Below are positions 1-64,000 of a DNA stretch of 64,000 nt, piece after piece. The notes beneath the pieces were generated by a model. It was not told the DNA's origin. It saw only the letters and a program-made list of their open reading frames with translations, and searched no databases. The DNA is from Thiobacillus sp. Its GTDB lineage: Bacteria > Pseudomonadota > Gammaproteobacteria > Burkholderiales > Thiobacillaceae. Within the stretch, counting starts at the first letter, position 1. Every line of letters starts with the position of its first letter. Location: contig NZ_JAUYRI010000013.1 of assembly GCF_030696885.1 (NCBI RefSeq), positions 62,001-126,000 of the forward strand, written 5' to 3'. The translations under genes were made by a program, and so were the position numbers.

Positions 1-1
1 A

Positions 2-1687
2 CAGGCCGACCCCGCCCTGCTGGCGCGCATGGAAGGCTTGCTGCGAGACGCCAATGTGGCATATGGCGGCATCGAGATGGCGGGCAACAGCATCAAGGCG
101 CGCTTCGCCAGCACCGACCTGCAGATCAAGGCCAAGGACGTGCTGGAGAAAGGTCTCGGCGAGCGTTACACGGTGGCGCTGAACCTGGTGTCCGCCTCGC
201 CGGCCTGGCTGAGCTCGATCAACGCACTGCCGATGTATCTCGGCCTCGACTTGCGCGGTGGCGTGCATTTCCTGCTTGAGGTGGACATGGCGGCAGCGCT
301 GGAAAAATCCGCCATCCGCTACCAGAACGATTTCCGCAGCGAGCTGCGCAGCGCCAAGATCCGCTACAGCCGCATCAGCCGCGAAGGCAATGCGGTGAGC
401 GTGCATTTCGCCACCCGCGACCAGCGCGACGCGGCCGTCGACAAGCTGGGCTCACTGTTCGGCGACCTCACCTTCGCCACGGCGGACCAGGACGAAAGCT
501 TCAGCCTGACCGCGCGTCTCAAGCCGGAAGCCGAAACCCAGGTGCAGTCTTTTGCGCTGCAGCAGAACATCACCACGCTCCGCAACCGCGTCAACGAACT
601 CGGTGTCGCCGAGCCGGTGATCACGCAGCAGGGCGCCAGCCGCGTCGTGGTGCAGCTGCCGGGCGTGCAGGACACCGCCAAGGCAAAGGACATCCTCGGC
701 CGCACCGCCACGCTGGAAATCCGCATGGTCGACGAACTGGCCGACCCCGCCGCGCTGGAACGGGGCCAGGCGCCGTTCGGCACCGACATCGTGGCCAGCC
801 GCGACGGTGGCCTGATCGCGGTGAAGAAGGACGTGGTGCTGACCGGCGATTCGATCACCAACGCCGCCCCCGGCTTTGACCAGACCAGCGCGCAGGCGGC
901 GGTCCACATCAACCTCGACGGCAAGGGCGCGCGCATCTTCAAGGACGTGACGCGCGAAAACGTCAACAAGCGCATGGCCATCCTGCTGATCGAGAAAGGC
1001 CGTGCCGAAGCCATCACCGCGCCGGTCATCCGCGAGGAAATCGGCGGCGGCCGGGTGCAGATCACCGGCATGGAAACCGCGCAGGAAGCGTCCGACGTGG
1101 CGCTGTTGTTGCGCGCCGGTGCGCTCGCCGCGCCGATGCAGATTATCGAGGAGCGCACCGTCGGTCCCAGCATGGGCGCCGAGAACATCGAAAAGGGCTT
1201 CAACGCCAACATCTGGGGCTTCTTCGCTGTGGTGATCTTCATGGTCATCTACTACCGCGTGTTCGGCCTGTTCTCGTCGATTGCGCTCGCCATCAACGGC
1301 TTCTTCCTGATCGCGCTGCTGTCGATGATGCAGGCGACGCTGACCCTGCCCGGCATGGCGGCGATTGCGCTGACGCTGGGCATGGCGATCGACGCCAACG
1401 TGCTGATCAACGAACGCATTCGAGAAGAATTGCGCAACGGCGCCACCCCGCAGGCGGCGATCAGCGCCGGCTACGATCGCGCCTGGGGCACCATTCTGGA
1501 TGCCAACATCACCACCCTGATCGCCGGCATTTCGCTGTTCTGGCTCGGCTCGGGCCCGGTGCGCGGCTTTGCGGTGGTGTTGTGCCTGGGCATTCTCACT
1601 TCGATGTTCAGTGCCGTGACGGTGTCGCGCGCGATGGCCAACCTCACGTACGGCCGCCAGGCGCGCCTGACGAAACTCTCGATTTAA
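2..1687 (+). CDS. secD: Protein translocase subunit SecD (5' end outside window)
   Basis: SecD works with SecF in the inner membrane and uses the proton motive force to help SecYEG move proteins into the periplasm. The frame is open to the left window edge, so the N-terminus, including the first membrane helix, is missing; about 560 residues are visible against roughly 610-630 for the family. The conserved PMYLGLDLRGG segment precedes a large periplasmic P1 region. The C-terminal half carries the membrane helices, beginning near the stretch reading FFAVVIFMVIYY and including the conserved GMAIDANVLINERIREE. secF follows 9 bases later, so the two are co-transcribed. Identification is secure; only the start is unknown. 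Confidence 0.97.
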   Translation, partial: QADPALLARMEGLLRDANVAYGGIEMAGNSIKARFASTDLQIKAKDVLEKGLGERYTVALNLVSASPAWLSSINALPMYLGLDLRGGVHFLLEVDMAAALEKSAIRYQNDFRSELRSAKIRYSRISREGNAVSVHFATRDQRDAAVDKLGSLFGDLTFATADQDESFSLTARLKPEAETQVQSFALQQNITTLRNRVNELGVAEPVITQQGASRVVVQLPGVQDTAKAKDILGRTATLEIRMVDELADPAALERGQAPFGTDIVASRDGGLIAVKKDVVLTGDSITNAAPGFDQTSAQAAVHINLDGKGARIFKDVTRENVNKRMAILLIEKGRAEAITAPVIREEIGGGRVQITGMETAQEASDVALLLRAGALAAPMQIIEERTVGPSMGAENIEKGFNANIWGFFAVVIFMVIYYRVFGLFSSIALAINGFFLIALLSMMQATLTLPGMAAIALTLGMAIDANVLINERIREELRNGATPQAAISAGYDRAWGTILDANITTLIAGISLFWLGSGPVRGFAVVLCLGILTSMFSAVTVSRAMANLTYGRQARLTKLSI

Positions 1688-1696
1688 GGCCTCACC

Positions 1697-2629
1697 ATGC
1701 TTGAACTCTTCCCCTTCAGGAAAACCATCCCCTTCATGAGCTGGGGAAAGGCGACCACCGCCATTTCCCTGCTCACCTTCCTGTTCTCGGTATGGGCGCT
1801 GTGGGATCGTGGCCTCAACCTCGGTGTCGACTTCACCGGCGGCACCGTGATTGAAGTCAGCTACCCCCAGGCCGCCAACCTGCCGGCGATTCGTGCCGCG
1901 CTGGAAAAAACCGGCCTGCCAGAAATCTCGGTGCAAAATTTTGGCACCAGTCACGACGTATTGATCCGCCTGCCGGTCCGCGGCGACGCTACTGCCGCGC
2001 AGACCAGCAACCAGGTGATGGCCGCATTGACGGCAGCCGACGCCAGCGTGGAACTGCGGCGCATCGACTTCGTCGGCCCGCAGGTCGGCGAGGAACTCTA
2101 CGACAGCGGTGCCCTCGCCTTGCTGGTGGTGTCTTTCGGCATCATGGCTTATCTGGCGATCCGTTTCGAATGGCGCTTCGCCGTGGCCGGCATGCTCGCC
2201 AACCTGCACGACATCGTCATCATCCTCGGCGTGTTTGCCTTCTTCCAGTGGGAGTTCACGCTCACCGTGCTAGCCGGCGTGCTGGCGGTGCTGGGCTACT
2301 CGGTCAACGAGTCAGTGGTGATCTTCGACCGCATCCGCGAAAACATCCGCAAGATGCGCGGTGAAACCATCCCCCACATCATTGATGACGCCATTACCCG
2401 CACCATGAGCCGCACCATCATCACCCACGGCTCGACCCAGATCATGGTGCTGTCGATGCTGTTCTTCGGCGGCGAAGCGCTGCACAACTTCGCGCTGGCG
2501 CTCACCATCGGCATCATGTTCGGCATCTATTCGTCGGTTCTGGTCGCCAGCCCCCTGCTGCTGATGTTCGGCGTCAAGCGCGAACACTTCATCAAACCGG
2601 TGGAGAAGAAGGAAGAGGCAGTCGTTTAG
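1697..2629 (+). CDS. secF: Protein translocase subunit SecF
   Basis: SecF is the partner of SecD in the SecDF complex that assists late steps of Sec-dependent export. The 310-residue length is normal. The N-terminus has the first membrane helix followed by the hallmark LGVDFTGG motif. The C-terminal part contains five predicted helices, with the family motif GYSVNESVVIFDRIREN near residues 200-216. The ATG lies 9 bases after the secD stop, as expected for a two-gene operon. An inverted repeat follows directly after the stop and may end the transcript. Nothing is unusual in the protein. Confidence 0.97.
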   Translation: MLELFPFRKTIPFMSWGKATTAISLLTFLFSVWALWDRGLNLGVDFTGGTVIEVSYPQAANLPAIRAALEKTGLPEISVQNFGTSHDVLIRLPVRGDATAAQTSNQVMAALTAADASVELRRIDFVGPQVGEELYDSGALALLVVSFGIMAYLAIRFEWRFAVAGMLANLHDIVIILGVFAFFQWEFTLTVLAGVLAVLGYSVNESVVIFDRIRENIRKMRGETIPHIIDDAITRTMSRTIITHGSTQIMVLSMLFFGGEALHNFALALTIGIMFGIYSSVLVASPLLLMFGVKREHFIKPVEKKEEAVV

Positions 2630-2747
2630 TCAGGGATCAGGATTCAGGGGCCAGGGATCAGGGATTTTTGTGCTCCGCACCTATTCTCATCACCTACGCG
2701 GCGAAGCCGCTCATCCCCTGAATCCCGAATCCTGAATCCTGACCCCT
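2630..2747. repeat. Intergenic inverted repeat of GGGATCAGGATTCAGG type
   Basis: The gap between secF and the DedA gene is largely an imperfect inverted repeat. The left arm (2630-2666) contains short direct repeats of the form cagggatcagg. The right arm (2715-2747) carries the complementary series with tcctgaatcctgac. At least 11 bases pair perfectly (2640-2650 with 2715-2725). Such internally repetitive arms resemble dispersed REP-like intergenic elements. A degenerate relative (ccaggagctgggatctagg) lies at about 46390-46420 upstream of thiG. Function is unknown; it could end secDF transcription. Confidence 0.6.
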
Positions 2748-2754
2748 AAAAACC

Positions 2755-3363
2755 ATGCTCCACGACGCCATTCAATTCATCGTAGAAACCGTCGGTGCCT
2801 GGGGCTACACCGGGATTTTCCTGATGATGGCGCTGGAGTCGAGCTTCTTCCCCTTCCCCAGCGAAGTGGTGATGATTCCGGCGGGCTACCTCGCCTACAA
2901 GGGCGAGATGAACCTGTGGCTGGCCATCCTCTCAGGCATCGGCGGCAGCCTTGCGGGGGCGCTTTTCAACTACTGGCTGGCGCTGAAACTCGGCCGACCC
3001 TTCCTGCTGCGCTACGGCAAATACGTGCTGTTCAAGGAACACTCGCTGCAACGAATGGAAGACTTCTTCGCGCGCCACGGCCACATCTCCACTTTCACTG
3101 GGCGGCTGATTCCCGCGGTGCGGCAGTACATCTCGCTGCCCGCCGGCCTCGCGCGCATGAATCTCGCCGTCTTCAGCTTTTACACCAGTCTCGGCGCCGG
3201 CATCTGGGTCACGATCCTCGCCGTCCTCGGCTACACCATCGGCCACAACGAAGCCGCCCTCCGCGACAACCTGAAGCTGATCACGCTCATCACCCTGGGC
3301 GCGGTCGCGGTGATCATCCTGCTCTACGTACGCATCAAGCTGAAGAAAAAAATCATACGCTGA
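2755..3363 (+). CDS. DedA family (VTT/SNARE-associated) membrane protein
   Basis: DedA proteins are inner-membrane proteins implicated in lipid-carrier flipping and membrane homeostasis. This 202-residue protein has the family pattern: hydrophobic N-terminal segments with [12 protein letters not shown] near residue 27; a central stretch with [22 protein letters not shown], whose conserved Arg and Pro are typical of the transport core; and a C-terminal helix ending in a lysine-rich tail. The family is often about 200-220 residues, so the protein is complete. It stands alone, between the repeat behind secF and a broken TerC gene on the other strand. The substrate cannot be told from sequence. 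Confidence 0.9.
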
Positions 3364-3448
3364 CCACGTCTGGGATCGCTGCGGCGTGCCCCAGAGCGGA
3401 CACCGCGCGGCCAAACGAATCTCGGTGAGGTTGACCCATGCGGGTCAG

Positions 3449-3481
3449 GACCGCGCTCATGGGAGAGCTTCGAGCGCGGTC
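3449..3481. terminator. Hairpin between DedA gene and TerC remnant
   Basis: A perfect 10-base stem (gaccgcgctc at 3449-3458 with gagcgcggtc at 3472-3481) encloses a 13-base loop. It sits between the 3' ends of the DedA gene (+) and the TerC remnant (-), so it could act in both directions. There is no strong T run after it, so intrinsic termination is plausible but not proven. Confidence 0.45.
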
Positions 3482-3486
3482 TGGCC

Positions 3487-4055
3487 TTATGGCTTGCGTG
3501 TGGCGATCAGGCTCGCGATGACGCTGGCGCCGATCAGCACTGAGACGACCACAAGCGAGATCACCACCGGCAGGTGAATCCAGGGCGCGATCAGCATCTT
3601 GGTGCCGATGAAGGTGAGTACCATGGCAAAGCCATATTTCAGCAGATGGAAGCGGTCCGCCACATCGGCGAGCAGGAAATGCAGCGCCCGCAGACCCAGG
3701 ATGGCGAAGATGTTGGACGTGAAGACAATGAACGGGTCGGTGGTGATGGCGAAAATAGCCGGGATGGAATCCACTGCGAACACCACGTCTGACACCTCGA
3801 TCAGGATCAGCACCAGGAACAGCGGCTGAAATAGCGCACGCCGTCCTTCACCACGGTAAATTTCTCGCCGTGATAGTCCTTGTGGATTCTCAGATGCCGG
3901 TGCGCGAGCCTGAGCACCGGGTTTTTTTCCAGGTCCGGCGCCTTCTCCGCCATGACCAGCATGCGGATGCCGGTAACGACCGGGAATACGCCGAATAGAT
4001 GGAGTACCCTCTGACTGAGCCCGGCCAGGGCGGCGATGATTCTGTAAATTCGCAC
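3487..4055 (-). pseudogene. TerC-family membrane protein, truncated and frameshifted
   Basis: Two abutting frames together spell the middle and end of a TerC/YkoY-type integral membrane protein (metal or tellurite related). The upstream piece (4055 to about 3825) has [18 protein letters not shown] and DLEKNPVLR. The downstream piece (3813-3487) continues with [18 protein letters not shown] and [19 protein letters not shown]. Joining them needs one extra base near 3828-3832, in a short T run (TATTTCAG). The family has about 90-100 more N-terminal residues, and no matching frame is visible upstream before the CNNM gene. The gene therefore has both a frameshift and a lost 5' part. The T-run shift alone could be a sequencing error; the missing N-terminus could not. 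Confidence 0.8.
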
Positions 4056-4188
4056 GGCGTTGTCCAGCCCAGGCCGGCGGCCGCGAAGTTTGAACTTGCT
4101 ACAGCGCGTTGCTCACAGAGGTTTTCAGGCAAAATGCCGGCTTCACCACACCAGAGTCGCGTGCCCACGGGCAAGGGGCGACTTGCAT

Positions 4189-5505
4189 ATGGACATAGCG
4201 TTACTCCTGTTCCTCATTCTGCTCAACGGCGTTTTCGCCATGTCGGAAATCGCCGTGGTGTCCTCGCGCAAGGCCCGCCTGCAGCGGCTGGCGGACGACG
4301 GCAGCCCCGGGGCGCACTCGGCGCTGGCCCTCCACGCCGACCCTTCGACTTTCCTCTCCACCATTCAGGTAGGCATCACCTCCATCGGGATTCTCAGCGG
4401 CGCCATCGGCGAAGCCGCGCTGGCCGACCCTCTGGCGGTCTGGCTGGCGCAGTTCACCCTGTTCGAACCCTATGCCCGCGGCATCGCGCTCACGATCGTG
4501 GTATTCGGCCTGACCTATTTTGCCGTTGTAGTCGGCGAACTGGTTCCCAAACGTCTGGCCCTGCTGGCACCGGAAGGCACCGCCTCGCTGATCGCACGGC
4601 CCATGAACATGTTGTCGCGCCTCACGCGGCCCGTGGTGTGGCTGCTGTCGGCGTCCTCCAGTGTGCTGTTGCGCATGATGGGCGCACGCCGCAAGGAAGA
4701 GCCGCCGGTGACCGACGATGAAATCAACGTGCTGATGGGCCAGGGCGCCGAAGCCGGGGTATTCCATCAAAGCGAACAGGAGATCGTTTTCAATGTGTTG
4801 CGCCTGGACGAGCAGCGCCTCGGCGCGATCATGACCCATCGCACCGATATTTATCTGATCGATCTCGACGATCCGGAAGACGAGATCCGCCATCTGATTG
4901 CAGAAAGTCCCTATGAGCGCATTGTGGTCTGCCGCGACGGTCTCGACCATGTCGCCGGGATCCTGCGCACGTCCGACCTGCTCAAGCCCGCGCTGACCGG
5001 CGGCCCGCTGAATATCGAAGCCGCCTTGCGCGCGCCCCTGTATGTGCCGGATAGCGTCAGCACCACCCAACTGCTCGAAAGCTTTCGCAAGGCGCGCATG
5101 CAGTTCGCGCTGATCGTTGATGAATACGGTGATCTGGAAGGCCTGGTGACCTTAACCGACGTGCTGACCTCCATCGTGGGTGATTTACCTTCCTACGATT
5201 CGCCCGACGAGCAGGACGTGGTCGAACGCGAAGATGGTTCCTGGCTCGTGGATGGCAGCGTGACCATCGAACGGCTCAAGTCGGTCCTGGAGTTCGACGA
5301 TGAACTGCCGGGCGAGGAAGAGAATGCGTTCAACACCCTGGGCGGGTTCGTCATGCACATGCTGGGACATATCCCAGCCGTGGCCGATCATTTCGAATGG
5401 GAAGATTGGCGTTTCGAAGTGATGGACATGGACCGGAACCGGGTGGACAAGATGCTGATCGCGCGCCTCGCAGCGGCTCAGAATTCGGCGGAGGCCAAAT
5501 CATGA
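4189..5505 (+). CDS. CNNM/CorC-HlyC family protein (DUF21, CBS pair, transporter-associated domain)
   Basis: This 438-residue inner-membrane protein has a DUF21/CNNM membrane domain (about residues 1-185, opening with a helix then MSEIAVVSSRKARL), a CBS-domain pair (about 205-325) and a C-terminal CorC_HlyC domain (about 345-435). Family members are linked to magnesium or cobalt efflux and were formerly called haemolysins. The frame is open further upstream, but that part is basic and unlike the family. The ATG at 4189 has an AAGGGG ribosome binding site about ten bases ahead and gives the normal start. The gene converges on pdxJ. The transported ion is inferred from family only. Confidence 0.88.
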   Translation: MDIALLLFLILLNGVFAMSEIAVVSSRKARLQRLADDGSPGAHSALALHADPSTFLSTIQVGITSIGILSGAIGEAALADPLAVWLAQFTLFEPYARGIALTIVVFGLTYFAVVVGELVPKRLALLAPEGTASLIARPMNMLSRLTRPVVWLLSASSSVLLRMMGARRKEEPPVTDDEINVLMGQGAEAGVFHQSEQEIVFNVLRLDEQRLGAIMTHRTDIYLIDLDDPEDEIRHLIAESPYERIVVCRDGLDHVAGILRTSDLLKPALTGGPLNIEAALRAPLYVPDSVSTTQLLESFRKARMQFALIVDEYGDLEGLVTLTDVLTSIVGDLPSYDSPDEQDVVEREDGSWLVDGSVTIERLKSVLEFDDELPGEEENAFNTLGGFVMHMLGHIPAVADHFEWEDWRFEVMDMDRNRVDKMLIARLAAAQNSAEAKS

Positions 5506-5587
5506 CGGCGGCCGTCGAGCTTCGCTAAGCGCCGATCAGCCAACTCCGCCGGCTGGGTGCGCAGCACGCCAACATCCTGCCGGCAGT

Positions 5588-6319
5588 TTACCCGGAGGCC
5601 GCTTCCACCATCAGCCGCTTCATCTCCGCCACCGCCTCTTTCATGCCGACGAACAGCGCCTGCGCGACGATCGCGTGGCCGATGTTGAGCTCGTGGATCC
5701 CGGGTAGCGCGGCGATCGGCTGGACGTTGTGATAAGTGAGGCCGTGGCCGGCGTTGACGGTGAGGCCCAGACTGCGGCCGTAAGCGACGGCGGTGCGGAT
5801 ACGCTCGAACTCGACGATGCGGGCAGCATCGGTTTCAGCGTCGGCGTAGGCGCCGGTGTGGATTTCGACCACCGGCGCGCCGGCCGCGAGCGCGGCGTCG
5901 AGCTGCGCGAAGTCGGGGTCGATGAAGAGCGAGACGCGGATGCCGGCCCCGGCGAGACGCTTGCAGGCGTCGGCGATTTTCGGCGCCTGGCCTTTGACGT
6001 CGAGCCCGCCTTCGGTGGTGAGTTCCTCGCGCTTTTCTGGCACCAGGCAGACGTCCTGCGGCCGGGTGGCGAGGGCGATGTCGAGCATCTCCCCGGTCAC
6101 CGCCATTTCGAGGTTCATCTTGGTCTTCAGCACCTGGCGCAGGATCGCAACGTCGGCGTCCTGGATGTGGCGACGGTCTTCGCGCAGATGCAGCGTGATC
6201 GAATCGGCACCGGCGGTTTCCGCCAGCAGCGCGGCTTCCACCGGGCTGGGATAGCGGGTCTTGCGCACCTGGCGCAGGGTGGCGATGTGGTCGATGTTGA
6301 CGCCGAGATAAATGCTCAT
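5588..6319 (-). CDS. pdxJ: Pyridoxine 5'-phosphate synthase
   Basis: PdxJ condenses 1-deoxy-D-xylulose 5-phosphate with 3-amino-2-oxopropyl phosphate to make pyridoxine 5'-phosphate, the last ring-forming step of DXP-dependent vitamin B6 synthesis. The 243-residue TIM-barrel protein begins with the signature [16 protein letters not shown] and holds [14 protein letters not shown] near residues 42-55, plus the C-terminal [10 protein letters not shown]. It lies 100 bases after recO, a usual neighbour. In many relatives acpS follows, but here the convergent CNNM gene comes next and no acpS is seen. Confidence 0.97.
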
Positions 6320-6344
6320 TCCATTTCCAAATTAAAAAGATCGC

Positions 6345-6388
6345 GAAGGTGAGCCGCAGACAGTACGAACAGTACGGCAAGGCGAAAC
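6345..6388. repeat. Possible dispersed intergenic element between recO and pdxJ
   Basis: The 100-base gap between recO and pdxJ contains a segment reading gagccgcagacagtacg then aacagtacggcaaggcg, with the 8-mer acagtacg twice. From memory, this type of sequence is scattered in intergenic gaps of several proteobacteria. A single copy is seen here, so only a genome-wide count can show whether it is a repeat family. Confidence 0.35.
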
Positions 6389-6419
6389 CGACAAAGAGAT
6401 TTTTGATTTGGGGATGGAA

Positions 6420-7169
6420 TCATGGATTCAGTTCTGTAAGTTCGCGTAACAGCTGGCGAGTATAAAGCGGCTTGGCGCCGAGGGTGTGGTTGATCAGGCT
6501 GCGCATCAGGGCCTTGGCTTCGGCCAGCGTGGCGGCCATCTCGAAGCGGTCGGCGGCCAGATCGATCAGGGTCTGGCCCGAGACCGGACAACCCGGCTGG
6601 CCGATGGCACGTAACGCACCCCGTTCGGGCTGGAATACATAGCGGCCGGCGGGATCAATCGGCGCACCGCTGTCCGCCTCGATATCGAAGGTGGCGCCAT
6701 AGCCGATTTCGGACAGCAGGTTTTTTTCGAAGCGGCGCAATATCCGCTCGAAATACGTGGCGCGTTCGAAATCGGTGGCGCCGGTCTCGCCCGCCAGCAG
6801 GTCGAGGGTGGCGACGTAGCGGTCGTACAGCAGTTCGTGCGCGTCGCCGCGCGCCATCAGGCGCAGCAGCAGCTCATTGAGATAAAACCCGCACATCAGC
6901 GCGCGCCCCTGCGGCGGGGTCAGTCCACCCAGCCATTCGGCGCCATGCAGGGTTTTCAGATCGGATTTGCCGAACCACGACAGCGAGAGCGGGGTGAACG
7001 GCTGCATCAGCCCGCGCAGCGCGGAGGCGGGACGCCGCGCGCCGCGCGCGATCAGCGACACGCGGCCGTGGCCGCGGGTGAAGACTTCTGCCACCACGCT
7101 GGTTTCCTTGAACGGATAGGTGTGGAGGATGAAGCCGGGTTCGTTGTTGATGCGAGCGTCGCCGGACAT
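6420..7169 (-). CDS. recO: DNA repair protein RecO
   Basis: RecO helps load RecA on SSB-coated single-stranded DNA in the RecFOR recombinational repair pathway. The 249-residue protein has the typical N-terminal OB fold (GFILHTYPFKETSVVAEVFT, residues about 12-31), a basic patch RGARRP, and the helical C-terminal domain with LYDRYVATLDLLAG. The zinc-binding cysteines found in some RecO proteins are not obvious. It follows era on the same strand with a short gap, the classic rnc-era-recO order. Confidence 0.95.
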   Translation of the reverse strand: MSGDARINNEPGFILHTYPFKETSVVAEVFTRGHGRVSLIARGARRPASALRGLMQPFTPLSLSWFGKSDLKTLHGAEWLGGLTPPQGRALMCGFYLNELLLRLMARGDAHELLYDRYVATLDLLAGETGATDFERATYFERILRRFEKNLLSEIGYGATFDIEADSGAPIDPAGRYVFQPERGALRAIGQPGCPVSGQTLIDLAADRFEMAATLAEAKALMRSLINHTLGAKPLYTRQLLRELTELNP

Positions 7170-7203
7170 GCTTTAGGGATCCACGAAGTGGACGGACCAC
7201 ACC

Positions 7204-8088
7204 TCAGTCGATTCCCAGCGACTTCAGCATGCGCACGTCGTCGGCCCAGCCGCCCTTTACCTTGACCCAGACTTCCAGGTAGACCTTGCTGTCGAATGCA
7301 CGCTCCATGTCGAGCCGAGCCTGGGTGGAGATGGTCTTGAGTTTTTCACCACCTTTGCCGATCAGTATCGGCTTGTGGCTGTCACGGTCGACCAGGATGG
7401 TGGCGAAGATGCGGCGCAGATTGCCTTCTTCCTCGAATTTGTCGATCTGGACAGCGACCGCGTAGGGAATTTCCTCGCCGCACAGACGGAACACCTTCTC
7501 GCGGATCAGTTCGGCCGCGAGCTGGCGTTCGGTCTGGTCGGTGACGTCGTCTTCCTCGAACAGCGGCGCGTTTTCCGGCAGGTGGGTTTGCAGGGTTTTC
7601 AGCAGCTCGTCGAGGTTGCTGCCCTGCTTGGCCGACACGGGAACGATCTCGGTGAAGCCATGGGCCGCCGAAACTTCCTGCAGATACGCCATCAGCTCGC
7701 CGCGGTCCTTGACCTGGTCGATCTTGTTCACCACCAGGATCAGCGGGCGATCCTTGGGCAACAGCTCCATCACCTGACGGTCTTCCTTCTTCAGGCGGCC
7801 CGCTTCGACCAGCATCATCACCAGGTCGGTGTCCGACAGGGTTTCGCGCACGCGCTTGTTCATCGCGCGGTTCATGGTGCTGGCGTGGCGCGTCTGGAAG
7901 CCTGGCGTGTCGACAAACACGAACTGCGCTTCGTCGGTGGTGTGGATGCCCATCACCCGGTGGCGCGTGGTTTGCGCCTTGCGCGAAGTAATGCTGACCT
8001 TCTGCCCGACGATGCGGTTGAGCAGCGTCGACTTGCCGACGTTGGGGCGGCCGACAATGGCGATGAGGCCACACTTGAACTGGCTCAT
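7204..8088 (-). CDS. era: GTPase Era
   Basis: Era is an essential GTPase that binds the 3' end of 16S rRNA and assists 30S subunit maturation. The 294-residue protein has G1 GRPNVGKS (residues 13-20), G3 DTPG, G4 NKID and a C-terminal KH domain ending in the conserved GGWADD. The frame is open far upstream, overlapping rnc. The start at 8088 (MSQFKCGLIAIVGRPNVGK) matches the family length and lies 13 bases after the rnc stop. Together with rnc and recO it forms a standard RNA-maturation and repair cluster. Confidence 0.97.
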   Translation of the reverse strand: MSQFKCGLIAIVGRPNVGKSTLLNRIVGQKVSITSRKAQTTRHRVMGIHTTDEAQFVFVDTPGFQTRHASTMNRAMNKRVRETLSDTDLVMMLVEAGRLKKEDRQVMELLPKDRPLILVVNKIDQVKDRGELMAYLQEVSAAHGFTEIVPVSAKQGSNLDELLKTLQTHLPENAPLFEEDDVTDQTERQLAAELIREKVFRLCGEEIPYAVAVQIDKFEEEGNLRRIFATILVDRDSHKPILIGKGGEKLKTISTQARLDMERAFDSKVYLEVWVKVKGGWADDVRMLKSLGID

Positions 8089-8101
8089 ATTGATAGTTGG
8101 C

Positions 8102-8782
8102 TCATTTTTGCAATGCGGCGCACGCCTGGCGTGCGGCCTCCTGTTCGGCGGCGCGGCGGCTCTTGCCGATGCCGCGCGTATTGAGTGCGGGCTTCGCCAG
8201 CACGCACTCGACGATAAAGCTCTGGTCGTGCGCTTCGCCCTGGGTGTCGACCAGCCGGTAGTCCGGTAGCGGCAAGCGGCGCGACTGCAGGATTTCCTGC
8301 AATTGCGTCTTCGGGTCCTTGCCCGAGGCGGAGGGGTCGATTTGCGCCACCAGCGGGTCGAACAGGCCGCGCACCACGCGTTGCGCGGCGTCGAAGCCGG
8401 CGTCGAGAAAAACCGCGCCGAACAGCGATTCGAGCGCGTCGGCCAGGATCGAGGGGCGGCGGAAGCCGCCGCTCTTGAGTTCGCCCTCACCCAGGCGCAG
8501 GCTCTCGCCCAGCTTCAGTTCAACCGCGATGTCGGCCAGGGTTTCCTGCCGCACCAGGTTGGCGCGCAGGCGCGACAGGCTGCCTTCCGGCAAATCGGGA
8601 AACGCGTCGTACAACGCGCGTGCAACCGAGCAGTTGAGCACCGAGTCGCCCAGAAATTCGAGCCGCTCGTTGTTCAGCGCAGCGTAGCTGCGGTGCGTCA
8701 GCGCCTGGGTCAAGAGCTCGGGGCGGGTGAAGGTATAGCCCAGCGCCTGCTGCAGGCGCTGGTTCAGCAGGGCATTATTCAA
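8102..8782 (-). CDS. rnc: Ribonuclease III
   Basis: RNase III cuts double-stranded RNA, notably the 30S rRNA precursor. The protein (226 residues with the chosen start) has the catalytic signature [10 protein letters not shown] with its acidic residues, a second acidic site around [14 protein letters not shown], and a C-terminal double-stranded RNA binding domain (KTQLQEILQ to the end). The TTG at 8782 is preferred: it gives a normal length and overlaps the DUF4845 stop by 8 bases. An upstream in-frame start at 8842 would add a proline-rich, unlike stretch inside the previous gene. The start is the only uncertain point. Confidence 0.93.
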
Positions 8783-9176
8783 TCCGGGGGGGCGCGGCGT
8801 TGGGGTCGGAGCTGGCGCTGAAGTCGACCACCAGGCTGACATTGCCGACCAGCTTGGTGCGGAAAGCGTAATCGGCGGAAATCACCGGAACACCGCCGCG
8901 ACGGTCGATGCTGAGGTCCTCCGGCTTGACCTCGGTGACATAGGCCACGCCGGCACGGCGTGAAAAATCGTTGCGGATTTCAGCATTGCTTTTCGATCTG
9001 AGATCGGATTCCTGCCCCATCGTCGACAGGACCTTCTTCACCGAGAAGAATTCGATATAGGCCGGGACCAGTTTCATCGCCAACATGGCCAGCATGATCG
9101 CGATCACGGCAAAGAACAGGAAACCGATCATGGAAACGCCGCGCTGTCTGGATTGGATGGTGCGTGCAAAGTTCAT
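8775..9176 (-). CDS. DUF4845 family membrane protein
   Basis: This 133-residue protein of unknown function has one N-terminal membrane helix (about residues 14-33, after QRGVSMIGF) and a small soluble domain expected in the periplasm, with the pattern KVLSTMGQE and [20 protein letters not shown]4845 proteins are almost always found between lepB and rnc in beta- and gammaproteobacteria, as here. The N-terminus vaguely resembles pilin-like leaders (QRGVSMIGF), but no pilus genes are nearby. The stop overlaps the start of rnc by 8 bases, so translation is probably coupled. Confidence 0.85.
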
Positions 9177-9185
9177 GCTGTCTCC

Positions 9186-9995
9186 TTATCGAATGGTGTT
9201 GCCGATGCGTCCGAAATCGTCGAAGTTCATCCAGATGAAAAAGGCCTTGCCGACGATGTTCTGGTCCGGGACGAAGCCCCAGTAACGGCTGTCGTTGCTG
9301 GCGTCGCGGTTGTCGCCCATCGTGAAGTAATGGCCCGCCGGCACCTTGCAGGCAAAACCCTCACCTTCGGCATTGTATGAGCAGTTTTCACGGTAGGGGA
9401 AGTCCATCACCTGGGGCGGGTATACCGAGGGCTTGCCCGGCTCGGCCATCATGGTGTGGCCGACGCCATTGAGGTGTTCCTGGTAGACCATCGCGGTGAC
9501 ATAGCTGAGGCCGTTGCCGACGTAGCTGTAGGTGCCGGCATTGTCGAGCCGGACCGGCTGGCCGTTGACGCTGAGCTTCTTGTCGCGGTATTCGATCAGG
9601 TCGCCCGGCACGCCAATGACCCGCTTGATGTAGTCCAGCCCCGGGTCGGCCGGGTAGCGGAACACCATGACGTCGCCGCGCGCCGGGCTGTTCAGCTCGA
9701 CCACTTTCTTGTTGATGACCGGCAGGCGGATGCCGTAGGTGTACTTGTTGACCAGGATGAAGTCCCCGATCAGCAGCGTCGGCATCATCGAGCCTGACGG
9801 AATCTTGAACGGCTCGACCAGGAAGGAGCGCAGGCCGAACACGATCAGGATGACCGGGAAGAAGCTCTTGGCGTATTCGACCAGCAAGGGTTCGCGGACA
9901 TCCTTGTCGCGGAAGCGCCGGAACACCAGCACGTCGAGCAGCCAAATGCCGCCGGTGACGACCAGCGCAATGAAAAGGATGAGGGCAAAGTTCAT
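9186..9995 (-). CDS. lepB: Signal peptidase I
   Basis: LepB removes signal peptides from exported preproteins at the outer face of the inner membrane. The 269-residue protein has two N-terminal membrane segments (about residues 3-25 and 43-61). The catalytic serine S69 lies in PSGSMMPTL and the general-base lysine K124 in YIKRVIGVPGD. The late GDNRDASNDSRYWG box is also present. The frame runs on into lepA, but the ATG at 9995, just after the lepA stop, is the family start. It sits between lepA and DUF4845, the usual order. Confidence 0.97.
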   Translation of the reverse strand: MNFALILFIALVVTGGIWLLDVLVFRRFRDKDVREPLLVEYAKSFFPVILIVFGLRSFLVEPFKIPSGSMMPTLLIGDFILVNKYTYGIRLPVINKKVVELNSPARGDVMVFRYPADPGLDYIKRVIGVPGDLIEYRDKKLSVNGQPVRLDNAGTYSYVGNGLSYVTAMVYQEHLNGVGHTMMAEPGKPSVYPPQVMDFPYRENCSYNAEGEGFACKVPAGHYFTMGDNRDASNDSRYWGFVPDQNIVGKAFFIWMNFDDFGRIGNTIR

Positions 9996-9997
9996 GG

Positions 9998-11797
<1,800 letters not shown>

Positions 11798-11804
11798 AGC
11801 AAAA

Positions 11805-11824
11805 CGGGCACGCTTCCGTGCCCG
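11805..11824 (-). terminator. Hairpin with TTTT directly before lepA
   Basis: A perfect 8-base stem (cgggcacg with cgtgcccg, 4-base loop) is followed on the minus strand by TTTT at 11804-11801, just before the lepA GTG at 11797. It looks like an intrinsic terminator or attenuator between the glutaredoxin gene and lepA. It could separate the stress-regulated rpoE block from the lepA-lepB-rnc-era block. Confidence 0.6.
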
Positions 11825-11867
11825 GTCAGGGATTCGATAAGACCCCGAATTTTAACGGATTTTGCTG

Positions 11868-12122
11868 TCAGCTGGGTCCTGAATTCCGGTGCAGCCAATC
11901 GCGTAGCGCCGGCAGGTTGAGCTCGTGGCGGCAGATTTCGACGTCAGCGTCGAACAACAGCGGCACATCCCAGCCATAGCGGGCCTTGAGCGCCGGATCG
12001 GCATCCACATCCACCGCCTGCAGGCGATGGCCACCCGCCTCGGCCAACGGCCGCACCGCATCGGCCATGTCCTCGCACAGCGGGCAGCCCGCCCGGGTAT
12101 AGAACGTGAGGGTTCTACTCAC
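11868..12122 (-). CDS. Glutaredoxin-like protein
   Basis: This small 84-residue protein has a thioredoxin fold of the glutaredoxin / DUF836 type, with the redox motif CPLC (residues 13-16 in YTRAGCPLCEDM) and a conserved VPLLF segment that supplies the cis-proline. It probably reduces disulfides in the cytoplasm; the substrate is unknown. Its start overlaps the end of the mucD gene by 8 bases, so it is translated from the same message as the envelope-stress genes. Similar small glutaredoxins occur between mucD and lepA in related bacteria. Confidence 0.85.
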   Translation of the reverse strand: MSRTLTFYTRAGCPLCEDMADAVRPLAEAGGHRLQAVDVDADPALKARYGWDVPLLFDADVEICRHELNLPALRDWLHRNSGPS

Positions 12123-13518
12123 CCGAAATTTTCAGCGGGATATACAGCGAGCCCTCGCCACGCCGCACCAGGATGGCCGCACTCTTGCCCTTGGGCACCG
12201 CCGCGATGGCCTTGCGGAAGGTCTCGACCGTGGCAACCTTGCCATTGTTGACCGCCAGGATCACGTCGCCGACGCGGATGCCCGCGCGCGCAGCGTCGCC
12301 GGTCACCTCTTCCACCAGCAGGCCGTGATCGATCCTGAGCTCGCGCCGCTGTTCGGGCGTCAGTTCGGACAGCGCCAGCCCGCCGCGTGAATAGGTCTTG
12401 CCGGCCTTGCCGGCGACCTCCTCTTCGCCCGGCAACTCCTGCAGTTCCACCGTGACGGTCTGCATCTTGCCTTTGCGCCAGACCTGCAGCGGAATCTTCG
12501 TCCCGGGCTTGGTCACGCCGACCATGCGCGGCAGGTCGCCGGAATTCTCCACCGGGCGGCCGCCGAACTGGAGGATCACGTCGGAGGCCTGCAGACCGGC
12601 ACGCGCAGCCGGGCCGTCGGCCTGCACCTGCGACACCAGCGCACCGCGCGGGCGATCCAGCCCGAAGGACTCGGCCAGATCGGCCGTCACTTCCTGGATC
12701 ACCACGCCCAGCCAGCCGCGTGACACCTTGCCGCCGGCTTTCAGTTGCTCGACCACTTCCATCGCCACGTCGATCGGAATCGCGAACGAGACGCCCTGGT
12801 AGCCGCCGCTGCGGCTGTAGATCTGCGAATTGATGCCGACTACTTCGCCGCGCATGTTGAACAGCGGTCCGCCCGAGTTGCCGGGGTTGATCGGCACGTC
12901 GGTCTGGATATAGGGCACATAGCTTTCCGACGGCAGCGAGCGGCCCTTGGCTGAGACGATGCCGGCGGTGACCGAATTTTCGAAGCCGAACGGTGAACCG
13001 ATCGCCGCCACCGCCTCGCCGACGCGCAGTTTGGCGGGGTCGCCCAGTTTGACCCGGGGCAGATTGCTGGCGGTGATCTTGATCACGGCCACGTCGGTCC
13101 GGCTGTCGGCGCCGATCACCTTGGCGCTGAACGTGCGCTTGTCGATCAGCTTGACCTCGACCTCGTCGGCGCCGCGCACCACGTGGGCGTTGGTCAGGAT
13201 ATAACCGTCGTTGCTGACGATGAAGCCCGAGCCGGCGCCGCGCGCGGGGATTTCCTGCGCGGGTCCGCGCGCGCCGGGCGCACCGGGTATACCCGGGAAA
13301 AAGCGGCGGAAGAACTCCTGCATCTCTTCGTCATTGGGCACGGCAAACGGGAAATTCTCTGCGCCGCGCTTGACCAGCTTGGTGGTACTGATGTTGACCA
13401 CCGCCGGGCCATGCTGCTCGACCAGGTCGGCCACATCCATCACCTCACGGGCCGACGCCGGCGCCGACAGCGCAAACACCAGCACGGTCGTAGCCAAAGC
13501 TGTTCTCATCATGATCAT
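12115..13518 (-). CDS. mucD: Periplasmic serine endoprotease, DegQ/MucD (HtrA) family
   Basis: This HtrA-type protease degrades misfolded periplasmic proteins. Counting from the ATG at 13518, residues 1-23 form a signal peptide ending in ASA. The catalytic triad is H112 (ILTNAHVV), D142 (SRTDVAVIKI) and S215 (NPGNSGGP). Two PDZ domains follow (about 270-360 and 380-460). Three ATGs are clustered (13518, 13512, 13509) behind AGGAAAGG; the later ones have better spacing, so the true start may be 2-3 codons in. It lies at the end of the rpoE-rseABC block, the MucD position. The open frame further upstream overlaps rseC and is not coding. Confidence 0.95.
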   Translation of the reverse strand: MIMMRTALATTVLVFALSAPASAREVMDVADLVEQHGPAVVNISTTKLVKRGAENFPFAVPNDEEMQEFFRRFFPGIPGAPGARGPAQEIPARGAGSGFIVSNDGYILTNAHVVRGADEVEVKLIDKRTFSAKVIGADSRTDVAVIKITASNLPRVKLGDPAKLRVGEAVAAIGSPFGFENSVTAGIVSAKGRSLPSESYVPYIQTDVPINPGNSGGPLFNMRGEVVGINSQIYSRSGGYQGVSFAIPIDVAMEVVEQLKAGGKVSRGWLGVVIQEVTADLAESFGLDRPRGALVSQVQADGPAARAGLQASDVILQFGGRPVENSGDLPRMVGVTKPGTKIPLQVWRKGKMQTVTVELQELPGEEEVAGKAGKTYSRGGLALSELTPEQRRELRIDHGLLVEEVTGDAARAGIRVGDVILAVNNGKVATVETFRKAIAAVPKGKSAAILVRRGEGSLYIPLKISGE

Positions 13519-13949
13519 CCTTTCCTCATGTGAATCGTGTTGTCGTTTTCGCGCCGCAGCACCACCGGCCGCGCCGCACGTCCGCCCCGGGCGATGAGCC
13601 AGGCCACCGCGCCGCCGATCAGCAGACCGCCGAGCGCCGCGGCGTCGCCGGGCACAAGGGCCTGCGCCAGCAAGGCGCCCGCAAGCATCAGGCCCAGCGG
13701 CAGGCCATAGGCACGCGCGGCACTCCGGAGCACACTGCCGCGCGCGATGCCGATCACGACGCGGTCGCCCGGGGACAGGGACAGGTCGCAATCGACCAGA
13801 AACTGACGGGGTTTGCGCTGGAACAGTTCGGCGATGCGGCGCGAGGCGCATCCATGGCCGCCGCAAGTGCCGCAGCCCGAGGGCTCGACCGCACGCACCC
13901 AGATGCCGTCGGCGGCACTTCTGACGACTTCGGCGGTTTGTTCCAGCAT
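13515..13949 (-). CDS. rseC: RseC/MucC family positive regulator of sigma E
   Basis: RseC-type proteins are small inner-membrane proteins encoded with rpoE; some RseC homologues also affect redox control of SoxR. The 144-residue protein has a cysteine-rich N-terminal segment (CGTCGGHGC near residues 26-34), then a polar region with LSPGDRVVIGI, then two membrane helices (about 81-100 and 102-120). The cysteine cluster could carry a metal or Fe-S site; that is inference from the family. It lies between rseB and mucD and touches the mucD start. Confidence 0.88.
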   Translation of the reverse strand: MLEQTAEVVRSAADGIWVRAVEPSGCGTCGGHGCASRRIAELFQRKPRQFLVDCDLSLSPGDRVVIGIARGSVLRSAARAYGLPLGLMLAGALLAQALVPGDAAALGGLLIGGAVAWLIARGGRAARPVVLRRENDNTIHMRKG

Positions 13950-13960
13950 GGATGGACTGC

Positions 13961-14920
13961 CTATTTCTGCTTCACCGAGTTGCCGGCCTCGATCAGGGCC
14001 ATGCTCGGCACTTCGCCCAGAGTGGTTACGGTATAACCATCGACCTCACGCGCATAGACGCCGATCACCCCTTCGGCCGACAGCCCCTGCAAGCGTTGCG
14101 CTTGGGGGTCGATCGGTTCGATGAACATCGACAGCACGCTCAGGCCATCGGTAAAGACCAGATGGGTTACCGGGGCAGCCTTGCCCGGCAGCGAACGCTT
14201 CGCTTCCTGCACCCGTGCATAACCCGGCGGTGGCGTCACGTTCCAGGTGCTTTCGGCCGCCTGGTCGAGGCTGGCCTTCTGGATCAGCTTGCCCTTCAGG
14301 TCATTGCGGAAGAGCTGGACATCGGGGACCTTGCCGATCTGGATTTCGGAAAAGACATACATCGACACCACGGTGCCGCTCTCGTTGACCATCCGTGACT
14401 TGAGCGGCAGGCCGGTCCGTTTGTCCAACCACAGGTTGTAGGCATGGCGGTAGCCGTCGCGCGGCTGCAGCGTTACCACCTGGCACAGCCGTCCCGCCAC
14501 GCGCTCGGTACCACCGAGCCGGGCGTCGTAATGATCGAGCAGGCTGGCCGGTTGCGCGGGCAGCAGGGCCGGGAAGAAGCGGCGCAGCGTATTGCGTTCC
14601 AGCCGCACGTTCTTGCCGTCCGGCAGATGGCAGTACACGTCGTTGTTGACGCGCAGGAACTGGCGCGGTGCGCCGTCCAGCACCTCGACCTTTTCCAGTT
14701 CGCCGTTGGCATCGGTACGGTGCATGACCCGCAACACCTCGACATGCTCGCCGTGGTGATAGACATATACGCCACTGTAGTTCTGCTGTTTGGCGGCGGC
14801 GACGGCCCGGTTGAGCCATTCAAGCGCGGCCGTATCGGCACGCGCCACGCCTGAGGCCAGCATCAGCCCGGCAAATCCGAACGCCCACCGCCCCATCCAG
14901 CCGCCCGACAGCGCCTGCAT
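13961..14920 (-). CDS. rseB: Sigma-E regulatory protein RseB/MucB
   Basis: RseB is a periplasmic protein that binds the anti-sigma factor RseA and protects it from DegS, releasing it when it senses mislocalised lipoproteins or LPS. The 319-residue protein has an N-terminal signal peptide ending near GVARA (residue 28). The LolA-like N-terminal domain carries NYSGVYVYHHGEH and RQFLRVNNDV. The smaller C-terminal domain includes THLVFTDGLSVLSMFIE. Its ATG overlaps the rseA stop (TGATG), so the anti-sigma factor and its guard are translationally coupled. Confidence 0.93.
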   Translation of the reverse strand: MQALSGGWMGRWAFGFAGLMLASGVARADTAALEWLNRAVAAAKQQNYSGVYVYHHGEHVEVLRVMHRTDANGELEKVEVLDGAPRQFLRVNNDVYCHLPDGKNVRLERNTLRRFFPALLPAQPASLLDHYDARLGGTERVAGRLCQVVTLQPRDGYRHAYNLWLDKRTGLPLKSRMVNESGTVVSMYVFSEIQIGKVPDVQLFRNDLKGKLIQKASLDQAAESTWNVTPPPGYARVQEAKRSLPGKAAPVTHLVFTDGLSVLSMFIEPIDPQAQRLQGLSAEGVIGVYAREVDGYTVTTLGEVPSMALIEAGNSVKQK

Positions 14921-15459
14921 CAGCGGGGCTCCGCGGAAACCGCCATCACACGCTGGTAGGGCGACGCCACCGCCATCGGGGCGAATTCCTGGTGCACCAC
15001 CATATAGGCCGCATAGCGGGCGTCGTCGCGCGCTTCATCCGCCGCCAGCACCGCCGGCTGGAAGCCCGGCGCCACCGCCAGCGGCGCGGTGACCGGTGCC
15101 TCCGACATCAGGCCGGTCAGGGAAACCATGCCCCATACCGCCAGCGAGGCAAACGAGGCCACGGCCACGCGCTGTGGCCACACGCTGCGACGCGGCGCGA
15201 GCACGGTCGGTTCGTCCGCCAGCTGTGCCGAGAAGCGTGACATGAAGTCATCCTGCAGCGGCGCCACACCGCGCATCAGGTCGCCGACCAGATGGTAGTC
15301 TGACCAGGTCTGGCGCAGACTGCTGTCCTGCTTCAGGGCCGCCATGCAGGCTTCGGTCTCGGTTTGTGTCGTCTCGCCGTCGAGCGCAGCAGACAACATC
15401 TGCAGACCGTCGTCAGGTTGAACCGGGGAATGGGGGTCGGGTTTGCGAAGCGCTGACAT
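14920..15459 (-). CDS. rseA: Anti-sigma E factor RseA
   Basis: RseA holds sigma E inactive at the inner membrane; regulated proteolysis of RseA turns on the envelope stress response. The 179-residue protein has the cytoplasmic anti-sigma N-terminal domain with LSAALDGE near residue 23 and [12 protein letters not shown], which matches the family's WxxYHLIGDxLR-type segment. One membrane helix (about residues 100-117) and a periplasmic tail follow. The ATG at 15459 has AGGTGG at good distance and lies 2 bases beyond the rpoE stop. An in-frame GTG nine bases upstream is possible but worse placed. Confidence 0.92.
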
Positions 15460-15461
15460 GA

Positions 15462-16058
15462 TTACCACCTTTTATCCAGACTGGTGCCCAGCATCGGGCG
15501 AATTTTTTCCGCAATGGCCTCGCGCGCACGAAAAATCCGCGAGCGCACGGTACCGATCGGACATTCCATCATCTGCGCGATTTCTTCGTAGCTCATGCCT
15601 TCGATTTCGCGCAGCGTGATGGCTGTCCGTAACTCCTCGGGCAGCGCGTCGACCGCCTCGTTGACTGCTTTGGCGATCTGCTTGCTCTGGAGTTCCGCTT
15701 CCGGCGTCGCGATATCGCGCAGCAGGTCGCCTTCTTCATAATTCTCCGCGTCTTCCGCCTGCACGTCGCTCGACACTGGCTGGCGCTTGTGCGCCACCAG
15801 ATAGTTCTTCGCTGTGTTGACGGCAATTCGATACAGCCAGGTGTAGAACGCACTCTCGCCACGAAAGCCGGGCAACGCACGATAGGCCTTGATGAACGCT
15901 TCCTGCGTAATGTCTTCCACCTCCGCCGCATCGCGCACCATGCGCGACAGCAGCCGCCCGAGCTTGCGGTGATATTTGATCACCAACAGCTCGAACGCAC
16001 GTTTGTCGCCCTGTTGGGCGCGTTCGACCAATACCTGATCCAGTTCGCGGTCCGACAT
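15462..16058 (-). CDS. rpoE: RNA polymerase sigma factor RpoE (sigma 24)
   Basis: This ECF sigma factor directs envelope-stress genes. The 198-residue protein (start [18 protein letters not shown], with GGGAG ahead of the ATG at 16058) has region 2 ([19 protein letters not shown] to [15 protein letters not shown]) and region 4 ([19 protein letters not shown] to [13 protein letters not shown]). The frame is open 16 codons further upstream, but that adds no conserved sequence. A sigma-E-like promoter lies 60-86 bases upstream, consistent with autoregulation. It heads the rseA-rseB-rseC-mucD run and is divergent from nadB. Confidence 0.96.
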
Positions 16059-16117
16059 AACTCCCTGCAGCTTCTTATTGATTGTCGAAAGTATACGTGA
16101 CCGCAACTTCCTGGCTA

Positions 16118-16144
16118 TGGGAGCCAGCCCCGGACAAAAAGTTC
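16118..16144 (-). promoter_or_regulatory. Putative sigma-E promoter of rpoE
   Basis: On the minus strand GAACTT (16144-16139) is separated by 16 bases from TCCCA (16122-16118). This resembles the sigma-E consensus GGAACTT-N16-TCTGA, with a strong -35 and a partial -10. It points at rpoE, whose start is 60 bases downstream, as expected for an autoregulated rpoE operon. Confidence 0.5.
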
Positions 16145-16204
16145 ACCCGGGGGCGGCCCCGGATGAGCGCACTATATTCGGGCCTGCTATTATCGCCGGC
16201 GACC

Positions 16205-17830
16205 ATGCACAGACACGACGTCCTCATCCTCGGCAGCGGCCTCGCCGCGCTGACCACCGCGCTCAGGCTTGCCGACCAGCGCCGCGTCGCCATCGTCACC
16301 AAGCGCGAGATGACCGATGGCGCCAGCGACTGGGCGCAGGGCGGCATCGCGGCGGCGGTCGACAGCGGCGATTCGATCGAGGCCCACGTCCACGACACCC
16401 TGGTTGCCGGCGCCGGCCTGTGCGACGAGGCCGTCACCCGCCTGGTGGCCAGCCGCGCGAGCGAGATGATCGCCTGGCTGACCGCCAGCGGCGTCACTTT
16501 CACCCCCGATCCTCAGGCGCCCGGCGGCCTGCATCTGGCGCGCGAAGGCGGGCATTCCCGCCGCCGGGTGGTGCACGCGGCCGATGCCACCGGCCATGCG
16601 GTGCAGACCAGCCTGCTCGACCGGGTGCGCGCCCACCCCAATATCGACACCTTCGAGCAGCACGTCGCCATCGACCTCATTACCGGCAAGCGCGCCGGCG
16701 GCAAGGCACGGCAGATTCACGGCGCCTATGCGTTGAACAAGGGCAGCGGCGAGGTCGAGACCTTCGCCGCCGGCCACACCGTGCTCGCCACCGGCGGCGC
16801 CGGCAAGGTCTACCTCTACACCACCAACCCGGACACCTCAACCGGCGACGGCATCGCGATGGCGTGGCGCGCCGGCTGCCGCGTGGCCAACCTGGAGTTC
16901 GTGCAGTTCCACCCGACCTGCCTGTACCACCCGCACGCCAAGTCCTTCCTGATCAGCGAAGCGGTGCGCGGCGAAGGCGGCCACCTGCTGCTGCCCGACG
17001 GCAGCCGCTTCATGCAATACCACGACCCGCGCGCCGAACTCGCGCCGCGCGACGTGGTAGCGCGTGCGATCGACTTCGAAATGAAAAAGCGCGGTATCGA
17101 CTGCGTCTATCTCGACATCAGCCACAAGCCGGCCGACTTCATTCGCGAGCATTTCCCGACCATCCACCGCCGCTGCCTCGAGCTGGGCATCGACATCACC
17201 ACGCAGCCGATTCCGGTGGTGCCGGCCGCGCACTACACCTGCGGCGGCGTGGTCACCGATCTGAACGCACGCACCGACCTGTGCAACCTGCATGCGGTGG
17301 GCGAGGTCACGTTTACCGGCCTGCACGGTGCCAACCGGCTGGCGTCGAACTCGCTGCTCGAATGCCTGGTGTTCGGCCACGCTGCCGCCGCCGACATCCT
17401 CGCCACCCCGCCTGCGCCGTCGCTCGATCTGCCGGACTGGGACGCCTCGCGCGTCACCGATCCGGATGAGGAAGTGGTGATCTCGCACAACTGGGACGAG
17501 CTGCGCCGCTTCATGTGGGACTACGTCGGCATCGTGCGCACCAACAAGCGGCTGACCCGGGCGGCGCACCGCATCCGTCTGCTGCGCGCCGAAATCGACG
17601 AGTTCTACCGCCATTTTCGCGTCAGCAACGACCTGATCGAGCTGCGCAACCTGGTGCTCAGCGCCGACCTGATCATCCGCAGCGCGCAGTTGCGGCAGGA
17701 AAGCCGTGGACTGCACTACAGCCGCGACTACCCCGACACGCTGCCGATCGCCGGCAACACCGTGCTCAACCCGCACCCGGGGCTGTTGTGTCCGAGCGTG
17801 TGTGGCGCGCCCAGCGAAGCGACACCCTGA
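16205..17830 (+). CDS. nadB: L-aspartate oxidase
   Basis: NadB oxidises L-aspartate to iminoaspartate, the first step of de novo NAD synthesis. The 541-residue flavoprotein begins with the FAD-binding dinucleotide fold [13 protein letters not shown], has [12 protein letters not shown] near residue 40, the active-site region HTCGG-like ([16 protein letters not shown]) and the [15 protein letters not shown] motif. The frame is open 41 codons upstream, but the ATG at 16205 is the family start. The last ~20 residues overlap the 3' end of ygfX on the opposite strand by 65 bases and may be a slightly extended tail. Confidence 0.95.
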
Positions 17831-18197
17831 GGCGCCGCAGGTCGTCGGCCGGCGCGCTGTCCGGCAGCAGGGTGCGCGTCCGCACCGCGCCGTCGTCGTC
17901 CCGATAACGCAGGACGATCAGCGCCGGTGACACAAAACTGTCGCCCAGCACCGCCATCGCCCGCCATTCGCCTGCCGCGTCCTGACATTGCAGTTCGCCG
18001 TCCGCGCCGATCCGCAGGCGGATGACGGGTGCGGCACGGCGTGCCGAGCCCACCGCCAGCCCAATTACCCCCGCGCCCAGCGCCAGTTGCCAGCCTGCCG
18101 GCAGCGCCGCCAGGCCCACGGCCAAGAGCGCAAGCGCGGCCATACCCGTCTGCAACCACCCCAGTCGCCGTGAGGGTTTGAGCTCAATCTCGCGCAT
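17766..18197 (-). CDS. ygfX: YgfX/CptA-like inner-membrane protein
   Basis: This 143-residue protein begins [12 protein letters not shown] and has two adjacent membrane helices (about residues 18-54) followed by a soluble C-terminal domain with [11 protein letters not shown]. This pattern fits the YgfX family. In E. coli YgfX (CptA) lies beside SdhE (CptB) and was reported as a toxin acting on FtsZ and MreB. Here ygfX is divergent from ygfZ, as in enterics, but no sdhE is present next to it. Its 3' end overlaps nadB by 65 bases. Toxin activity is not implied by sequence; the family assignment is fair but not certain. Confidence 0.7.
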
Positions 18198-18248
18198 CAG
18201 CGTGTACACTTTTGGGCTTCATCGCAGCCTCTCTAACTGGACCGTATC

Positions 18249-19277
18249 GTGATCGAATCCTGGAAAACCTTTCTGCAATCGCAAGGCGCGGTCATCGACC
18301 ACGCCACCGTGCTGAATTATGGCGACGCGGCCGCCGAACGCGCCGCCGCGGCCAGCGGCACTATTGTCGCGGATCTGTCGCAACTTGGCGTCATCGCGTT
18401 TCGCGGCGAGGAAGCCGCCACCTTCCTGCAGGGCCAGCTGACCAACGACGTGCGCAGCCTGCACGCCGATGCCGCGCAGTGGAACGGCTACTGCAGCCCC
18501 AAGGGGCGTCTGCTCGGCAACTTCCTGCTGTGGCGTCAGGGTGAGGACTATTGCCTGCAGTTGTCGGGCGACATCCTGCCCAGCGTGCTGAAGCGCCTGT
18601 CCATGTTCATCCTGCGCGCCAAGGTGCAGGGCCGCGACGCCAGCGACGAAAGCGTGCGTCTGGTGGTGGCCGGCAAGCAGGCGTTGGCAGCGGTCAGCGA
18701 CGCGATGGGCGTGATGCCGGACGCAGCGATGCGCTCAGCCGCTGGCGAAGCCGGCCAGGTCATCCGCGTCGGTGACGACAAGTTCGTGCTGGCGATCGTC
18801 CCCGAGCGCGCCGCTGCGGTGTGGCAGACGCTGCGGCAGACGGCCACCCCGGTCGGCGCCCCGGTGTGGGACTGGCTCAGGCTCAACGCCGGCATTCCGA
18901 TGATCGTCGCCGCCACCCAGGAGCAGTTCGTGCCGCAGATGGTCAACCTCGAAGTCATCGGCGGCGTCAGCTTCCAGAAGGGCTGCTACCCTGGCCAGGA
19001 AATCGTCGCGCGCAGCCAGTACCTGGGCAAGCTCAAGCGGCGCATGTTCCTCGCACACGTGGATGCCGAGGCCGCGCCGGGCGACAGTCTGTACAGCGCC
19101 GACATCGAAGGCCAGGCCACCGGCACCGTGGTCAACGCTGCGCCGGCGCCGGCCGGCGGCTTTGACGTGCTGGCGGTGGCGCAGGTCGAGAGCGCGAAGT
19201 CGCATACCCTGCACCTGAAAACCGCCGACGGCGCCGCGCTGCAGCTGAAGCCTCTGCCCTACGCGCTGCCCGAATAG
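18249..19277 (+). CDS. ygfZ: Folate-binding protein YgfZ
   Basis: YgfZ is a folate-dependent protein of the GcvT/DMGDH fold that supports repair or assembly of certain Fe-S enzymes such as MiaB. The 342-residue protein carries the family signature KGCYPGQE with the essential cysteine C246, and the N-terminal ADLSQLGVIAFRGEEAATFLQGQLTNDV. The start at 18249 (GTG) gives the standard length. The DUF4936 gene begins immediately at the stop, so both are probably one transcript ending at the 19575-19608 terminator. Confidence 0.95.
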   Translation: MIESWKTFLQSQGAVIDHATVLNYGDAAAERAAAASGTIVADLSQLGVIAFRGEEAATFLQGQLTNDVRSLHADAAQWNGYCSPKGRLLGNFLLWRQGEDYCLQLSGDILPSVLKRLSMFILRAKVQGRDASDESVRLVVAGKQALAAVSDAMGVMPDAAMRSAAGEAGQVIRVGDDKFVLAIVPERAAAVWQTLRQTATPVGAPVWDWLRLNAGIPMIVAATQEQFVPQMVNLEVIGGVSFQKGCYPGQEIVARSQYLGKLKRRMFLAHVDAEAAPGDSLYSADIEGQATGTVVNAAPAPAGGFDVLAVAQVESAKSHTLHLKTADGAALQLKPLPYALPE

Positions 19278-19565
19278 GTGACGTCGGCCTACGTCTACTA
19301 CCGCATTGACCCAGCGCAGACCATGCTGGCCGCCGCGCGGATCGATGCGCTGCTGGCCGTGATGGCGGCGCACTGCAACGCGCCCCCGCGGCGGCTGCAG
19401 CGCTGCGACGACGCGTCGACCTGGATGGAAGTGTATGAAGGCATTGCCGACAGGGCGGCGTTTGCCGCGGCCCTAGATGCCGCGGCGGCAGCGCAGGACT
19501 GCGCGGCTTTCATTCAGGGCGAGCGTCGCCTGGAGTGTTTTGCCGCAGCCGCTTCCACGCCATGA
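19278..19565 (+). CDS. DUF4936 family protein
   Basis: This 95-residue protein of unknown function has the DUF4936 features: an N-terminal YVYYRIDP strand, central TWMEVYEGI, and an alanine-rich C-terminal helix with ECFA. The GTG start follows the ygfZ stop with no gap, implying translational coupling. DUF4936 genes commonly sit beside ygfZ in betaproteobacteria. The fold looks like a small ferredoxin-like alpha/beta domain; no catalytic motif is visible. A strong terminator follows after 9 bases. Confidence 0.8.
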   Translation: MTSAYVYYRIDPAQTMLAAARIDALLAVMAAHCNAPPRRLQRCDDASTWMEVYEGIADRAAFAAALDAAAAAQDCAAFIQGERRLECFAAAASTP

Positions 19566-19574
19566 CATTCCAGC

Positions 19575-19608
19575 CATGAAAAAGCCGGGGGAGTCCGGCT
19601 TTTTCATG
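19575..19608 (+). terminator. Rho-independent terminator after ygfZ-DUF4936
   Basis: A perfect 14-base stem (catgaaaaagccgg with ccggctttttcatg) has a 6-base loop; the right arm holds the T run. It follows the DUF4936 stop by 9 bases and ends the ygfZ transcript. Confidence 0.92.
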
Positions 19609-19640
19609 CCCACCCTGCCTGTTTCCGGATCATGACCCGC

Positions 19641-19669
19641 TTGGTTTTCAGGCGCGGGCGTCCTATAAA
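19641..19669 (+). promoter_or_regulatory. Sigma-70-like promoter of the DsrC-like gene
   Basis: TTGGTT (19641-19646), a 17-base spacer and TATAAA (19664-19669) fit a vegetative promoter, with good -10 and fair -35. It lies between the upstream terminator and the DsrC-like start at 19696, so this gene is an independent unit. Confidence 0.55.
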
Positions 19670-19695
19670 AAAAGCCCTTCACGCTGGAGACTGCC

Positions 19696-20058
19696 ATGCT
19701 GGACATCAACAAAATGATGGCACAGGCGCATGCCGATCCCGCGATGCGCGGCCACCTCGTCGAGCTGGATCACTGGACGGAACAACAGGCCATTGAAATG
19801 GCCCGTGCCGACGGTCTGGAGCTGACCGACGCGCACCTTGGCATGATCCGCTATCTGCGCGACTGCTATGCTGACCACGGCGGCACGATCAATGCGCGCA
19901 TGCTGATGCAGTCGCTGGAAACGGAGTTCGCCGGCATGGGCGGGCACCGTTTTCTGTACACGCTGTTCCCGCACGGGCCGATCGCCCAGGCCAGCCGCTA
20001 TGCCGGGCTGCCGATGCCGCCGGGCACCCGCGACCCCTCGTTCGGCACCACCCACTGA
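19696..20058 (+). CDS. DsrC/TusE-family protein lacking both conserved cysteines
   Basis: This 120-residue protein has the DsrC/TusE fold pattern: LVELDHWTEQQAIEMARADG, LTDAHLGMIRYLRDCYADHGG, and the C-terminal FLYTLFPHGP followed by YAGLPMPPG. In sulfur-carrier DsrC and TusE one cysteine lies in the KGGC or QAC segment and another at the penultimate position of the TGCV-like tail. Here those positions read QAS and PGT, followed by a longer tail ending FGTTH. It thus cannot carry persulfide in the known way. Such paralogues may be regulatory. It has its own promoter and stands alone, convergent with alr. Confidence 0.8.
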   Translation: MLDINKMMAQAHADPAMRGHLVELDHWTEQQAIEMARADGLELTDAHLGMIRYLRDCYADHGGTINARMLMQSLETEFAGMGGHRFLYTLFPHGPIAQASRYAGLPMPPGTRDPSFGTTH

Positions 20059-20064
20059 CCGCGT

Positions 20065-21132
20065 CTAGTCGGTCTCTACGACCGGCACCCGCGCCGCCAG
20101 CGCGCACAGCAGTTCATAGCTGCTGGTGCCGGCGGCCGCAGCCACCGCGTCCACCGGCACACCGTCACCCCACAGCACCACCGGACTTCCAACCCCGGCG
20201 TCCGCGCATTCGCTCAGATCCACACACAGCATGTCCATCGACACCCGTCCGAGGGTTTGACTGGGGCGGCCATCGACGCGCACCGGCGTGCCTGTCGGTG
20301 CGTGGCGCGGGTAGCCGTCCGCATAGCCGCAGGCGACGACGCCGACCCGCATCGTGCGCTCGGCCCGGAACAGCTGACCATAGCCCACGCCCTCGCCCGG
20401 CTGCACGGTCTGCACGCTGATGATTTCCGACTGCAGCGTCATCGCCGGGCGCAAGCCCAGCGTCTCGGCCGGCACGTCGGCAAACGGCGAGGCACCATAC
20501 AGCATGATGCCCGGCCGTACCCAGGCGCCACAGCTGGCCGGATGGCGCAGCAGCGCCGCCGAATTGGCGCTGCTCCACGGCAGGCCGTGGCCGGCCAGCT
20601 CGCGCAGGAAAGGCTGCAGTTGCCAGTCCACCCCGGCAGCTTCGTCCGCTTGGGCAAAGTGCGTCATCAGCATGACGCCCGCTACGCCGGGCAGGCTTTG
20701 GACCCGCGCAACGATGGCCGCATGGTCGGCCAGCGGAAAGCCGAGCCGGTGCATACCGCTGTCGAACTTGAGAAAGACCCGAATCGGACGCGCGGGCGGC
20801 TGCTGGGCCAGCCAGTCGAGCTGCCCCGCATGGTGCAGCACGGGCCACAGGTCGAGTTCGGCGCAGGTGGCAATTTCGTCCGCGCCGAACATGCCCTCCA
20901 GCAGCAGGATGGGCTGTTCCACGCCCATCAGCCGCAGGTTGGCCGCCTCCTCCAGCGTCAGCACGGCAAAGCCATCGGCCGCAGCCAGCGCACGCCGCGC
21001 ACGCGACAGCCCGTGGCCATAGGCATTGGCCTTGACCACGGCGAACACGTGCGCCTCGCCTGCGTGCGCGCGCGCCACGCGCAGGTTGTGCGCCATCGCG
21101 CCAATGGAGATTCGCGCCTGGATGGGCCGCAT
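20065..21132 (-). CDS. alr: Alanine racemase
   Basis: Alr interconverts L- and D-alanine for peptidoglycan synthesis and depends on pyridoxal phosphate. The 355-residue protein has the PLP lysine K34 in VFAVVKANAYGHG, and the C-terminal domain carrying the second catalytic Tyr region (GEGVGYGQLFRAER) plus RVSMDMLCVDLSE. Length and start (MRPIQARISIGAMAHNL) are standard. It lies 9 bases after dnaB on the same strand; the dnaB-alr pair is common in betaproteobacteria. Only 6 bases separate its end from the convergent DsrC-like gene. Confidence 0.96.
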   Translation of the reverse strand: MRPIQARISIGAMAHNLRVARAHAGEAHVFAVVKANAYGHGLSRARRALAAADGFAVLTLEEAANLRLMGVEQPILLLEGMFGADEIATCAELDLWPVLHHAGQLDWLAQQPPARPIRVFLKFDSGMHRLGFPLADHAAIVARVQSLPGVAGVMLMTHFAQADEAAGVDWQLQPFLRELAGHGLPWSSANSAALLRHPASCGAWVRPGIMLYGASPFADVPAETLGLRPAMTLQSEIISVQTVQPGEGVGYGQLFRAERTMRVGVVACGYADGYPRHAPTGTPVRVDGRPSQTLGRVSMDMLCVDLSECADAGVGSPVVLWGDGVPVDAVAAAAGTSSYELLCALAARVPVVETD

Positions 21133-21141
21133 GGGCAGGGC

Positions 21142-22533
21142 TTAGTACGAGCCTGGCTGGGCCAGGGATTCGAAGCGCGTGTATTCGCCGATGAAGGCCA
21201 GGCGCACGGTGCCGATGGGACCGTTACGCTGCTTGCTGATGATGATTTCGGCCGTGCCCTTGTCCTGCGTGTCGGGGTTGTAGACCTCGTCGCGGTAGAT
21301 GAACAGGATGACGTCGGCATCCTGCTCGATGGCGCCGGATTCACGCAGGTCGGACATCACCGGACGCTTGTTGGGACGCTGTTCCAGGCCGCGGTTCAAC
21401 TGCGACAGCGCGACCACCGGCACGTGCAGTTCCTTGGCCAGACCTTTCAAGGCACGCGAGATCTCGGAAATTTCAGTGGCGCGGTTTTCGCCCGAACTGC
21501 TGGCCGACATCAACTGGATGTAGTCAATCACGATGAGGCCGAGCTTGCCGCACTGGCGCATCAGCCGGCGCGCGCGGGCGCGCAGTTCGAGCACGTTAAG
21601 CCCGGGGGTTTCATCGATGAAGACCGGCGCGTCGTTGAGCTTGCCCAGTGCGTAGGTCAGGCGTTGCCAGTCGTCCTCGCCCAGTTTGCCGGTGCGCAGG
21701 CGGTGCTGATCGAGCTTGCCAACCGAACCGATCATCCGCATCACCAGCTGGGCGCCACCCATTTCCATCGAGAACACCGCGACCGGCAGGCCGGTATCAA
21801 GCGCGACGTTTTCGGCCATGTTGAGCGAGAACGCGGTCTTGCCCATCGACGGCCGGCCTGCGACGATGACGAGGTCTCCCGGCTGCAGGCCCGAGGTCTT
21901 CTGGTCGAGGTCGTGGAAGCCGGTGGGCACGCCCGTGATGCCGGAATCGTTGTCACGGTGATACAGCTCGTCGATGCGCTCGACCACTTCCTTCAACAGC
22001 GGCTTGATTTCAGTGAAGCCCGCCTGCCCGCGGCTGCCGGATTCGGCGATCTCGAACACCTTGGCTTCGGCCTCGTCGAGCAGCTGCGAGGCGCTGCGCC
22101 CGGCCGGCGAATAGGCGGTGTCGGCAATCCCGGTGGCGACGTCGGCCAGCCGGCGCATCACCGAGCGCTCGCGCACGATTTCGGCATAGCGGCGGATGTT
22201 GGCCGCCGACGGCGTATTGCTCGCCAGTGCGACGATATAGGCCAGGCCGCCGACGCCTTCGAGCTGGCCCATCGACTGCAGCGCCTCGGAGACCGTCACC
22301 GCGTCCGCCGGGCGGTTTTCGGCAATCTGTCGCACAATCGCGCGCAGAATCTGGCGATGGTCCTGGCGATAGAAATCGCTTTCCGCCACCACATCGCCGA
22401 TACGGTCCCACGCGCTGTTGTCCAGCAGCAGGCCGCCCAGCACGGCCTGTTCGGCTTCGAGCGAATGCGGCGGCAGGCGCATCTGCGCAAGCTGGGGATC
22501 GGTTTGGGTGTTGAGCGGGTGGATAGCGGCCAT
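21142..22533 (-). CDS. dnaB: Replicative DNA helicase DnaB
   Basis: DnaB is the hexameric 5'-3' helicase that drives the replication fork. The 463-residue protein has the N-terminal primase-interacting domain (PPHSLEAEQAVLGGLLLDN), a RecA-like core with Walker A GRPSMGKTAF near residue 215, Walker B LIVIDYIQLM, and the final RLAFIGEYTRFESLA. It heads the dnaB-alr pair; the upstream gap holds the terminator of rplI. No intein or insertion is present. Confidence 0.97.
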   Translation of the reverse strand: MAAIHPLNTQTDPQLAQMRLPPHSLEAEQAVLGGLLLDNSAWDRIGDVVAESDFYRQDHRQILRAIVRQIAENRPADAVTVSEALQSMGQLEGVGGLAYIVALASNTPSAANIRRYAEIVRERSVMRRLADVATGIADTAYSPAGRSASQLLDEAEAKVFEIAESGSRGQAGFTEIKPLLKEVVERIDELYHRDNDSGITGVPTGFHDLDQKTSGLQPGDLVIVAGRPSMGKTAFSLNMAENVALDTGLPVAVFSMEMGGAQLVMRMIGSVGKLDQHRLRTGKLGEDDWQRLTYALGKLNDAPVFIDETPGLNVLELRARARRLMRQCGKLGLIVIDYIQLMSASSSGENRATEISEISRALKGLAKELHVPVVALSQLNRGLEQRPNKRPVMSDLRESGAIEQDADVILFIYRDEVYNPDTQDKGTAEIIISKQRNGPIGTVRLAFIGEYTRFESLAQPGSY

Positions 22534-22605
22534 GGCGGGATTCTAGTCCTGCACTCCCCTGCTACCAAGGGATAAGCTTGTGGATAATGACTGTACAGAC
22601 GGGTA

Positions 22606-22632
22606 TAAAAAAGGGAGCCGCGAGGCTCCCTT
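22606..22632 (-). terminator. Rho-independent terminator after rplI
   Basis: On the minus strand a 9-base stem (aagggagcc / ggctccctt, loop gcga) is followed by a T-rich run (complement of 22606-22610). It lies 23 bases beyond the rplI stop and ends the rpsF-priB-rpsR-rplI transcript. Confidence 0.9.
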
Positions 22633-22654
22633 TTCATTGCGGCAGCGGAACGGC

Positions 22655-23104
22655 TTACTGCTCGCCAGCCACCATCACCGTGATATTGGCCACGGCATCA
22701 TGGTGCAGACCCAGGACCACCGGATATTCGCCAATGGCCTTGAATGGGCCATCGGGCAGACGAACATCTGCCTTCGCCACGTCATGGCCCTGCGCCTTCA
22801 GCGCATCGGCAATGTCGGCGTTGGTGATCGAGCCGAACAGGCGACCGTCGACACCGGCCTTCTGGCGGATCGTCACGCTTGTGCCTTCCAGCTTTTCGGC
22901 GCGACGCTGGGCGTCGGCCAGCTTTTCGGCGGCAACGCGCTCCAGCTCGGCCTTCTGCGCTGCGAACGCTTCCATGTTGGCTTGCGTAGCGCGACGCGCA
23001 CGGCCGGTGGGGATCAGAAAGTTGCGGGCATAGCCGTCTTTCACCTTGACCACGTCACCCAGATTGCCCAGGTTGACGACTTTGTCCATCAGAATGATTT
23101 GCAT
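22655..23104 (-). CDS. rplI: 50S ribosomal protein L9
   Basis: L9 binds 23S rRNA at the base of the L1 stalk and limits frameshifting. The 149-residue protein has the N-terminal signature [19 protein letters not shown] and [15 protein letters not shown], a long charged connecting helix, and the C-terminal domain with [27 protein letters not shown]. It is the last gene of the rpsF operon, 12 bases after rpsR, with a strong terminator behind it. Confidence 0.98.
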
Positions 23105-23116
23105 GGTCGTCTCCTT

Positions 23117-23407
23117 TTAATGCAGGTCGGTGTAGGGCATCAGCGCCAGGAAGCGCGCGCGCTTGATGGCGGTGGAGAGCTGGCGCTGGTAATGCGCCTT
23201 GGTGCCGGTGATGCGGGCCGGGATGATGCGGCCGTTTTCGGCGATGAATTCCTTCAGCACGTCGACATCCTTGTAGTCGACCTCAACCACCTTCTCGGCG
23301 GTGAAGCGACAGAACTTGCGACGCTTGAAGAGACCCCGGTTGCCGCTGTCGCGACCGCCTTTTTTGGCGAACTTGCCGCCGGATTTGCCACCCATGGGAC
23401 GTGCCAT
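23117..23407 (-). CDS. rpsR: 30S ribosomal protein S18
   Basis: S18 pairs with S6 in the platform of the small subunit. The 96-residue protein has the core [20 protein letters not shown] and the C-terminal [19 protein letters not shown] typical of S18, with a glycine- and lysine-rich N-terminal extension (about residues 5-20) that is longer than in E. coli. It lies between priB and rplI in the usual operon. Confidence 0.98.
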
Positions 23408-23410
23408 GAT

Positions 23411-23710
23411 TTATTCCTTTTCGATTCGATTCAATATCAATATCAGTTGCCGGCTGTTCACGCTGCGTCGGTTCAACGCGCCTTCCAGTTTGACCTGTGT
23501 TCCGGTGGCCAGCTGTGCCAGTTGGGCGGCAAGCGATCCACTCGCCTGCACCGTCAACTCGCATTCAACCTGCCGGGCCTGCGTGGCGACTGTCTGGCTG
23601 CTGCGATGGTGAATCACCGCTTCGGCAATCGGCACGCCGGCCGGACTGTAACGCACAGGATCAACCTGGATGAGGACTCCGCTGATGAGCAGCCTATTCA
23701 AACTCGGCAC
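23411..23710 (-). CDS. priB: Primosomal replication protein N (PriB)
   Basis: PriB is a single-strand DNA binding OB-fold protein of the PriA restart primosome. The 99-residue protein has the beta-strand pattern RLLISGVLIQVDPVRYSPAG, EAVIHHRS and a C-terminal RQLILILNRIE. It sits between rpsF and rpsR, its conserved place in beta- and gammaproteobacteria. The start is GTG at 23710; a TTG three codons later is an alternative. The gap to rpsF is 20 bases, and only 3 bases separate it from rpsR. Confidence 0.93.
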   Translation of the reverse strand: MPSLNRLLISGVLIQVDPVRYSPAGVPIAEAVIHHRSSQTVATQARQVECELTVQASGSLAAQLAQLATGTQVKLEGALNRRSVNSRQLILILNRIEKE

Positions 23711-23730
23711 TCATTCAACCCGGCACTCAC

Positions 23731-24129
23731 TCAGGCTGCAGCAGGCGCCTCGGCAGCCACTTCCGGCTTGGCGCCTTCGGGCTTGGCACTGTCCAGCATG
23801 TCGCGCGACTTTTCTTCCTTCATCATCGGCGAGGCCGTGGTCACGGCGTCGTCGCGCTTGACGGTCAGATGACGCAGCACGGCATCGTTGAACTTGAAGC
23901 CATGCTCGAGCTCGTCCAGCGCTTCCTGGTCGCACTCGATGTTCATCAGAACGTAGTGGGCCTTGTGGACCTTCTGGATCGGGTAGGCCATCTGGCGGCG
24001 GCCCCAGTCTTCCAAACGGTGGACGCTGCCGCCGCGCGTGGTGATATTGCTTTTGTAACGCTCGATCATCGCGGGCACCTGCTCGCTCTGATCGGGATGG
24101 ACGATAAATACGATTTCGTAATGCCGCAT
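23731..24129 (-). CDS. rpsF: 30S ribosomal protein S6
   Basis: S6 binds S18 and 16S rRNA in the platform. The 132-residue protein begins [21 protein letters not shown], has [20 protein letters not shown], and ends in an alanine- and glutamate-rich tail (about residues 100-132), which is variable in the family. The open frame upstream of 24129 is not conserved. It is the first gene of the rpsF-priB-rpsR-rplI operon; an upstream terminator isolates it from the decarboxylase gene. Confidence 0.97.
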
Positions 24130-24208
24130 CAAGTTTCCTTTCGGTTCAGCCCCCCGCTGCGGTGCGGTGGAGCAAGGTGGATATCGACCCCAGCCGCAAA
24201 GCCGGGGC

Positions 24209-24236
24209 CAAAAAACAATCCCCGGCAAACCGGGGA
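24209..24236 (-). terminator. Rho-independent terminator after the decarboxylase gene
   Basis: Reading the minus strand, a 7-base GC stem (tccccgg/ccgggga at 24219-24225 and 24230-24236, 4-base loop) is followed by TTGTTTTTT. It lies 61 bases beyond the decarboxylase stop and ahead of rpsF. Confidence 0.88.
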
Positions 24237-24296
24237 CTGCAAATCATACGCTTTTTGCCTGACAAATCAAGCTGGTTGCCGCCCCACGGCGTCGGC

Positions 24297-26540
24297 TCAC
24301 ATCACGCAATCGACGAAATATTTGGACTTGCCGTCGACCACGTCCTCGACCAGGCCGTGCACATCGGTTTCGAAGCCGGGGAAGCGCTCGTTGAATTCGC
24401 GGGTGAACTGCAGGTAGCGCACGATGGTGCTGTTGAAGCGCTCACCCGGAATCAGCAGCGGAATGCCCGGCGGATAAGGCGTCACCAGCATCGCGGTGAT
24501 ACGGCCTTCAAGCTTGTCGATCTCGACCCGCTCGATTTCGCGGTGCGCCATCTTGGCGAAGGCGTCGGCCGGTTTCATCGCCGGTGCCATTTCCGACAAA
24601 TACATCTCGGTCGTCAAACGCGCGACGTCGTTGGCCTTGTAGATGGCGTGGATCTGGTCGCACAGGTCCTTCAGGCCGGTTTTTTCGTAGCGCGGATGCT
24701 TCTCGATGAATTCGGGCAGCACGCGCCACAACGGCTGGTTCTCGTCGTAGTCGGCCTTGAACTGCTGCAGCGCGGTGACCAGCGTGTTCCAGCGCCCCTT
24801 GGTGATGCCGATGGTGAACATGATGAAAAAGGAATACAGTCCGGTCTTTTCCACAATGACGCCGTGCTCGGCCAGGTATTTGGTGACGATCGCCGCCGGC
24901 AGGCCCCAGTCGGCGAACGCGCCGTCCATGTCCAGCCCCGGGGTGATGACCGTGGCCTTGATCGGGTCGAGCAGGTTGAAACCGGGCGCGAGGTTGCCGA
25001 ACTCGTGCCAGCGCTCGCCGGCCGCGAGCATCCAGTCCTCGCGATCGCCCACGCCCTCCTCGGCCAGCTTCTGCGGGCCCCACACCTTGAACCACCAGGA
25101 GTCGCCGAATTCCTCGTCGACCTTGCGCATGGCACGGCGGAAATCGAGCGCTTCCTTGATCGATTCCTCGACCAGCGCGGGGCCGCCGGGCGGCTCCATC
25201 ATCGCCGCCGCCACATCGCACGAGGCGATGATCGCGTACTGCGGCGAAGTCGAGGTGTGCATCAGATAGGCCTCGTTGAAGCGGGTGAAATCGAGCTTGC
25301 GCGTCTCCGAGTCCTGCACCAGGATCTGCGAGGCCTGCGAGAGACCGGCCAGCAGCTTGTGCGTCGATTGGGTCGCGAACACCAGCGCATCCTTGGCGCG
25401 CGGGCGATCCTTGCCGATGGCGTGCATGCCGCGATAGAAATCATGGAAGGTCGCGTGCGGCAGCCAGGCTTCGTCAAAATGCAGGGTATCGATGTAGTCG
25501 CCCAGCAGCTCCTTGATCATATCGACGTTGTAGAGGATGCCGTCGTAGGTCGACTGGGTGATGGTGAGGATGCGCGGCTTGCGCTTCACGTCCTTGGCGA
25601 ACGGATGCGCGGCGATCTTCTTCTCGATGTTTTCCGGCCGGAACTCGTCCAGCGGAATCGGCCCGATGATGCCGTAGTGGTTGCGCGTCGGCGTCAGGAA
25701 AATCGGAATCGCGCCGCACATGATGATCGCGTGCAGGATCGACTTGTGGCAGTTGCGGTCGACCACGACGATGTCGCCCGGCGCGACGGTGGCATGCCAC
25801 ACCATCTTGTTAGACGACGAGGTACCGTTGGTGACGAAGAACAGGTGGTCGCAGTTGAAGATGCGCGCCGCATTGCGCTCCGACGCGCCCACCGGACCGG
25901 TGTGGTCGAGCAACTGGCCGAGTTCGTCGACCGCATTGCAGACGTCGGCACGCAGCAGGTTCTCGCCGAAGAACTGGTGGAACATCTGGCCGATCGGCGA
26001 CTTCAGAAAGGCCACGCCGCCGGAGTGGCCGGGGCAGTGCCAGGAATACGAGCCGTCTGCCGCGTAATGGGTCAGCGCGCGGAAGAACGGCGGCACCAGC
26101 GAATCGAGGTAGGCGCGCGCCTCGCGGCCGATATAGCGGGCGAGAAATTCCGGCGTGTCTTCCAGCATGTGGATGAAGCCGTTCAGCTCACGCAGGATGT
26201 CGTTCGGGATATGCCGCGCGGTGCGGGTTTCGCCGTGCAGGAAGATCGGGATCTCGGCGTTGCGGAAGCGCACTTCCTCAACGAAAGCGCGCAGCTTTTG
26301 CAGCGCCTTGCTCGTATCCTCGTCGCTGCCCGCCAGTTCCTCGTCGTCGATCGACAGCACGAAGGCCGAGGCACGCGCCTGCTGCTGAGCGAATGAAGTC
26401 AGGTCGCCGAAGTTGGTGACGCCCAGCACCTCCATGCCTTCCTTTTCGATCGCCTCGGCGAGCGTGCGGATGCCCAGCCCCGAAGCGTTCTCGGAACGGA
26501 AGTCTTCGTCAATGATGACAACGGGAAAACGGAAGCGCAT
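24297..26540 (-). CDS. Orn/Lys/Arg decarboxylase (PLP fold type I)
   Basis: This 747-residue enzyme belongs to the bacterial ornithine/lysine/arginine decarboxylase group, which releases CO2 from a basic amino acid to form putrescine, cadaverine or agmatine. It has an N-terminal response-regulator-like wing domain (residues about 1-130). The large PLP domain carries YSWHCPGHSGG and K395, which binds PLP in STHKLLAGLSQ, and the C-terminal domain has TPYPPGIPLLIPGE. Length fits the long inducible or biosynthetic type. Substrate preference is not safely readable; arginine or lysine are both possible. It is a single-gene unit with a good terminator. Confidence 0.9.
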   Translation of the reverse strand: MRFRFPVVIIDEDFRSENASGLGIRTLAEAIEKEGMEVLGVTNFGDLTSFAQQQARASAFVLSIDDEELAGSDEDTSKALQKLRAFVEEVRFRNAEIPIFLHGETRTARHIPNDILRELNGFIHMLEDTPEFLARYIGREARAYLDSLVPPFFRALTHYAADGSYSWHCPGHSGGVAFLKSPIGQMFHQFFGENLLRADVCNAVDELGQLLDHTGPVGASERNAARIFNCDHLFFVTNGTSSSNKMVWHATVAPGDIVVVDRNCHKSILHAIIMCGAIPIFLTPTRNHYGIIGPIPLDEFRPENIEKKIAAHPFAKDVKRKPRILTITQSTYDGILYNVDMIKELLGDYIDTLHFDEAWLPHATFHDFYRGMHAIGKDRPRAKDALVFATQSTHKLLAGLSQASQILVQDSETRKLDFTRFNEAYLMHTSTSPQYAIIASCDVAAAMMEPPGGPALVEESIKEALDFRRAMRKVDEEFGDSWWFKVWGPQKLAEEGVGDREDWMLAAGERWHEFGNLAPGFNLLDPIKATVITPGLDMDGAFADWGLPAAIVTKYLAEHGVIVEKTGLYSFFIMFTIGITKGRWNTLVTALQQFKADYDENQPLWRVLPEFIEKHPRYEKTGLKDLCDQIHAIYKANDVARLTTEMYLSEMAPAMKPADAFAKMAHREIERVEIDKLEGRITAMLVTPYPPGIPLLIPGERFNSTIVRYLQFTREFNERFPGFETDVHGLVEDVVDGKSKYFVDCVM

Positions 26541-26603
26541 GGCGGCTCCTGAGGCTGAGCGTGGGAAAAACGCGGATTGTACGTCGACCGGGAGACGGTG
26601 GCG

Positions 26604-27170
26604 TTAAATTTTAGGCAGGGTCACGCCGATCTGGCCCTGGTATTTGCCGCCGCGGTCGCGGTATGAGATTTCGCACACTTCGTCGGACTCGAGAAACAGC
26701 ATCTGCGCCACGCCTTCGTTGGCGTAGATCCGCGCCGGAAGCGGCGTGGTGTTGGAAAACTCCAGCGTCACGTGGCCTTCCCACTCGGGTTCCAGCGGGG
26801 TCACGTTGACGATGATGCCGCAGCGCGCGTAGGTGCTTTTGCCAAGGCAGATGGTCAGCACATTGCGCGGAATGCGGAAATATTCCACGGTGCGCGCCAG
26901 CGCAAAGGAATTCGGCGGGATGATGCAGGAATCGCCCTTCACCTCGACGAAGGAGTTCGGGTCGAATGCCTTGGGGTCGACGATGGTCGAGTTGATGTTG
27001 GTAAACAGCTTGAATTCGTCAGCACAGCGCACGTCGTAGCCGTAGCTCGACGTGCCGTACGACACGATGGAGCGGCCGTTGGCCTGTTTGATCTGCCCCG
27101 GTTCGAACGGCTCGATCATGTTCTGCTCAGCCGCCATGCGGCGGATCCATCGGTCGGACTTGATGCTCAT
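26604..27170 (-). CDS. dcd: dCTP deaminase
   Basis: Dcd converts dCTP to dUTP, feeding dTTP synthesis. The 188-residue trimeric enzyme starts [13 protein letters not shown] and has [17 protein letters not shown], the active-site segment [11 protein letters not shown] and [10 protein letters not shown] with the catalytic Glu region nearby ([20 protein letters not shown]). The ATG at 27170 shares its first base with the mrp stop (TGATG), giving translational coupling. The open frame upstream of it lies inside mrp and is a shadow. Confidence 0.97.
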
Positions 27171-28258
27171 CAGGTATTGGAAATGACGATGTTGGGGAAT
27201 TTGTTGGAATGATCCACCGCGGTTTCGCCAATCTTGACTGCCACCCGGCGCGCGATCTGCTTGTAGATGTCCGTCACGCGGCCATCCGGATCGGACACCA
27301 CCGAGGGCTTGCCGGAATCGGTGTCGGCACGGATCGCGCCGTCGAGCGGCAGCGCGCCGAGAAACTCGACGTTGTAGTCCTTGCACATGCGCTCGCCGCC
27401 GCCTTCGCCAAAGATGCGTTCTTCATGGCCGCAGTTCGAGCAGATATGCAGGCTCATGTTCTCGACCACGCCGATGATGGGGATGCCGACCTTCTCGAAC
27501 ATCTTGAGACCCTTGCGCGCGTCGATCAGCGCGATGTCCTGCGGCGTGGTGACGATCACCGCGCCGGTCACCGGCACACGTTGCGCCAGCGTCAACTGGA
27601 TGTCGCCGGTACCCGGCGGCAGGTCCACTACCAGGTAGTCGAGCTCGCTCCAGTTGGTGTTGTTGAGCAGCTGCTCCAGCGCCTGCGTGACCATCGGGCC
27701 ACGCCACACCATCGGGGTTTCGACGTCAATCAGGAAGCCGATCGACATCGCCTGGATGCCGTGGCCGATCAGCGGCTCGAGATTCTTGCCGTCGGTCGAT
27801 TCGGGCTTGTCGGTGATGCCGAGCATGGTCGGCTGCGACGGGCCATAAATGTCGGCGTCCAGCATGCCGACGCGCGCGCCTTCGGCGGCCAGCGCCAGCG
27901 CCAGGTTGACGGCAGTGGTGGACTTGCCGACGCCACCCTTGCCAGACGCGACGGCGATGATGTTCTTGACGTTGGGGATCAGCTTGACACCGCGCTGCAC
28001 GCTGTGCGAGACGATCTTGAAGCTGACGTTGGCGGTGGCGGCGGTGACGCCGTCGATGCCTTTCAGCGCGGTCTCGACTTGTTGCTTGATGGCGTCGAGC
28101 TGGCTCTGCGCCGGGTAGCTCAGCAGGATGTCGACCGACACGGCACCGCCGTCGATCTTGATGTTGCGAGCGGATTTGGTCGAGACGTAATCCTTGTGCG
28201 TGTTGGGGTCGACCAACGCTTTCAGTGCGGTTTGCACCTGAAGTTCAGAAACGGCCAT
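27170..28258 (-). CDS. apbC: Fe-S cluster carrier ATPase Mrp/ApbC
   Basis: ApbC (Mrp) is a P-loop NTPase that carries and transfers Fe-S clusters. The 362-residue protein has an N-terminal MIP18-like domain (residues about 5-85), the deviant Walker [10 protein letters not shown] (106-114), [14 protein letters not shown], and the CSNC motif in [10 protein letters not shown] that binds the cluster. The ATG at 28258 gives the family N-terminus; the longer open frame upstream is not conserved. It is coupled to dcd through a TGATG junction, a common pair in betaproteobacteria. Confidence 0.95.
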
Positions 28259-28403
28259 GGTTGCTCCAGCAGGTTGATTGGCAATCGCGCATTTTAACGA
28301 AGTCTGGCGCTTTTCGCGAACGCCGGGACAAGAAAAGACGCGGGTTTCCATGCAATTTGCAGGGCTATTTGCCCGGGCCCGGGACAGGCCCGGCAGGCAG
28401 CCC

Positions 28404-28757
28404 TTATCGAAGGTCGGTGTGATGACCCACCAGCACCGCCTCGGGTACGCGCAGGCGAATCGCTGCAACCAGTTCGCTGATCGCGCCCGGGCGTGGACGT
28501 AGCGAGACCCAGAGCAGGTTCAACTTCAGGTTGAGGTCGGCAAACACCACATCCTGATGCAGCGACAGCACCGTCTGGATCTCGTGCGAAGTGCGCTCGA
28601 TCTCGGTCGACGGCCGCGAGCGCAGGCGTGGGATCAGCATCATGAAGTCCGTCAGCAAATGTCCGCTGGCATCGTGCGTGGGCGCCAGCTGCCACAACGG
28701 CACACCGGGTGCCGCGCCAGCGGTCAGCGTGGTCGAAGCATGAATGCGGATCTTCAT
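28404..28757 (-). CDS. Conserved hypothetical protein
   Basis: I do not recognise this 117-residue protein. It has no signal peptide or clear membrane helix. It contains an acidic-aromatic patch (DFMMLIPRLRSRP), a middle segment VVFADLNLKLNLLWVSLRPRPG that looks like a beta-alpha element, and a C-terminus with VLVGHH. A GGAGG motif four bases before the ATG at 28757 supports translation, with a GTG one codon earlier less well placed. It follows rppH after a 21-base gap, so the two are probably co-transcribed. Confidence 0.6.
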   Translation of the reverse strand: MKIRIHASTTLTAGAAPGVPLWQLAPTHDASGHLLTDFMMLIPRLRSRPSTEIERTSHEIQTVLSLHQDVVFADLNLKLNLLWVSLRPRPGAISELVAAIRLRVPEAVLVGHHTDLR

Positions 28758-28778
28758 CACGCCTCCCGCAGTCCGGAT

Positions 28779-29330
28779 TCAGGTTTTCAAGCGCAGGTCG
28801 GCCAGTCCGCTACGCCGCTCGCACTGGAGCCGCGTGCGTTGCCGGATGGACTGCCCATCCTTGTGCAGATAGCGTTCAAGCTCTTCGAGCGCCAGTCGGT
28901 AGACCTCGCGCTTGAAGTCGACCACCGCCTCCATCGACACCCAGTACTCGTTCCAGCGCCAGGCGTCGAACTCGGGGTGACCGCTGGCGCGCAGCGACAC
29001 ATCGCAGTCGCGCCCGGTGAGCCGCAGCAAAAACCAGATCTGCTTCTGGCCGCGATACAGGCCACGGCTGTCGCGTCGCGTCCAGTGCGCGGGCACGTCG
29101 TAGCGCAGCCATTCGCGCGTGCGCCCAAGAATTCGCACATGCGCGGGTTGCAGGCCCACTTCTTCTTCCAGTTCCCGGAACATGGCCTGTTCCGGCGTTT
29201 CCCCCGCATTGATTCCGCCCTGAGGAAACTGCCAGGCGTGCTGGTTGACGCGCTTTCCCCAGAAGACCTGGTTGTGCGCGTTGCACAATATAATGCCTAC
29301 GTTCGGGCGGTACCCTTCTCGGTCGATCAT
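28779..29330 (-). CDS. rppH: RNA pyrophosphohydrolase RppH (Nudix)
   Basis: RppH removes pyrophosphate from the 5' end of mRNA and so opens it to RNase E decay. The 183-residue protein starts [13 protein letters not shown], and its Nudix box spans residues 38-60 with the conserved R52, E53, E56 and E57. WQFPQGGI precedes it, and [13 protein letters not shown] follows. In many betaproteobacteria proS lies divergently next to rppH; here a WD40 lipoprotein gene and a methyltransferase-like gene lie between them. Confidence 0.95.
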
Positions 29331-29398
29331 GGCCGCCACCATCAATAAAGTTCGATTGCCTGCATTCTTTCACACCCACTGGAAATTGCAAACCTGCC

Positions 29399-30361
29399 GT
29401 GGCCAGAAATCTTCTGTTAAGCATTGTTTTAATTAATTTTTTGTCGGGGTGTTCGAGTCTGATGACGGCCGAGCGGCCGGATCATGTGCTGGCGGAAATC
29501 CATGAATTCGGCACCACCGCCCTCGCCTACACCACGGATGGGCAGCGTTTCATCAGCGGAGGCTTCCTGGGCGACATCCGGGTGTGGGATGCCGTCACCC
29601 GAACACCGCGCGCCGAAATGCAAGGCCACCGTCGCGCCGTGCGCGCCCTCCTGCCCCTGCCCTCCGGCGATTTTGTCAGCGGCAGCGACGATGGCCGGCT
29701 GATCCTGTGGCATAACGGCCGCATCCAGGCGCAGCATGATGGCGCCGCCGTGACGGCGCTGGCGCTGTTTCAGGGCCAGGTGGTCAGCGGCCATGCCGAC
29801 GGCCGCGTGCTGATCTGGTCTCAGAACACGCTGGACCCGCTGCGTGAACTTGCGCTGGACACCGGCGTGGTCGCGCTCAGCGCGCACGGCGCCTACCTGG
29901 CGGTCGGACTCGAGGACCGCATCCTGGTGCTGGATGCGATATTGACACCACGCCAAACCCTGGCCACTCCGCACGCGCCGCACGACCTGCAATTCAGCCC
30001 GGACGGCCGCATGCTGGCGGCCGGCAGCTGGTTTCGCCTGAGCGTGTGGGATGTGGTGAGCGGCAGCCGGCGTTCCATTCCGACCGAGCACAATGGCTTG
30101 CTGACCTCGCTTGCCTTCAGCCCGGACGGCCGCCATCTGGCCACGCTGGGCCGTCACACCGATTCCGCGATCCGCGTCCTCGACACCACCAATTTCAGCA
30201 TGGTGAAACGCTATCAGGCACACGCTTTGTGCGGCGCGGTCATTCGCTTCAGTCCCGATGGGCGTACGCTGGCCTCCGGCTCGGACGATGAAAGCGTGCG
30301 CCTGCACCGCCTCGACAAGGCGCCTTATTCCAGCAGCGGCGCGATGCCCTCCGCCCACTGA
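29399..30361 (+). CDS. WD40-repeat lipoprotein
   Basis: This 320-residue protein has a lipoprotein signal peptide with lipobox LSGC (C18). About six or seven WD40-type blades follow, seen in repeats such as GDIRVWDAVT, SGSDDGRLILWHNG, GHADGRVLIWS, LQFSPDGRMLAAGSW, LAFSPDGRHLATLG and IRFSPDGRTLASGSDD. It is probably a membrane-anchored beta-propeller that binds another protein; the partner is unknown. The start codon is GTG. It starts 68 bases from the divergent rppH. Its 3' end overlaps the convergent methyltransferase-like gene by 37 bases. Confidence 0.85.
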   Translation: MARNLLLSIVLINFLSGCSSLMTAERPDHVLAEIHEFGTTALAYTTDGQRFISGGFLGDIRVWDAVTRTPRAEMQGHRRAVRALLPLPSGDFVSGSDDGRLILWHNGRIQAQHDGAAVTALALFQGQVVSGHADGRVLIWSQNTLDPLRELALDTGVVALSAHGAYLAVGLEDRILVLDAILTPRQTLATPHAPHDLQFSPDGRMLAAGSWFRLSVWDVVSGSRRSIPTEHNGLLTSLAFSPDGRHLATLGRHTDSAIRVLDTTNFSMVKRYQAHALCGAVIRFSPDGRTLASGSDDESVRLHRLDKAPYSSSGAMPSAH

Positions 30362-31101
30362 AAGGTGTGCGCAAAGGCGCGCAGATCAAGCCCCCAGCGC
30401 TTCGATATATCTGCCAGCTGCGGCCGCGCGGCATCGAGCCGCGCGGGGCCGCCCGGCTCGGCAAACGCAAACACGATGACATTGGTCTTGTCCTGCACCG
30501 AGATCCAGCCGACCTCGCCGTCGAAGGCGCGCGTCAGCCGCGCAAAATACTCGGCAAAGTCGCTGTCGCGGCCCCACAGGTTCACCACCAGCACGCCGCC
30601 CGGCTTCAGCACGCGTCGGCAGGCGGTATAGAAAGTCTGCGTCGCAAGTTCGGCAACCTGATTGCCGGCATCGAAGCCATCGAGCAGGATGACGTCGGCG
30701 CTGCCGGGATGCTGCCGCACATACAGCGCGCCGTCGGCCTCGATCACGTCGAGGGTGGCGTCGTCCGGCGGCAGGTCGAAATGGGTGCGCGCGGCGGCAA
30801 TCACCCGCGGGTCGATTTCCACCGCGGTGATATGCGTCTGCGGGCGCTGCTTGCGGATGTATTTGGCGAGCGAGCCGCCGCCGAGGCCGATCATCAGCAC
30901 GTTCTGCGGCGCCGAATTGAAAAGCAGGAAGCCCATCATCGCGCGAGTGTAGGCCAGTTCCAGGTCCCACGGCCGCGACACCCGCATCCGGCTCTGGATC
31001 GCCTGGCTACCCAGGTGCAGCGTGCGCACCCCGCGTTCCTCGGTCACTTCCAGCCCGTCGTCGGCTGCCCGGCGTTTACCAAATTTCAGGCGCATTGCCA
31101 T
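30325..31101 (-). CDS. Spermidine synthase-like methyltransferase-fold protein
   Basis: This 258-residue protein has the Rossmann core of spermidine synthases: VLMIGLGGGSLAKYI (motif I near residues 68-82), ITAVEIDPRVIAAA, and DVILLDGFDAGN. It lacks the long N-terminal beta domain and several substrate-binding residues of true SpeE, so it may be a fused-type or orphan aminopropyltransferase homologue of unknown substrate. The ATG at 31101 follows the open frame inherited from the antisense of proS. It is divergent from proS and converges with the WD40 gene, with a 37-base overlap. Confidence 0.75.
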   Translation of the reverse strand: MAMRLKFGKRRAADDGLEVTEERGVRTLHLGSQAIQSRMRVSRPWDLELAYTRAMMGFLLFNSAPQNVLMIGLGGGSLAKYIRKQRPQTHITAVEIDPRVIAAARTHFDLPPDDATLDVIEADGALYVRQHPGSADVILLDGFDAGNQVAELATQTFYTACRRVLKPGGVLVVNLWGRDSDFAEYFARLTRAFDGEVGWISVQDKTNVIVFAFAEPGGPARLDAARPQLADISKRWGLDLRAFAHTFQWAEGIAPLLE

Positions 31102-31176
31102 TTCACTCCAAAATCGAGCGCGAAAGATTACCTGTCCGCACGCTAAAATGCGCGTTTTCGTCCCGATTATTCCACC

Positions 31177-32907
31177 ATGCGCGCCAGCCAGTTTTTCATT
31201 TCCACCACCAAGGAAGCCCCGTCCGAAGCCGAACTCGTCAGCCACCAGCTGATGCTGCGCGCCGGCCTGATCAAGCGCCTGGGCTCCGGACTCTACACCT
31301 GGATGCCGCTGGGCCTGCGGGTGCTGCGCCGGGTCGAGGCCGTGGTGCGCGAGGAAATGAACCGCGCCGGTGCGATCGAACTGCTGATGCCAGCGGTGCA
31401 GCCGGCTGAACTGTGGCAGGAAACCGGGCGCTGGGCGGTGTTCGGCCCGCAGATGCTGAAAATCAAGGACCGCCACCAGCGCGACTTCTGCTTCGGCCCG
31501 ACCCACGAGGAAGTCATCACCGACGTGGCGCGCCGAGAAATCAAGAGCTACCGCCAGCTGCCGCTGAACTTTTATCAGATCCAGATGAAATTCCGCGACG
31601 AGATCCGGCCGCGCTTCGGCGTCATGCGCGCGCGCGAATTCCTGATGAAGGACGCCTATTCCTTCCACGCCAGCCGTGACAGCCTGGCCGACACCTACCA
31701 GACCATGTACGACGCCTATGGGCGTATTTTCAGCCGGCTGGGGCTGACTTTCCGCCCGGTGGCGGCCGATACCGGCGCCATCGGCGGCTCCGCCTCGCAC
31801 GAATTCCACGTGCTGGCCGACTCCGGCGAGGACCTGATCGCCTACTGCCCGGATTCCGGCTACGCCGCCAACGTCGAGCTGGCCGAGGCGCTCGCCCCCG
31901 CGACGCCGCGCGCCGCGCCGCAGGAAACCCTGCGCGAGGTGGACACGCCGAAGCAGACCACCTGCGAGGATGTCGCCGCCCTGCTGGATATTCCACTCGA
32001 ACGCACCGTCAAGCTCATCGCCGTGATGGCCGGCGACGCGCTGGTCGTCCTGCTGCTGCGCGGCGACCACATGCTGAACGAAGTCAAGCTCGGCAAGCTC
32101 GACGGCCTGGCCGATTTCCGCCTGGCGAATGAAGCCGAAATCCGCGCCGCCTTCGACTGCCCGCCCGGCTTCCTCGGACCGGTCGGGATCGACCGCGCCA
32201 AAATCCGGGTGATCGCCGACCGCGCGGTCGCCGCGATGAGCGATTTCGTCTGCGGCGCCAACAAGCCCAAGCTGCATCTGGCCGGGGTGAATTTCGGCCG
32301 CGACCTGCAGGAACCGGATGTTGTGGCCGATATAAGGAATGTCAGCCCGGGCGATCCCAGCCCGGACGGCCACGGCACCCTGTTACTGTGCCGCGGCATC
32401 GAGGTCGGCCACGTGTTCCAGCTCGGCAACAAGTATTCCCAGGCGATGAACGCCACCTACCTGGACGAAGCGGGCAAGACGCAGGCGCTGGAAATGGGCT
32501 GCTACGGCATCGGCGTGTCGCGCATCGTGGCCTCGGCCATCGAGCAGAACCACGACGAACGCGGCATCATCTGGCCGGCGACGATGGCACCGTTCTTGCT
32601 TGTAATTGTGGCAATCGGATACGGCAAGAGCGAAATGGTTAAAACGGCCGCTGATACGTTGTATGCTGAACTTTCTGCCGCCGGGGTCGACGTCCTGCTG
32701 GACGACCGCGACGAACGCCCCGGCGTGATGTTCGCCGACGCCGAGCTGATCGGCATTCCGCACCGCGTGACGGTCGGCGAACGCGGCCTCAAGGACGGCG
32801 AGATCGAATACCAGCCGCGCCGGGCCCCAGCCGGACAAAGCGGCGACGCGCAAAAGATCGCGCTGGCCGGCGCAACGCAATTTTTGAAAGGTTTGCTGGA
32901 AAACTGA
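31177..32907 (+). CDS. proS: Prolyl-tRNA synthetase
   Basis: ProS charges tRNA-Pro. The 576-residue class II enzyme begins [19 protein letters not shown]. Motif 2-type residues lie in [11 protein letters not shown] and the YbaK-like editing domain (about residues 225-385), which clears mischarged alanine, is inserted in the core. The anticodon-binding domain closes the protein. Length is normal for the long bacterial form with editing domain. A transglycosylase gene follows one base later, as in many betaproteobacteria. Confidence 0.97.
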
Positions 32908-32908
32908 C

Positions 32909-33544
32909 ATGAACACACGCACGCACATCGGTCTTTTGCTCGCCGCCCTGCTGCTGGCCCTGCCTGTTCAGGCGGGTAACCAGCGCGAGGAAGCAATGTC
33001 GGCCAACGTGCGTGCCTCGCTGCAGCGGGCGCTGGCCGACAACGCGGTCACCCGCACTGCGTTCCGCAATGTCGCCGATGAAGCGGCCTGGCTGAAGGAC
33101 ATGTCGCGCCGGCTCGCCAAGCGCATGCCCGATGAAGCCGAGCGGCTGGAATTTCTGACCACCCTGCACTGGGAAGCCGCGCGCGCCGGGGTCGATCCGC
33201 AACTGATGCTGGGCCTGATCCAGGTCGAAAGCGGCTTCCGCAAATATGCGGTGTCGCCGGTGGGCGCACGCGGCTACACGCAGGTGATGCCGTTCTGGGT
33301 CAAGACCATCGGCAGTCCCGACCACAACCTATTCCAGCTGCGCACCAATCTGCGCTATGGCGCGCTGATCCTGCGCCACTATATCGACATCGAGCGCGGC
33401 GACCTCTACCGCGCACTGGGCCGCTACAACGGCAGCCTGGGCCGCCCGGAATACCCCAACCTGGTGGTCGGCGCCTGGAAGCGCCACTGGGACTACACCC
33501 CCAGCACCAAATCGGCCGACGCCACCGCCGCACCCCGCAGCTGA
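32909..33544 (+). CDS. Lytic transglycosylase (SLT family)
   Basis: This 211-residue periplasmic enzyme should cut peptidoglycan glycan strands to leave 1,6-anhydromuramic ends. Residues 1-22 form a signal peptide. The catalytic Glu is E107 in LGLIQVESGFRKYAVSP, followed by the GARGYTQVMPFW motif and a late RYNGS segment, the pattern of SLT family 1 enzymes. It starts one base after the proS stop. No LysM or other wall-binding domain is present. Confidence 0.9.
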   Translation: MNTRTHIGLLLAALLLALPVQAGNQREEAMSANVRASLQRALADNAVTRTAFRNVADEAAWLKDMSRRLAKRMPDEAERLEFLTTLHWEAARAGVDPQLMLGLIQVESGFRKYAVSPVGARGYTQVMPFWVKTIGSPDHNLFQLRTNLRYGALILRHYIDIERGDLYRALGRYNGSLGRPEYPNLVVGAWKRHWDYTPSTKSADATAAPRS

Positions 33545-33548
33545 CTCG

Positions 33549-33571
33549 CCGGCCGGGCGCGCGCCCGCCGG
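33549..33571 (+). terminator. GC-rich hairpin after the transglycosylase gene
   Basis: A perfect palindrome cgggcgcgcgcccg (33554-33567) is flanked by ccgg on each side with one bulged base. It follows the transglycosylase stop by 5 bases and could end the proS transcript; no T run follows at once, so the call is moderate. Confidence 0.5.
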
Positions 33572-33653
33572 AACCTACTTGCCTTTCTCGCCCAGTCGCC
33601 CATCTTTAAAGAAGGCGCGGCATTCTGCCATGCGCATTTTTAGGAAGCCCCCC

Positions 33654-34061
33654 ATGAAAACGCCTGTTCTCACGCTGCTTGCCCTGGTTGCCCTGGCAGG
33701 GGTGGCCGGCTGCGAAACCCAACCCCGGTATGGCGAAGTGCGCGTATACGATCGCGATCTCGACGTGCGCGTGGTGTTCTCGGACCACGACCGCCGGATC
33801 CTGCGCGACTATTACCGGGTCGACTACCGCGCGCTGCCGCCCGGTCTCGCCAAAAAAGGCAAGGTGCCGCCCGGCCATGCGCTGCGGGCACGCCAGCCGC
33901 TGCCGCCCGATGCCTACTGGCACTATCTTCCCCAGAACGTGGAACGGCAGTTGAGTCGTATGCCGGATGGCTACGTGCGCGTGATCGTCGGTTCCAGCAT
34001 CGCGATCATGAATGTGCGGACCCGTGTCATTTTCGATGTGATCGAGAACGTCCACGACTGA
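33654..34061 (+). CDS. CigR/RcnB-like lipoprotein
   Basis: This 135-residue protein has a signal peptide with lipobox VAGC (residues 17-20), then an acidic-basic stretch, then LPPGLAKKGKVPPGHALRA and LPPDAYWHYLP. The LPPGLAKK pattern is typical of the CigR / RcnB-like family of small exported proteins. It ends YVRVIVGSSIAIMN and VIFDVIENV. Family members are linked to metal homeostasis or virulence regulation, but the role here is unknown. The open frame begins earlier, yet the ATG at 33654 gives the signal peptide. Confidence 0.7.
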   Translation: MKTPVLTLLALVALAGVAGCETQPRYGEVRVYDRDLDVRVVFSDHDRRILRDYYRVDYRALPPGLAKKGKVPPGHALRARQPLPPDAYWHYLPQNVERQLSRMPDGYVRVIVGSSIAIMNVRTRVIFDVIENVHD

Positions 34062-34182
34062 ACGCCATAGTTTTTTGTCGAGAACTCATCCGTGCGTCGT
34101 CCGTTCAACAGGTTTGCGGCACTGATGCGCTGAGCGTGTGTCGATAAACCGCGTCTATTGGTCGGTCTGCCCCTTGTCCCGG

Positions 34183-34199
34183 TTGGCACGAACCCTGCA
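34183..34199 (+). promoter_or_regulatory. Sigma-54 (RpoN) promoter
   Basis: TTGGCACG (34183-34190) and CTGCA (34195-34199) match the -24/-12 sigma-54 consensus TGGCACG-N4-TTGCA, with exactly 10 bases between the GG and GC pairs. It points at the orphan gene beginning at 34252, with a start site predicted near 34210. An enhancer site could not be identified in the preceding 120 bases. Confidence 0.75.
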
Positions 34200-34251
34200 G
34201 AAGTAAAAGCGGGGTACCTACGTGCCACCCAACGATACTTAGGAGGCGACC

Positions 34252-34755
34252 ATGGAAATGACCATGCATTTGTCCCGGACGGCCAAGGGACAGGAGGAAA
34301 TCTTCAACCACGGCCATACCCTGCGACCCAAGCAGCGGCAGATTCTGTTCAGTCTCGGCAACGGCATTTCGTTCGCCGAACTGCGCAGCAAGCTGCCCAA
34401 CTGCGCTGAACTGGAAAGCATGGTGAACGACCTGTTGCAAAGCGGTTTCATCCAGGCCCTGCGCGATATGGCGTCAGGCACCGGAAAACCGGCTGTCGCG
34501 CCGGCCGCATCCGCTGCACCAGGCTTTGCAGCGCCGATGAACAGCGCGCTGGCAGACTGCCGCAGCTATGTGCTGGACTTCATGTCGGCACTGGTGGGCA
34601 CCAAGTCACCCGCTTACCGGCAGATGAGCGAAGTGCAAGACATCGACGGATTCAATGCCGTGCTGCCGACGTGCCGCAGGGTGGTGGCCGCGGTGGCGTC
34701 ACCCCACCAGGCGGCTGAAATGGAAGCGGAAGTCGCCCGGCGCCTCGGGCGATGA
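34252..34755 (+). CDS. Hypothetical protein with N-terminal winged-helix-like domain
   Basis: This 167-residue cytoplasmic protein is not one I can name. The N-terminal part (about residues 10-70, with LRPKQRQILFSLGNGISFAELRS, then LESMVNDLLQSGFIQAL) looks like a helix-turn-helix or winged-helix fold. An alanine- and proline-rich linker follows (about 78-98), then a helical C-terminal domain with CRSYVLDFMSALVGTKSP. A strong AGGAGG site precedes the ATG. The sigma-54 promoter at 34183-34199 suggests induction by an RpoN activator. It may be a regulator or adaptor; no function is assigned. Confidence 0.6.
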   Translation: MEMTMHLSRTAKGQEEIFNHGHTLRPKQRQILFSLGNGISFAELRSKLPNCAELESMVNDLLQSGFIQALRDMASGTGKPAVAPAASAAPGFAAPMNSALADCRSYVLDFMSALVGTKSPAYRQMSEVQDIDGFNAVLPTCRRVVAAVASPHQAAEMEAEVARRLGR

Positions 34756-34765
34756 ACCACGCGTG

Positions 34766-34793
34766 ACGGCACGCCGCCGTGGCGGCGTGCCGT
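34766..34793. terminator. Hairpin between convergent genes
   Basis: A perfect 11-base stem (acggcacgccg with cggcgtgccgt, 6-base loop) fills the gap between the orphan gene (+) and the HlyD-type adaptor gene (-). It can serve both transcripts, although there is no flanking T run. Confidence 0.6.
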
Positions 34794-35315
34794 TCAGGGC
34801 GTGCCGTTGCTCAGGATCACCAGCGTTCTGGGCTGGCATTCCGCGGTCACCACCGTACCGGGCCCGCCCGGCACCGCGCTAACCACGCCGGCAAACGGCG
34901 CTTTCAGCTCGGCATCATTGAGATTCTTTTGCGCAATCGTGCGCCGCGCCATCGCGGACGCCAGCGCGGCTTTCGCCCGCGTGTGGCGCAGCGTGGCGGC
35001 TTCGAGCTCGCTGGTCGACGACACAGTGCGGTTGAACAACTCCTCCGCCCGCTCGAATTCGCGCTTGGCATCTTCCTCATCGGCATCCGCGCGCGCATGC
35101 TCCGCGTTCGCCTCGTCGAGCAGGGCCTGCAGCACGGTCCTGTCGAGGCGCAGCAGCACCGCCCCTTTCTTCACGCGTTGCCCGGGCTTCACCAGCACCT
35201 GTTCGACCACGCCGGATACCCGGGTGGTGAGTTCGACCCGTTCCGCCGCCTGGAGCGGACCAACCGCCCCCACGCAAACTCCGGCCAGTGCGATCGCCAC
35301 GATGCCTTGCTTCAT
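34794..35315 (-). CDS. Periplasmic adaptor subunit, HlyD/RND membrane-fusion type
   Basis: This short 173-residue adaptor has a signal peptide (to about residue 23, ending in QAA), a lipoyl half-motif (VSGVVEQVLVKPGQRVKKGAVLLRLD), an alpha-helical hairpin (about 62-130) and the second lipoyl half with APFAGVVS. Adaptors bridge an inner-membrane pump and TolC. It is much shorter than usual (about 350-400) and lacks the C-terminal beta-barrel and membrane-proximal domains. Its ATG overlaps the TolC gene stop by 4 bases. No pump gene is in the window, which leaves its partner open. Confidence 0.82.
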   Translation of the reverse strand: MKQGIVAIALAGVCVGAVGPLQAAERVELTTRVSGVVEQVLVKPGQRVKKGAVLLRLDRTVLQALLDEANAEHARADADEEDAKREFERAEELFNRTVSSTSELEAATLRHTRAKAALASAMARRTIAQKNLNDAELKAPFAGVVSAVPGGPGTVVTAECQPRTLVILSNGTP

Positions 35316-36595
35316 TGCTGTGCTCCCTGCTGTGCTTCCTTAACAAAGGGCGGCAGGCTGCCGCCGGACAATGCTTCCAGCCGGGCCAGCGCCAGCGCCA
35401 GCCGGTATTCCATCTGCGTGCGCCGCAACTGCGCCGCCTGGGTTTCCGCCATGCTGCTGCCCAGCGTGGTTTTCAGTTCGAGCTCGTACTCGGCGCGTGC
35501 GCGTTCCAGCGCCCAGTCGCGATATTCCACCTGCTTGTCGGCCGCCGTGATGCCGCTGTCACGCAACCACTGAATCTCCTGCAGGGTGTCGAGCAGGGTG
35601 TCGGCCAGATCGAGCCTGAGTTTTTCCAGTTCGGCGGCGCGACGGTCCTTCTGCGCGAGCTCGCGCGCCACCCGCGCATCCACGCGCGCGCCCTGATAGA
35701 GGGGGATATTGAAGACCAGCCCGGCGCTCAGTTCATCGCGGGTGGTCGATTCGCGGCTGTAGCCGCCGCCGATCACTTCGGCATCCAGCACCGGATTGCG
35801 CTCGGCGCGTATCGACGCGAGCCGCGCATCCGCCGCCGCCAGCTGCGCCTGCAGGATCTGTACACGCGGATTGTGCTGCATCACCCACGGCAGCAAGGTA
35901 TCGTAGTCGGGCACCGGCCGCGCGTTGCCCGGCAGCGCCGGCACCGCAAGTTCGGTCGGCAGCGTGTCGGGGCGATGGATGGCGTGCGCAAGCTTCTGGC
36001 GGGCGCTGCGCATGCGCTGCTGGCTGGCATTGCGGCGTTCGCGCCAGTCCTGGAAGAAGGCCTCCAGCCGCAGCAGCTCGGGGCGGCTTCCGACCCCCAG
36101 CTCAAAGCGCTCGCGCGCCTTGTCCCAGTCGAGAAAGGCCACCGTCATGAACTCGTTTTCGGCGACGTATTGCTGGTCGGCGAGCAGCACATCGAAGTAA
36201 CGCGCCATGATGTCGATGCGACGCAGGCTTTCGACATTGAGCAATGCCGCCTGGCGTGCAGCGATTTCCTGGTCGGCGGCGACAACGGCCTGGCCGGTTC
36301 GGCCGAAATCCAGCAAGGGCTTGCGGGCGACGATACGGCCGACGTTGTCGGGTTTCCAGTCGCCGTCCGGGCGCCGTCCGGTGCGCACGGCGCCATCCAG
36401 AAACAGGCTGAAATCCTGCCGGCTGGACGCAAGTTCGCGGTCGGCGCGCGACAGCGCCAGATCGCTTTCGGCCAGGCGCCGGTCAGGGTGGGCGGCTGAC
36501 ACCGTCGCCAGCGCTTCGTCCAGCGTCAGACGCGCCGCGCCCGCCGGGGCGGACAGGGCGCACGCCAGCACCACGCTCCAGGCGACGCGCCTCAT
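35312..36595 (-). CDS. TolC-family outer membrane efflux protein
   Basis: This 427-residue protein has a signal peptide (about 1-20, ending APAGA), then two homologous helix-rich halves of the TolC/OEP fold. Each half has long amphipathic helices such as LTLDEALATVSAAHP and NPRVQILQAQLAAADARLASIRAERNP (segments near 22-40 and 247-275). TolC proteins form the outer membrane channel of export or efflux systems. It overlaps the thioredoxin-like gene before it and the adaptor gene after it by 4 bases each (ATGA), a strongly coupled operon. Confidence 0.85.
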   Translation of the reverse strand: MRRVAWSVVLACALSAPAGAARLTLDEALATVSAAHPDRRLAESDLALSRADRELASSRQDFSLFLDGAVRTGRRPDGDWKPDNVGRIVARKPLLDFGRTGQAVVAADQEIAARQAALLNVESLRRIDIMARYFDVLLADQQYVAENEFMTVAFLDWDKARERFELGVGSRPELLRLEAFFQDWRERRNASQQRMRSARQKLAHAIHRPDTLPTELAVPALPGNARPVPDYDTLLPWVMQHNPRVQILQAQLAAADARLASIRAERNPVLDAEVIGGGYSRESTTRDELSAGLVFNIPLYQGARVDARVARELAQKDRRAAELEKLRLDLADTLLDTLQEIQWLRDSGITAADKQVEYRDWALERARAEYELELKTTLGSSMAETQAAQLRRTQMEYRLALALARLEALSGGSLPPFVKEAQQGAQQ

Positions 36596-37098
36596 TTACC
36601 TTGCTTGTATTTGATGAAGGGCTGGGTGGCATAGGCGCCTTCGCTGACATAGCGGCCCAGCAACAGGAACTCGGCCTTGTCCTTGACCGGCCCGGTATGA
36701 CGCGCCAACACCTTGCCGTCGAGATCGAAGAACATCATTACCGGCGTGGCGCGCACGCGGTGGCCAAAGGCGAATGCCTTTTCGGTGGTGACCTTGCCCT
36801 GAAAATCGGTGAGTTCGGTATCGCCGTTGACGTCGATCGGGTAGAGCAGGAATTTCGCGCGGAAATCGTCCTGCACCTCGGCCTGGTTGAGGATGGTGGT
36901 TTTCATGCGCTCGCAGAACGGACATTCGTCCATTTCGAAGAACAGGAAAATGCCTTTCTTCCCTTGTTTCTTCGCTTCCTGCAAATCGGCCTGCAGGTCG
37001 CCGAACTTGGGCTGGAAGAAATGGGTCATCGGGTCGCGCGTTTCCGCCCAGGCGGGCACGGACAGCAGCAGGAACAGTGCAATCAAGAACGAGCGCAT
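36592..37098 (-). CDS. Exported thioredoxin-like protein (SoxW-like)
   Basis: This 168-residue protein has a signal peptide (about 1-18, ending AWA) and a thioredoxin fold with the motif CPFC (C59-C62 in MDECPFCERM) and a cis-proline segment TPVMMFFDLDG. It resembles SoxW and other periplasmic thiol-disulfide proteins that use methionine and acidic residues next to the active site. It probably reduces disulfides outside the cytoplasm. It lies between a TlpA-type gene and the TolC gene in a four-gene operon. Confidence 0.85.
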   Translation of the reverse strand: MRSFLIALFLLLSVPAWAETRDPMTHFFQPKFGDLQADLQEAKKQGKKGIFLFFEMDECPFCERMKTTILNQAEVQDDFRAKFLLYPIDVNGDTELTDFQGKVTTEKAFAFGHRVRATPVMMFFDLDGKVLARHTGPVKDKAEFLLLGRYVSEGAYATQPFIKYKQGK

Positions 37099-37119
37099 GG
37101 GTTCTCCTCGGTAAGCAGA

Positions 37120-37611
37120 TTATTTCTTCGGGCGGGGGGCCTTGGCGATATAGCTTTCCACCGCAGCCCGCGTGATCGCCCCCACCTGCTGGGCAACCAT
37201 TTTACCCTCCGGGTTATACAAATAGGTGGTCGGCAGGCCCTGCATCGGGCCGATCTGGCTCACCACCTTGGCATTGCCCAACACGATCGGGTAATTAACG
37301 AGCAGCCCTTCGGCAAAATCGATCACCTGCTTGGGATCGCGATAATCCAACGCCACGCCGATGACCACGAGATTGTTTTTCTTGTCCTCGTGCAGGGCGA
37401 TCAGGTCGGGAATTTCCTCCAGGCAAGGCGGGCACCAGGTTGCCCAGTAGTTCACCAGCACCCACTTGCCCTTGTAGCCGGACAGCGTGTGGACCTTGCC
37501 CTTGGTATCGGTCACCCTGAAATCGGCCGCCTGCGCCCACGTCACCGTCAAGGCCAACAGCAGCCCGGCCAGCCACATCGGATAAACTTGCCTACCTTGT
37601 TCTATCTGCAT
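37120..37611 (-). CDS. TlpA-family thiol:disulfide interchange protein
   Basis: This 163-residue protein has a hydrophobic N-terminal segment (about residues 12-28) and the redox motif WCPPC (C60-C63 in YWATWCPPCLEEIP), with GLPTTYLYNPEGK supplying the cis-proline. TlpA proteins are membrane-tethered or exported reductants used in cytochrome c or copper-site maturation. It may start at 37611, with GGAA eight bases before, or at the ATG at 37578 (MWLAGLLLAL). The first start leaves 14 bases to the divergent aspartase start. It opens the operon with the thioredoxin-like, TolC and adaptor genes. Confidence 0.85.
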   Translation of the reverse strand: MQIEQGRQVYPMWLAGLLLALTVTWAQAADFRVTDTKGKVHTLSGYKGKWVLVNYWATWCPPCLEEIPDLIALHEDKKNNLVVIGVALDYRDPKQVIDFAEGLLVNYPIVLGNAKVVSQIGPMQGLPTTYLYNPEGKMVAQQVGAITRAAVESYIAKAPRPKK

Positions 37612-37625
37612 TGGTTTTTTCCATT

Positions 37626-39026
37626 ATGAAAGCATTCCGCACTGAGAAAGACTCGCTCGGCGAGGTCCAGGTTCCCGCAACCGCGTGGTATGGCGCACAG
37701 ACCGTGCGTGCCGTGGCCAATTTTCCCATTTCGGGACGTCTTCCGGATAAGGATTTCGTACTAGCGCACGTGCGCATCAAACTCGCCGCCGCACACGCCA
37801 ACTGCCAGCCGGGCTGGCTGCCTGAAGAAAAACGCGACGCCATCGCCGCCGCCTGCGAAAAAATCCTCGCCGGCGAATACAGTGACCAGTTCGTGGTCGA
37901 CCGCTTTCAGGCCGGCGCCGGCACCAGCCACAACATGAACAGCAACGAGGTGATCGCCAACCTCGCCAACGTCGCACTCGTCGGCGAAAAGGGCACGTAC
38001 AAGCCGATCAACCCCAACGACGACGTCAACATGGGGCAGTCGACCAACGACACCATCCCCACCGCGATCCGGCTGGCCGTGCTGGCCAAGCTGCCGCGCC
38101 TGACCGCTGCCGTGCATGCGATGGCGTCGGAATTCTCGCGGCTGGCCGAACGCGAAAAAGACACGGTGAAATCCGGCCGTACCCATTTGCAGGACGCCGT
38201 GCCGACCACGCTGGGGCAGGAGTTCGCCGGCTATGCGTGGACCCTGACACGCTGCGCGTCGAGCCTCGACGCGGTGCGGCCGGCACTGTGCGAAATCGGG
38301 CTCGGCGGCTCGGCCGCCGGCACCGGCCTCAACACCTCGCCCGATTACCCGGCACGCGCCGCCGCCGAACTCGCCAAGCTCACCGGCGAACCGATCAAGG
38401 TCGGCCAGCTGGTCGCGCAGATGCAGTCGATGAACGACCTCGCGCGGCTGTCCGGCGAGATCCGCAACCTCGCGCTCGAACTCACCCGCATTTCCAACGA
38501 CCTGCGCCTGTTGGCTTCGGGCCCACGCACCGGTCTTGGCGAAATCCAGTTGCCGCCGGTGCAGCCGGGCTCTTCCATCATGCCCGGCAAGGTCAATCCG
38601 GTGATGTTCGAAATGCTGAATCAGGTCTGCTTTCAGGTACTGGGGCAGGACGCCGCCGTGTCCTACATGGTTCAGGCCGGACAGATGGAACTCAACGTGA
38701 TGATGCCGGCGTTAGGCAGCGCGCTGTTCGACGCGATGGACTGGCTGACCAACGCGATGAACGCCGCCACCGAGAAGAATCTCAAGGGCATTGTCGTCAA
38801 CCGCGAACGCTGTGCCTTCTTCATCCACCAGAGCGTCGCGCTCGCCACCCTGCTCAACACGCAGATCGGCTACAACCAGGCCGCCGGAGTCGCCAAGGAA
38901 TCGGAAAAGTCCGGCCGCCCGGTGCGCGACATCGTCGCCGAACGCGGCCTGATGAGCGCCGGCGATTTCGACGCGCTGGTGTTGCAGGCGGCGCATGGCG
39001 TGGGGAGCGGGGGTGGCGCGGGTTAA
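37626..39026 (+). CDS. aspA: Aspartate ammonia-lyase
   Basis: AspA interconverts aspartate with fumarate and ammonia. The 466-residue protein is of the fumarase/aspartase superfamily, with SGRTHLQDAVPTTLGQEF and GSSIMPGKVNPV (the flexible SS loop). It is called aspartase rather than class II fumarase because of SNDLRLLASGPRTGLGEIQLP and the following NQVCFQVLGQD, which match aspartases. The ATG at 37626 is preferred over the earlier GTG-type frame start. A terminator follows. The glycine-rich tail (GVGSGGGAG) is odd but short. Confidence 0.85.
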   Translation: MKAFRTEKDSLGEVQVPATAWYGAQTVRAVANFPISGRLPDKDFVLAHVRIKLAAAHANCQPGWLPEEKRDAIAAACEKILAGEYSDQFVVDRFQAGAGTSHNMNSNEVIANLANVALVGEKGTYKPINPNDDVNMGQSTNDTIPTAIRLAVLAKLPRLTAAVHAMASEFSRLAEREKDTVKSGRTHLQDAVPTTLGQEFAGYAWTLTRCASSLDAVRPALCEIGLGGSAAGTGLNTSPDYPARAAAELAKLTGEPIKVGQLVAQMQSMNDLARLSGEIRNLALELTRISNDLRLLASGPRTGLGEIQLPPVQPGSSIMPGKVNPVMFEMLNQVCFQVLGQDAAVSYMVQAGQMELNVMMPALGSALFDAMDWLTNAMNAATEKNLKGIVVNRERCAFFIHQSVALATLLNTQIGYNQAAGVAKESEKSGRPVRDIVAERGLMSAGDFDALVLQAAHGVGSGGGAG

Positions 39027-39088
39027 GGCTATTGGGCGAGCAAAAGGCAAGCCCCAACCGCACGGTGTCCTTGCTGACTACTGAAATG

Positions 39089-39116
39089 AAAAAAGCGCAG
39101 TCCCCTGCGCTTTTTT
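39089..39116. terminator. Bidirectional rho-independent terminator
   Basis: A 12-base stem (aaaaaagcgcag with ctgcgctttttt, 4-base loop) lies between the aspA and PEP-CTERM 3' ends. A and T runs on both sides let it stop both convergent transcripts. Confidence 0.92.
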
Positions 39117-39132
39117 GTTGGTGGTCAGTAAT

Positions 39133-39885
39133 TCAAGACCGCGCTTGTTTACGGCGGCGGCGCGTAACCATTGCCCCAACTAGGCCCAAGCCAGACAACA
39201 TCATGCCGTAGGTGGAAGCCTCAGGCACAGTGGTGACGGTGCCTTCCAGCACCCACTGAGTAGTAAAGGCAGAGTAACTAAGCGAAGGGTCGTCAGCCGA
39301 CGTTATGTCATGGCTGAATGACATACGATAGGCATAGGTGTTGGCGCCCGTCTTGATGAGGTTCTGCACAACCGGAGCGACATCGGGCGACAGAGCGAAG
39401 TTGAGAAATCCGCCGTAGTAACCAGCCCATTCCATGTCTGTAATGATCAGATCAGCGCCATTAAGAACCGTACCGATTGCTGCCGCATCAGCCGCAGCGC
39501 TGGTGGCCCAGGTGATATCGCCCGACCCCGCCACGACGGCACCGCCGACAACTTTCGCATTGAAAGGCTGGAAAGGAGCACCGCCGAATATAAACCCGGT
39601 AGTAAATTCCAGGGGCGCGCCGCCAGCCATGTTGATAAAGCCGCCGTTCAGGTCGCCCGACCACAGGCTGGAACCACTATAAGTACCCAGATCGATCGGG
39701 CTCTGGCTGAAACGGAAAGCCCCCGACTTACCGTCAGTACCCACGGTGTCATCGCCCAAAGCAGCGGTACCTGCATTGTTGATAGTGTCAGCAATTTGCA
39801 CACTTGCCACAGTCAATGCATAAGCGCAATTTGTGGCCATCGCCAGCGTGACTGCAACGGCAATTTTTGATTTATTGAATTTCAT
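39133..39885 (-). CDS. PEP-CTERM exported protein
   Basis: This 250-residue protein has a signal peptide (about residues 1-23, ending CAYA), a middle region rich in Gly, Ala and Thr without known domain, and a C-terminal PEP-CTERM signal: VPEAS, a hydrophobic segment (YGMMLSGLGLVGAMV) and RRRRK. Such proteins are sorted by the exosortase EpsH system and occur with exopolysaccharide loci. The ATG at 39885 has AGGGAGGGTGG before it. The gene is less GC-rich than its neighbours, especially upstream, which suggests transfer or AT-rich regulation. No exosortase gene is in the window. Confidence 0.85.
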   Translation of the reverse strand: MKFNKSKIAVAVTLAMATNCAYALTVASVQIADTINNAGTAALGDDTVGTDGKSGAFRFSQSPIDLGTYSGSSLWSGDLNGGFINMAGGAPLEFTTGFIFGGAPFQPFNAKVVGGAVVAGSGDITWATSAAADAAAIGTVLNGADLIITDMEWAGYYGGFLNFALSPDVAPVVQNLIKTGANTYAYRMSFSHDITSADDPSLSYSAFTTQWVLEGTVTTVPEASTYGMMLSGLGLVGAMVTRRRRKQARS

Positions 39886-40063
39886 TTTTCCACCCTCCCT
39901 ATCAAAGATGATTAAACAACATGACTCCGCAAGGTGTTTGTTATAGAGAAAATTTATAGCATACAAGTTTGTGCATCGCATCATTCGAATGCCTTAGCGA
40001 ACCTAGACGACACCCTATGCAACCGGTGGGATAATGCCCGCCTTTACCAGACACACACACGCC

Positions 40064-40978
40064 ATGCCAATCCAGTGGTTCCCCGGTCACATGACCACCG
40101 CGCGCAAGAAAGCCGCGGAGACGATGGCGCAGATCGACGTGGTGGTCGAGGTGCTCGACGCGCGCCTGCCGGAAGCCGGCAGCAACCCGATGATCCACGA
40201 GCTGCGCCTGCATCGCCAGCGCTCGTGCCTCAAGCTTTTGAACAAGGCCGATCTGGCCGACCCCGAGGCGACCCGTGCCTGGCTCGACTACTTCAATAAG
40301 CAGCCCGGCGTGCTGGCGGTGGCGATCTCGGCCAAGAAAGCATCCGACGTGGCGAAGCTGCCGGCGCTGGCGCAAAAGCTGGCGCCACACCGCGACGACA
40401 CCTTCAAGCCGCTGCGGCTGATGATCATGGGCATTCCCAACGTCGGCAAATCGACGCTGATGAACACCTGGGTCAAGCGCCGTGTCGCGGCGGTTGGCGA
40501 CGAACCCGCCGTGACCAAGTCGCAGCAGCGCATCAACCTGTCGCCGCGGCTGATCCTGGTCGACACGCCGGGCATGACCTGGCCGAAGATCGAGCACGAT
40601 GCCGACGGCTTCATGCTGGCGGCGAGCCACGCGATCGGCCGCAACGCGGTGATCGACGAGGAAGTGGCGGTGTTTCTGGCGGGCATCCTGCTTGAACGCT
40701 ACCCGGCGCTGCTGAAGGCACGTTATGGATTTTCGCTCGAAGGGCTGGATGCCACCGGGGTACTGGAAGCGGTGGCAAAAAAACGCGGCTGCATTTTGAA
40801 GGGCCGCAGCGGCGAACTCGATCTGGAAAAAGCCGCGATGATCCTGTTGACCGACTATCGCAGCGGCACGCTCGGCCGCATCAGCCTGGAAACCCCGGCG
40901 ACGCGCCAGGCGATGCTGGCGTCCGCTGCAGGCAAACCCGGCAAAACCGACAGGGCTCAGCTGGACGCGGCCGAGTAA
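40064..40978 (+). CDS. Ribosome biogenesis GTPase, YlqF/RbgA type
   Basis: This 304-residue GTPase has circularly permuted G motifs: G4 NKAD (residues 60-63) and G5 ISAKK (88-92) before G1 GIPNVGKS (123-130) and G3 DTPG (167-170). The N-terminus PIQWFPGHMTTARKK is the RbgA hallmark. RbgA acts late in 50S subunit maturation. The 30-base longer open frame upstream is not conserved. It is 179 bases from the divergent PEP-CTERM gene, in an AT-rich gap, and converges on pgl. Confidence 0.88.
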   Translation: MPIQWFPGHMTTARKKAAETMAQIDVVVEVLDARLPEAGSNPMIHELRLHRQRSCLKLLNKADLADPEATRAWLDYFNKQPGVLAVAISAKKASDVAKLPALAQKLAPHRDDTFKPLRLMIMGIPNVGKSTLMNTWVKRRVAAVGDEPAVTKSQQRINLSPRLILVDTPGMTWPKIEHDADGFMLAASHAIGRNAVIDEEVAVFLAGILLERYPALLKARYGFSLEGLDATGVLEAVAKKRGCILKGRSGELDLEKAAMILLTDYRSGTLGRISLETPATRQAMLASAAGKPGKTDRAQLDAAE

Positions 40979-41671
40979 TCAGGCGCCGCGCCACGCGGCG
41001 ACATCGAGCCAGGCGACGGTTTCCGCTTTTCCGTGCACCGCACTCACCGGCAGCCGCTCACCGTGTTGCCAGCGCACCAGCGCTGCGTGCTTGCTCGCGC
41101 CGGTGATCACGAACCAGAGCCTGGCGCTGCGTTTCAGGCGTGCCGCCGACAGGCTCACGCGCTCGGAAGGCGGCTTGGGCGCGTCGTACACGGCAAGCAC
41201 ATCCGGGCTTTCCGGCTGCGTGCCCCAATCGTGTCCGGGAAACAGGCTCGCAGTGTGGCCATCCTCGCCCATCCCGAGCAGCACGACGTCAAAATCAGCG
41301 ACACGCTCGAGCCAATCCGCATAGACCGCTGCGGCTTCAGCCGCGCCGTACTCGGCGGGCATCGGCCAGCGCTGCGCTTCCGGAATGGCCGACTTCCCAA
41401 GCCAGGCGGCCTCGGCCATGGCGCTGTTGCGCTCGGGGTGGTCGGCAGCCAGGCAGCGTTCGTCGCCATACCACACGTGCCAGGCGGCATCGCCGACGCC
41501 ACGGCGCGCAAGTTCGGCGTACAGCGCGCGCGGCGTACTGCCGCCCGCCAGTACAAGGTGAAACGCACCCCGCGCCGCGATGGCGGCAGCGGCTTCGGCG
41601 CACAGCGCGTCGGCGAGTGCCCGCACCAGCGCGTCGCTGTCCATGAAAATCCGTGTCTGCACCCGCGTCAC
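40979..41671 (-). CDS. pgl: 6-phosphogluconolactonase
   Basis: Pgl hydrolyses 6-phosphogluconolactone in the oxidative pentose phosphate pathway. The 230-residue protein has the family motifs HLVLAGGSTPRALY, HVWYGDERC, and GMGEDGHTASLFPG. The GTG at 41671 overlaps the zwf stop (GTGA), the usual coupled start; the ATG at 41644 is an alternative nine codons in. The extended open frame upstream is the shadow of zwf. With zwf and gnd it forms one operon. Confidence 0.9.
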   Translation of the reverse strand: MTRVQTRIFMDSDALVRALADALCAEAAAAIAARGAFHLVLAGGSTPRALYAELARRGVGDAAWHVWYGDERCLAADHPERNSAMAEAAWLGKSAIPEAQRWPMPAEYGAAEAAAVYADWLERVADFDVVLLGMGEDGHTASLFPGHDWGTQPESPDVLAVYDAPKPPSERVSLSAARLKRSARLWFVITGASKHAALVRWQHGERLPVSAVHGKAETVAWLDVAAWRGA

Positions 41672-43158
41672 AGTTCGTTGCGCCAGATCTGGTCGTCGTT
41701 GTCGAACAGGCGATTGGCATCCGCCGAGCCCCAGCTGCCGGCGGGATAGGTCGGGATGTATTCGCGCTCGACCGCCCAGTGCTTGAGGATGGGATCGACC
41801 ACCCGCCACGCCCATTCGATTTCGTCGAAGCGCAGGAACAGCGATCGGTCGCCTTCGATGACGTCGAGCAGCAGCGTCTCGTAGGCGTCGAGCGTCTGCT
41901 CGTCGGTCTTCAGAAAACTCGCGTTCATCTGCATCAGCCGCGTGTCCATGTCGAGGCCGGGCTGCTTGACGTGGATTTCCATGCGCATCGATTCGTCCGG
42001 CTGGATCGACAGCAGGATCCAGTTGGGGTCGATCGTCTCGAGCGGGGTTTCGCGGAACAGCTGCTGCGGCGGATGGCGGAAACGGATCGCGATCATCGAG
42101 GTCTGGTGCGGCATGCGCTTGCCAGTGCGTAGATAGAACGGCACGCCACGCCAGCGCCAGTTGTCGATGTAGAACTTGGCCGCGACAAAGGTTTCGGTGA
42201 TGGAATTCGGCTCGACATCCTCTTCCTGCTGGTAACCCACCACGGGTTTTCCGGCGATGGTGCCGCGGGTGTATTGCGCGCGCAGTGCATGCGCGTGCAC
42301 CGCACGCTTGGCAATCGGCCGGATCGAGCGCAGCACTTTCACTTTCTCGTCCTGCAACGCGTCGGCCTCGAGCGCGGCGGGCGGTTCCATTGCGACCACG
42401 GTCAGCAACTGCATCAGGTGGTTCTGCAGCATGTCGCGCAGCGCGCCGGCATGATCGTAATAATCGGCGCGGTTCTCGATGCCGATCGATTCGGCCACGG
42501 TGATCTGCACGTGATCGATGAAATTGCGGTTCCACAAAGGCTCGATCAGCGTGTTGGCGAAGCGGAAGACGAGCAGGTTCTGCACCGTTTCCTTACCGAG
42601 AAAGTGATCGATGCGGTAGACCTGTTCTTCGTCGAAATGCTGGTGCAGCAGGCGATTGAGCATCTGTGCCGACTCAAGATCCTCGCCAAAGGGCTTTTCG
42701 ATCACCACGCGGTTCAGGCCACGCGGCTTGTTGAGTCCGGCGGCTTCGAGGTTCTGGATCACCGCGCCGAATTCCGCCGGCTTGATGGCGAGATAAAACA
42801 CCGCGCTCGAACATGCCGACTCGGGCGGCAGCCGTTCGGCCAGCGCCTGGTAGGAGGCAGGGACGTTGAGGTCGCCCTTGAAATAGCTGAAGCGCGCGAT
42901 GAAGCGCTCGAACACCGGCGTGTCGAGCGAGCCCTTGATCTTGTCCTTGAGGACTTCGCGCATGTGCTCGCGCCAGGCTTCCGTCGTCCAGTCACGCCGC
43001 GAAAACGCGATGATCGTCAGCGACTCAGCCAGACGCGAAGCCGCTTCCAGGTGATACAACGCGGGCAGGAGCTTGTTGGACGCGAGGTTGCCGGTCGCAC
43101 CGAAAATCACGAACGAACACGGCAGATTGTCGGTTGCCGCGTTTTTTCCCAGATTCAT
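41668..43158 (-). CDS. zwf: Glucose-6-phosphate 1-dehydrogenase
   Basis: Zwf oxidises glucose 6-phosphate to 6-phosphogluconolactone, making NADPH. The 496-residue enzyme has the coenzyme-binding FVIFGATGNLASNKLLPAL, the catalytic RIDHFLGKETVQN and EKPFGEDLESA. The ATG at 43158 sits one base beyond the gnd stop; the longer upstream frame is not conserved. It is the middle gene of gnd-zwf-pgl, tightly spaced on both sides, so the oxidative pentose pathway here is one unit. Confidence 0.97.
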   Translation of the reverse strand: MNLGKNAATDNLPCSFVIFGATGNLASNKLLPALYHLEAASRLAESLTIIAFSRRDWTTEAWREHMREVLKDKIKGSLDTPVFERFIARFSYFKGDLNVPASYQALAERLPPESACSSAVFYLAIKPAEFGAVIQNLEAAGLNKPRGLNRVVIEKPFGEDLESAQMLNRLLHQHFDEEQVYRIDHFLGKETVQNLLVFRFANTLIEPLWNRNFIDHVQITVAESIGIENRADYYDHAGALRDMLQNHLMQLLTVVAMEPPAALEADALQDEKVKVLRSIRPIAKRAVHAHALRAQYTRGTIAGKPVVGYQQEEDVEPNSITETFVAAKFYIDNWRWRGVPFYLRTGKRMPHQTSMIAIRFRHPPQQLFRETPLETIDPNWILLSIQPDESMRMEIHVKQPGLDMDTRLMQMNASFLKTDEQTLDAYETLLLDVIEGDRSLFLRFDEIEWAWRVVDPILKHWAVEREYIPTYPAGSWGSADANRLFDNDDQIWRNEL

Positions 43159-43159
43159 C

Positions 43160-44068
43160 TCAGGCCTCCTTGACGGCGTGGCCGCCAAAGCCCTGGCGCA
43201 TTTTCGCCAGCATTTTGTTCGCGTAATCGCCTTTGCCCTGGCTGGCAAAACGCATCATCAGGGACAGTGTCATGACCGGCGCAGGGATGCCCTGTTCGAT
43301 GGCTTCCAGTGCGGTCCAGCGGCCTTCGCCGGAGTCGCCGACAAAGGGCTGAATAGTCTCGAGCGTCTGGTCCTGCTTTAGGAAGTCCGCCGACAAGTCC
43401 AGCAGCCACGATTGCACCACGCTGCTGTGGCGCCACAGTTCGGCAATGTTGCTGACATCCAGCTCGAACCCGGGCTTGTTTTTCATCAACGCGAAGCCTT
43501 CTGCCAGCGCCTGCATCATGCCGTATTCGATTCCGTTGTGGACCATCTTGACGAAATGCCCGGAACCGACCATCCCGCAATGCAGCCAGCCGCGGTCTTC
43601 AGCGGGTGCGAGCTTTTCCATATAGGGCTTGAGCCGGGTCGCGGCCTCCTCGCTTGCGCCGAACATCAGGCAGTAACCGTTTTCCAGCCCCCACACGCCC
43701 CCGGACACCCCGACGTCGGAAAACTCGATCTGACGTTCAGCCAGCCAGGCGGTACGACGCTGCACATCCTTGTAAAACGAGTTGCCGCCATCCACCACCA
43801 GATCGCCCGGCGCCAGCATCGGCCGCAAGGTTTGCAGCGCGGCCTCCGTTGCATCGCCGGCAGGCAGCATCAACCACACGATGCGCGGCGTGGCGAGTGC
43901 ATCGACCAGCGCCTGCAAGCTGTCACAGGCAAGATGACCTGTTTCTTCAGACAGCTCTTGCGTCACATCAAAACTGCGGTTGAACAGCGCAATCTGCGCG
44001 CCCTTGCGTGCCAGGCGCCGCGCCATATTGCCGCCCATGCGACCCAGTCCGACGATGCCAAATTCCAT
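43160..44068 (-). CDS. gnd: 6-phosphogluconate dehydrogenase, decarboxylating (short form)
   Basis: Gnd converts 6-phosphogluconate to ribulose 5-phosphate and CO2. The 302-residue protein is of the short (YqeC/GndA-like) class, about two thirds of the classic 470 residues. It has the Rossmann start MEFGIVGLGRMGGNMARRL, VDGGNSFYKDVQRR, SGGVWGLENGYCLM and the active-site GSGHFVKMVHNGIEYG. The short form often uses NAD. It is first in the gnd-zwf-pgl operon, 139 bases downstream of marC. Confidence 0.93.
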   Translation of the reverse strand: MEFGIVGLGRMGGNMARRLARKGAQIALFNRSFDVTQELSEETGHLACDSLQALVDALATPRIVWLMLPAGDATEAALQTLRPMLAPGDLVVDGGNSFYKDVQRRTAWLAERQIEFSDVGVSGGVWGLENGYCLMFGASEEAATRLKPYMEKLAPAEDRGWLHCGMVGSGHFVKMVHNGIEYGMMQALAEGFALMKNKPGFELDVSNIAELWRHSSVVQSWLLDLSADFLKQDQTLETIQPFVGDSGEGRWTALEAIEQGIPAPVMTLSLMMRFASQGKGDYANKMLAKMRQGFGGHAVKEA

Positions 44069-44207
44069 GCTTGACTCCTTATATTGTGTTTAGGATGTAG
44101 GGATGACCGGCGCAGCAATCGTGCCAGCAATGAACCCATGATAGAACGTGAGAATGAAGGGTGCGTGGTGCAAAGCGTGCGCCCTATCGGTGCACCCTGC
44201 ACGCTAA

Positions 44208-44849
44208 TCAGGCCAACAAACCCGGGAACAGCTTGCCCAGACCGGTTGCGATCATCTCGACCGAAATCGCCGCGATGATCAGGCCCATCAGGCGGGTGAC
44301 GACGTGAATGCCCGTTTTTCCGAGCCGGCGCGCGATCATCGGCGCGGCGCGAAACGCCAGCCACACCGACAGCGCCACCAGCGCCACCGGGATCAGCAGC
44401 AGGCCCTGGTGCAATACATCGCCCTGCGCCGCGCCGGCCGCGACGATGACATGGGTGATTGCGCCCGGCCCGGCCAGCAGCGGAATGCCGAGCGGCACCA
44501 CACCGACCGCGTCCTTTTCCTCGGCTTCCACGGCCTCGTCCTGCGTCTGTCGCTGCGGGCTGACGTGGGCCTGCACCATCGACAATGCCAGTAGCAACAG
44601 CAGCAGCCCGCCCGCCACCGTGAAGGCCTCGAGGCGAATGCCGAAAAACGCCAGCATGGGCTCGCCGAGAAATGTGAACAGCGTCAGCACGCCCAGTACG
44701 GTCAGCGCGGCAATCCGCGCCGCAGCGCGGCTTTGTGCCAGGCTGTAGCCCTGGGTGGCGAGGAGGAAAATCGGAATGACGCCGACCGGGTCGACGATGG
44801 CAAACAGCGCGAAGGCCGCCTTGACGAGTTCGAGGATGTCCATGCGCAC
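44208..44849 (-). CDS. MarC/YhgN-family membrane protein
   Basis: This 213-residue protein has six predicted membrane segments in the MarC pattern, beginning FALFAIVDPVGVIPIFLLAT and with GVVPLGIPLLAGPGAIT in the middle. MarC was once tied to multiple antibiotic resistance, but that link was withdrawn and no transport activity is established. It lies 24 bases downstream of trmB, possibly in the same transcript. The gap after it, towards gnd, contains short competing inverted repeats of uncertain meaning. Confidence 0.88.
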   Translation of the reverse strand: MRMDILELVKAAFALFAIVDPVGVIPIFLLATQGYSLAQSRAAARIAALTVLGVLTLFTFLGEPMLAFFGIRLEAFTVAGGLLLLLLALSMVQAHVSPQRQTQDEAVEAEEKDAVGVVPLGIPLLAGPGAITHVIVAAGAAQGDVLHQGLLLIPVALVALSVWLAFRAAPMIARRLGKTGIHVVTRLMGLIIAAISVEMIATGLGKLFPGLLA

Positions 44850-44873
44850 ATCATAGCCGCATGGCAGCGCGAA

Positions 44874-45575
44874 TCAGGTGCGGCGGAACACCAGATCCCA
44901 TACGCCATGCCCGAGGCGGAGGCCGCGCTGCTCGAACTTGGTCAGCGGACGGGTATCGGGGCGCGGCGCGTAATCCATCACGGTATTTTCCAGCAGCGGC
45001 TCGGCAACCAGCACCGCGAGCATCTGCTCGGCGTAGTCCTGCCAGTCGGTGGCGAGGTGGACATAGCCGCCGGCTTGCAGACGGCTCGCCAGCAGGCTCA
45101 CCAGCGGCGGCTGGATCAGCCGGCGCTTGTGGTGGCGCTTCTTGTGCCAGGGGTCGGGAAAGAAGATGTGGATGCCGGCGAGGCTGGCAGGCGCCAGCAT
45201 GCGGGTCAGCACCTCGACCGCGTCGTGTTGGATCACACGCACGTTGGTGAGCCCGCGCTCGCCGAGCTGCTTCAGCAGCGCGCCCACGCCTGGCGTATGC
45301 ACTTCGACGCCGAGGTAGTCGTTTTCGGGATGGGCCGCGGCGATCTCGGCCAGGCCCTCGCCCATGCCGAAGCCGATTTCGAGAATGCGCGGCGCCGGGT
45401 TTGAATTTGACCCAGCACGGCCGAACGCCGCATCGAGATCAAGCACGGTGGACTGATACGGCAGCATGAACTGCGGCCCGAGTTCGGCCAGCGCACGCGC
45501 CTGGCCGGAGCCGACGCGACCGGCGCGCAGCACATAGGAACGGATGCGCGGATGCGCGCCGGTTTCAGTCGTCAT
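44874..45575 (-). CDS. trmB: tRNA (guanine-N7-)-methyltransferase
   Basis: TrmB methylates guanine 46 in the variable loop of tRNA. The 233-residue enzyme has the SAM-binding [28 protein letters not shown], the family signature [18 protein letters not shown] and the final [15 protein letters not shown]. Length and the start [15 protein letters not shown] are normal. It follows thiG after 16 bases; thiS-thiG-trmB is a typical betaproteobacterial order. Confidence 0.96.
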
Positions 45576-45591
45576 GATTTATTTGGCCGCC

Positions 45592-46380
45592 TTAATTTTT
45601 ACTGGTAATGAGGCCGCCGGTGGGCGAACTCGGGCTGGCCTGGTAAACCTTCTTCGGCATGCGGCCGGCGAGGAAAGCTTCGCGACCGGCCTCCACCGCC
45701 TTCTTCATCGCCGAGGCCATCAGCACCGGATTGCCGGCGCCGGCAATCGCGGTATTCATCAGCACCGCATCGCAGCCGAGCTCCATCGCAATGGTCGCGT
45801 CGCTCGCGGTACCGACGCCGGCGTCGACGATCACCGGCACCGAGAGGCGGTCGATGATGATTTGCAGGTTCCACGGATTGAGGATGCCCATGCCGGAGCC
45901 GATCAGGCTCGCCAGCGGCATCACCTCGACGCAGCCGATGTCTTCCAGCTGCTTGGCCACGATCGGGTCGTCCGACGTGTAGACCATCACCTGGAAGCCA
46001 TCCTTCACCAGCACCTCGGCTGCCCGCACGGTTTCAGCCACGTTGGGATACAGCGATTCGGCGTCGCCCAGCACTTCGAGCTTGACCAAAGAATGTCCAT
46101 CCAGCAGCTCGCGCGCCAGGCGCAGCGTGCGGATCGCGTCGTCGGCCGTGTAGCAGCCCGCGGTGTTGGGCAGGTAGGTGTATTTCGACGGCGGCAGCGC
46201 ATCGAGCAGGCTGGGTTGGCCGGCGTCCTGGCCGATGTTGGTGCGGCGGATCGCGACGGTGACGATTTCCGCACCCGAGGCTTCGACCGCGAGGCGGGTC
46301 TGTTCGAAGTCCTTGTACTTGCCGGTGCCTACCAGCAGGCGGGAGGCATAGGATTTATCGGCGATGATGAGTGGTTCCAT
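45592..46380 (-). CDS. thiG: Thiazole synthase
   Basis: ThiG makes the thiazole ring of thiamine from 1-deoxy-D-xylulose 5-phosphate, dehydroglycine and the ThiS thiocarboxylate. The 262-residue TIM-barrel has [17 protein letters not shown], the active-site lysine region [21 protein letters not shown], and the phosphate-binding [11 protein letters not shown]. The ATG at 46380 is preferred over a TTG two codons earlier. It follows thiS. No TPP riboswitch is seen upstream of the pair. Confidence 0.96.
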
Positions 46381-46428
46381 ATTCAAAGGGGCCAGGAGCT
46401 GGGATCTAGGGGCTAGGGGAAAACCGGA

Positions 46429-46632
46429 TCAGCCGCCGCCGACCGCGACGACGATCTCGAGGCGGTCGCCACTGGCAAGCGGCGTGTCGGCATGCTGGCT
46501 GCGCGGTACGATTTCACCGTTTTTTTCGATGGCGATGCGTTTCCCCGCCAGATCCAGCGACTCGATCAGTTGGGCAAGGGTGAGCGGTGCAGGGAAGACG
46601 CGGGTTTCGCCGTTGATGGCCAGTTCAATCAC
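46429..46632 (-). CDS. thiS: Sulfur carrier protein ThiS
   Basis: ThiS is a ubiquitin-fold carrier whose C-terminal Gly-Gly receives sulfur for thiazole synthesis. The 67-residue protein has IELAINGETRVFP, the central AIEKNGEIVPRSQ and ends VAVGGG, so the reactive diglycine is present. It starts at GTG 46632; the longer upstream frame is not conserved. A 48-base gap with degenerate GGGGCCAGG-type repeats separates it from thiG. Confidence 0.93.
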   Translation of the reverse strand: MIELAINGETRVFPAPLTLAQLIESLDLAGKRIAIEKNGEIVPRSQHADTPLASGDRLEIVVAVGGG

Positions 46633-46697
46633 AACTTCTATCCGGGCATGAGTTTCAGTATGATGCCGAATTCTACCCTGAAGGGCGCAGCGATCGG

Positions 46698-46771
46698 GCG
46701 GGCGTCGTATAGTGGCATTACCTGAGCTTCCCAAGCTCATGAGGAGGGTTCGATTCCCTTCGCCCGCTCCA
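46698..46771 (+). tRNA. tRNA-Gly (anticodon CCC)
   Basis: The 74-base cloverleaf includes an encoded CCA end. The acceptor stem is GCGGGCG (46698-46704) with CGCCCGC (46761-46767). The anticodon stem is TGAGC/GCTCA with loop TTCCCAA, giving anticodon CCC. The T arm reads GAGGG-TTCGATT-CCCTT. It decodes GGG glycine codons. It lies divergent from thiS and just upstream of the first DUF1631 gene. Confidence 0.96.
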
Positions 46772-46833
46772 GTAAACGCAAGACGCGCCTACGCGCGGCA
46801 CCCGTGTTATCCGACCCTTGTAGCGCACAACCC

Positions 46834-48879
46834 ATGAACACTCCCTCAGCGTCGCCTGCTCCGGCCGAACTGCTGCACGAAACCGACGCACGCATGGCCC
46901 AGGCGCTGGAAAACTTCTTTCAGCGCAGCCACGGGCCGATTCAGGATGCCATTCTGCGCGTCATTTCGACCCGGATCACGCCGGAAGCACTCACCGCCGG
47001 GCAAGTCTGCCTGGACTGGATCAACGCCTATCCGGAAACGCTCTCCGCCGCCTTTGCCGAGCAGTTCCGTCACCATCTCGAACATCCCGACACGTTTGCA
47101 CAGACCCAGGACCCCTATCCGGCCGAGCTGCAACTGGTCGACGATGAAGCGCTGCGCCGCCAGCTGGCTGCGGACAAAATCGCCACCCAGCTGACCGAAA
47201 ACCTGCGTGCCGACATGCTGCTGCTGTTCGGCCGCATGCAGTCGCTGCGGCGGGCTGCGCTGGAAGACGAGACGCAGGCCAATGCCTATGGACCCCAGCC
47301 CGTGGTGCGTGCGCTGTCGCATGCCCTGGACACGCTCGACCTCGACACCGCAGCCGGCACGCTGCTTTTGCAGTGTGCACGCGTACCGCTGCAGGACACG
47401 CTGAAGCAGACCTACGCCGCAATCAGCCAGTTTCTGGCCGCGCAGGACATTCCCGTCCTGCCGGTCGAGCACATTTTGCCGGCGGCGGCGCCCCGAAAAA
47501 CGGAAGCTGACGCGGGTCATGACATCCTGGCGCACATCCAGTCCGTCGCTGCGCACGCAACAGCCGGTGGCAGTGGCGCCGCTATGGGAAATGGCGCCGG
47601 CGCCGCAGGGATGGCGTCCCGGCCCCTGCTCGACCGCCTGACAGACTGGCCCATCCGTCAGGCGGTCGACCTGGTGACCGACGCGCCGGCACGCCTGCTG
47701 CGCCAGCTGCAGAGCGAAGCCCGCAAGGCCGGCACCGGCGCATTCGACCTCGCCGTGCTGGATGCCGTGGCCGGTCTGTTCGATTTCATCCTCGACGACC
47801 CGGATGTCTCGCCGCGCTACAAAGCCGCGATTGCGCACCTGCAGATCCCGGCGCTGCGGGTCGCCCTGGTCGCGACCGATTTCTTCAGTGACGACCAGCA
47901 TCCGGCACGCCAGCTGATCGACCTGACGGGTGCGTTTTCACGGCGCTTTCCCGAGCATGCGCCATCGCACGACGATGCGCTCGGGCAGGTCGAGTCCGCC
48001 TGTGCCGCCATCCTCGGCGACCCGGGTCATCCGGTGGATGCGTTTGCCCGCGCCCACCGCGCGCTCGCCGCTTGGCTGGGAGACGAGGAGGCGCGAGCCG
48101 AGGCCCGTCTTGCGGCCGAAGTCGCCCAGCTGGAACATATCGAGCGCCAGGAACTGGGCACGCTGCTGGCGCTGGAAAACTTGCAGGACCTGACCGCACG
48201 CTATCCCGCGCCGGAATCGGTATTGCGGCGCCTAGAGGCAGCCTGGGTGTCGCACATGGCCGCGCTGTACATGGCCGAATCGGGTGAGGGACCGGCTTGG
48301 CGCATAGCCTGCTCGACACTGCTGCAGCTGTTTCAGAGCCTGCAGCCGCCGGACACCGACACGCTGCGCGAATCCCGTCTGCAATCGATTCCACGCATCA
48401 ACGCGGCCCTGCGCGAAGGGCTGCTGGCGCAAGGTGCCGAGCCGGCGCAATTGAAAAACTTTTTCAGCGCCATCACCGCCACCCAGGAAGCCTGGATCCG
48501 CCCTGCGGTGGGACAGCGCGAAGCCACGACCAGCTGTTTCACACCGCGGCAGGTCACGCCCGAGCAGATCGAATCGCTCGCCCGCCAGCGGGAAGACACG
48601 CCCGACGACGACGCCCTGCACCAGGCGCAACAGTTGCTGGAAGGTGACTGGGTGGATTTTTCCCCGCCCTATGAAGGCCTGCCGACGGCGCGCGTGGCCT
48701 GGGTCGGGGTGCGTGGCTATCTGCTGTTTTGCGACAGTGAGGGCGAGCAGCGCTTTTCCTTCGATTGCGAGCGTCTCGCAGCCGAAATTCGCGCCGGCAG
48801 GGCCTCAATTCCGGAGCACTCACTTACCCGAAAAGCCTTTCTGCGTCTGAAGTCCAGCATGGAATCCGTCCCAGACTGA
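46834..48879 (+). CDS. DUF1631 family protein, copy 1
   Basis: This 681-residue protein belongs to the DUF1631 group of large alpha-helical proteins, sometimes misnamed thymidine phosphorylase. It has an N-terminal helical region with ENFFQRSHGPIQDAIL. A glycine-rich linker (about residues 238-262) precedes the core DLAVLDAVAGLFDFILDDPDVS and YKAAIAHLQIPALRVAL. A C-terminal beta-rich domain follows (about 600-680: GDWVDFSP, ARVAWVGVRGYLLFCDSEGEQRFSF). That last domain resembles PilZ-like modules, by pattern only. It is paralogous to the next gene. No promoter motif is obvious after the tRNA. Function is unknown. Confidence 0.8.
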   Translation: MNTPSASPAPAELLHETDARMAQALENFFQRSHGPIQDAILRVISTRITPEALTAGQVCLDWINAYPETLSAAFAEQFRHHLEHPDTFAQTQDPYPAELQLVDDEALRRQLAADKIATQLTENLRADMLLLFGRMQSLRRAALEDETQANAYGPQPVVRALSHALDTLDLDTAAGTLLLQCARVPLQDTLKQTYAAISQFLAAQDIPVLPVEHILPAAAPRKTEADAGHDILAHIQSVAAHATAGGSGAAMGNGAGAAGMASRPLLDRLTDWPIRQAVDLVTDAPARLLRQLQSEARKAGTGAFDLAVLDAVAGLFDFILDDPDVSPRYKAAIAHLQIPALRVALVATDFFSDDQHPARQLIDLTGAFSRRFPEHAPSHDDALGQVESACAAILGDPGHPVDAFARAHRALAAWLGDEEARAEARLAAEVAQLEHIERQELGTLLALENLQDLTARYPAPESVLRRLEAAWVSHMAALYMAESGEGPAWRIACSTLLQLFQSLQPPDTDTLRESRLQSIPRINAALREGLLAQGAEPAQLKNFFSAITATQEAWIRPAVGQREATTSCFTPRQVTPEQIESLARQREDTPDDDALHQAQQLLEGDWVDFSPPYEGLPTARVAWVGVRGYLLFCDSEGEQRFSFDCERLAAEIRAGRASIPEHSLTRKAFLRLKSSMESVPD

Positions 48880-48898
48880 AATATGCCGCGGGCACCGC

Positions 48899-48925
48899 TC
48901 AAGTTTTTTTTCTCAGGGCCGATAG
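48899..48925 (+). promoter_or_regulatory. Sigma-28 (FliA) promoter of DUF1631 copy 2
   Basis: TCAAGTTT (48899-48906), an 11-base spacer and GCCGATAG (48918-48925) match the flagellar sigma-28 consensus TAAAGTTT-N11-GCCGATAA at nearly every position. Transcription would start near 48932, just before the riboswitch aptamer, so the promoter and the RNA sensor fit together. Confidence 0.85.
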
Positions 48926-48953
48926 AACAGTTGTGCGGTTGAGTGTCGATTTT

Positions 48954-49062
48954 CCGGCACGATCGCCGACTACCGAACAGGGCAAACCCGCCGCGAGGCG
49001 GGGACGCAAAGTTACCGGTCTCTACCCCTGATGCTGGGCGGCCGAGACAGCGGGACCGCCGG
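48954..49062 (+). promoter_or_regulatory. Cyclic-di-GMP class I (GEMM-I) riboswitch
   Basis: The aptamer core is nearly consensus. ACAGGGCAAACC (48977-48988) is followed by a P2 stem cgcc/ggcg capped by the GNRA tetraloop GCGA (48993-48996), then GGGACGCAAAG (49001-49011). P3 is closed by gtctc (49018-49022) with gagac (49044-49048). A P1 pairing ccggc (48954-48958) with gccgg (49058-49062) closes the domain. It sits in the leader of the second DUF1631 gene, 70 bases before its ATG. The expression platform probably lies between 49062 and 49131, where a small CGCG-ATAC-CGCG hairpin abuts the ribosome binding site. The direction of control is not readable. Confidence 0.9.
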
Positions 49063-49131
49063 CAGAGCCTCTGTCATGCGCAGCACCCCGTTCCCACGTC
49101 GGCCAACCCGCGATACCGCGAGGTGATTCCC

Positions 49132-51375
49132 ATGGAGCGCGAGATGCCAGAAAATTCAGTCGTAGTGAACCTCAACCAGTTTGAGCGTTCCCGCCGTACG
49201 CAGCTTTCCGCGGAAATCCTGGCGACCCTGCACGGTTGCCGCGACCTGCTGATCGAAGGCGCTGCCCGCGTGCTGACCCGCCATGCCGAAGGCATGGAAA
49301 ACGCACTGCTGTCCATGGCCGACCGCTCACCGCTGCTGGAGACGCGCAACAGCTACTACGACGCCCAGCGCGTACTCAACCGACAGGCCAATGAATTGCT
49401 CAGCGCCTGCAAGGACGCCTACTGCAAGGGCTTCGACGATTTTGCCCACAACCGCGAGACCCCTGCTGCTGCGGATTCGTTGCTCGAACTGTCGCTGGTG
49501 GACGATCACGACTTCGAAATCACCCTCGCAGTCGACAAGGCCACTTCACGCATGCGCTTCAACTGCGCCGAAGAACTGGTCGCACTGGATGCCCGCATCG
49601 CGCACCTGCTGGGCCGCTCCGATCTTGCCGAGAACGAAAATCCGCTCGGCCCGCGCGCCCTGTGTCAGGCGCTGCTGGACGGCATCACCCGCATGCAGCT
49701 GGACCAGAACGTTCGCGTCGTCCTGCTGAACCAGTTCGATCTGGTGCTGACCACCGAACTCGCGCACATCTATCAGTCCATCAACACGCACCTGATCGAT
49801 CGCGGCATCAAGCCCGACCTCAAGGTCGGTGCGAAAAGCCGCGGCCAATCCGCCGCGGCCTCCCAGTCCGGTGCAGGCGGCACGGCACAGTCGCTCGCCG
49901 GCCAGCCTGCCAATGACCTGTTCAAGCTGTTCGAGCAACTGGCACACGGCACAGGCACAGGCACAGGCACAGGTAGCGGGGGCGGTATGGTGGGCGGGGG
50001 CGGAGGGGCGGGCGGCATGGCCGCGGGAGGAATGCCCGGCTTCAGCCTGGTCGATTCGCTCGGTCAGTTGCAATCCGGCTCGGCCATGATGCTGCCCGGC
50101 GGGGTGCGCTACGAGTTGCCCCTGCTGGAAGCGGCCACGATGCAGAACGTGCTCCGCAACCTGCAGCAGAGCCCGGTCATGCAGGCCGCCAGCCCGCTCG
50201 ATGCCGTGCTGGTGGACGCGGTGGCCATGCTGTTCGACGTGGTATTCGACGAGAACAGCATCCCGGATCACCTCAAGGCGCAAATCGGACGCTTGCAGAT
50301 CCCGGTCCTGAAGGCCGCGATGCTGGATCGCAACTTCTTCCTGCAGCCGAACCACCCGGTCCGCCGGATGCTCGACGCGATCGCCAAGCTGTCCGTCCAC
50401 CTGCCCGACAACGAAGCCGGCCATGCCCGCCTGGAAGCGATCTCGCACGTGATCACCCGGGTTCTCGACTCCTTCGAAAAGGACATCGCCGTCTTCGGTG
50501 ATGCCGCGAAGGAGCTCGAAGCCATGGGCGCCGAGCTGGAAGAAACCCTGGAAGAGACGATCGATGTCAGCCTGCAGGAGGACATCGCCCAGATCAAGCA
50601 GGCCGAGCGCGCCGAACTCGCGCCGGTGATCGTGCATGACTTCATCAACCGCGCGCTCAAGGAACAACCGGTGGACGAGATCGTGCGTGAATTCCTGCGG
50701 CGCGACTGGGCCCAGCTGCTGACCATGGACTTCGTCAATGAAGGCGAACAGGGCGCGCATTTCAACAGTCATGTCGAAACCATGCGCGAGCTGGTGTGGA
50801 GCGTACAGCCCAAGTCGGACATGGATGCGCGGCTGATGCTGGTACGCATTCTCCCGGGACTGCTGAAGCGCCTGCGCGAAGGTGTCACGGAAATCGACCT
50901 GCCTCAAAAACTCAGCGACCGCTTCTTCGCCACGCTGGTAATTCTGCACGCCAACGCGGTGCGTCCCAATGCCCAGCCGGTGCCGCTGCCGGAGATCACG
51001 CCCGAGGAAATCGGCGAATACACCACCCCGCTTGCTGCCGAAGTCGCCGCCCCCGCCGCCGAGGTCGAACCTGCCGCACCCGAAGTTGAGGACGAATTCA
51101 CGATGCGCGCGCGCGAACTCAACAAGGGCGACTGGGTGGAATTCCACTACGACGACGGCACCTTCCGCTGGGCACGCCTCGGCTGGGCCAGCAGCATCAA
51201 GAGCACCTACCTGTTCTCGGACCAGGACGGCATGAACAGCTTCTCCATCAGCGTGAACCGCCTGGCCAGCAAGCTGCGCAGTGGTGAAGCAGTGATCGTG
51301 GAACGCAAGTCCATCACCGAGTCTGCGTTCGGCAAGCTGGTCAACCTGTTCCGCCAGAAGCTCGGCCACGCCTGA
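49132..51375 (+). CDS. DUF1631 family protein, copy 2 (riboswitch-controlled)
   Basis: This 747-residue protein is the paralogue of the preceding gene. It has the helical N-terminus (QFERSRRTQLSAEILATLHG) and a glycine- and threonine-rich linker (about residues 272-300), which includes four copies of the hexamer ggcaca. The conserved core reads LDAVLVDAVAMLFDVVFDENSIP and LKAQIGRLQIPVLKAAML. The C-terminal domain (GDWVEFHYDDGTFRWARLGW, YLFSDQDG) is PilZ-like by pattern. The open frame runs up into the riboswitch; the ATG at 49132 with GAGGTGA before it is preferred. The sigma-28 promoter and c-di-GMP riboswitch tie it to motility or the sessile switch. The molecular role is unknown. Confidence 0.82.
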   Translation: MEREMPENSVVVNLNQFERSRRTQLSAEILATLHGCRDLLIEGAARVLTRHAEGMENALLSMADRSPLLETRNSYYDAQRVLNRQANELLSACKDAYCKGFDDFAHNRETPAAADSLLELSLVDDHDFEITLAVDKATSRMRFNCAEELVALDARIAHLLGRSDLAENENPLGPRALCQALLDGITRMQLDQNVRVVLLNQFDLVLTTELAHIYQSINTHLIDRGIKPDLKVGAKSRGQSAAASQSGAGGTAQSLAGQPANDLFKLFEQLAHGTGTGTGTGSGGGMVGGGGGAGGMAAGGMPGFSLVDSLGQLQSGSAMMLPGGVRYELPLLEAATMQNVLRNLQQSPVMQAASPLDAVLVDAVAMLFDVVFDENSIPDHLKAQIGRLQIPVLKAAMLDRNFFLQPNHPVRRMLDAIAKLSVHLPDNEAGHARLEAISHVITRVLDSFEKDIAVFGDAAKELEAMGAELEETLEETIDVSLQEDIAQIKQAERAELAPVIVHDFINRALKEQPVDEIVREFLRRDWAQLLTMDFVNEGEQGAHFNSHVETMRELVWSVQPKSDMDARLMLVRILPGLLKRLREGVTEIDLPQKLSDRFFATLVILHANAVRPNAQPVPLPEITPEEIGEYTTPLAAEVAAPAAEVEPAAPEVEDEFTMRARELNKGDWVEFHYDDGTFRWARLGWASSIKSTYLFSDQDGMNSFSISVNRLASKLRSGEAVIVERKSITESAFGKLVNLFRQKLGHA

Positions 51376-51417
51376 CGAGCGCCCGCGGGCAGCACCGCCG
51401 CGCCATTGATTCACCCC

Positions 51418-51445
51418 TTCACCCCGGTTACCCTGCCGGGGTGAA
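51418..51445 (+). other. Hairpin covering the mutY start codon
   Basis: A perfect 10-base stem (ttcaccccgg 51418-51427 with ccggggtgaa 51436-51445, 8-base loop) includes the mutY GTG (51441-51443) in its right arm. It may end the DUF1631 transcript or hide the mutY start; there is no T run for a classic terminator. Confidence 0.6.
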
Positions 51446-52502
51446 TTCATTTGCATCCCGCATCGTCCGCTGGCAACGGCAGCACGGCCGCCACGCCCTG
51501 CCCTGGCAGCACGCGGTAGTCGACGCTGGCGGGCAGGCCACGCGCGACCCCTACCGCATCTGGCTGTCGGAAATCATGCTGCAGCAGACCCAGGTCGCTA
51601 CGGTCATTCCCTACTTCGAACGCTTTGTCGCGCGCTTTCCCGATCTGCACCGCCTGGCTGCCGCGCATGAGGACGCAGTGCTCGCGCTGTGGAGTGGACT
51701 CGGCTACTACAGCCGTGCACGCAACCTGCATGCCGCCGCGCGCGTCATCGTTTCAGCGCATGGCGGAGAATTTCCGGCCGCCCCCGGACAAATCGCGCAA
51801 CTGCCCGGCATCGGCCGTTCGACCGCCGCCGCCATTGCCGCGCTGGCGTTCGGCCAGCGCGCCGCGATTCTCGACGGCAACGTCAAGCGGGTGCTGGCGC
51901 GTCACGGCGGCGTTGCTGGCTGGGCTGGAGACAAGAAAGTCGAGACCGCGCTGTGGCAACTGGCGGAATCGCATCTGCCGCACACCGCCATCGAGGCGTA
52001 CACGCAGGGCATGATGGACCTCGGCGCGCTCGTCTGCCGACGCAGCCAGCCAGCCTGTTCAAGCTGCCCGGTGCGCACGGATTGCATCGCGTTCACGCAG
52101 CAGCGAACCACCGAACTGCCCACGCCCCGTCCGCGAAAAACCCTGCCCGAAAGACAGGTCCAGATGCTGATACTGCTCGACCGCGGCGAACTGATGCTGG
52201 AAAAGCGCCCGTCGCGCGGCGTATGGGGTGGCATGTGGAGCCTGCCCGAACTCGCCATGGAAGACGACCCCGCCCGCCACTGCCGCGACCGTTTTGGTTT
52301 CACTGCGCAGTCGCAGCAGGCCTGGCCGCAACTCAGCCACAGCTTCACCCATTTCAAGCTGCATATCCTGCCGGTGCGGATGGAGCTTGCGCCGCGTCGC
52401 ACGACGCTGCCCGGGCAGATCTGGCTGACGCCGGCCGACGCGCTCGATGCCGCCCTGCCGGCGCCGGTGCGCACGCTGGTGAGTCGGCTTGAATACGCCT
52501 GA
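51441..52502 (+). CDS. mutY: A/G-specific adenine glycosylase MutY
   Basis: MutY removes adenine mispaired with 8-oxoguanine. The 353-residue enzyme has the catalytic Glu E44 in WLSEIMLQQTQV, the helix-hairpin-helix with LPGIGRSTAAAIAALAFG, the Asp region AILDGNVKRVLAR, a [4Fe-4S] cluster site (CRRSQPACSSCPVRTDC) and a C-terminal MutT-like domain (LMLEKRPSRGVWGGMWSLPE). A short insertion (about residues 26-35, AVVDAGGQAT) lies before the catalytic helix. The start is GTG, buried in a hairpin; no clear Shine-Dalgarno is seen. Confidence 0.95.
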   Translation: MNSFASRIVRWQRQHGRHALPWQHAVVDAGGQATRDPYRIWLSEIMLQQTQVATVIPYFERFVARFPDLHRLAAAHEDAVLALWSGLGYYSRARNLHAAARVIVSAHGGEFPAAPGQIAQLPGIGRSTAAAIAALAFGQRAAILDGNVKRVLARHGGVAGWAGDKKVETALWQLAESHLPHTAIEAYTQGMMDLGALVCRRSQPACSSCPVRTDCIAFTQQRTTELPTPRPRKTLPERQVQMLILLDRGELMLEKRPSRGVWGGMWSLPELAMEDDPARHCRDRFGFTAQSQQAWPQLSHSFTHFKLHILPVRMELAPRRTTLPGQIWLTPADALDAALPAPVRTLVSRLEYA

Positions 52503-52613
52503 TCGCATCCACACGCAGCGACGCGCATGAAAACCGGACATACAAATACGAGCCTGGCTGATTTCGGATGGGGTGCTATACCTAGCCTAAGCGAAGCTTT
52601 CCCAGGAAAAGCC

Positions 52614-52922
52614 ATGAACCCCGGTACCGCTATTTTCGACCCCGACGGTTTTCTGATCGACCCCGCCATGTGGAGCGAGAGCCTTGCCGGCCAGGTCGCG
52701 CTGAATGACGGACTCGGACAACTCAATCAAGAACAGCTGACCCTGCTGCACACCTTGCGGCGCGCCTATGCGCGACACGGCAGTGTCACCGCGCTAAGCC
52801 ATGTCTGCCATCTGGCCGGACACAGTGCCGACTGCATGCAGCATCTGTTTCCAGGCGCGCGCGAGGCGTGGCGGATTGCAGGGCTGCCCAATCCGGGCGA
52901 GGAAGCCAAGGCGTATCTGTAA
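52614..52922 (+). CDS. DsrC/TusE-like protein without the carrier cysteines
   Basis: This 102-residue protein shows the DsrC/TusE pattern: IFDPDGFLIDPAMWSESLAGQVA, LNQEQLTLLHTLRRAYARHGS and LFPGAREAWRIAGLPNPG. The two cysteines of the family are missing: the QAC/KGGC position reads EAW and the TGC tail is replaced by GEEAKAYL. It has instead cysteines at HVCHLAGHSADCMQH, just before the LFPG segment. The ATG at 52614 has AGGAAA before it; an in-frame ATG at 52527 adds 29 unlike residues. It follows mutY by 111 bases. Confidence 0.72.
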   Translation: MNPGTAIFDPDGFLIDPAMWSESLAGQVALNDGLGQLNQEQLTLLHTLRRAYARHGSVTALSHVCHLAGHSADCMQHLFPGAREAWRIAGLPNPGEEAKAYL

Positions 52923-52937
52923 GCCCGCCCGCCGCGG

Positions 52938-53690
52938 TCAATCCAGCGGCGTATCGATGTAGGCCCTGCCCTGCGGACACCCTGAGTTGTAATGCCGCAC
53001 ACCCGCCCGGGTGTAGGCGATCGGCTGTCCCGGCGCGCCGGTTGCCGGATCGCGCTCAAAGTAAATCCGCACTTCGCGCAGCATCGGCCGACGCTTGGCG
53101 GGGTCGGGGGTACGCGGCGTTCTGCAGTCGAAACTTACCGCATCCTTCAGTGCCGGATCGGCTTTGGCCAGGGTTTCTCGCAGAAGGGCCAGGCTGACTT
53201 CGCGTCCCGAGTGTCGCGCAATTTCGCCGCCGATGGCGCGGTTGACGCGTTCGGCCAACGCCGCCGACGCAGCAAAGTAGCCGGCCTCGTCGAGCCCCGA
53301 ACAGCTGCCGTGCTTGGCCCACTGGTAGCGGTCCAGGCAATCGGCCGCGGCCGGCATCGTGCGCGCCAGTTGCGCACGTGTGGCCGCCGGCAGCCTGAGC
53401 GGCGGCAGGCTGCAGAACGCGCCGCGCGTCTCGCCGCCACACCAGGCGGGATGTTTGCGGTCGAGACGATTCGGCCACAGCCCGTGCAGGGTCAGCGGCA
53501 TCGCGATAAAACCGGCTTCGGACAGCGCCCGGCATTGCGCATAGCCCTGCTTGCGCTGCGGCGCGTCCTCACAGAATGCCGGCGCCACCGCGAGCGCCAG
53601 CAGGTAATAGTCGTAATCGACGCGTGCCGGCTCGGCGCAGCCGGCCAACGGCGTCAGCAACAGTGCTGCCAGCCATCCTTTCCATTGCAT
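52938..53690 (-). CDS. Ribonuclease T2-family lipoprotein
   Basis: This 250-residue protein is a T2-type endoribonuclease with both conserved active-site segments: TLHGLWPNR (H69) and QWAKHGSC (H127). A signal peptide carries the lipobox LAGC (C18), so it should be anchored in a membrane on the periplasmic side. Cysteines (such as C40, C53, C84, C93) are plentiful, as in the family. It would degrade RNA outside the cytoplasm, perhaps for nucleotide scavenging. The open frame further upstream is antisense to ilvE. It is divergent from ilvE. Confidence 0.9.
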   Translation of the reverse strand: MQWKGWLAALLLTPLAGCAEPARVDYDYYLLALAVAPAFCEDAPQRKQGYAQCRALSEAGFIAMPLTLHGLWPNRLDRKHPAWCGGETRGAFCSLPPLRLPAATRAQLARTMPAAADCLDRYQWAKHGSCSGLDEAGYFAASAALAERVNRAIGGEIARHSGREVSLALLRETLAKADPALKDAVSFDCRTPRTPDPAKRRPMLREVRIYFERDPATGAPGQPIAYTRAGVRHYNSGCPQGRAYIDTPLD

Positions 53691-53795
53691 GTTCAGTCCC
53701 CCCCGTACAGCCCGATCGTGCCATAAACCGGGGGCCGCGACGCTGCCGGATTCCGGTAAAATCGGTGTTTTCCATTCGTTAAGAGATTTTTCACC

Positions 53796-54719
53796 ATGTC
53801 CATGGCCGACCGCGATGGCGTCATCTGGTACGACGGCAAGCTCGTACCCTGGCGCGACGCCACCACCCACGTCCTCACCCATACCCTGCACTACGGCATG
53901 GGCGTCTTCGAGGGCGTGCGCGCCTACAAGGCCGAACAGGGCACGGCGATCTTCCGCTTGCAGGAACACACCGACCGGCTGTTCCGCTCCGCCCACATCC
54001 TCGGCATGAAACTGCCGTTCGACAAGGCGACGATTTCCGAAGCGCAGCGCACCGTGGTGCGCGAAAACAAGCTCGAATCCGGCTACCTGCGCCCGATGGC
54101 TTTCTACGGTGCGGAAGCGATGGGCATTTCGGCCAAGAACCTGTCGGTACACATCATCGTCGCCGCCTGGCCGTGGGGCGCGTATCTGGGGCAGGAAGCA
54201 CTGGACAATGGCATCCGCGTCAAGACCAGCTCGTTCTCCCGCCACCACGTCAACATCACCATGTGCAAGGCCAAGGCCAACGGCAACTACATGAACTCCA
54301 TCCTCGCGCACAAGGAAGCCGAGATGGACGGCTACGACGAGGCACTCTTGCTCGACGTCGACGGCTTTGTCGCCGAAGGCTCGGGCGAAAACGTGTTCAT
54401 CATCCGAAACGGCAAGCTCTACACGCCCGACCTGACCAGCGCGCTCGAAGGCATCACCCGCGACACCATCGTGCAGCTGGCCGGTGAAATCGGCCTGCAG
54501 GTGGTCGAGAAGCGCATCACCCGCGACGAGGTGTATTCCGCCGACGAGGCCTTCTTCACCGGCACCGCGGCCGAAGTGACGCCGATCCGCGAGCTCGACA
54601 ACCGCGCGATCGGCGAAGGCACGCGGGGCCCGCTCACGGCCAAATTGCAGGCGATGTATTTCGACTGCGTGCATGGCCGCGCCGCAGCCCACACCGACTG
54701 GCTCACCCCGGTCAAGTAA
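53796..54719 (+). CDS. ilvE: Branched-chain amino acid aminotransferase
   Basis: IlvE transfers the amino group in the last step of leucine, isoleucine and valine synthesis. The 307-residue fold type IV PLP enzyme has the N-terminal VIWYDGKLVPWRDATTHVLTHTLHYG, GVRAY, the PLP lysine region (ITMCKAKANGNYMNSI, K near 160) and the signature EGSGENVFI. It is the first gene of a run with the zinc-binding protein gene 11 bases later. Confidence 0.96.
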   Translation: MSMADRDGVIWYDGKLVPWRDATTHVLTHTLHYGMGVFEGVRAYKAEQGTAIFRLQEHTDRLFRSAHILGMKLPFDKATISEAQRTVVRENKLESGYLRPMAFYGAEAMGISAKNLSVHIIVAAWPWGAYLGQEALDNGIRVKTSSFSRHHVNITMCKAKANGNYMNSILAHKEAEMDGYDEALLLDVDGFVAEGSGENVFIIRNGKLYTPDLTSALEGITRDTIVQLAGEIGLQVVEKRITRDEVYSADEAFFTGTAAEVTPIRELDNRAIGEGTRGPLTAKLQAMYFDCVHGRAAAHTDWLTPVK

Positions 54720-54730
54720 GCGAGACCCGC

Positions 54731-54934
54731 ATGAGCGAACGGCCCGACAACACCCAGCGCGTCATCGAAGTCAACGAAGGCGATCTGCCCCTGCACTGCC
54801 CGATGCCGCAGCACGCCGACTGGAATGCGCACCCGCGCGTCTACCTGCCGATCGAATCGCGCGGCGATGCGCTGTGCCCGTATTGCGGCACGCTCTATCG
54901 GCTGAAGGGCAAGCCCAGCGGCAGGCATCACTGA
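54731..54934 (+). CDS. Zinc-finger domain protein (zf-CHCC)
   Basis: This 67-residue protein has the zf-CHCC pattern seen in bacterial small proteins and in the mitochondrial complex I subunit NDUFS6: HCPMPQH early, HPRVYLPI in the middle and CPYCG near residue 49-53. It likely binds one zinc through Cys and His. It sits 11 bases after ilvE, a common pairing in betaproteobacteria. Its role is unknown. Confidence 0.85.
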   Translation: MSERPDNTQRVIEVNEGDLPLHCPMPQHADWNAHPRVYLPIESRGDALCPYCGTLYRLKGKPSGRHH

Positions 54935-54978
54935 CCCCCCAGGCCCCGAGCGGGCCGAGTGGATCCACGACATTGCCT

Positions 54979-54997
54979 GCCCCGCGAAATGCGGGGC
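54979..54997 (+). terminator. Weak hairpin after the zinc-finger gene
   Basis: A 7-base stem (gccccgc with gcggggc, loop gaaat) lies between the zinc-finger gene and the SnoaL-like gene. No T run follows, so termination is uncertain. Confidence 0.35.
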
Positions 54998-55033
54998 CCT
55001 TCAACCCACGCAAGCGCCAAGTCCGAATACTCC

Positions 55034-55480
55034 ATGTCTGAACCCGCCACGTCCGCGCCCGCCTTTCCCACACCCGAAGCTGCAGAAGCCGCGTTCTATG
55101 CCGCTTTCGAGGCGCGCTCGCTCGACGCCATGATGGCGGTCTGGGGCGACGACGACAGCATTGCCTGCATCCATCCGATGGCCGCGCCGTTGAACGGACG
55201 CGCCGCCGTGTCCCTCGGCTGGCACAGCATGTTCGAAGCGGCCGAGCAGTTTCGCGTGCAGGTCGAACTCGCGCATGCGCTGCGCGCGACAGACCAGGTG
55301 ATCCGCATCGTTCGCGAACACCTGATCATCGGTCAGGAAACCGAGCCGCGCCCGCCGATCCTGGCGACCAATGTCTATCGCAGGGACGCCGACGGCTGGC
55401 GCATGGTGCTGCACCATGCCTCGCCGCTCCACGTCGGTGGCACGCCGCCGGCGCGCACCCCGCCCGTCGTGCTGCATTGA
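55034..55480 (+). CDS. SnoaL/NTF2-like domain protein
   Basis: This 148-residue protein has the NTF2-like cone fold: EAAFYAAFEARSLDAMMAVW near the N-terminus, ACIHPMAAPLNGRAAVSLGW, and a C-terminal NVYRRDADGWRMVLHHASP. Related proteins are ketosteroid-isomerase or DUF4440-like, with varied roles. The ATG at 55034 is preferred over an earlier in-frame start at 54959. It lies between the zinc-finger gene and a YheT-type hydrolase, which starts 7 bases after it. No function is assigned. Confidence 0.7.
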   Translation: MSEPATSAPAFPTPEAAEAAFYAAFEARSLDAMMAVWGDDDSIACIHPMAAPLNGRAAVSLGWHSMFEAAEQFRVQVELAHALRATDQVIRIVREHLIIGQETEPRPPILATNVYRRDADGWRMVLHHASPLHVGGTPPARTPPVVLH

Positions 55481-55487
55481 GCAGCCG

Positions 55488-56516
55488 TTGACGCACGCCG
55501 CCGCCCCCGCCGACTACCGCGCGCCCGCCTGGCTGCCCGGCGGCAACCTGCAGACCATCTACGCCAACCTGTTGATCCGCGTCCCGCAAGTCGCCTACCG
55601 GCGCGAGCGACTGGAATTGCCGGATGGCGATTTCCTCGACTTCGACTGGGCCGACGGCGCGCCCAACACCCCGCAGGACGCCGATCCACTGCGCACCGAA
55701 ATGCGTGGGACAGCTACCCCCGTGGTGGTGCTGATCCACGGTCTGGAGGGCAGTGCCAAAAGCCACTACGCGCGCGGCCTCATGTCCCATGTCGGCACGC
55801 GCGGCTGGCACGGCGTGGTGGCGCATTTTCGCGGCTGCTCGGGCGAAGACAACCGGCTGCCGCGCGCCTATTTCGCCGGCGACAGCGAAGACGTCAAACG
55901 CATGCTGCGTCACGTCAAGTCCCGCCATCCCGACGCGCCGCTGTATGCCGTTGGCGTCTCGCTCGGCGGCAACGCGCTGCTGAGATGGCTGGGCGAACAG
56001 GGCGATGCCGCGTGCGCGCTGGTCGACCGCGCAGCCGGCGTGTCCGCGCCGCTCGATCTGACGGCGGCCGGCAGCGTGCTTGACCGCGGTTTCAATCGCC
56101 GCTTCTACACTGCACGCTTTCTTTACACGCTGCGGGCCAAGTCCTTGCGCAAGGCCGCGCGCTTTCCCGGTCTGCTGGATGCGAAGGCCATCGCAGCGGC
56201 CACCACCTTCCGCGAATTCGACACCCTGGTCACCGCGCGGCTGCATGGATTCCGCGATGCCGACGATTACTGGCTCAAGGTCTCGTCCAAGCCCGTACTC
56301 AAATCCATCGCCGTGCCCACCCTCGTCCTCAATGCGAAAAACGACCCCTTCCTGCCGGCGTGGGCCTTGCCGACCGCGGCCGACGTCTCGCCCGCCGTGA
56401 CCCTCGACCAGCCCGATACGGGCGGCCATGTCGGCTTTCCGTCCGGACCCTTCCCGGGCCGCCTCGACTGGCTGTCGCAACGGCTGTTGCAGCACTTCTC
56501 CATCCAGCACGGTTAG
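55488..56516 (+). CDS. YheT-family alpha/beta hydrolase
   Basis: This 342-residue protein has the YheT/EMB8 pattern: RAPAWLPGGNLQTIYANLL at the start, VVVLIHGLEGSAKSHYARGL and the FRGCSGEDNRLPRAY strand. The nucleophile elbow is GVSLGGNALL and the late Asp-His region includes LNAKNDPFLP and TGGHVGFPSG. The substrate is unknown; esterase activity is likely. The start is TTG at 55488, chosen to avoid overlap and match the family; no good Shine-Dalgarno is seen. Confidence 0.88.
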   Translation: MTHAAAPADYRAPAWLPGGNLQTIYANLLIRVPQVAYRRERLELPDGDFLDFDWADGAPNTPQDADPLRTEMRGTATPVVVLIHGLEGSAKSHYARGLMSHVGTRGWHGVVAHFRGCSGEDNRLPRAYFAGDSEDVKRMLRHVKSRHPDAPLYAVGVSLGGNALLRWLGEQGDAACALVDRAAGVSAPLDLTAAGSVLDRGFNRRFYTARFLYTLRAKSLRKAARFPGLLDAKAIAAATTFREFDTLVTARLHGFRDADDYWLKVSSKPVLKSIAVPTLVLNAKNDPFLPAWALPTAADVSPAVTLDQPDTGGHVGFPSGPFPGRLDWLSQRLLQHFSIQHG

Positions 56517-56546
56517 AATCCGGACATCACATACAGGGAGTACGTT

Positions 56547-57920
56547 GTGGAATACCCCAAGGAAATTTTCAAGGCCTACGATATCCGTGGCATCGTCGGC
56601 AAGACCTTCACCGCCGAGATCGTCGAGGCCATCGGCCACGCCATCGGCTCCGAAGCCGTCGCACGCGGACAGAAGGAAATCTGTATCGGCCGTGACGGCC
56701 GCCTGTCCGGACCCGACATGGCTGCGGCACTCGCGCGCGGCATCCAGAAGGCCGGCATCGGCGTGGTCGACCTTGGCATGGTTGCCACCCCGATGACCTA
56801 TTTCGCGGCGTATCAACTGAACACCAACAGCGCGGTGATGGTCACCGGCAGCCACAACCCGCCCGACTACAACGGCCTGAAAATGGTGCTCGGCGGCGAA
56901 ACCCTGTCGGGAGACACCATCCAGAAGCTGCGCGAGCGACTGCTCAACAACGACCTCGCGCATGGCAACGGTGGCTACCGCAAGCATGACATCGCCGGCG
57001 AATACCTCACCCGCATCGTCTCCGACGTCAAGCTCACGCGTCCGATGAAAATCATCGTCGACTGCGGCAACGGCGTGGCCGGCGCGTTCGCACCCAAGCT
57101 GTATCGCGACATGGGCTGCCAGGTCGAGGAATTGTTCTGCGAAGTGGACGGCAACTTCCCCAATCACCATCCCGACCCCTCGCAGCCGAAGAACCTGCAG
57201 GACCTGATCGCCGCGCTGAAAACCAGCGACGCCGAAATCGGCCTGGCCTTCGATGGCGACGGTGACCGTCTCGGCGTCGTCACCAAGGACGGCAGCATCA
57301 TCTTCCCCGACCGCCAGCTGATGCTGTTCGCCGACGACGTGCTCTCTCGCAACCCCGGCGCCGAAATCATTTTCGACGTCAAGTCGACGCGCAAGCTGTT
57401 CGGCTGGATTCGCGAGCGCGGCGGCCGCCCGCTGTTGTGGAAGACCGGCCACAGCTTCATCAAGGCGAAGATGAAGGAGACCGGCGCATTGTTGGCGGGC
57501 GAAATGTCCGGCCACGTGTTCTTCAAGGAACGCTGGTTCGGCTTCGACGACGGCCTCTATGCCGGCGCGCGCCTGCTCGAATACCTGTCCAAACAGGCCG
57601 ACATCAACGCCACCCTGCACGGCCTGCCCGACACGCTCAACACGCCCGAGCTCAACATCAAGATGGCCGAGGGCGAGCATTACACGCTGATGGATACGCT
57701 GCAGAAAAACGCGCGCTTTCCCGACGCGCAGGAAATCATCACGCTCGACGGCTTGCGCGTCGAATACGCCGACGGCTTCGGGCTTGCGCGCCCGTCCAAC
57801 ACCACGCCGGTGATCGTGCTGCGCTTCGAGGCCGACACCGCCGAGGCGCTGGAACGCATCCAGGCCGACTTCCGCCGCGTGATCCACCAGTCCGCACCCG
57901 AGCTCAAGCTGCCGTTCTGA
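56547..57920 (+). CDS. Phosphomannomutase/phosphoglucomutase
   Basis: This 457-residue enzyme of the alpha-D-phosphohexomutase family interconverts hexose 1- and 6-phosphates for LPS, alginate or exopolysaccharide precursors. It has the phosphoserine loop TGSHNPPDYNG (S102), the metal loop FDGDGDRLG (near 235-243) and the sugar loop GEMSGHVFF. It resembles AlgC/PMM-PGM. The start is GTG at 56547. The glycosyltransferase gene begins 5 bases after its stop, hinting at a shared pathway. Confidence 0.92.
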   Translation: MEYPKEIFKAYDIRGIVGKTFTAEIVEAIGHAIGSEAVARGQKEICIGRDGRLSGPDMAAALARGIQKAGIGVVDLGMVATPMTYFAAYQLNTNSAVMVTGSHNPPDYNGLKMVLGGETLSGDTIQKLRERLLNNDLAHGNGGYRKHDIAGEYLTRIVSDVKLTRPMKIIVDCGNGVAGAFAPKLYRDMGCQVEELFCEVDGNFPNHHPDPSQPKNLQDLIAALKTSDAEIGLAFDGDGDRLGVVTKDGSIIFPDRQLMLFADDVLSRNPGAEIIFDVKSTRKLFGWIRERGGRPLLWKTGHSFIKAKMKETGALLAGEMSGHVFFKERWFGFDDGLYAGARLLEYLSKQADINATLHGLPDTLNTPELNIKMAEGEHYTLMDTLQKNARFPDAQEIITLDGLRVEYADGFGLARPSNTTPVIVLRFEADTAEALERIQADFRRVIHQSAPELKLPF

Positions 57921-57925
57921 GCGTC

Positions 57926-59014
57926 ATGAGCGAGGCGCCGCGCAGCCTGCATGTGATCGGGGGCAAGGGCCTGGGGGGTGCGGAAGGCTTCTTCATCCGC
58001 CTGGTGAATGCGCTGGCGCGCCGCGGCGAACCCGTCGCCGCCGTCACAGTGGGCAGTGGCGCAATCGCCCGCGCAATCGATCCGGCCGTGCGTCATTACC
58101 ACGCGCCTATGCTCGGCAGCTGGGACCTGTACTCGCGCTGGAAAATCAATCGCTGCATCGCCGACTTCCGACCCGACGTGGTGCAGACCTACATGGGCCG
58201 CGCGACCCGTATCGTGCGCCTGCCCCGTGGGCGCGCACCGGTGCATCTGGCGCGCCTGGGCGGCTTCTACAATCTCAAGGGCTACCGCCACGCCCACGCC
58301 TGGGTGGGCAACACGCGCGGGATACACGACTATCTGTTAGCGCGTGGTCTGCCTGCCGGGCAGGTCCATCAGATCGGCAACTTCGTGGATGCCCCGCCGC
58401 GTCTTGAATCATCCGCGCTCGACGTGCTGCGCGAGCAACTGGGTTTGCACGGCTGCCGCATCGTTCTCGGCCTGGGCCGCCTGCACGTCAACAAGGGCTG
58501 GGCCGATCTGCTGCGGGCGTTTGCGCGCCTGCCTGCCGCACTCGATACCGAACCGCTACATCTTCTGATGGTGGGTGACGGTCCATTGCGCAGGGAACTG
58601 GAAGCCCTGTCCGCCGAACTCGGCATCGCCGCGCGCGTTCACTGGGCCGGCTGGAAGCACGATCCGGCGCCCTACTACCAGCTGGCCGATGTCTTTGTCT
58701 GCGCTTCGGTGCACGAGCCACTCGGCAATGTCATCCTGGAGGCCTGGGCGAACCGCGCGCTGGTGGTATCGACCCGCGCCCAGGGGCCGCAGGAGCTGAT
58801 GCAGGATGGCGTGAATGGCCTGCTGGCGCCGCTCGCCGATGCAGCCGGGCTGGCGGCGGTCCTGCAGCATGCGCTGGCGCTCGATGCCGGGCAACGCGAA
58901 CGCCTGATCGAAGCGGGCGCCGACGAAGTGGAGCGCCGCTATTCCGAAACCGCGATCGTATCCGCCTACACGGCCCTGTACGCGCGCCTGAGAAACGCCG
59001 TTCGCGCCGCTTAG
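57926..59014 (+). CDS. Glycosyltransferase, GT-B fold (GT4-like)
   Basis: This 362-residue protein has an N-terminal HVIGGKGLGGAEGFFIRLVNAL segment and a C-terminal GT4-type domain with VLGLGRLHVNKGW, LLMVGDGPLRREL and the donor-binding ASVHEPLGNVILEAWANRALVV. It should transfer a sugar from a nucleotide donor to LPS, exopolysaccharide or a lipid. The first-domain HLARLGGFYNLKGYRHAHAWVGN is distinctive of LPS-type members. It follows the phosphomannomutase by 5 bases, and its end overlaps the GGDEF-EAL gene by 4 bases. Confidence 0.85.
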   Translation: MSEAPRSLHVIGGKGLGGAEGFFIRLVNALARRGEPVAAVTVGSGAIARAIDPAVRHYHAPMLGSWDLYSRWKINRCIADFRPDVVQTYMGRATRIVRLPRGRAPVHLARLGGFYNLKGYRHAHAWVGNTRGIHDYLLARGLPAGQVHQIGNFVDAPPRLESSALDVLREQLGLHGCRIVLGLGRLHVNKGWADLLRAFARLPAALDTEPLHLLMVGDGPLRRELEALSAELGIAARVHWAGWKHDPAPYYQLADVFVCASVHEPLGNVILEAWANRALVVSTRAQGPQELMQDGVNGLLAPLADAAGLAAVLQHALALDAGQRERLIEAGADEVERRYSETAIVSAYTALYARLRNAVRAA

Positions 59015-61407
59015 TCCACCGGCAGCGGCGCCGGCCGGTGCAGCAGAAAGCCCTGCACGTAATCCAGCCCCATCGCTTTGAGGCAAGCCAGCTCTTCCTC
59101 GGTCTCGACCTGTTCAGCGATGGTCTGTTTACCCAGTTCCTGCCCCAGCGTGTGCATCGCTTTGACGATTGCGAGTTTTTCGCGGTCGAGATTCATGCCG
59201 CGCACGAATTCGCCGTCGATCTTGAGGCTGGTAACCGGCAGACGTTTCAGGTAGCCGAACGAAGACTGGCCTTTGCCGAAATCGTCCAGCGCAAACTGGA
59301 TGCCGTGCGCCTGCAGCGTCAGGATCAGCCGCTCGCAGGCATCCAGGCTGTCGATCGCCGCGGTCTCGGTGACCTCGAAGCTGATCCGCGCGGGGTCGAA
59401 GTGGTACTGGCCGATCTGGTCGAGAATGAACTCGGCCGTGCCGGGGTCGCTGAGGCTGCGACCGGACAGGTTGATCGCGTAGTGGGCTTCGTCATCAGGA
59501 TGGGTATCGAGGTAGGCAAAGAAGTTGCGGATGACCCAGCGGTCGAAGCTGGGCGCCAGCCCGTAGCGCTCGGCGGCCGGCAGGAACTCGCCCGGTGAAA
59601 TGATGGTGCCGTCCTCGCCGCGCAGACGCAACAGGATTTCATAATGCTGCGTCGTGACGGCAGAGGACAGCGCCACTTTCAGCTGGCGATACAGCACGAA
59701 GCGGTGCGCTTCGAATGCCTTGGTGATCGCGCCCACCCACTGCATTTCGTCGTTGATTTTCTGCAGCGCGGGGTGCGCCTCCTCGTATACCTGGATCGCG
59801 CCGCCGCCAAACGACTTGGCGTGATAGCAGGCAGTATCCGCCTGCGCCAGTATCTCGCCGATGTCGGTCATGCTGCTGTTCAGCTCAGTCACGCCGAAGC
59901 TCACCCCCAGCCGGAACACCTTGTCTTCCCATTCGAAACGGAAACGGGCGATTTCGTCCCGTAGCGCCTGGATATGCTCGAGCGCCTGCGGCAGGCTGAC
60001 ATCGACGAATAGCAGGCCGAATTCGTCGCCGCCCAGCCGCGCCAGATAATGGTTCGCGTTTTCCGTACGGTGCACCATCAGCGCCGCCAGCCGCTGCAGC
60101 AGCGCGTCGCCCGCACGGTGGCCGCAGGTGTCGTTGACCAGCTTGAAGCGATCGAGATCGATGTAGCAGAAAATGAAACGCTGCACTTTGTGTTGCACTG
60201 CGTTCAGTGCGCAGGCCAGCCGTTCCTCCATCGCCCGCCGGTTCCACAGTCCGGTCAGATGATCGCGTTCGGCCTGCCAGGCCAGCCGCTGCATCAGACC
60301 GCGCCGTTCGCTCTCGTCCTGGAACACCAGCACACCGCCCTGCACCTTGCCGTCGGCGGAGCGAATCGGCGCGGCGGAATCGCTGATCGCGATGGTCACG
60401 CCGTCGCGGCGGCGTATCACCGCATGGTTTCCCAGGGCGACCACGGTGTTGCGCTCAAGCGCCTGCTCCAGCGGATTCTGGACGGGTTCGCCGCTGCTCT
60501 CGTCGATCAGCGGCAGCACATCGCCCACCCGACGGCCCCGCGCCTGCTGGCTGCTGAAGCCGGTCAACGTTTCCGCGGTGGGGTTGAGAAACTCGATCAG
60601 GCCGTCGGCATCGGTCACCACAACGGCATCGCCGATCGATTCGATAGTCACGCGCAGGCGTTCCTTTTCCACCAGCAGGTCCGCATGTTTGCGCTCGAGG
60701 GCGCTGATCAGGCGGCTCACATGGTCGGCCATGTGGTTGAAGGCCAGCTTGGTCTCGCACACTTCGGGCGGCGAGCTGTAGGCCAGGCTGACGCGCGCGC
60801 TGAAATCGCCGCTTTCGATGACGCGCGCGGTCTCGCGCAAGGCATACAGGCCGCGCAGGCTCACTCGCAGATGCCAGTGCAGCAGCAGCATGATGCCGAC
60901 CAGACTGCCAATGGCCAGCAGGGTGAAGCGCGCCGCCAGCACCCACAGTTCCTGCAGCGTGGGGCCGGCATCGAGCTCGACGCCCAGCGCGCCGTAGGTC
61001 GACCCGCCGATCACCAGATCGGACTGCGCGTGCGGCGCATGAATGGCCAGCAGCGCGGCAAACCAGGCCGGATGCGCCGTAGGTTCTGCCGGTACGCGCG
61101 TCTCCAGCGTGACTTTTGGCGACTCGAAGCGCACAGCGTGAACATGTGCCGTGTGCGCGCGCGCCTTGATCACCTGCTCGATGGCCGGGTAATCACGCAA
61201 CAGCACATGATCCTGAATCGCCGCCATCATCGCGCCCAGTTCGCGTTCGGCACCGCCATCCAGATTCTGTTGTGCGCGCTGCACCAGCGGCACGCCCAGC
61301 ACCGCCAGCGTCGCCAGATACATCGCCAGCACAAGAACGAATACCGCCCCCAGGATGCGCGCCTGCAGGCTATAGCGCGCACTGCGCGCTACCTGCGGCT
61401 CACTCAT
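59011..61407 (-). CDS. GGDEF-EAL sensor protein (HAMP, PAS)
   Basis: This 798-residue membrane protein has TM1 (about 20-41), a periplasmic sensor region, TM2 (about 160-178), HAMP (about 180-240), PAS (about 245-370), GGDEF (motif 459-463) and EAL (from about 560). GGDEF is intact, but the inhibitory I-site RxxD is absent. The EAL motif is EIL (590-592), still compatible with phosphodiesterase function, since later residues such as FEVTE, DDFGKGQSS and KIDGEFV are kept. Its start overlaps the PhnD-type gene stop by 8 bases, so the pair is a likely ligand-sensing unit that sets c-di-GMP. Confidence 0.92.
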   Translation of the reverse strand: MSEPQVARSARYSLQARILGAVFVLVLAMYLATLAVLGVPLVQRAQQNLDGGAERELGAMMAAIQDHVLLRDYPAIEQVIKARAHTAHVHAVRFESPKVTLETRVPAEPTAHPAWFAALLAIHAPHAQSDLVIGGSTYGALGVELDAGPTLQELWVLAARFTLLAIGSLVGIMLLLHWHLRVSLRGLYALRETARVIESGDFSARVSLAYSSPPEVCETKLAFNHMADHVSRLISALERKHADLLVEKERLRVTIESIGDAVVVTDADGLIEFLNPTAETLTGFSSQQARGRRVGDVLPLIDESSGEPVQNPLEQALERNTVVALGNHAVIRRRDGVTIAISDSAAPIRSADGKVQGGVLVFQDESERRGLMQRLAWQAERDHLTGLWNRRAMEERLACALNAVQHKVQRFIFCYIDLDRFKLVNDTCGHRAGDALLQRLAALMVHRTENANHYLARLGGDEFGLLFVDVSLPQALEHIQALRDEIARFRFEWEDKVFRLGVSFGVTELNSSMTDIGEILAQADTACYHAKSFGGGAIQVYEEAHPALQKINDEMQWVGAITKAFEAHRFVLYRQLKVALSSAVTTQHYEILLRLRGEDGTIISPGEFLPAAERYGLAPSFDRWVIRNFFAYLDTHPDDEAHYAINLSGRSLSDPGTAEFILDQIGQYHFDPARISFEVTETAAIDSLDACERLILTLQAHGIQFALDDFGKGQSSFGYLKRLPVTSLKIDGEFVRGMNLDREKLAIVKAMHTLGQELGKQTIAEQVETEEELACLKAMGLDYVQGFLLHRPAPLPVD

Positions 61408-62236
61408 TGACCGGCACCTGGGTTCGTTTGAAAAACACCCGGTAATTGCGATAGTCCGCGTCGTCCGCCGCGACGAATCCCCGCCCGTGTGCCAGGCCGA
61501 GCGACTGCGCCGCCCGTTGCAGCACGCGCTGACCCTCCGGGTCCTGCGTCATGCCGACGAAGGCCTGGCGGACCTTGTCGCCGTCGGCTGCGCTGATGCG
61601 AGGCGATGCCATCACGGCCAGATCGAAGTAGGGTTCCGATTCCGCCAGCACCCGGTATTTCAGCTGGCGGCGCTGGGCAAAGTCCGCCATCACCTGATGG
61701 TTCACGCCGGCAGCGGCCACTCGGCCGGACATGAGCTGTCCCATCGCGGCTTCCTGGTTGCCGGAGAACTCTGGCGTCACCTGCACTCCGGCGCGCAGCA
61801 GCATGTCCATCGGCACATAAAAACCCGCGAAGGCATAGGGATTGGCAAAGCTCACCGGCTTTCCGGCCAGGTCCTGTAGCGTGCGGACCGGCGAATCCTC
61901 GAGCACCACCAACTGCCCCCGAATGCCTTCGGAATCCTGCCGCGCCAGTACCCGCCAGCCCAGCTGATCGCGCTTCGGCGTGAACAGGTGATTGGTGTAG
62001 GCGAAATCCAGCCTGCCTGCTACCACCCGGTCGGTCGTTTCGTTGGCAGTGCGGCCGATATGCAATTCGAGCGACACGCCCGAGCGGGCGGACACATAGT
62101 TCAATATGGGATTCCAGTATGCCGCGGTCGCCTGCAGGCTGCGCTGATTGAGTACGCCAAAGGCGTAGGGAGCGGCACTCGCAAGCGGGGCCGCCGTGCC
62201 CAGCACGAGCGCCAGGCACAACCAGATTCTCCTCAT
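61400..62236 (-). CDS. PhnD-type periplasmic substrate-binding protein
   Basis: This 278-residue protein has a signal peptide (about 1-21, ending ASA) and the PhnD/phosphate-phosphonate binding fold: FAYTNHLFTPKRD, DLAGKPVSFANPYAFAGFYVP, SGRVAAAGVNHQV and DLAVMAS. No phosphonate transporter is near. Coupling with the GGDEF-EAL gene suggests a ligand-capturing sensor for the periplasmic domain rather than an uptake protein. The ligand is unknown. The ATG at 62236 is preferred; the upstream part is not conserved. Confidence 0.85.
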   Translation of the reverse strand: MRRIWLCLALVLGTAAPLASAAPYAFGVLNQRSLQATAAYWNPILNYVSARSGVSLELHIGRTANETTDRVVAGRLDFAYTNHLFTPKRDQLGWRVLARQDSEGIRGQLVVLEDSPVRTLQDLAGKPVSFANPYAFAGFYVPMDMLLRAGVQVTPEFSGNQEAAMGQLMSGRVAAAGVNHQVMADFAQRRQLKYRVLAESEPYFDLAVMASPRISAADGDKVRQAFVGMTQDPEGQRVLQRAAQSLGLAHGRGFVAADDADYRNYRVFFKRTQVPVNE

Positions 62237-62423
62237 GGTGGCTCCGTGTAGTTTGTTTGGTATGTAGGGAGGCATTGTTTTTATGCCGGGAGTGTACCGT
62301 GACGCCCCGCTGTTTTCCAAGCGTCACTGCCCGTTTCTCCCTGTTCCCGGGTCCCCGCGCATGCGCGGATCGGCATCCGCTCGGCGTTGCGCATACGGGC
62401 TAGAATTCAGCTTCTCCTCCACT

Positions 62424-63401
62424 TTGCTGCCAGGGATCATCATCGACTGCCTGCTCTTTCGCGACTCGACCTACCAGGCGATTGAATTCGAAGACATCAG
62501 CGACCATGTCGGCCAGCCTGATCGTTTTGTCTGGGTCGAACTCAAATCCCCCGATACCCACACCATCACGCGTCTGGGCGACGAACTCGGCCTGCATGCG
62601 CTGGCGCTGGAAGATGCCATCTCCATCCATCAACGTTCCAAGCTCGAGGAATACGACAAACACGTTTTCATCGCCACGCGCACCGTACAGATGTGGGAAT
62701 CGCGGATGGAACTCGGCGAGACGCACCTGTTTGTCGGCAGCAATTACGTCATCGCCATCCGCCACGACAACGGCGCGAGTTACCAGCGGGTGGTCGACCG
62801 TCTGCAGCGCCGTCCCGGCGGCGTCCAGGCGGCCACGCCGTACGCGCTGTATCTGGTGCTCGACCTCATCGTCGACCTGTTCAGGCCGGTGATCGAAAGC
62901 ATGCAGGATCGCTTCCAGTTTCTCGAAAGCCAGCTGATGGGCGGGGAACAGTCCGGCCGCGAAATCCTGGAGCGGCTGTACGAAATGAAACGCGACCTGA
63001 CCTTGTTGCGCGACGTCGCCGAACCGATGCAGGACATCACCCAGGACCTGATCCGCCTGCATCCCGCGCTGTCCCCCAAGGAACTCAGGGCGTACTACCG
63101 CGACATCCACGACCATGCGGTGCGTGTGTCGGCTGCGATCGATCGCCTGCGGATGTCGGCCTCGGACGCGATGCAGTTCCATCTCGCCTCGCTGTCGCTG
63201 AAGCAGAACGAATCGGTGCAGAAGCTGGCCGGCTGGGGTGCGCTGCTAGCGCTGCCCACGGTGGTGTTCAGCCTGTATGGAATGAACTTCGAATTCATGC
63301 CGGAACTGGAATGGCCTTGGGCCTACCCGACCCTGCTGCTGACCACCGGTGCAGCGATGCTGGTGCTGTATCGGCGGCTGAAACGGCGTGGCTGGCTCTA
63401 G
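62424..63401 (+). CDS. corA: CorA-family magnesium transporter
   Basis: This 325-residue protein has the CorA pattern: a cytosolic N-terminal domain opening IIIDCLLFRDSTYQAIEF, a long helical funnel with FRPVIESMQDRFQFLESQL, and two C-terminal helices with the selectivity motif GMN in SLYGMNFEFMPEL. It imports magnesium, perhaps also cobalt. The open frame runs further upstream. The TTG at 62424, giving MLPGIIIDC, is my choice, but no Shine-Dalgarno supports it and the start is uncertain. It is divergent from the PhnD gene. Confidence 0.88.
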   Translation: MLPGIIIDCLLFRDSTYQAIEFEDISDHVGQPDRFVWVELKSPDTHTITRLGDELGLHALALEDAISIHQRSKLEEYDKHVFIATRTVQMWESRMELGETHLFVGSNYVIAIRHDNGASYQRVVDRLQRRPGGVQAATPYALYLVLDLIVDLFRPVIESMQDRFQFLESQLMGGEQSGREILERLYEMKRDLTLLRDVAEPMQDITQDLIRLHPALSPKELRAYYRDIHDHAVRVSAAIDRLRMSASDAMQFHLASLSLKQNESVQKLAGWGALLALPTVVFSLYGMNFEFMPELEWPWAYPTLLLTTGAAMLVLYRRLKRRGWL

Positions 63402-63413
63402 TGTCGAAATAAC

Positions 63414-64000
63414 TTACTTGCGCACGGCCCGCGCGTAACGGACGCGCGTGCCGGCCACCTCGTCGCGGTCGAGCCACACCACATGCAGCGCACCGCCGGC
63501 ATCCAGCGCGGCCACCGGGTCGGAGTGCGCGCCCGGGCCATGCGCCGACGGAACGGTAAAGTCGTCGCCAAACGCCTCTCCATTCCATTCGGACAGCCAC
63601 ACGTCCGGCGTGCCGTCGCGGGCGTCGTCCCACAACACCACCAGACGGCCGCTGGCGTCGCTGACGACCCCTGCATGCCATTGCGCCATGTTGTCGCCGA
63701 AATTGTCCTGCACCCGGATGTTCTTGCCGAAGCGACGCGTGCCGGGGTCGAATGCGGCAAAGACGTCATAGCCGGACAGGAAATCACGCTTGTCGAGCCA
63801 CACCGCGACGACGCCCCGTTCGCCCCAGGGCGCCAGCGTCGGTCGCATCGCGCCGGTGCCTGCGCCCAGTCCATCCACACTACCGCTGCGGTGATCGGTC
63901 AGCCGCGCAGGTGCCGCAAAGCTGCGGCCGTCGCTGCTGTGACTCACCATCGGCACAGTATGGCGATAGCGACGGTCCTCCCACGCCACCGTCAGGGTGC
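63414..64000 (-). CDS. BNR/sialidase-like repeat protein (5' end outside window)
   Basis: The frame is open to the right window edge, so only the C-terminal 195 residues are visible. They contain repeated Asp-rich beta-propeller strands of the BNR/sialidase type: TVAWEDRRYR, VVAVWLDKRDFLSGYDV, LVVLWDDARDGTPDVWLSEWNG and LHVVWLDRDEVAG. The protein is probably exported, but the N-terminus is unseen. The enzymatic role is unknown; BNR repeats alone do not prove sialidase. It converges with corA. Confidence 0.75.
   Translation of the reverse strand, partial: TLTVAWEDRRYRHTVPMVSHSSDGRSFAAPARLTDHRSGSVDGLGAGTGAMRPTLAPWGERGVVAVWLDKRDFLSGYDVFAAFDPGTRRFGKNIRVQDNFGDNMAQWHAGVVSDASGRLVVLWDDARDGTPDVWLSEWNGEAFGDDFTVPSAHGPGAHSDPVAALDAGGALHVVWLDRDEVAGTRVRYARAVRK

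Follow-up and report, generated by a model that had tools for sequence, protein, structure and literature searches.

Among the closest described systems, excerpts of PMC9262584 present Vc2 of Vibrio cholerae as a P1-dependent translational OFF switch, Cd1 of Clostridioides difficile as another OFF switch, and pilM as an ON switch with its own ligand, while the excerpted text of PMC4744006 names G20, A47, and C92 as the ligand-contact residues of class I c-di-GMP aptamers. For Bdellovibrio bacteriovorus, parts of PMC3627812 report that merRNA, a c-di-GMP riboswitch RNA, is expressed in the motile phase and that a FliA-like motif is found at 92 of 140 phase-specific promoters.

Here, we analyzed a window of 64,000 nucleotides from Thiobacillus sp. 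(GCF_030696885.1, contig NZ_JAUYRI010000013.1, positions 62,001-126,000 of the forward strand), in which a DUF1631 gene follows a FliA (sigma-28) type promoter and a predicted class I c-di-GMP aptamer (Table 1). The window shares with Vc2 the aptamer class and the contact residues G20, A47, and C92 (excerpts of PMC4744006). It differs from Vc2 in its target gene and in its proposed platform, which has long-range helices to the 5' end of the transcript. We know of no FliA promoter for Vc2. Cd1 is likewise class I and, as is predicted for the window, reduces a motility-linked output on binding c-di-GMP, but the excerpts describe a transcriptional OFF switch placed before flagellar genes, whereas the window has its aptamer in a DUF1631 leader (PMC9262584). 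The merRNA is also a motile-phase c-di-GMP riboswitch RNA found alongside a FliA programme; in contrast to the window, however, the excerpted report gives it no conserved ORF downstream and no FliA-promoter mark in its table row (PMC3627812). Among Rfam models, RF03167 scored best for the window aptamer, yet its consensus carries G47 where the window has A47.

Table 1. Features of the DUF1631 locus, in positions of the window
Feature	Position	Strand	Details
Upstream DUF1631 paralogue	46834-48879	+	PF07793 256.3 bits; not part of the original prediction
FliA (sigma-28) type promoter	48899-48925	+	-35 TCAAGTTT 48899-48906; -10 GCCGATAG 48918-48925
Expected transcription start	48932-48934	+	from the -10 box by sigma-28 spacing
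LR1 5' strand (GCGGUUG)	48935-48941	+	partner 49104-49111; alternative, local pairing in extended 5' hairpin
5' hairpin H5 (GUGUC/GGCAC)	48943-48960	+	two-sided changes at 5/6 pairs, 47 leaders
LR2 5' strand (GCCGACU)	48965-48971	+	partner 49097-49103
c-di-GMP class I aptamer	48972-49064	+	RF03167 63.7 bits; RF01051 58.4 bits
Aptamer P1	48973-48975/49060-49062	+	
Possible anti-aptamer strand LR3 CCCCGUUC	49086-49093	+	complements GAACAGGG (48975-48982) in the aptamer core
LR2 and LR1 3' strands	49097-49103 (LR2), 49104-49111 (LR1)	+	
Possible hairpin over upstream Shine-Dalgarno (ACCCGCG/CGCGAGGU)	49106-49124	+	
Shine-Dalgarno 1 (SD1, GAGGUGA)	49120-49126	+	serves ATG 49132
DUF1631 gene	49132-51375	+	PF07793 580.9 bits, gathering 33.7; 747 aa, or 743 aa from ATG 49144
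Shine-Dalgarno 2 (SD2, GGAG)	49134-49137	+	serves ATG 49144

Promoter and aptamer

The sigma-28 consensus is TMAAGTTT-N11-GCCGATAA, to which TCAAGTTT-N11-GCCGATAG conformed at 15 of 16 positions, with a spacing of 11 (consensus range, 10 to 12). With both strands scanned, this was the only site in the window that scored at least 14; 40 dinucleotide shuffles gave 0.075 such sites per window and none of at least 15. The near-perfect sigma-28 promoter of the original prediction thus held up. A strict FliA pattern matched once in the 3.0-Mb genome (reversed control, 0), and the same genome encodes FliA (two matches above the TIGR02479 cut-off) and has a flagellin family match. The aptamer does lie downstream of this promoter as predicted, but 46 bases past the -10 box and about 40 past the expected start rather than within 25 bases. 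No FliA-like site of at least 13 was found ahead of the upstream paralogue, in 46301-46850.

The prediction of a complete class I aptamer was borne out by Infernal, as two covariance models matched above gathering: cmscan placed RF03167 (c-di-GMP-I-GGC; gathering 59, E 1e-12 over 64 kb) at the coordinates of Table 1, and the RF01051 (c-di-GMP-I) match, which starts one base earlier, exceeded its gathering score of 35. Vc2 numbering, as we placed it on the window from the Vc2 sequence, puts G20 at 48981, A47 at 49008, and C92 at 49059, where the window has G, A, and C. We take the name of the GGC variant to denote G at position 47. A true GGC variant, with altered ligand or affinity, would fit the higher score of RF03167; against it, the window retains G20 and C92, and position 47 is A in the window, in 47/47 genus leaders, in 31/31 aptamers of A3, and in 20/20 order leaders, on which grounds we rejected a GGC-variant ligand as very improbable. 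Because position 47 is A, the pocket reads as that of a canonical class I aptamer with c-di-GMP as its predicted ligand, and the best Rfam label does not fit.

Conservation of the aptamer and box

When such leaders were counted among relatives, aptamer and box were paired in most of those examined. Thiobacillus contributed 52 loci, reduced to 51 orthologue leaders by removal of L121 (broken or incomplete frame). L145, a probable twin of L121 on a contig of equal length, carries the aptamer. The aptamer was present in 47 of the 51 leaders and a FliA-like box in all 51. Alignment A1 comprised these 47, without L054, L057, L104, and L119, whose aptamer is degenerate or lost; it retained L041 (gene with internal stop), L116 (frameshift near the gene end), and L122, L123, and L125 (truncated by contig ends). 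In the 75 bases that end 10 bases upstream of the aptamer, the FliA score was at least 12 in 47/47 aptamer-bearing leaders, versus 1.6% of 3,760 random 75-base windows, and the four leaders without a good aptamer had a box of 14-15 no farther than 330 bases from the start. One locus with N upstream (L159) was scored as a miss in the FliA-box test; L102 was included there and is absent from the duplex test described below.

In other genera of the family, we took 40 DUF1631 loci from among the best matches listed, with G002 and G040 giving two apiece; 30 of the 40 had the aptamer, 23 of these 30 with a box of at least 12. Across the order, the aptamer lay upstream in 23 of 63 DUF1631 genomes, and among 150 order genomes 23 of 106 listed class I sites (about one-fifth) preceded a DUF1631 frame; 20 of the 23 leaders (without G000, the window's own genome, G046, and G626) entered the box and residue scan. 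A class-wide sample of 370 genomes yielded DUF1631 matches in 128. A family set of 72 aptamers was assembled from 30 best-match loci, 2 sites of the own genome, and 40 hand-chosen aptamers, mostly away from DUF1631 orthologues, so that its proportions are no census; in this partly chosen set a box of at least 12 preceded 17/20 aptamers before DUF1631-type genes versus 14/52 before others (rank test on box scores, p 3e-7). DUF1631 was missing from 7/13 genomes without above-cutoff FliA versus 3/104 with it (p 4e-6).

These distributions also bear on whether the box is incidental, with transcription driven by a housekeeping promoter or reading through from the DUF1631 gene upstream. G015, G034, and G037 have a box and aptamer with no FliA above the cut-off, which would suit that explanation, although these drafts may have gaps, and leaders of this kind outside the family mostly have no FliA box near the aptamer (present in 2/17 and 4/20). 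Retention of the box in 47/47 plus 4/4 genus leaders and the uniqueness of the strict match in the genome argue otherwise, and we consider an incidental box improbable.

Leader helices

LR1 ranked first in a column-pair scan of the 47 leaders: 92.0% of its cells were paired, versus 25-65% for slid versions, and it had 22 two-sided cells versus 6.1 in shuffled data (0/500 shuffles). Stricter measures did not rise above shuffles, either for LR1 pairs with two-sided change (4 versus 2.9 shuffled; 116/500) and further pair types (10 versus 10.8; 422/500) or for LR1 and LR2 combined on the same two measures (107/500 and 239/500). LR2 was paired in 88.7% of cells, with two-sided changes at 2/7 pairs. 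In a parsimony count, pairing was kept in 10 double and 20 single changes, with 31 breaks. The window's own LR1 requires one bulged C. An energy-based duplex test gave a mean z of -0.25 (not significant) for 29 leaders of other family genera, with L093 as the exception, and of -0.44 in the genus, where 5/47 fell below -1.65; as this test led nowhere, LR1 is supported by covariation, not by energy. We take this long-range helix, with its moderate covariation, as the proposed switch platform; together with the folding below, it inclines us toward an OFF sign.

Two further elements were considered. LR3 pairing appeared in the predicted free fold of the window leader, and its partner strand hardly varies. 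The hairpin over the upstream Shine-Dalgarno was paired in 97.8% of cells among the 47 leaders, with no covariation among them and a low probability in both folding states.

A switch at the level of transcription, through Rho or termination, would place control elsewhere. The C-rich stretch at 49064-49100 and the modest predicted effect on ribosome access are compatible with it, and Rho control is invisible in sequence, but the LR1 strand end adjoins the Shine-Dalgarno, and no hairpin with a U-run was seen by eye between aptamer and gene, for which reason an intrinsic-terminator platform was dropped. We regard a transcriptional switch as unlikely.

Sign of the switch

Locking the aptamer in constrained folding lowered LR1 in 18/47 leaders and raised it in 1/47. 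Access fell by more than 0.1 at SD1 in 15/47 and rose in none, and at SD2 it fell in 21/47 and rose in 3; the change was at most 0.1 in 32/47 (SD1) and 23/47 (SD2). Mean changes of -0.071 and -0.138, respectively, lay outside 12 flank shuffles. The Shine-Dalgarno hairpin became no commoner (7 leaders up, 5 down), and the window's own leader changed little (SD1, 0.41 to 0.39; SD2, 0.15 to 0.06). A first folding test with P1 alone gave the same sign weakly, with access lower in 14/47 and higher in 3/47. We therefore lean toward a translational OFF switch, by which active FliA together with low c-di-GMP would lead to DUF1631 production. Three points weaken this reading and the broader circuit role suggested below, and slightly favor two of the rival explanations: the stricter covariation measures were not above shuffles, the Shine-Dalgarno hairpin was unresponsive, and the window leader changed little.

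An ON sign with the same inputs would have DUF1631 made during a brief overlap of FliA transcripts and rising c-di-GMP, as a coincidence detector in cells just settling. Local GGUCGGC/GCCGAU pairing instead of 5'-end pairing could free the Shine-Dalgarno, riboswitches with this aptamer fold are known to act with either sign (excerpts of PMC9262584), and the OFF effect predicted for the window's own leader is small. That local helix is unevenly retained, however (22/47 at its weakest pair), and locking reduced mean access at both Shine-Dalgarno candidates beyond shuffled flanks; an ON sign thus seems possible but doubtful.

Our preferred reading is a two-input gate of FliA promoter and class I aptamer with OFF sign, yielding DUF1631 in motile, low c-di-GMP cells, for and against which we see the case as evenly balanced. 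FliA RNA polymerase would initiate near 48932 in flagella-building cells, as the box and its conservation suggest, and the leader RNA would form the canonical aptamer described by the covariance model and presumably bind c-di-GMP. At high c-di-GMP, the aptamer would fold together with the local 5' hairpin at the expense of LR1/LR2, with a ribosome-binding region predicted to be less accessible on the average of 47 leaders; at low c-di-GMP, LR1/LR2 are predicted to form and DUF1631 to be translated. The product may then act in the c-di-GMP/motility network, as GGDEF-EAL fusions of its family suggest.

DUF1631 protein

The Pfam match agreed with the original assignment of the downstream gene to DUF1631, which Pfam names a family of unknown function. 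Residue 5 (ATG 49144) was invariant in 20 homologues, and L104, L106-L109, and L119 either lack the first ATG or have it in another frame; together these observations favor translation from ATG 49144; this start appears more likely than ATG 49132. GGAG and the second ATG were retained where the first ATG was lost or out of frame. Alignment A4 omitted 10 of 67 usable homologues (L206 and L225 were unusable).

The original prediction had also given the protein a PilZ-like C terminus. PilZ domains carry the motif RxxxR plus (D/N)xSxxG, which was not seen in the DUF1631 C terminus. When a profile of the C-terminal domain was compared by hhalign with a small, diverse PilZ set, the probability was 0.5%, and Pfam gave no PilZ match; a PilZ-like C terminus by sequence was dropped on these results. 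Of the three entries in one of the Pfam scans, L208 was in the wrong frame and is uninformative. The AlphaFold model has a small C-terminal beta domain, with strands at 668-723, and profile searches with DUF1631 and with its C-terminal domain against solved structures returned no match. Long DUF1631 proteins elsewhere combined GGDEF and EAL domains in 7/7 scanned (of 8 fetched; L244 left out), 4 of them also with PilZ. Such gene fusions support a link of DUF1631 to c-di-GMP signaling. A search of a paper library, judged by title, listed no paper on DUF1631 and none joining it to PilZ, GGDEF, and EAL.

A motile-to-sessile role, as first proposed, was sustained in its tie to c-di-GMP, by the fusions, and not in its direction: since folding leans OFF, the product would be one of swimming cells with low c-di-GMP and not the executor of the change to sessile life. 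We tentatively suggest, at somewhat less than even confidence, that DUF1631 is an unrecognized motility/c-di-GMP component confined to flagellated, low c-di-GMP cells by a FliA promoter and a riboswitch working through a helix from the 5' end to the Shine-Dalgarno side, and that the domain found fused to GGDEF-EAL acts on c-di-GMP turnover. The conserved leader would indicate when DUF1631 is wanted and the GGDEF-EAL fusions in which circuit, which together make its role directly testable. The pairing of promoter and aptamer, retained in most relatives examined, points to a role for DUF1631 in whether cells swim or settle.

A FliA-type promoter and a c-di-GMP aptamer precede DUF1631

Two adjoining DUF1631 genes were separated by a 252-base gap. 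Along it, a FliA-type promoter was followed by a 5' hairpin, then by a class I c-di-GMP aptamer, and finally by a conserved stretch ahead of the downstream start codon. The original prediction of a sigma-28 promoter and class I aptamer at this gene was confirmed and strengthened by consensus scoring, covariance models, and conservation. The promoter, TCAAGTTT-N11-GCCGATAG, scored 15 out of 16 against the sigma-28 consensus; no further site in the window reached 14, and 40 shuffles of the window gave 0.075 sites of at least 14 per window and none at 15. A strict pattern occurred once in the 3.0-Mb genome and was absent from the reversed control. Since the highest-scoring site ahead of this genome's flagellin gene reached just 12, the consensus is no precise yardstick here. 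The genome encodes two FliA-type sigma genes above the cutoff, plus a flagellin match, and transcription of the leader would depend on FliA. Several further genomes of the genus likewise carried two such sigma genes.

The covariance models bore out the class of the aptamer (RF03167, 63.7 bits; RF01051, 58.4 bits). Despite its GGC label, it carries G20, A47, and C92, the same contact set as that named for Vc2 in PMC4744006. A47 was retained in all 47 aptamer-bearing genus leaders, all 31 aptamers of alignment A3, and all 20 order leaders, and the window aptamer would be expected to bind c-di-GMP. Of the two in-frame ATGs, the one at 49144 was invariant in 20 homologues, so that a start at 49132 would be four residues too early. 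At eight loci of genus g12 (L067-L071, L073-L075), the order was tRNA, aptamer, DUF1631, without an upstream DUF1631 copy.

Features of the DUF1631 locus and related loci (G000, the window's own genome, with the window on C15; other positions are those of the window)
Feature	Position	Remark
tRNA gene	46698-46768	precedes upstream DUF1631 gene
Second DUF1631 gene, divergent	46834-48879	directly upstream of the 49132-51375 gene
DUF1631 gene	49132-51375	in-frame ATGs at 49132 and 49144
Putative helix LR1	48935-48941 with 49104-49111	
Putative helix LR2	48965-48971 with 49097-49103	
Shine-Dalgarno candidate SD1	49120-49126	ATG 49132
Shine-Dalgarno candidate SD2	49134-49137	ATG 49144
FliA-type sigma genes above cutoff	G000:C28:194030-194692 and 241428-242096	
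DUF1631-GGDEF-EAL	L237 (G000:C35:5500-10800), ORF 38-4153	1372 aa
Further long DUF1631 frame	G000:C2:57983-60028	1336 aa
Loci of other class I aptamers, often with TMAAGT..CGTTAC box	L001, L010, L016, L024, L245, L247-L249, L253, L255, L256, L259, L260	

Conservation within and beyond the genus

The survey of the genus (Thiobacillus) covered 56 genomes, 52 of which gave an orthologue locus (G056 had no match; G061, G076, and G099 had weak matches only); L121 was dropped, leaving 51 leaders. Such leaders proved recurrent before DUF1631 in these related genomes, the aptamer core lying 135 to 170 bases upstream of the start in 47 of the 51. All 47 had a FliA score of at least 12 (mean, 14.3) in the 75-base window ending 10 bases before the aptamer, versus 1.6% of 3,760 random 75-base windows. 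In the other four leaders (L054, L057, L104, and L119) the aptamer was degenerate or lost, and a wider window (up to 330 bases from the start) held a FliA box of 14 or 15; of the two inputs, the promoter thus looks to be the better preserved.

Among the family's other genera, 30 of the 40 DUF1631 loci taken had an upstream aptamer (Rfam), 23 of them with a FliA score of at least 12. A set of 80 DUF1631 loci from the collection of titled genomes included 52 with an aptamer, always on the gene's strand: 49 lay before the DUF1631 match and 3 (L133, L139, and L145) inside a joined match that presumably begins in an upstream DUF1631 paralogue. Sixteen of the 52 were on contigs not recognised as the family's (titled Sulfuriferula, Sulfuricella, Rhodocyclaceae, and others). 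In an order sample of 150 genomes, 60 had a class I site and 63 had DUF1631; crossing the lists by hand gave 23 genomes in which a same-strand DUF1631 match had an aptamer at most 400 bases upstream. The best class matches had an aptamer at 1 of the 30 loci returned (L228). Outside the family, FliA scores of at least 12 near the aptamer were found in 2/17 leaders of one set and 4/20 of another (three of the four from one family, f212), and in 8/20 when the search was widened to 300 bases; promoter-aptamer coupling beyond the family is patchy.

Specificity for DUF1631 and co-loss with FliA

In a partly chosen set of 72 family aptamers, FliA scores of at least 12 accompanied 17 of the 20 before DUF1631-type genes versus 14 of the 52 before other genes (rank test on scores, P = 3e-7). 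By eye, many genes after the latter were secreted- or pilin-like, and some of these aptamers had a TAAAGTTTG-TCGAAA type box, which may also be a FliA site. A TMAAGT..CGTTAC box, which may be another type of FliA site, often lay just upstream of the genus's other class I aptamers, several of which precede secreted-looking proteins.

Across 117 family genomes, sorted by hand, DUF1631 was absent from 7 of the 13 without an above-cutoff FliA versus 3 of the 104 with one (P = 4e-6), although five of the seven belong to one small-genome genus, so that there were fewer events than the count suggests. In five small-genome relatives of genus g9 (G041-G045), matches to DUF1631 and RF03167 were both missing, as was any FliA above the cutoff.

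Putative long-range helices and the predicted sign of the switch

LR1, in which GCGGUUG close to the start of the transcript would pair with CAACCGC immediately ahead of the Shine-Dalgarno sequence, was the top helix in a column-pair scan of the 47 genus leaders (alignment A1), scoring 18.3 against 8.3 for the runner-up, aptamer P3. It was 92.0% paired (slid versions, 25 to 65%), with 22 two-sided cells versus 6.1 in shuffles (0/500 shuffles); two stricter covariation measures were not above shuffles (116/500 and 422/500). Together with LR2 (GCCGACC with GGUCGGC), pairing was 90.3% (slid versions, 14 to 45%), and the stricter measures were again not above shuffles (107/500 and 239/500). Helix changes on a protein tree comprised 10 paired double, 20 paired single, and 31 breaks. 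Judged from these alignments, LR1 is probably a real helix and LR2 a weaker candidate. LR1 is incompatible with the extended 5' hairpin and with a hairpin over the first Shine-Dalgarno sequence; the latter was 97.8% paired in the 47 leaders, with covariation absent.

When the aptamer was locked in folding of the 47 leaders, LR1 went down in 18 and up in 1, and LR2 down in 23 and up in 1. Access to SD1 fell by more than 0.1 in 15 leaders and rose in none (change of at most 0.1 in 32), and access to SD2 fell in 21 and rose in 3 (at most 0.1 in 23). Mean changes were -0.071 for SD1 and -0.138 for SD2, versus -0.001 to -0.043 and +0.001 to -0.050, respectively, in 12 runs with shuffled flanks; in the window's own leader, SD1 went from 0.41 to 0.39 and SD2 from 0.15 to 0.06. 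The Shine-Dalgarno hairpin was rare in both locked and free states and did not respond to locking (up in 7, down in 5). This modeling somewhat favors a translational OFF sign for the DUF1631 switch. Class I OFF switches are already known, as PMC9262584 states for Vc2 and Cd1.

DUF1631 and c-di-GMP enzymes

An AlphaFold model (alignment A4, 75 sequences; mean pLDDT, 85.9; pTM, 0.60) showed a mostly helical body (residues 14 to 628) and a small C-terminal beta domain. Profile comparison of this domain with PilZ gave no match, and the PilZ-like C terminus first proposed was not upheld at the sequence level. Of eight long DUF1631 frames picked for length, seven were scanned for domains: all seven carried GGDEF and EAL, four had an N-terminal PilZ, and one is encoded by the window's own genome. 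Three papers in the literature searched mention DUF1631, none with a title devoted to it, and no paper there joins it with PilZ, GGDEF, and EAL. The best clue to function is that DUF1631 travels with c-di-GMP enzymes.

The motile-to-sessile switch originally envisaged is supported in part: both elements, their conservation, and the fusions stand, while FliA dependence, c-di-GMP binding, the OFF direction, and a role for DUF1631 in motile cells are inferences. In Bdellovibrio, a c-di-GMP riboswitch RNA is known in a FliA-linked motile phase, according to PMC3627812. The four genus leaders with decayed aptamers are natural tests of FliA control by itself.
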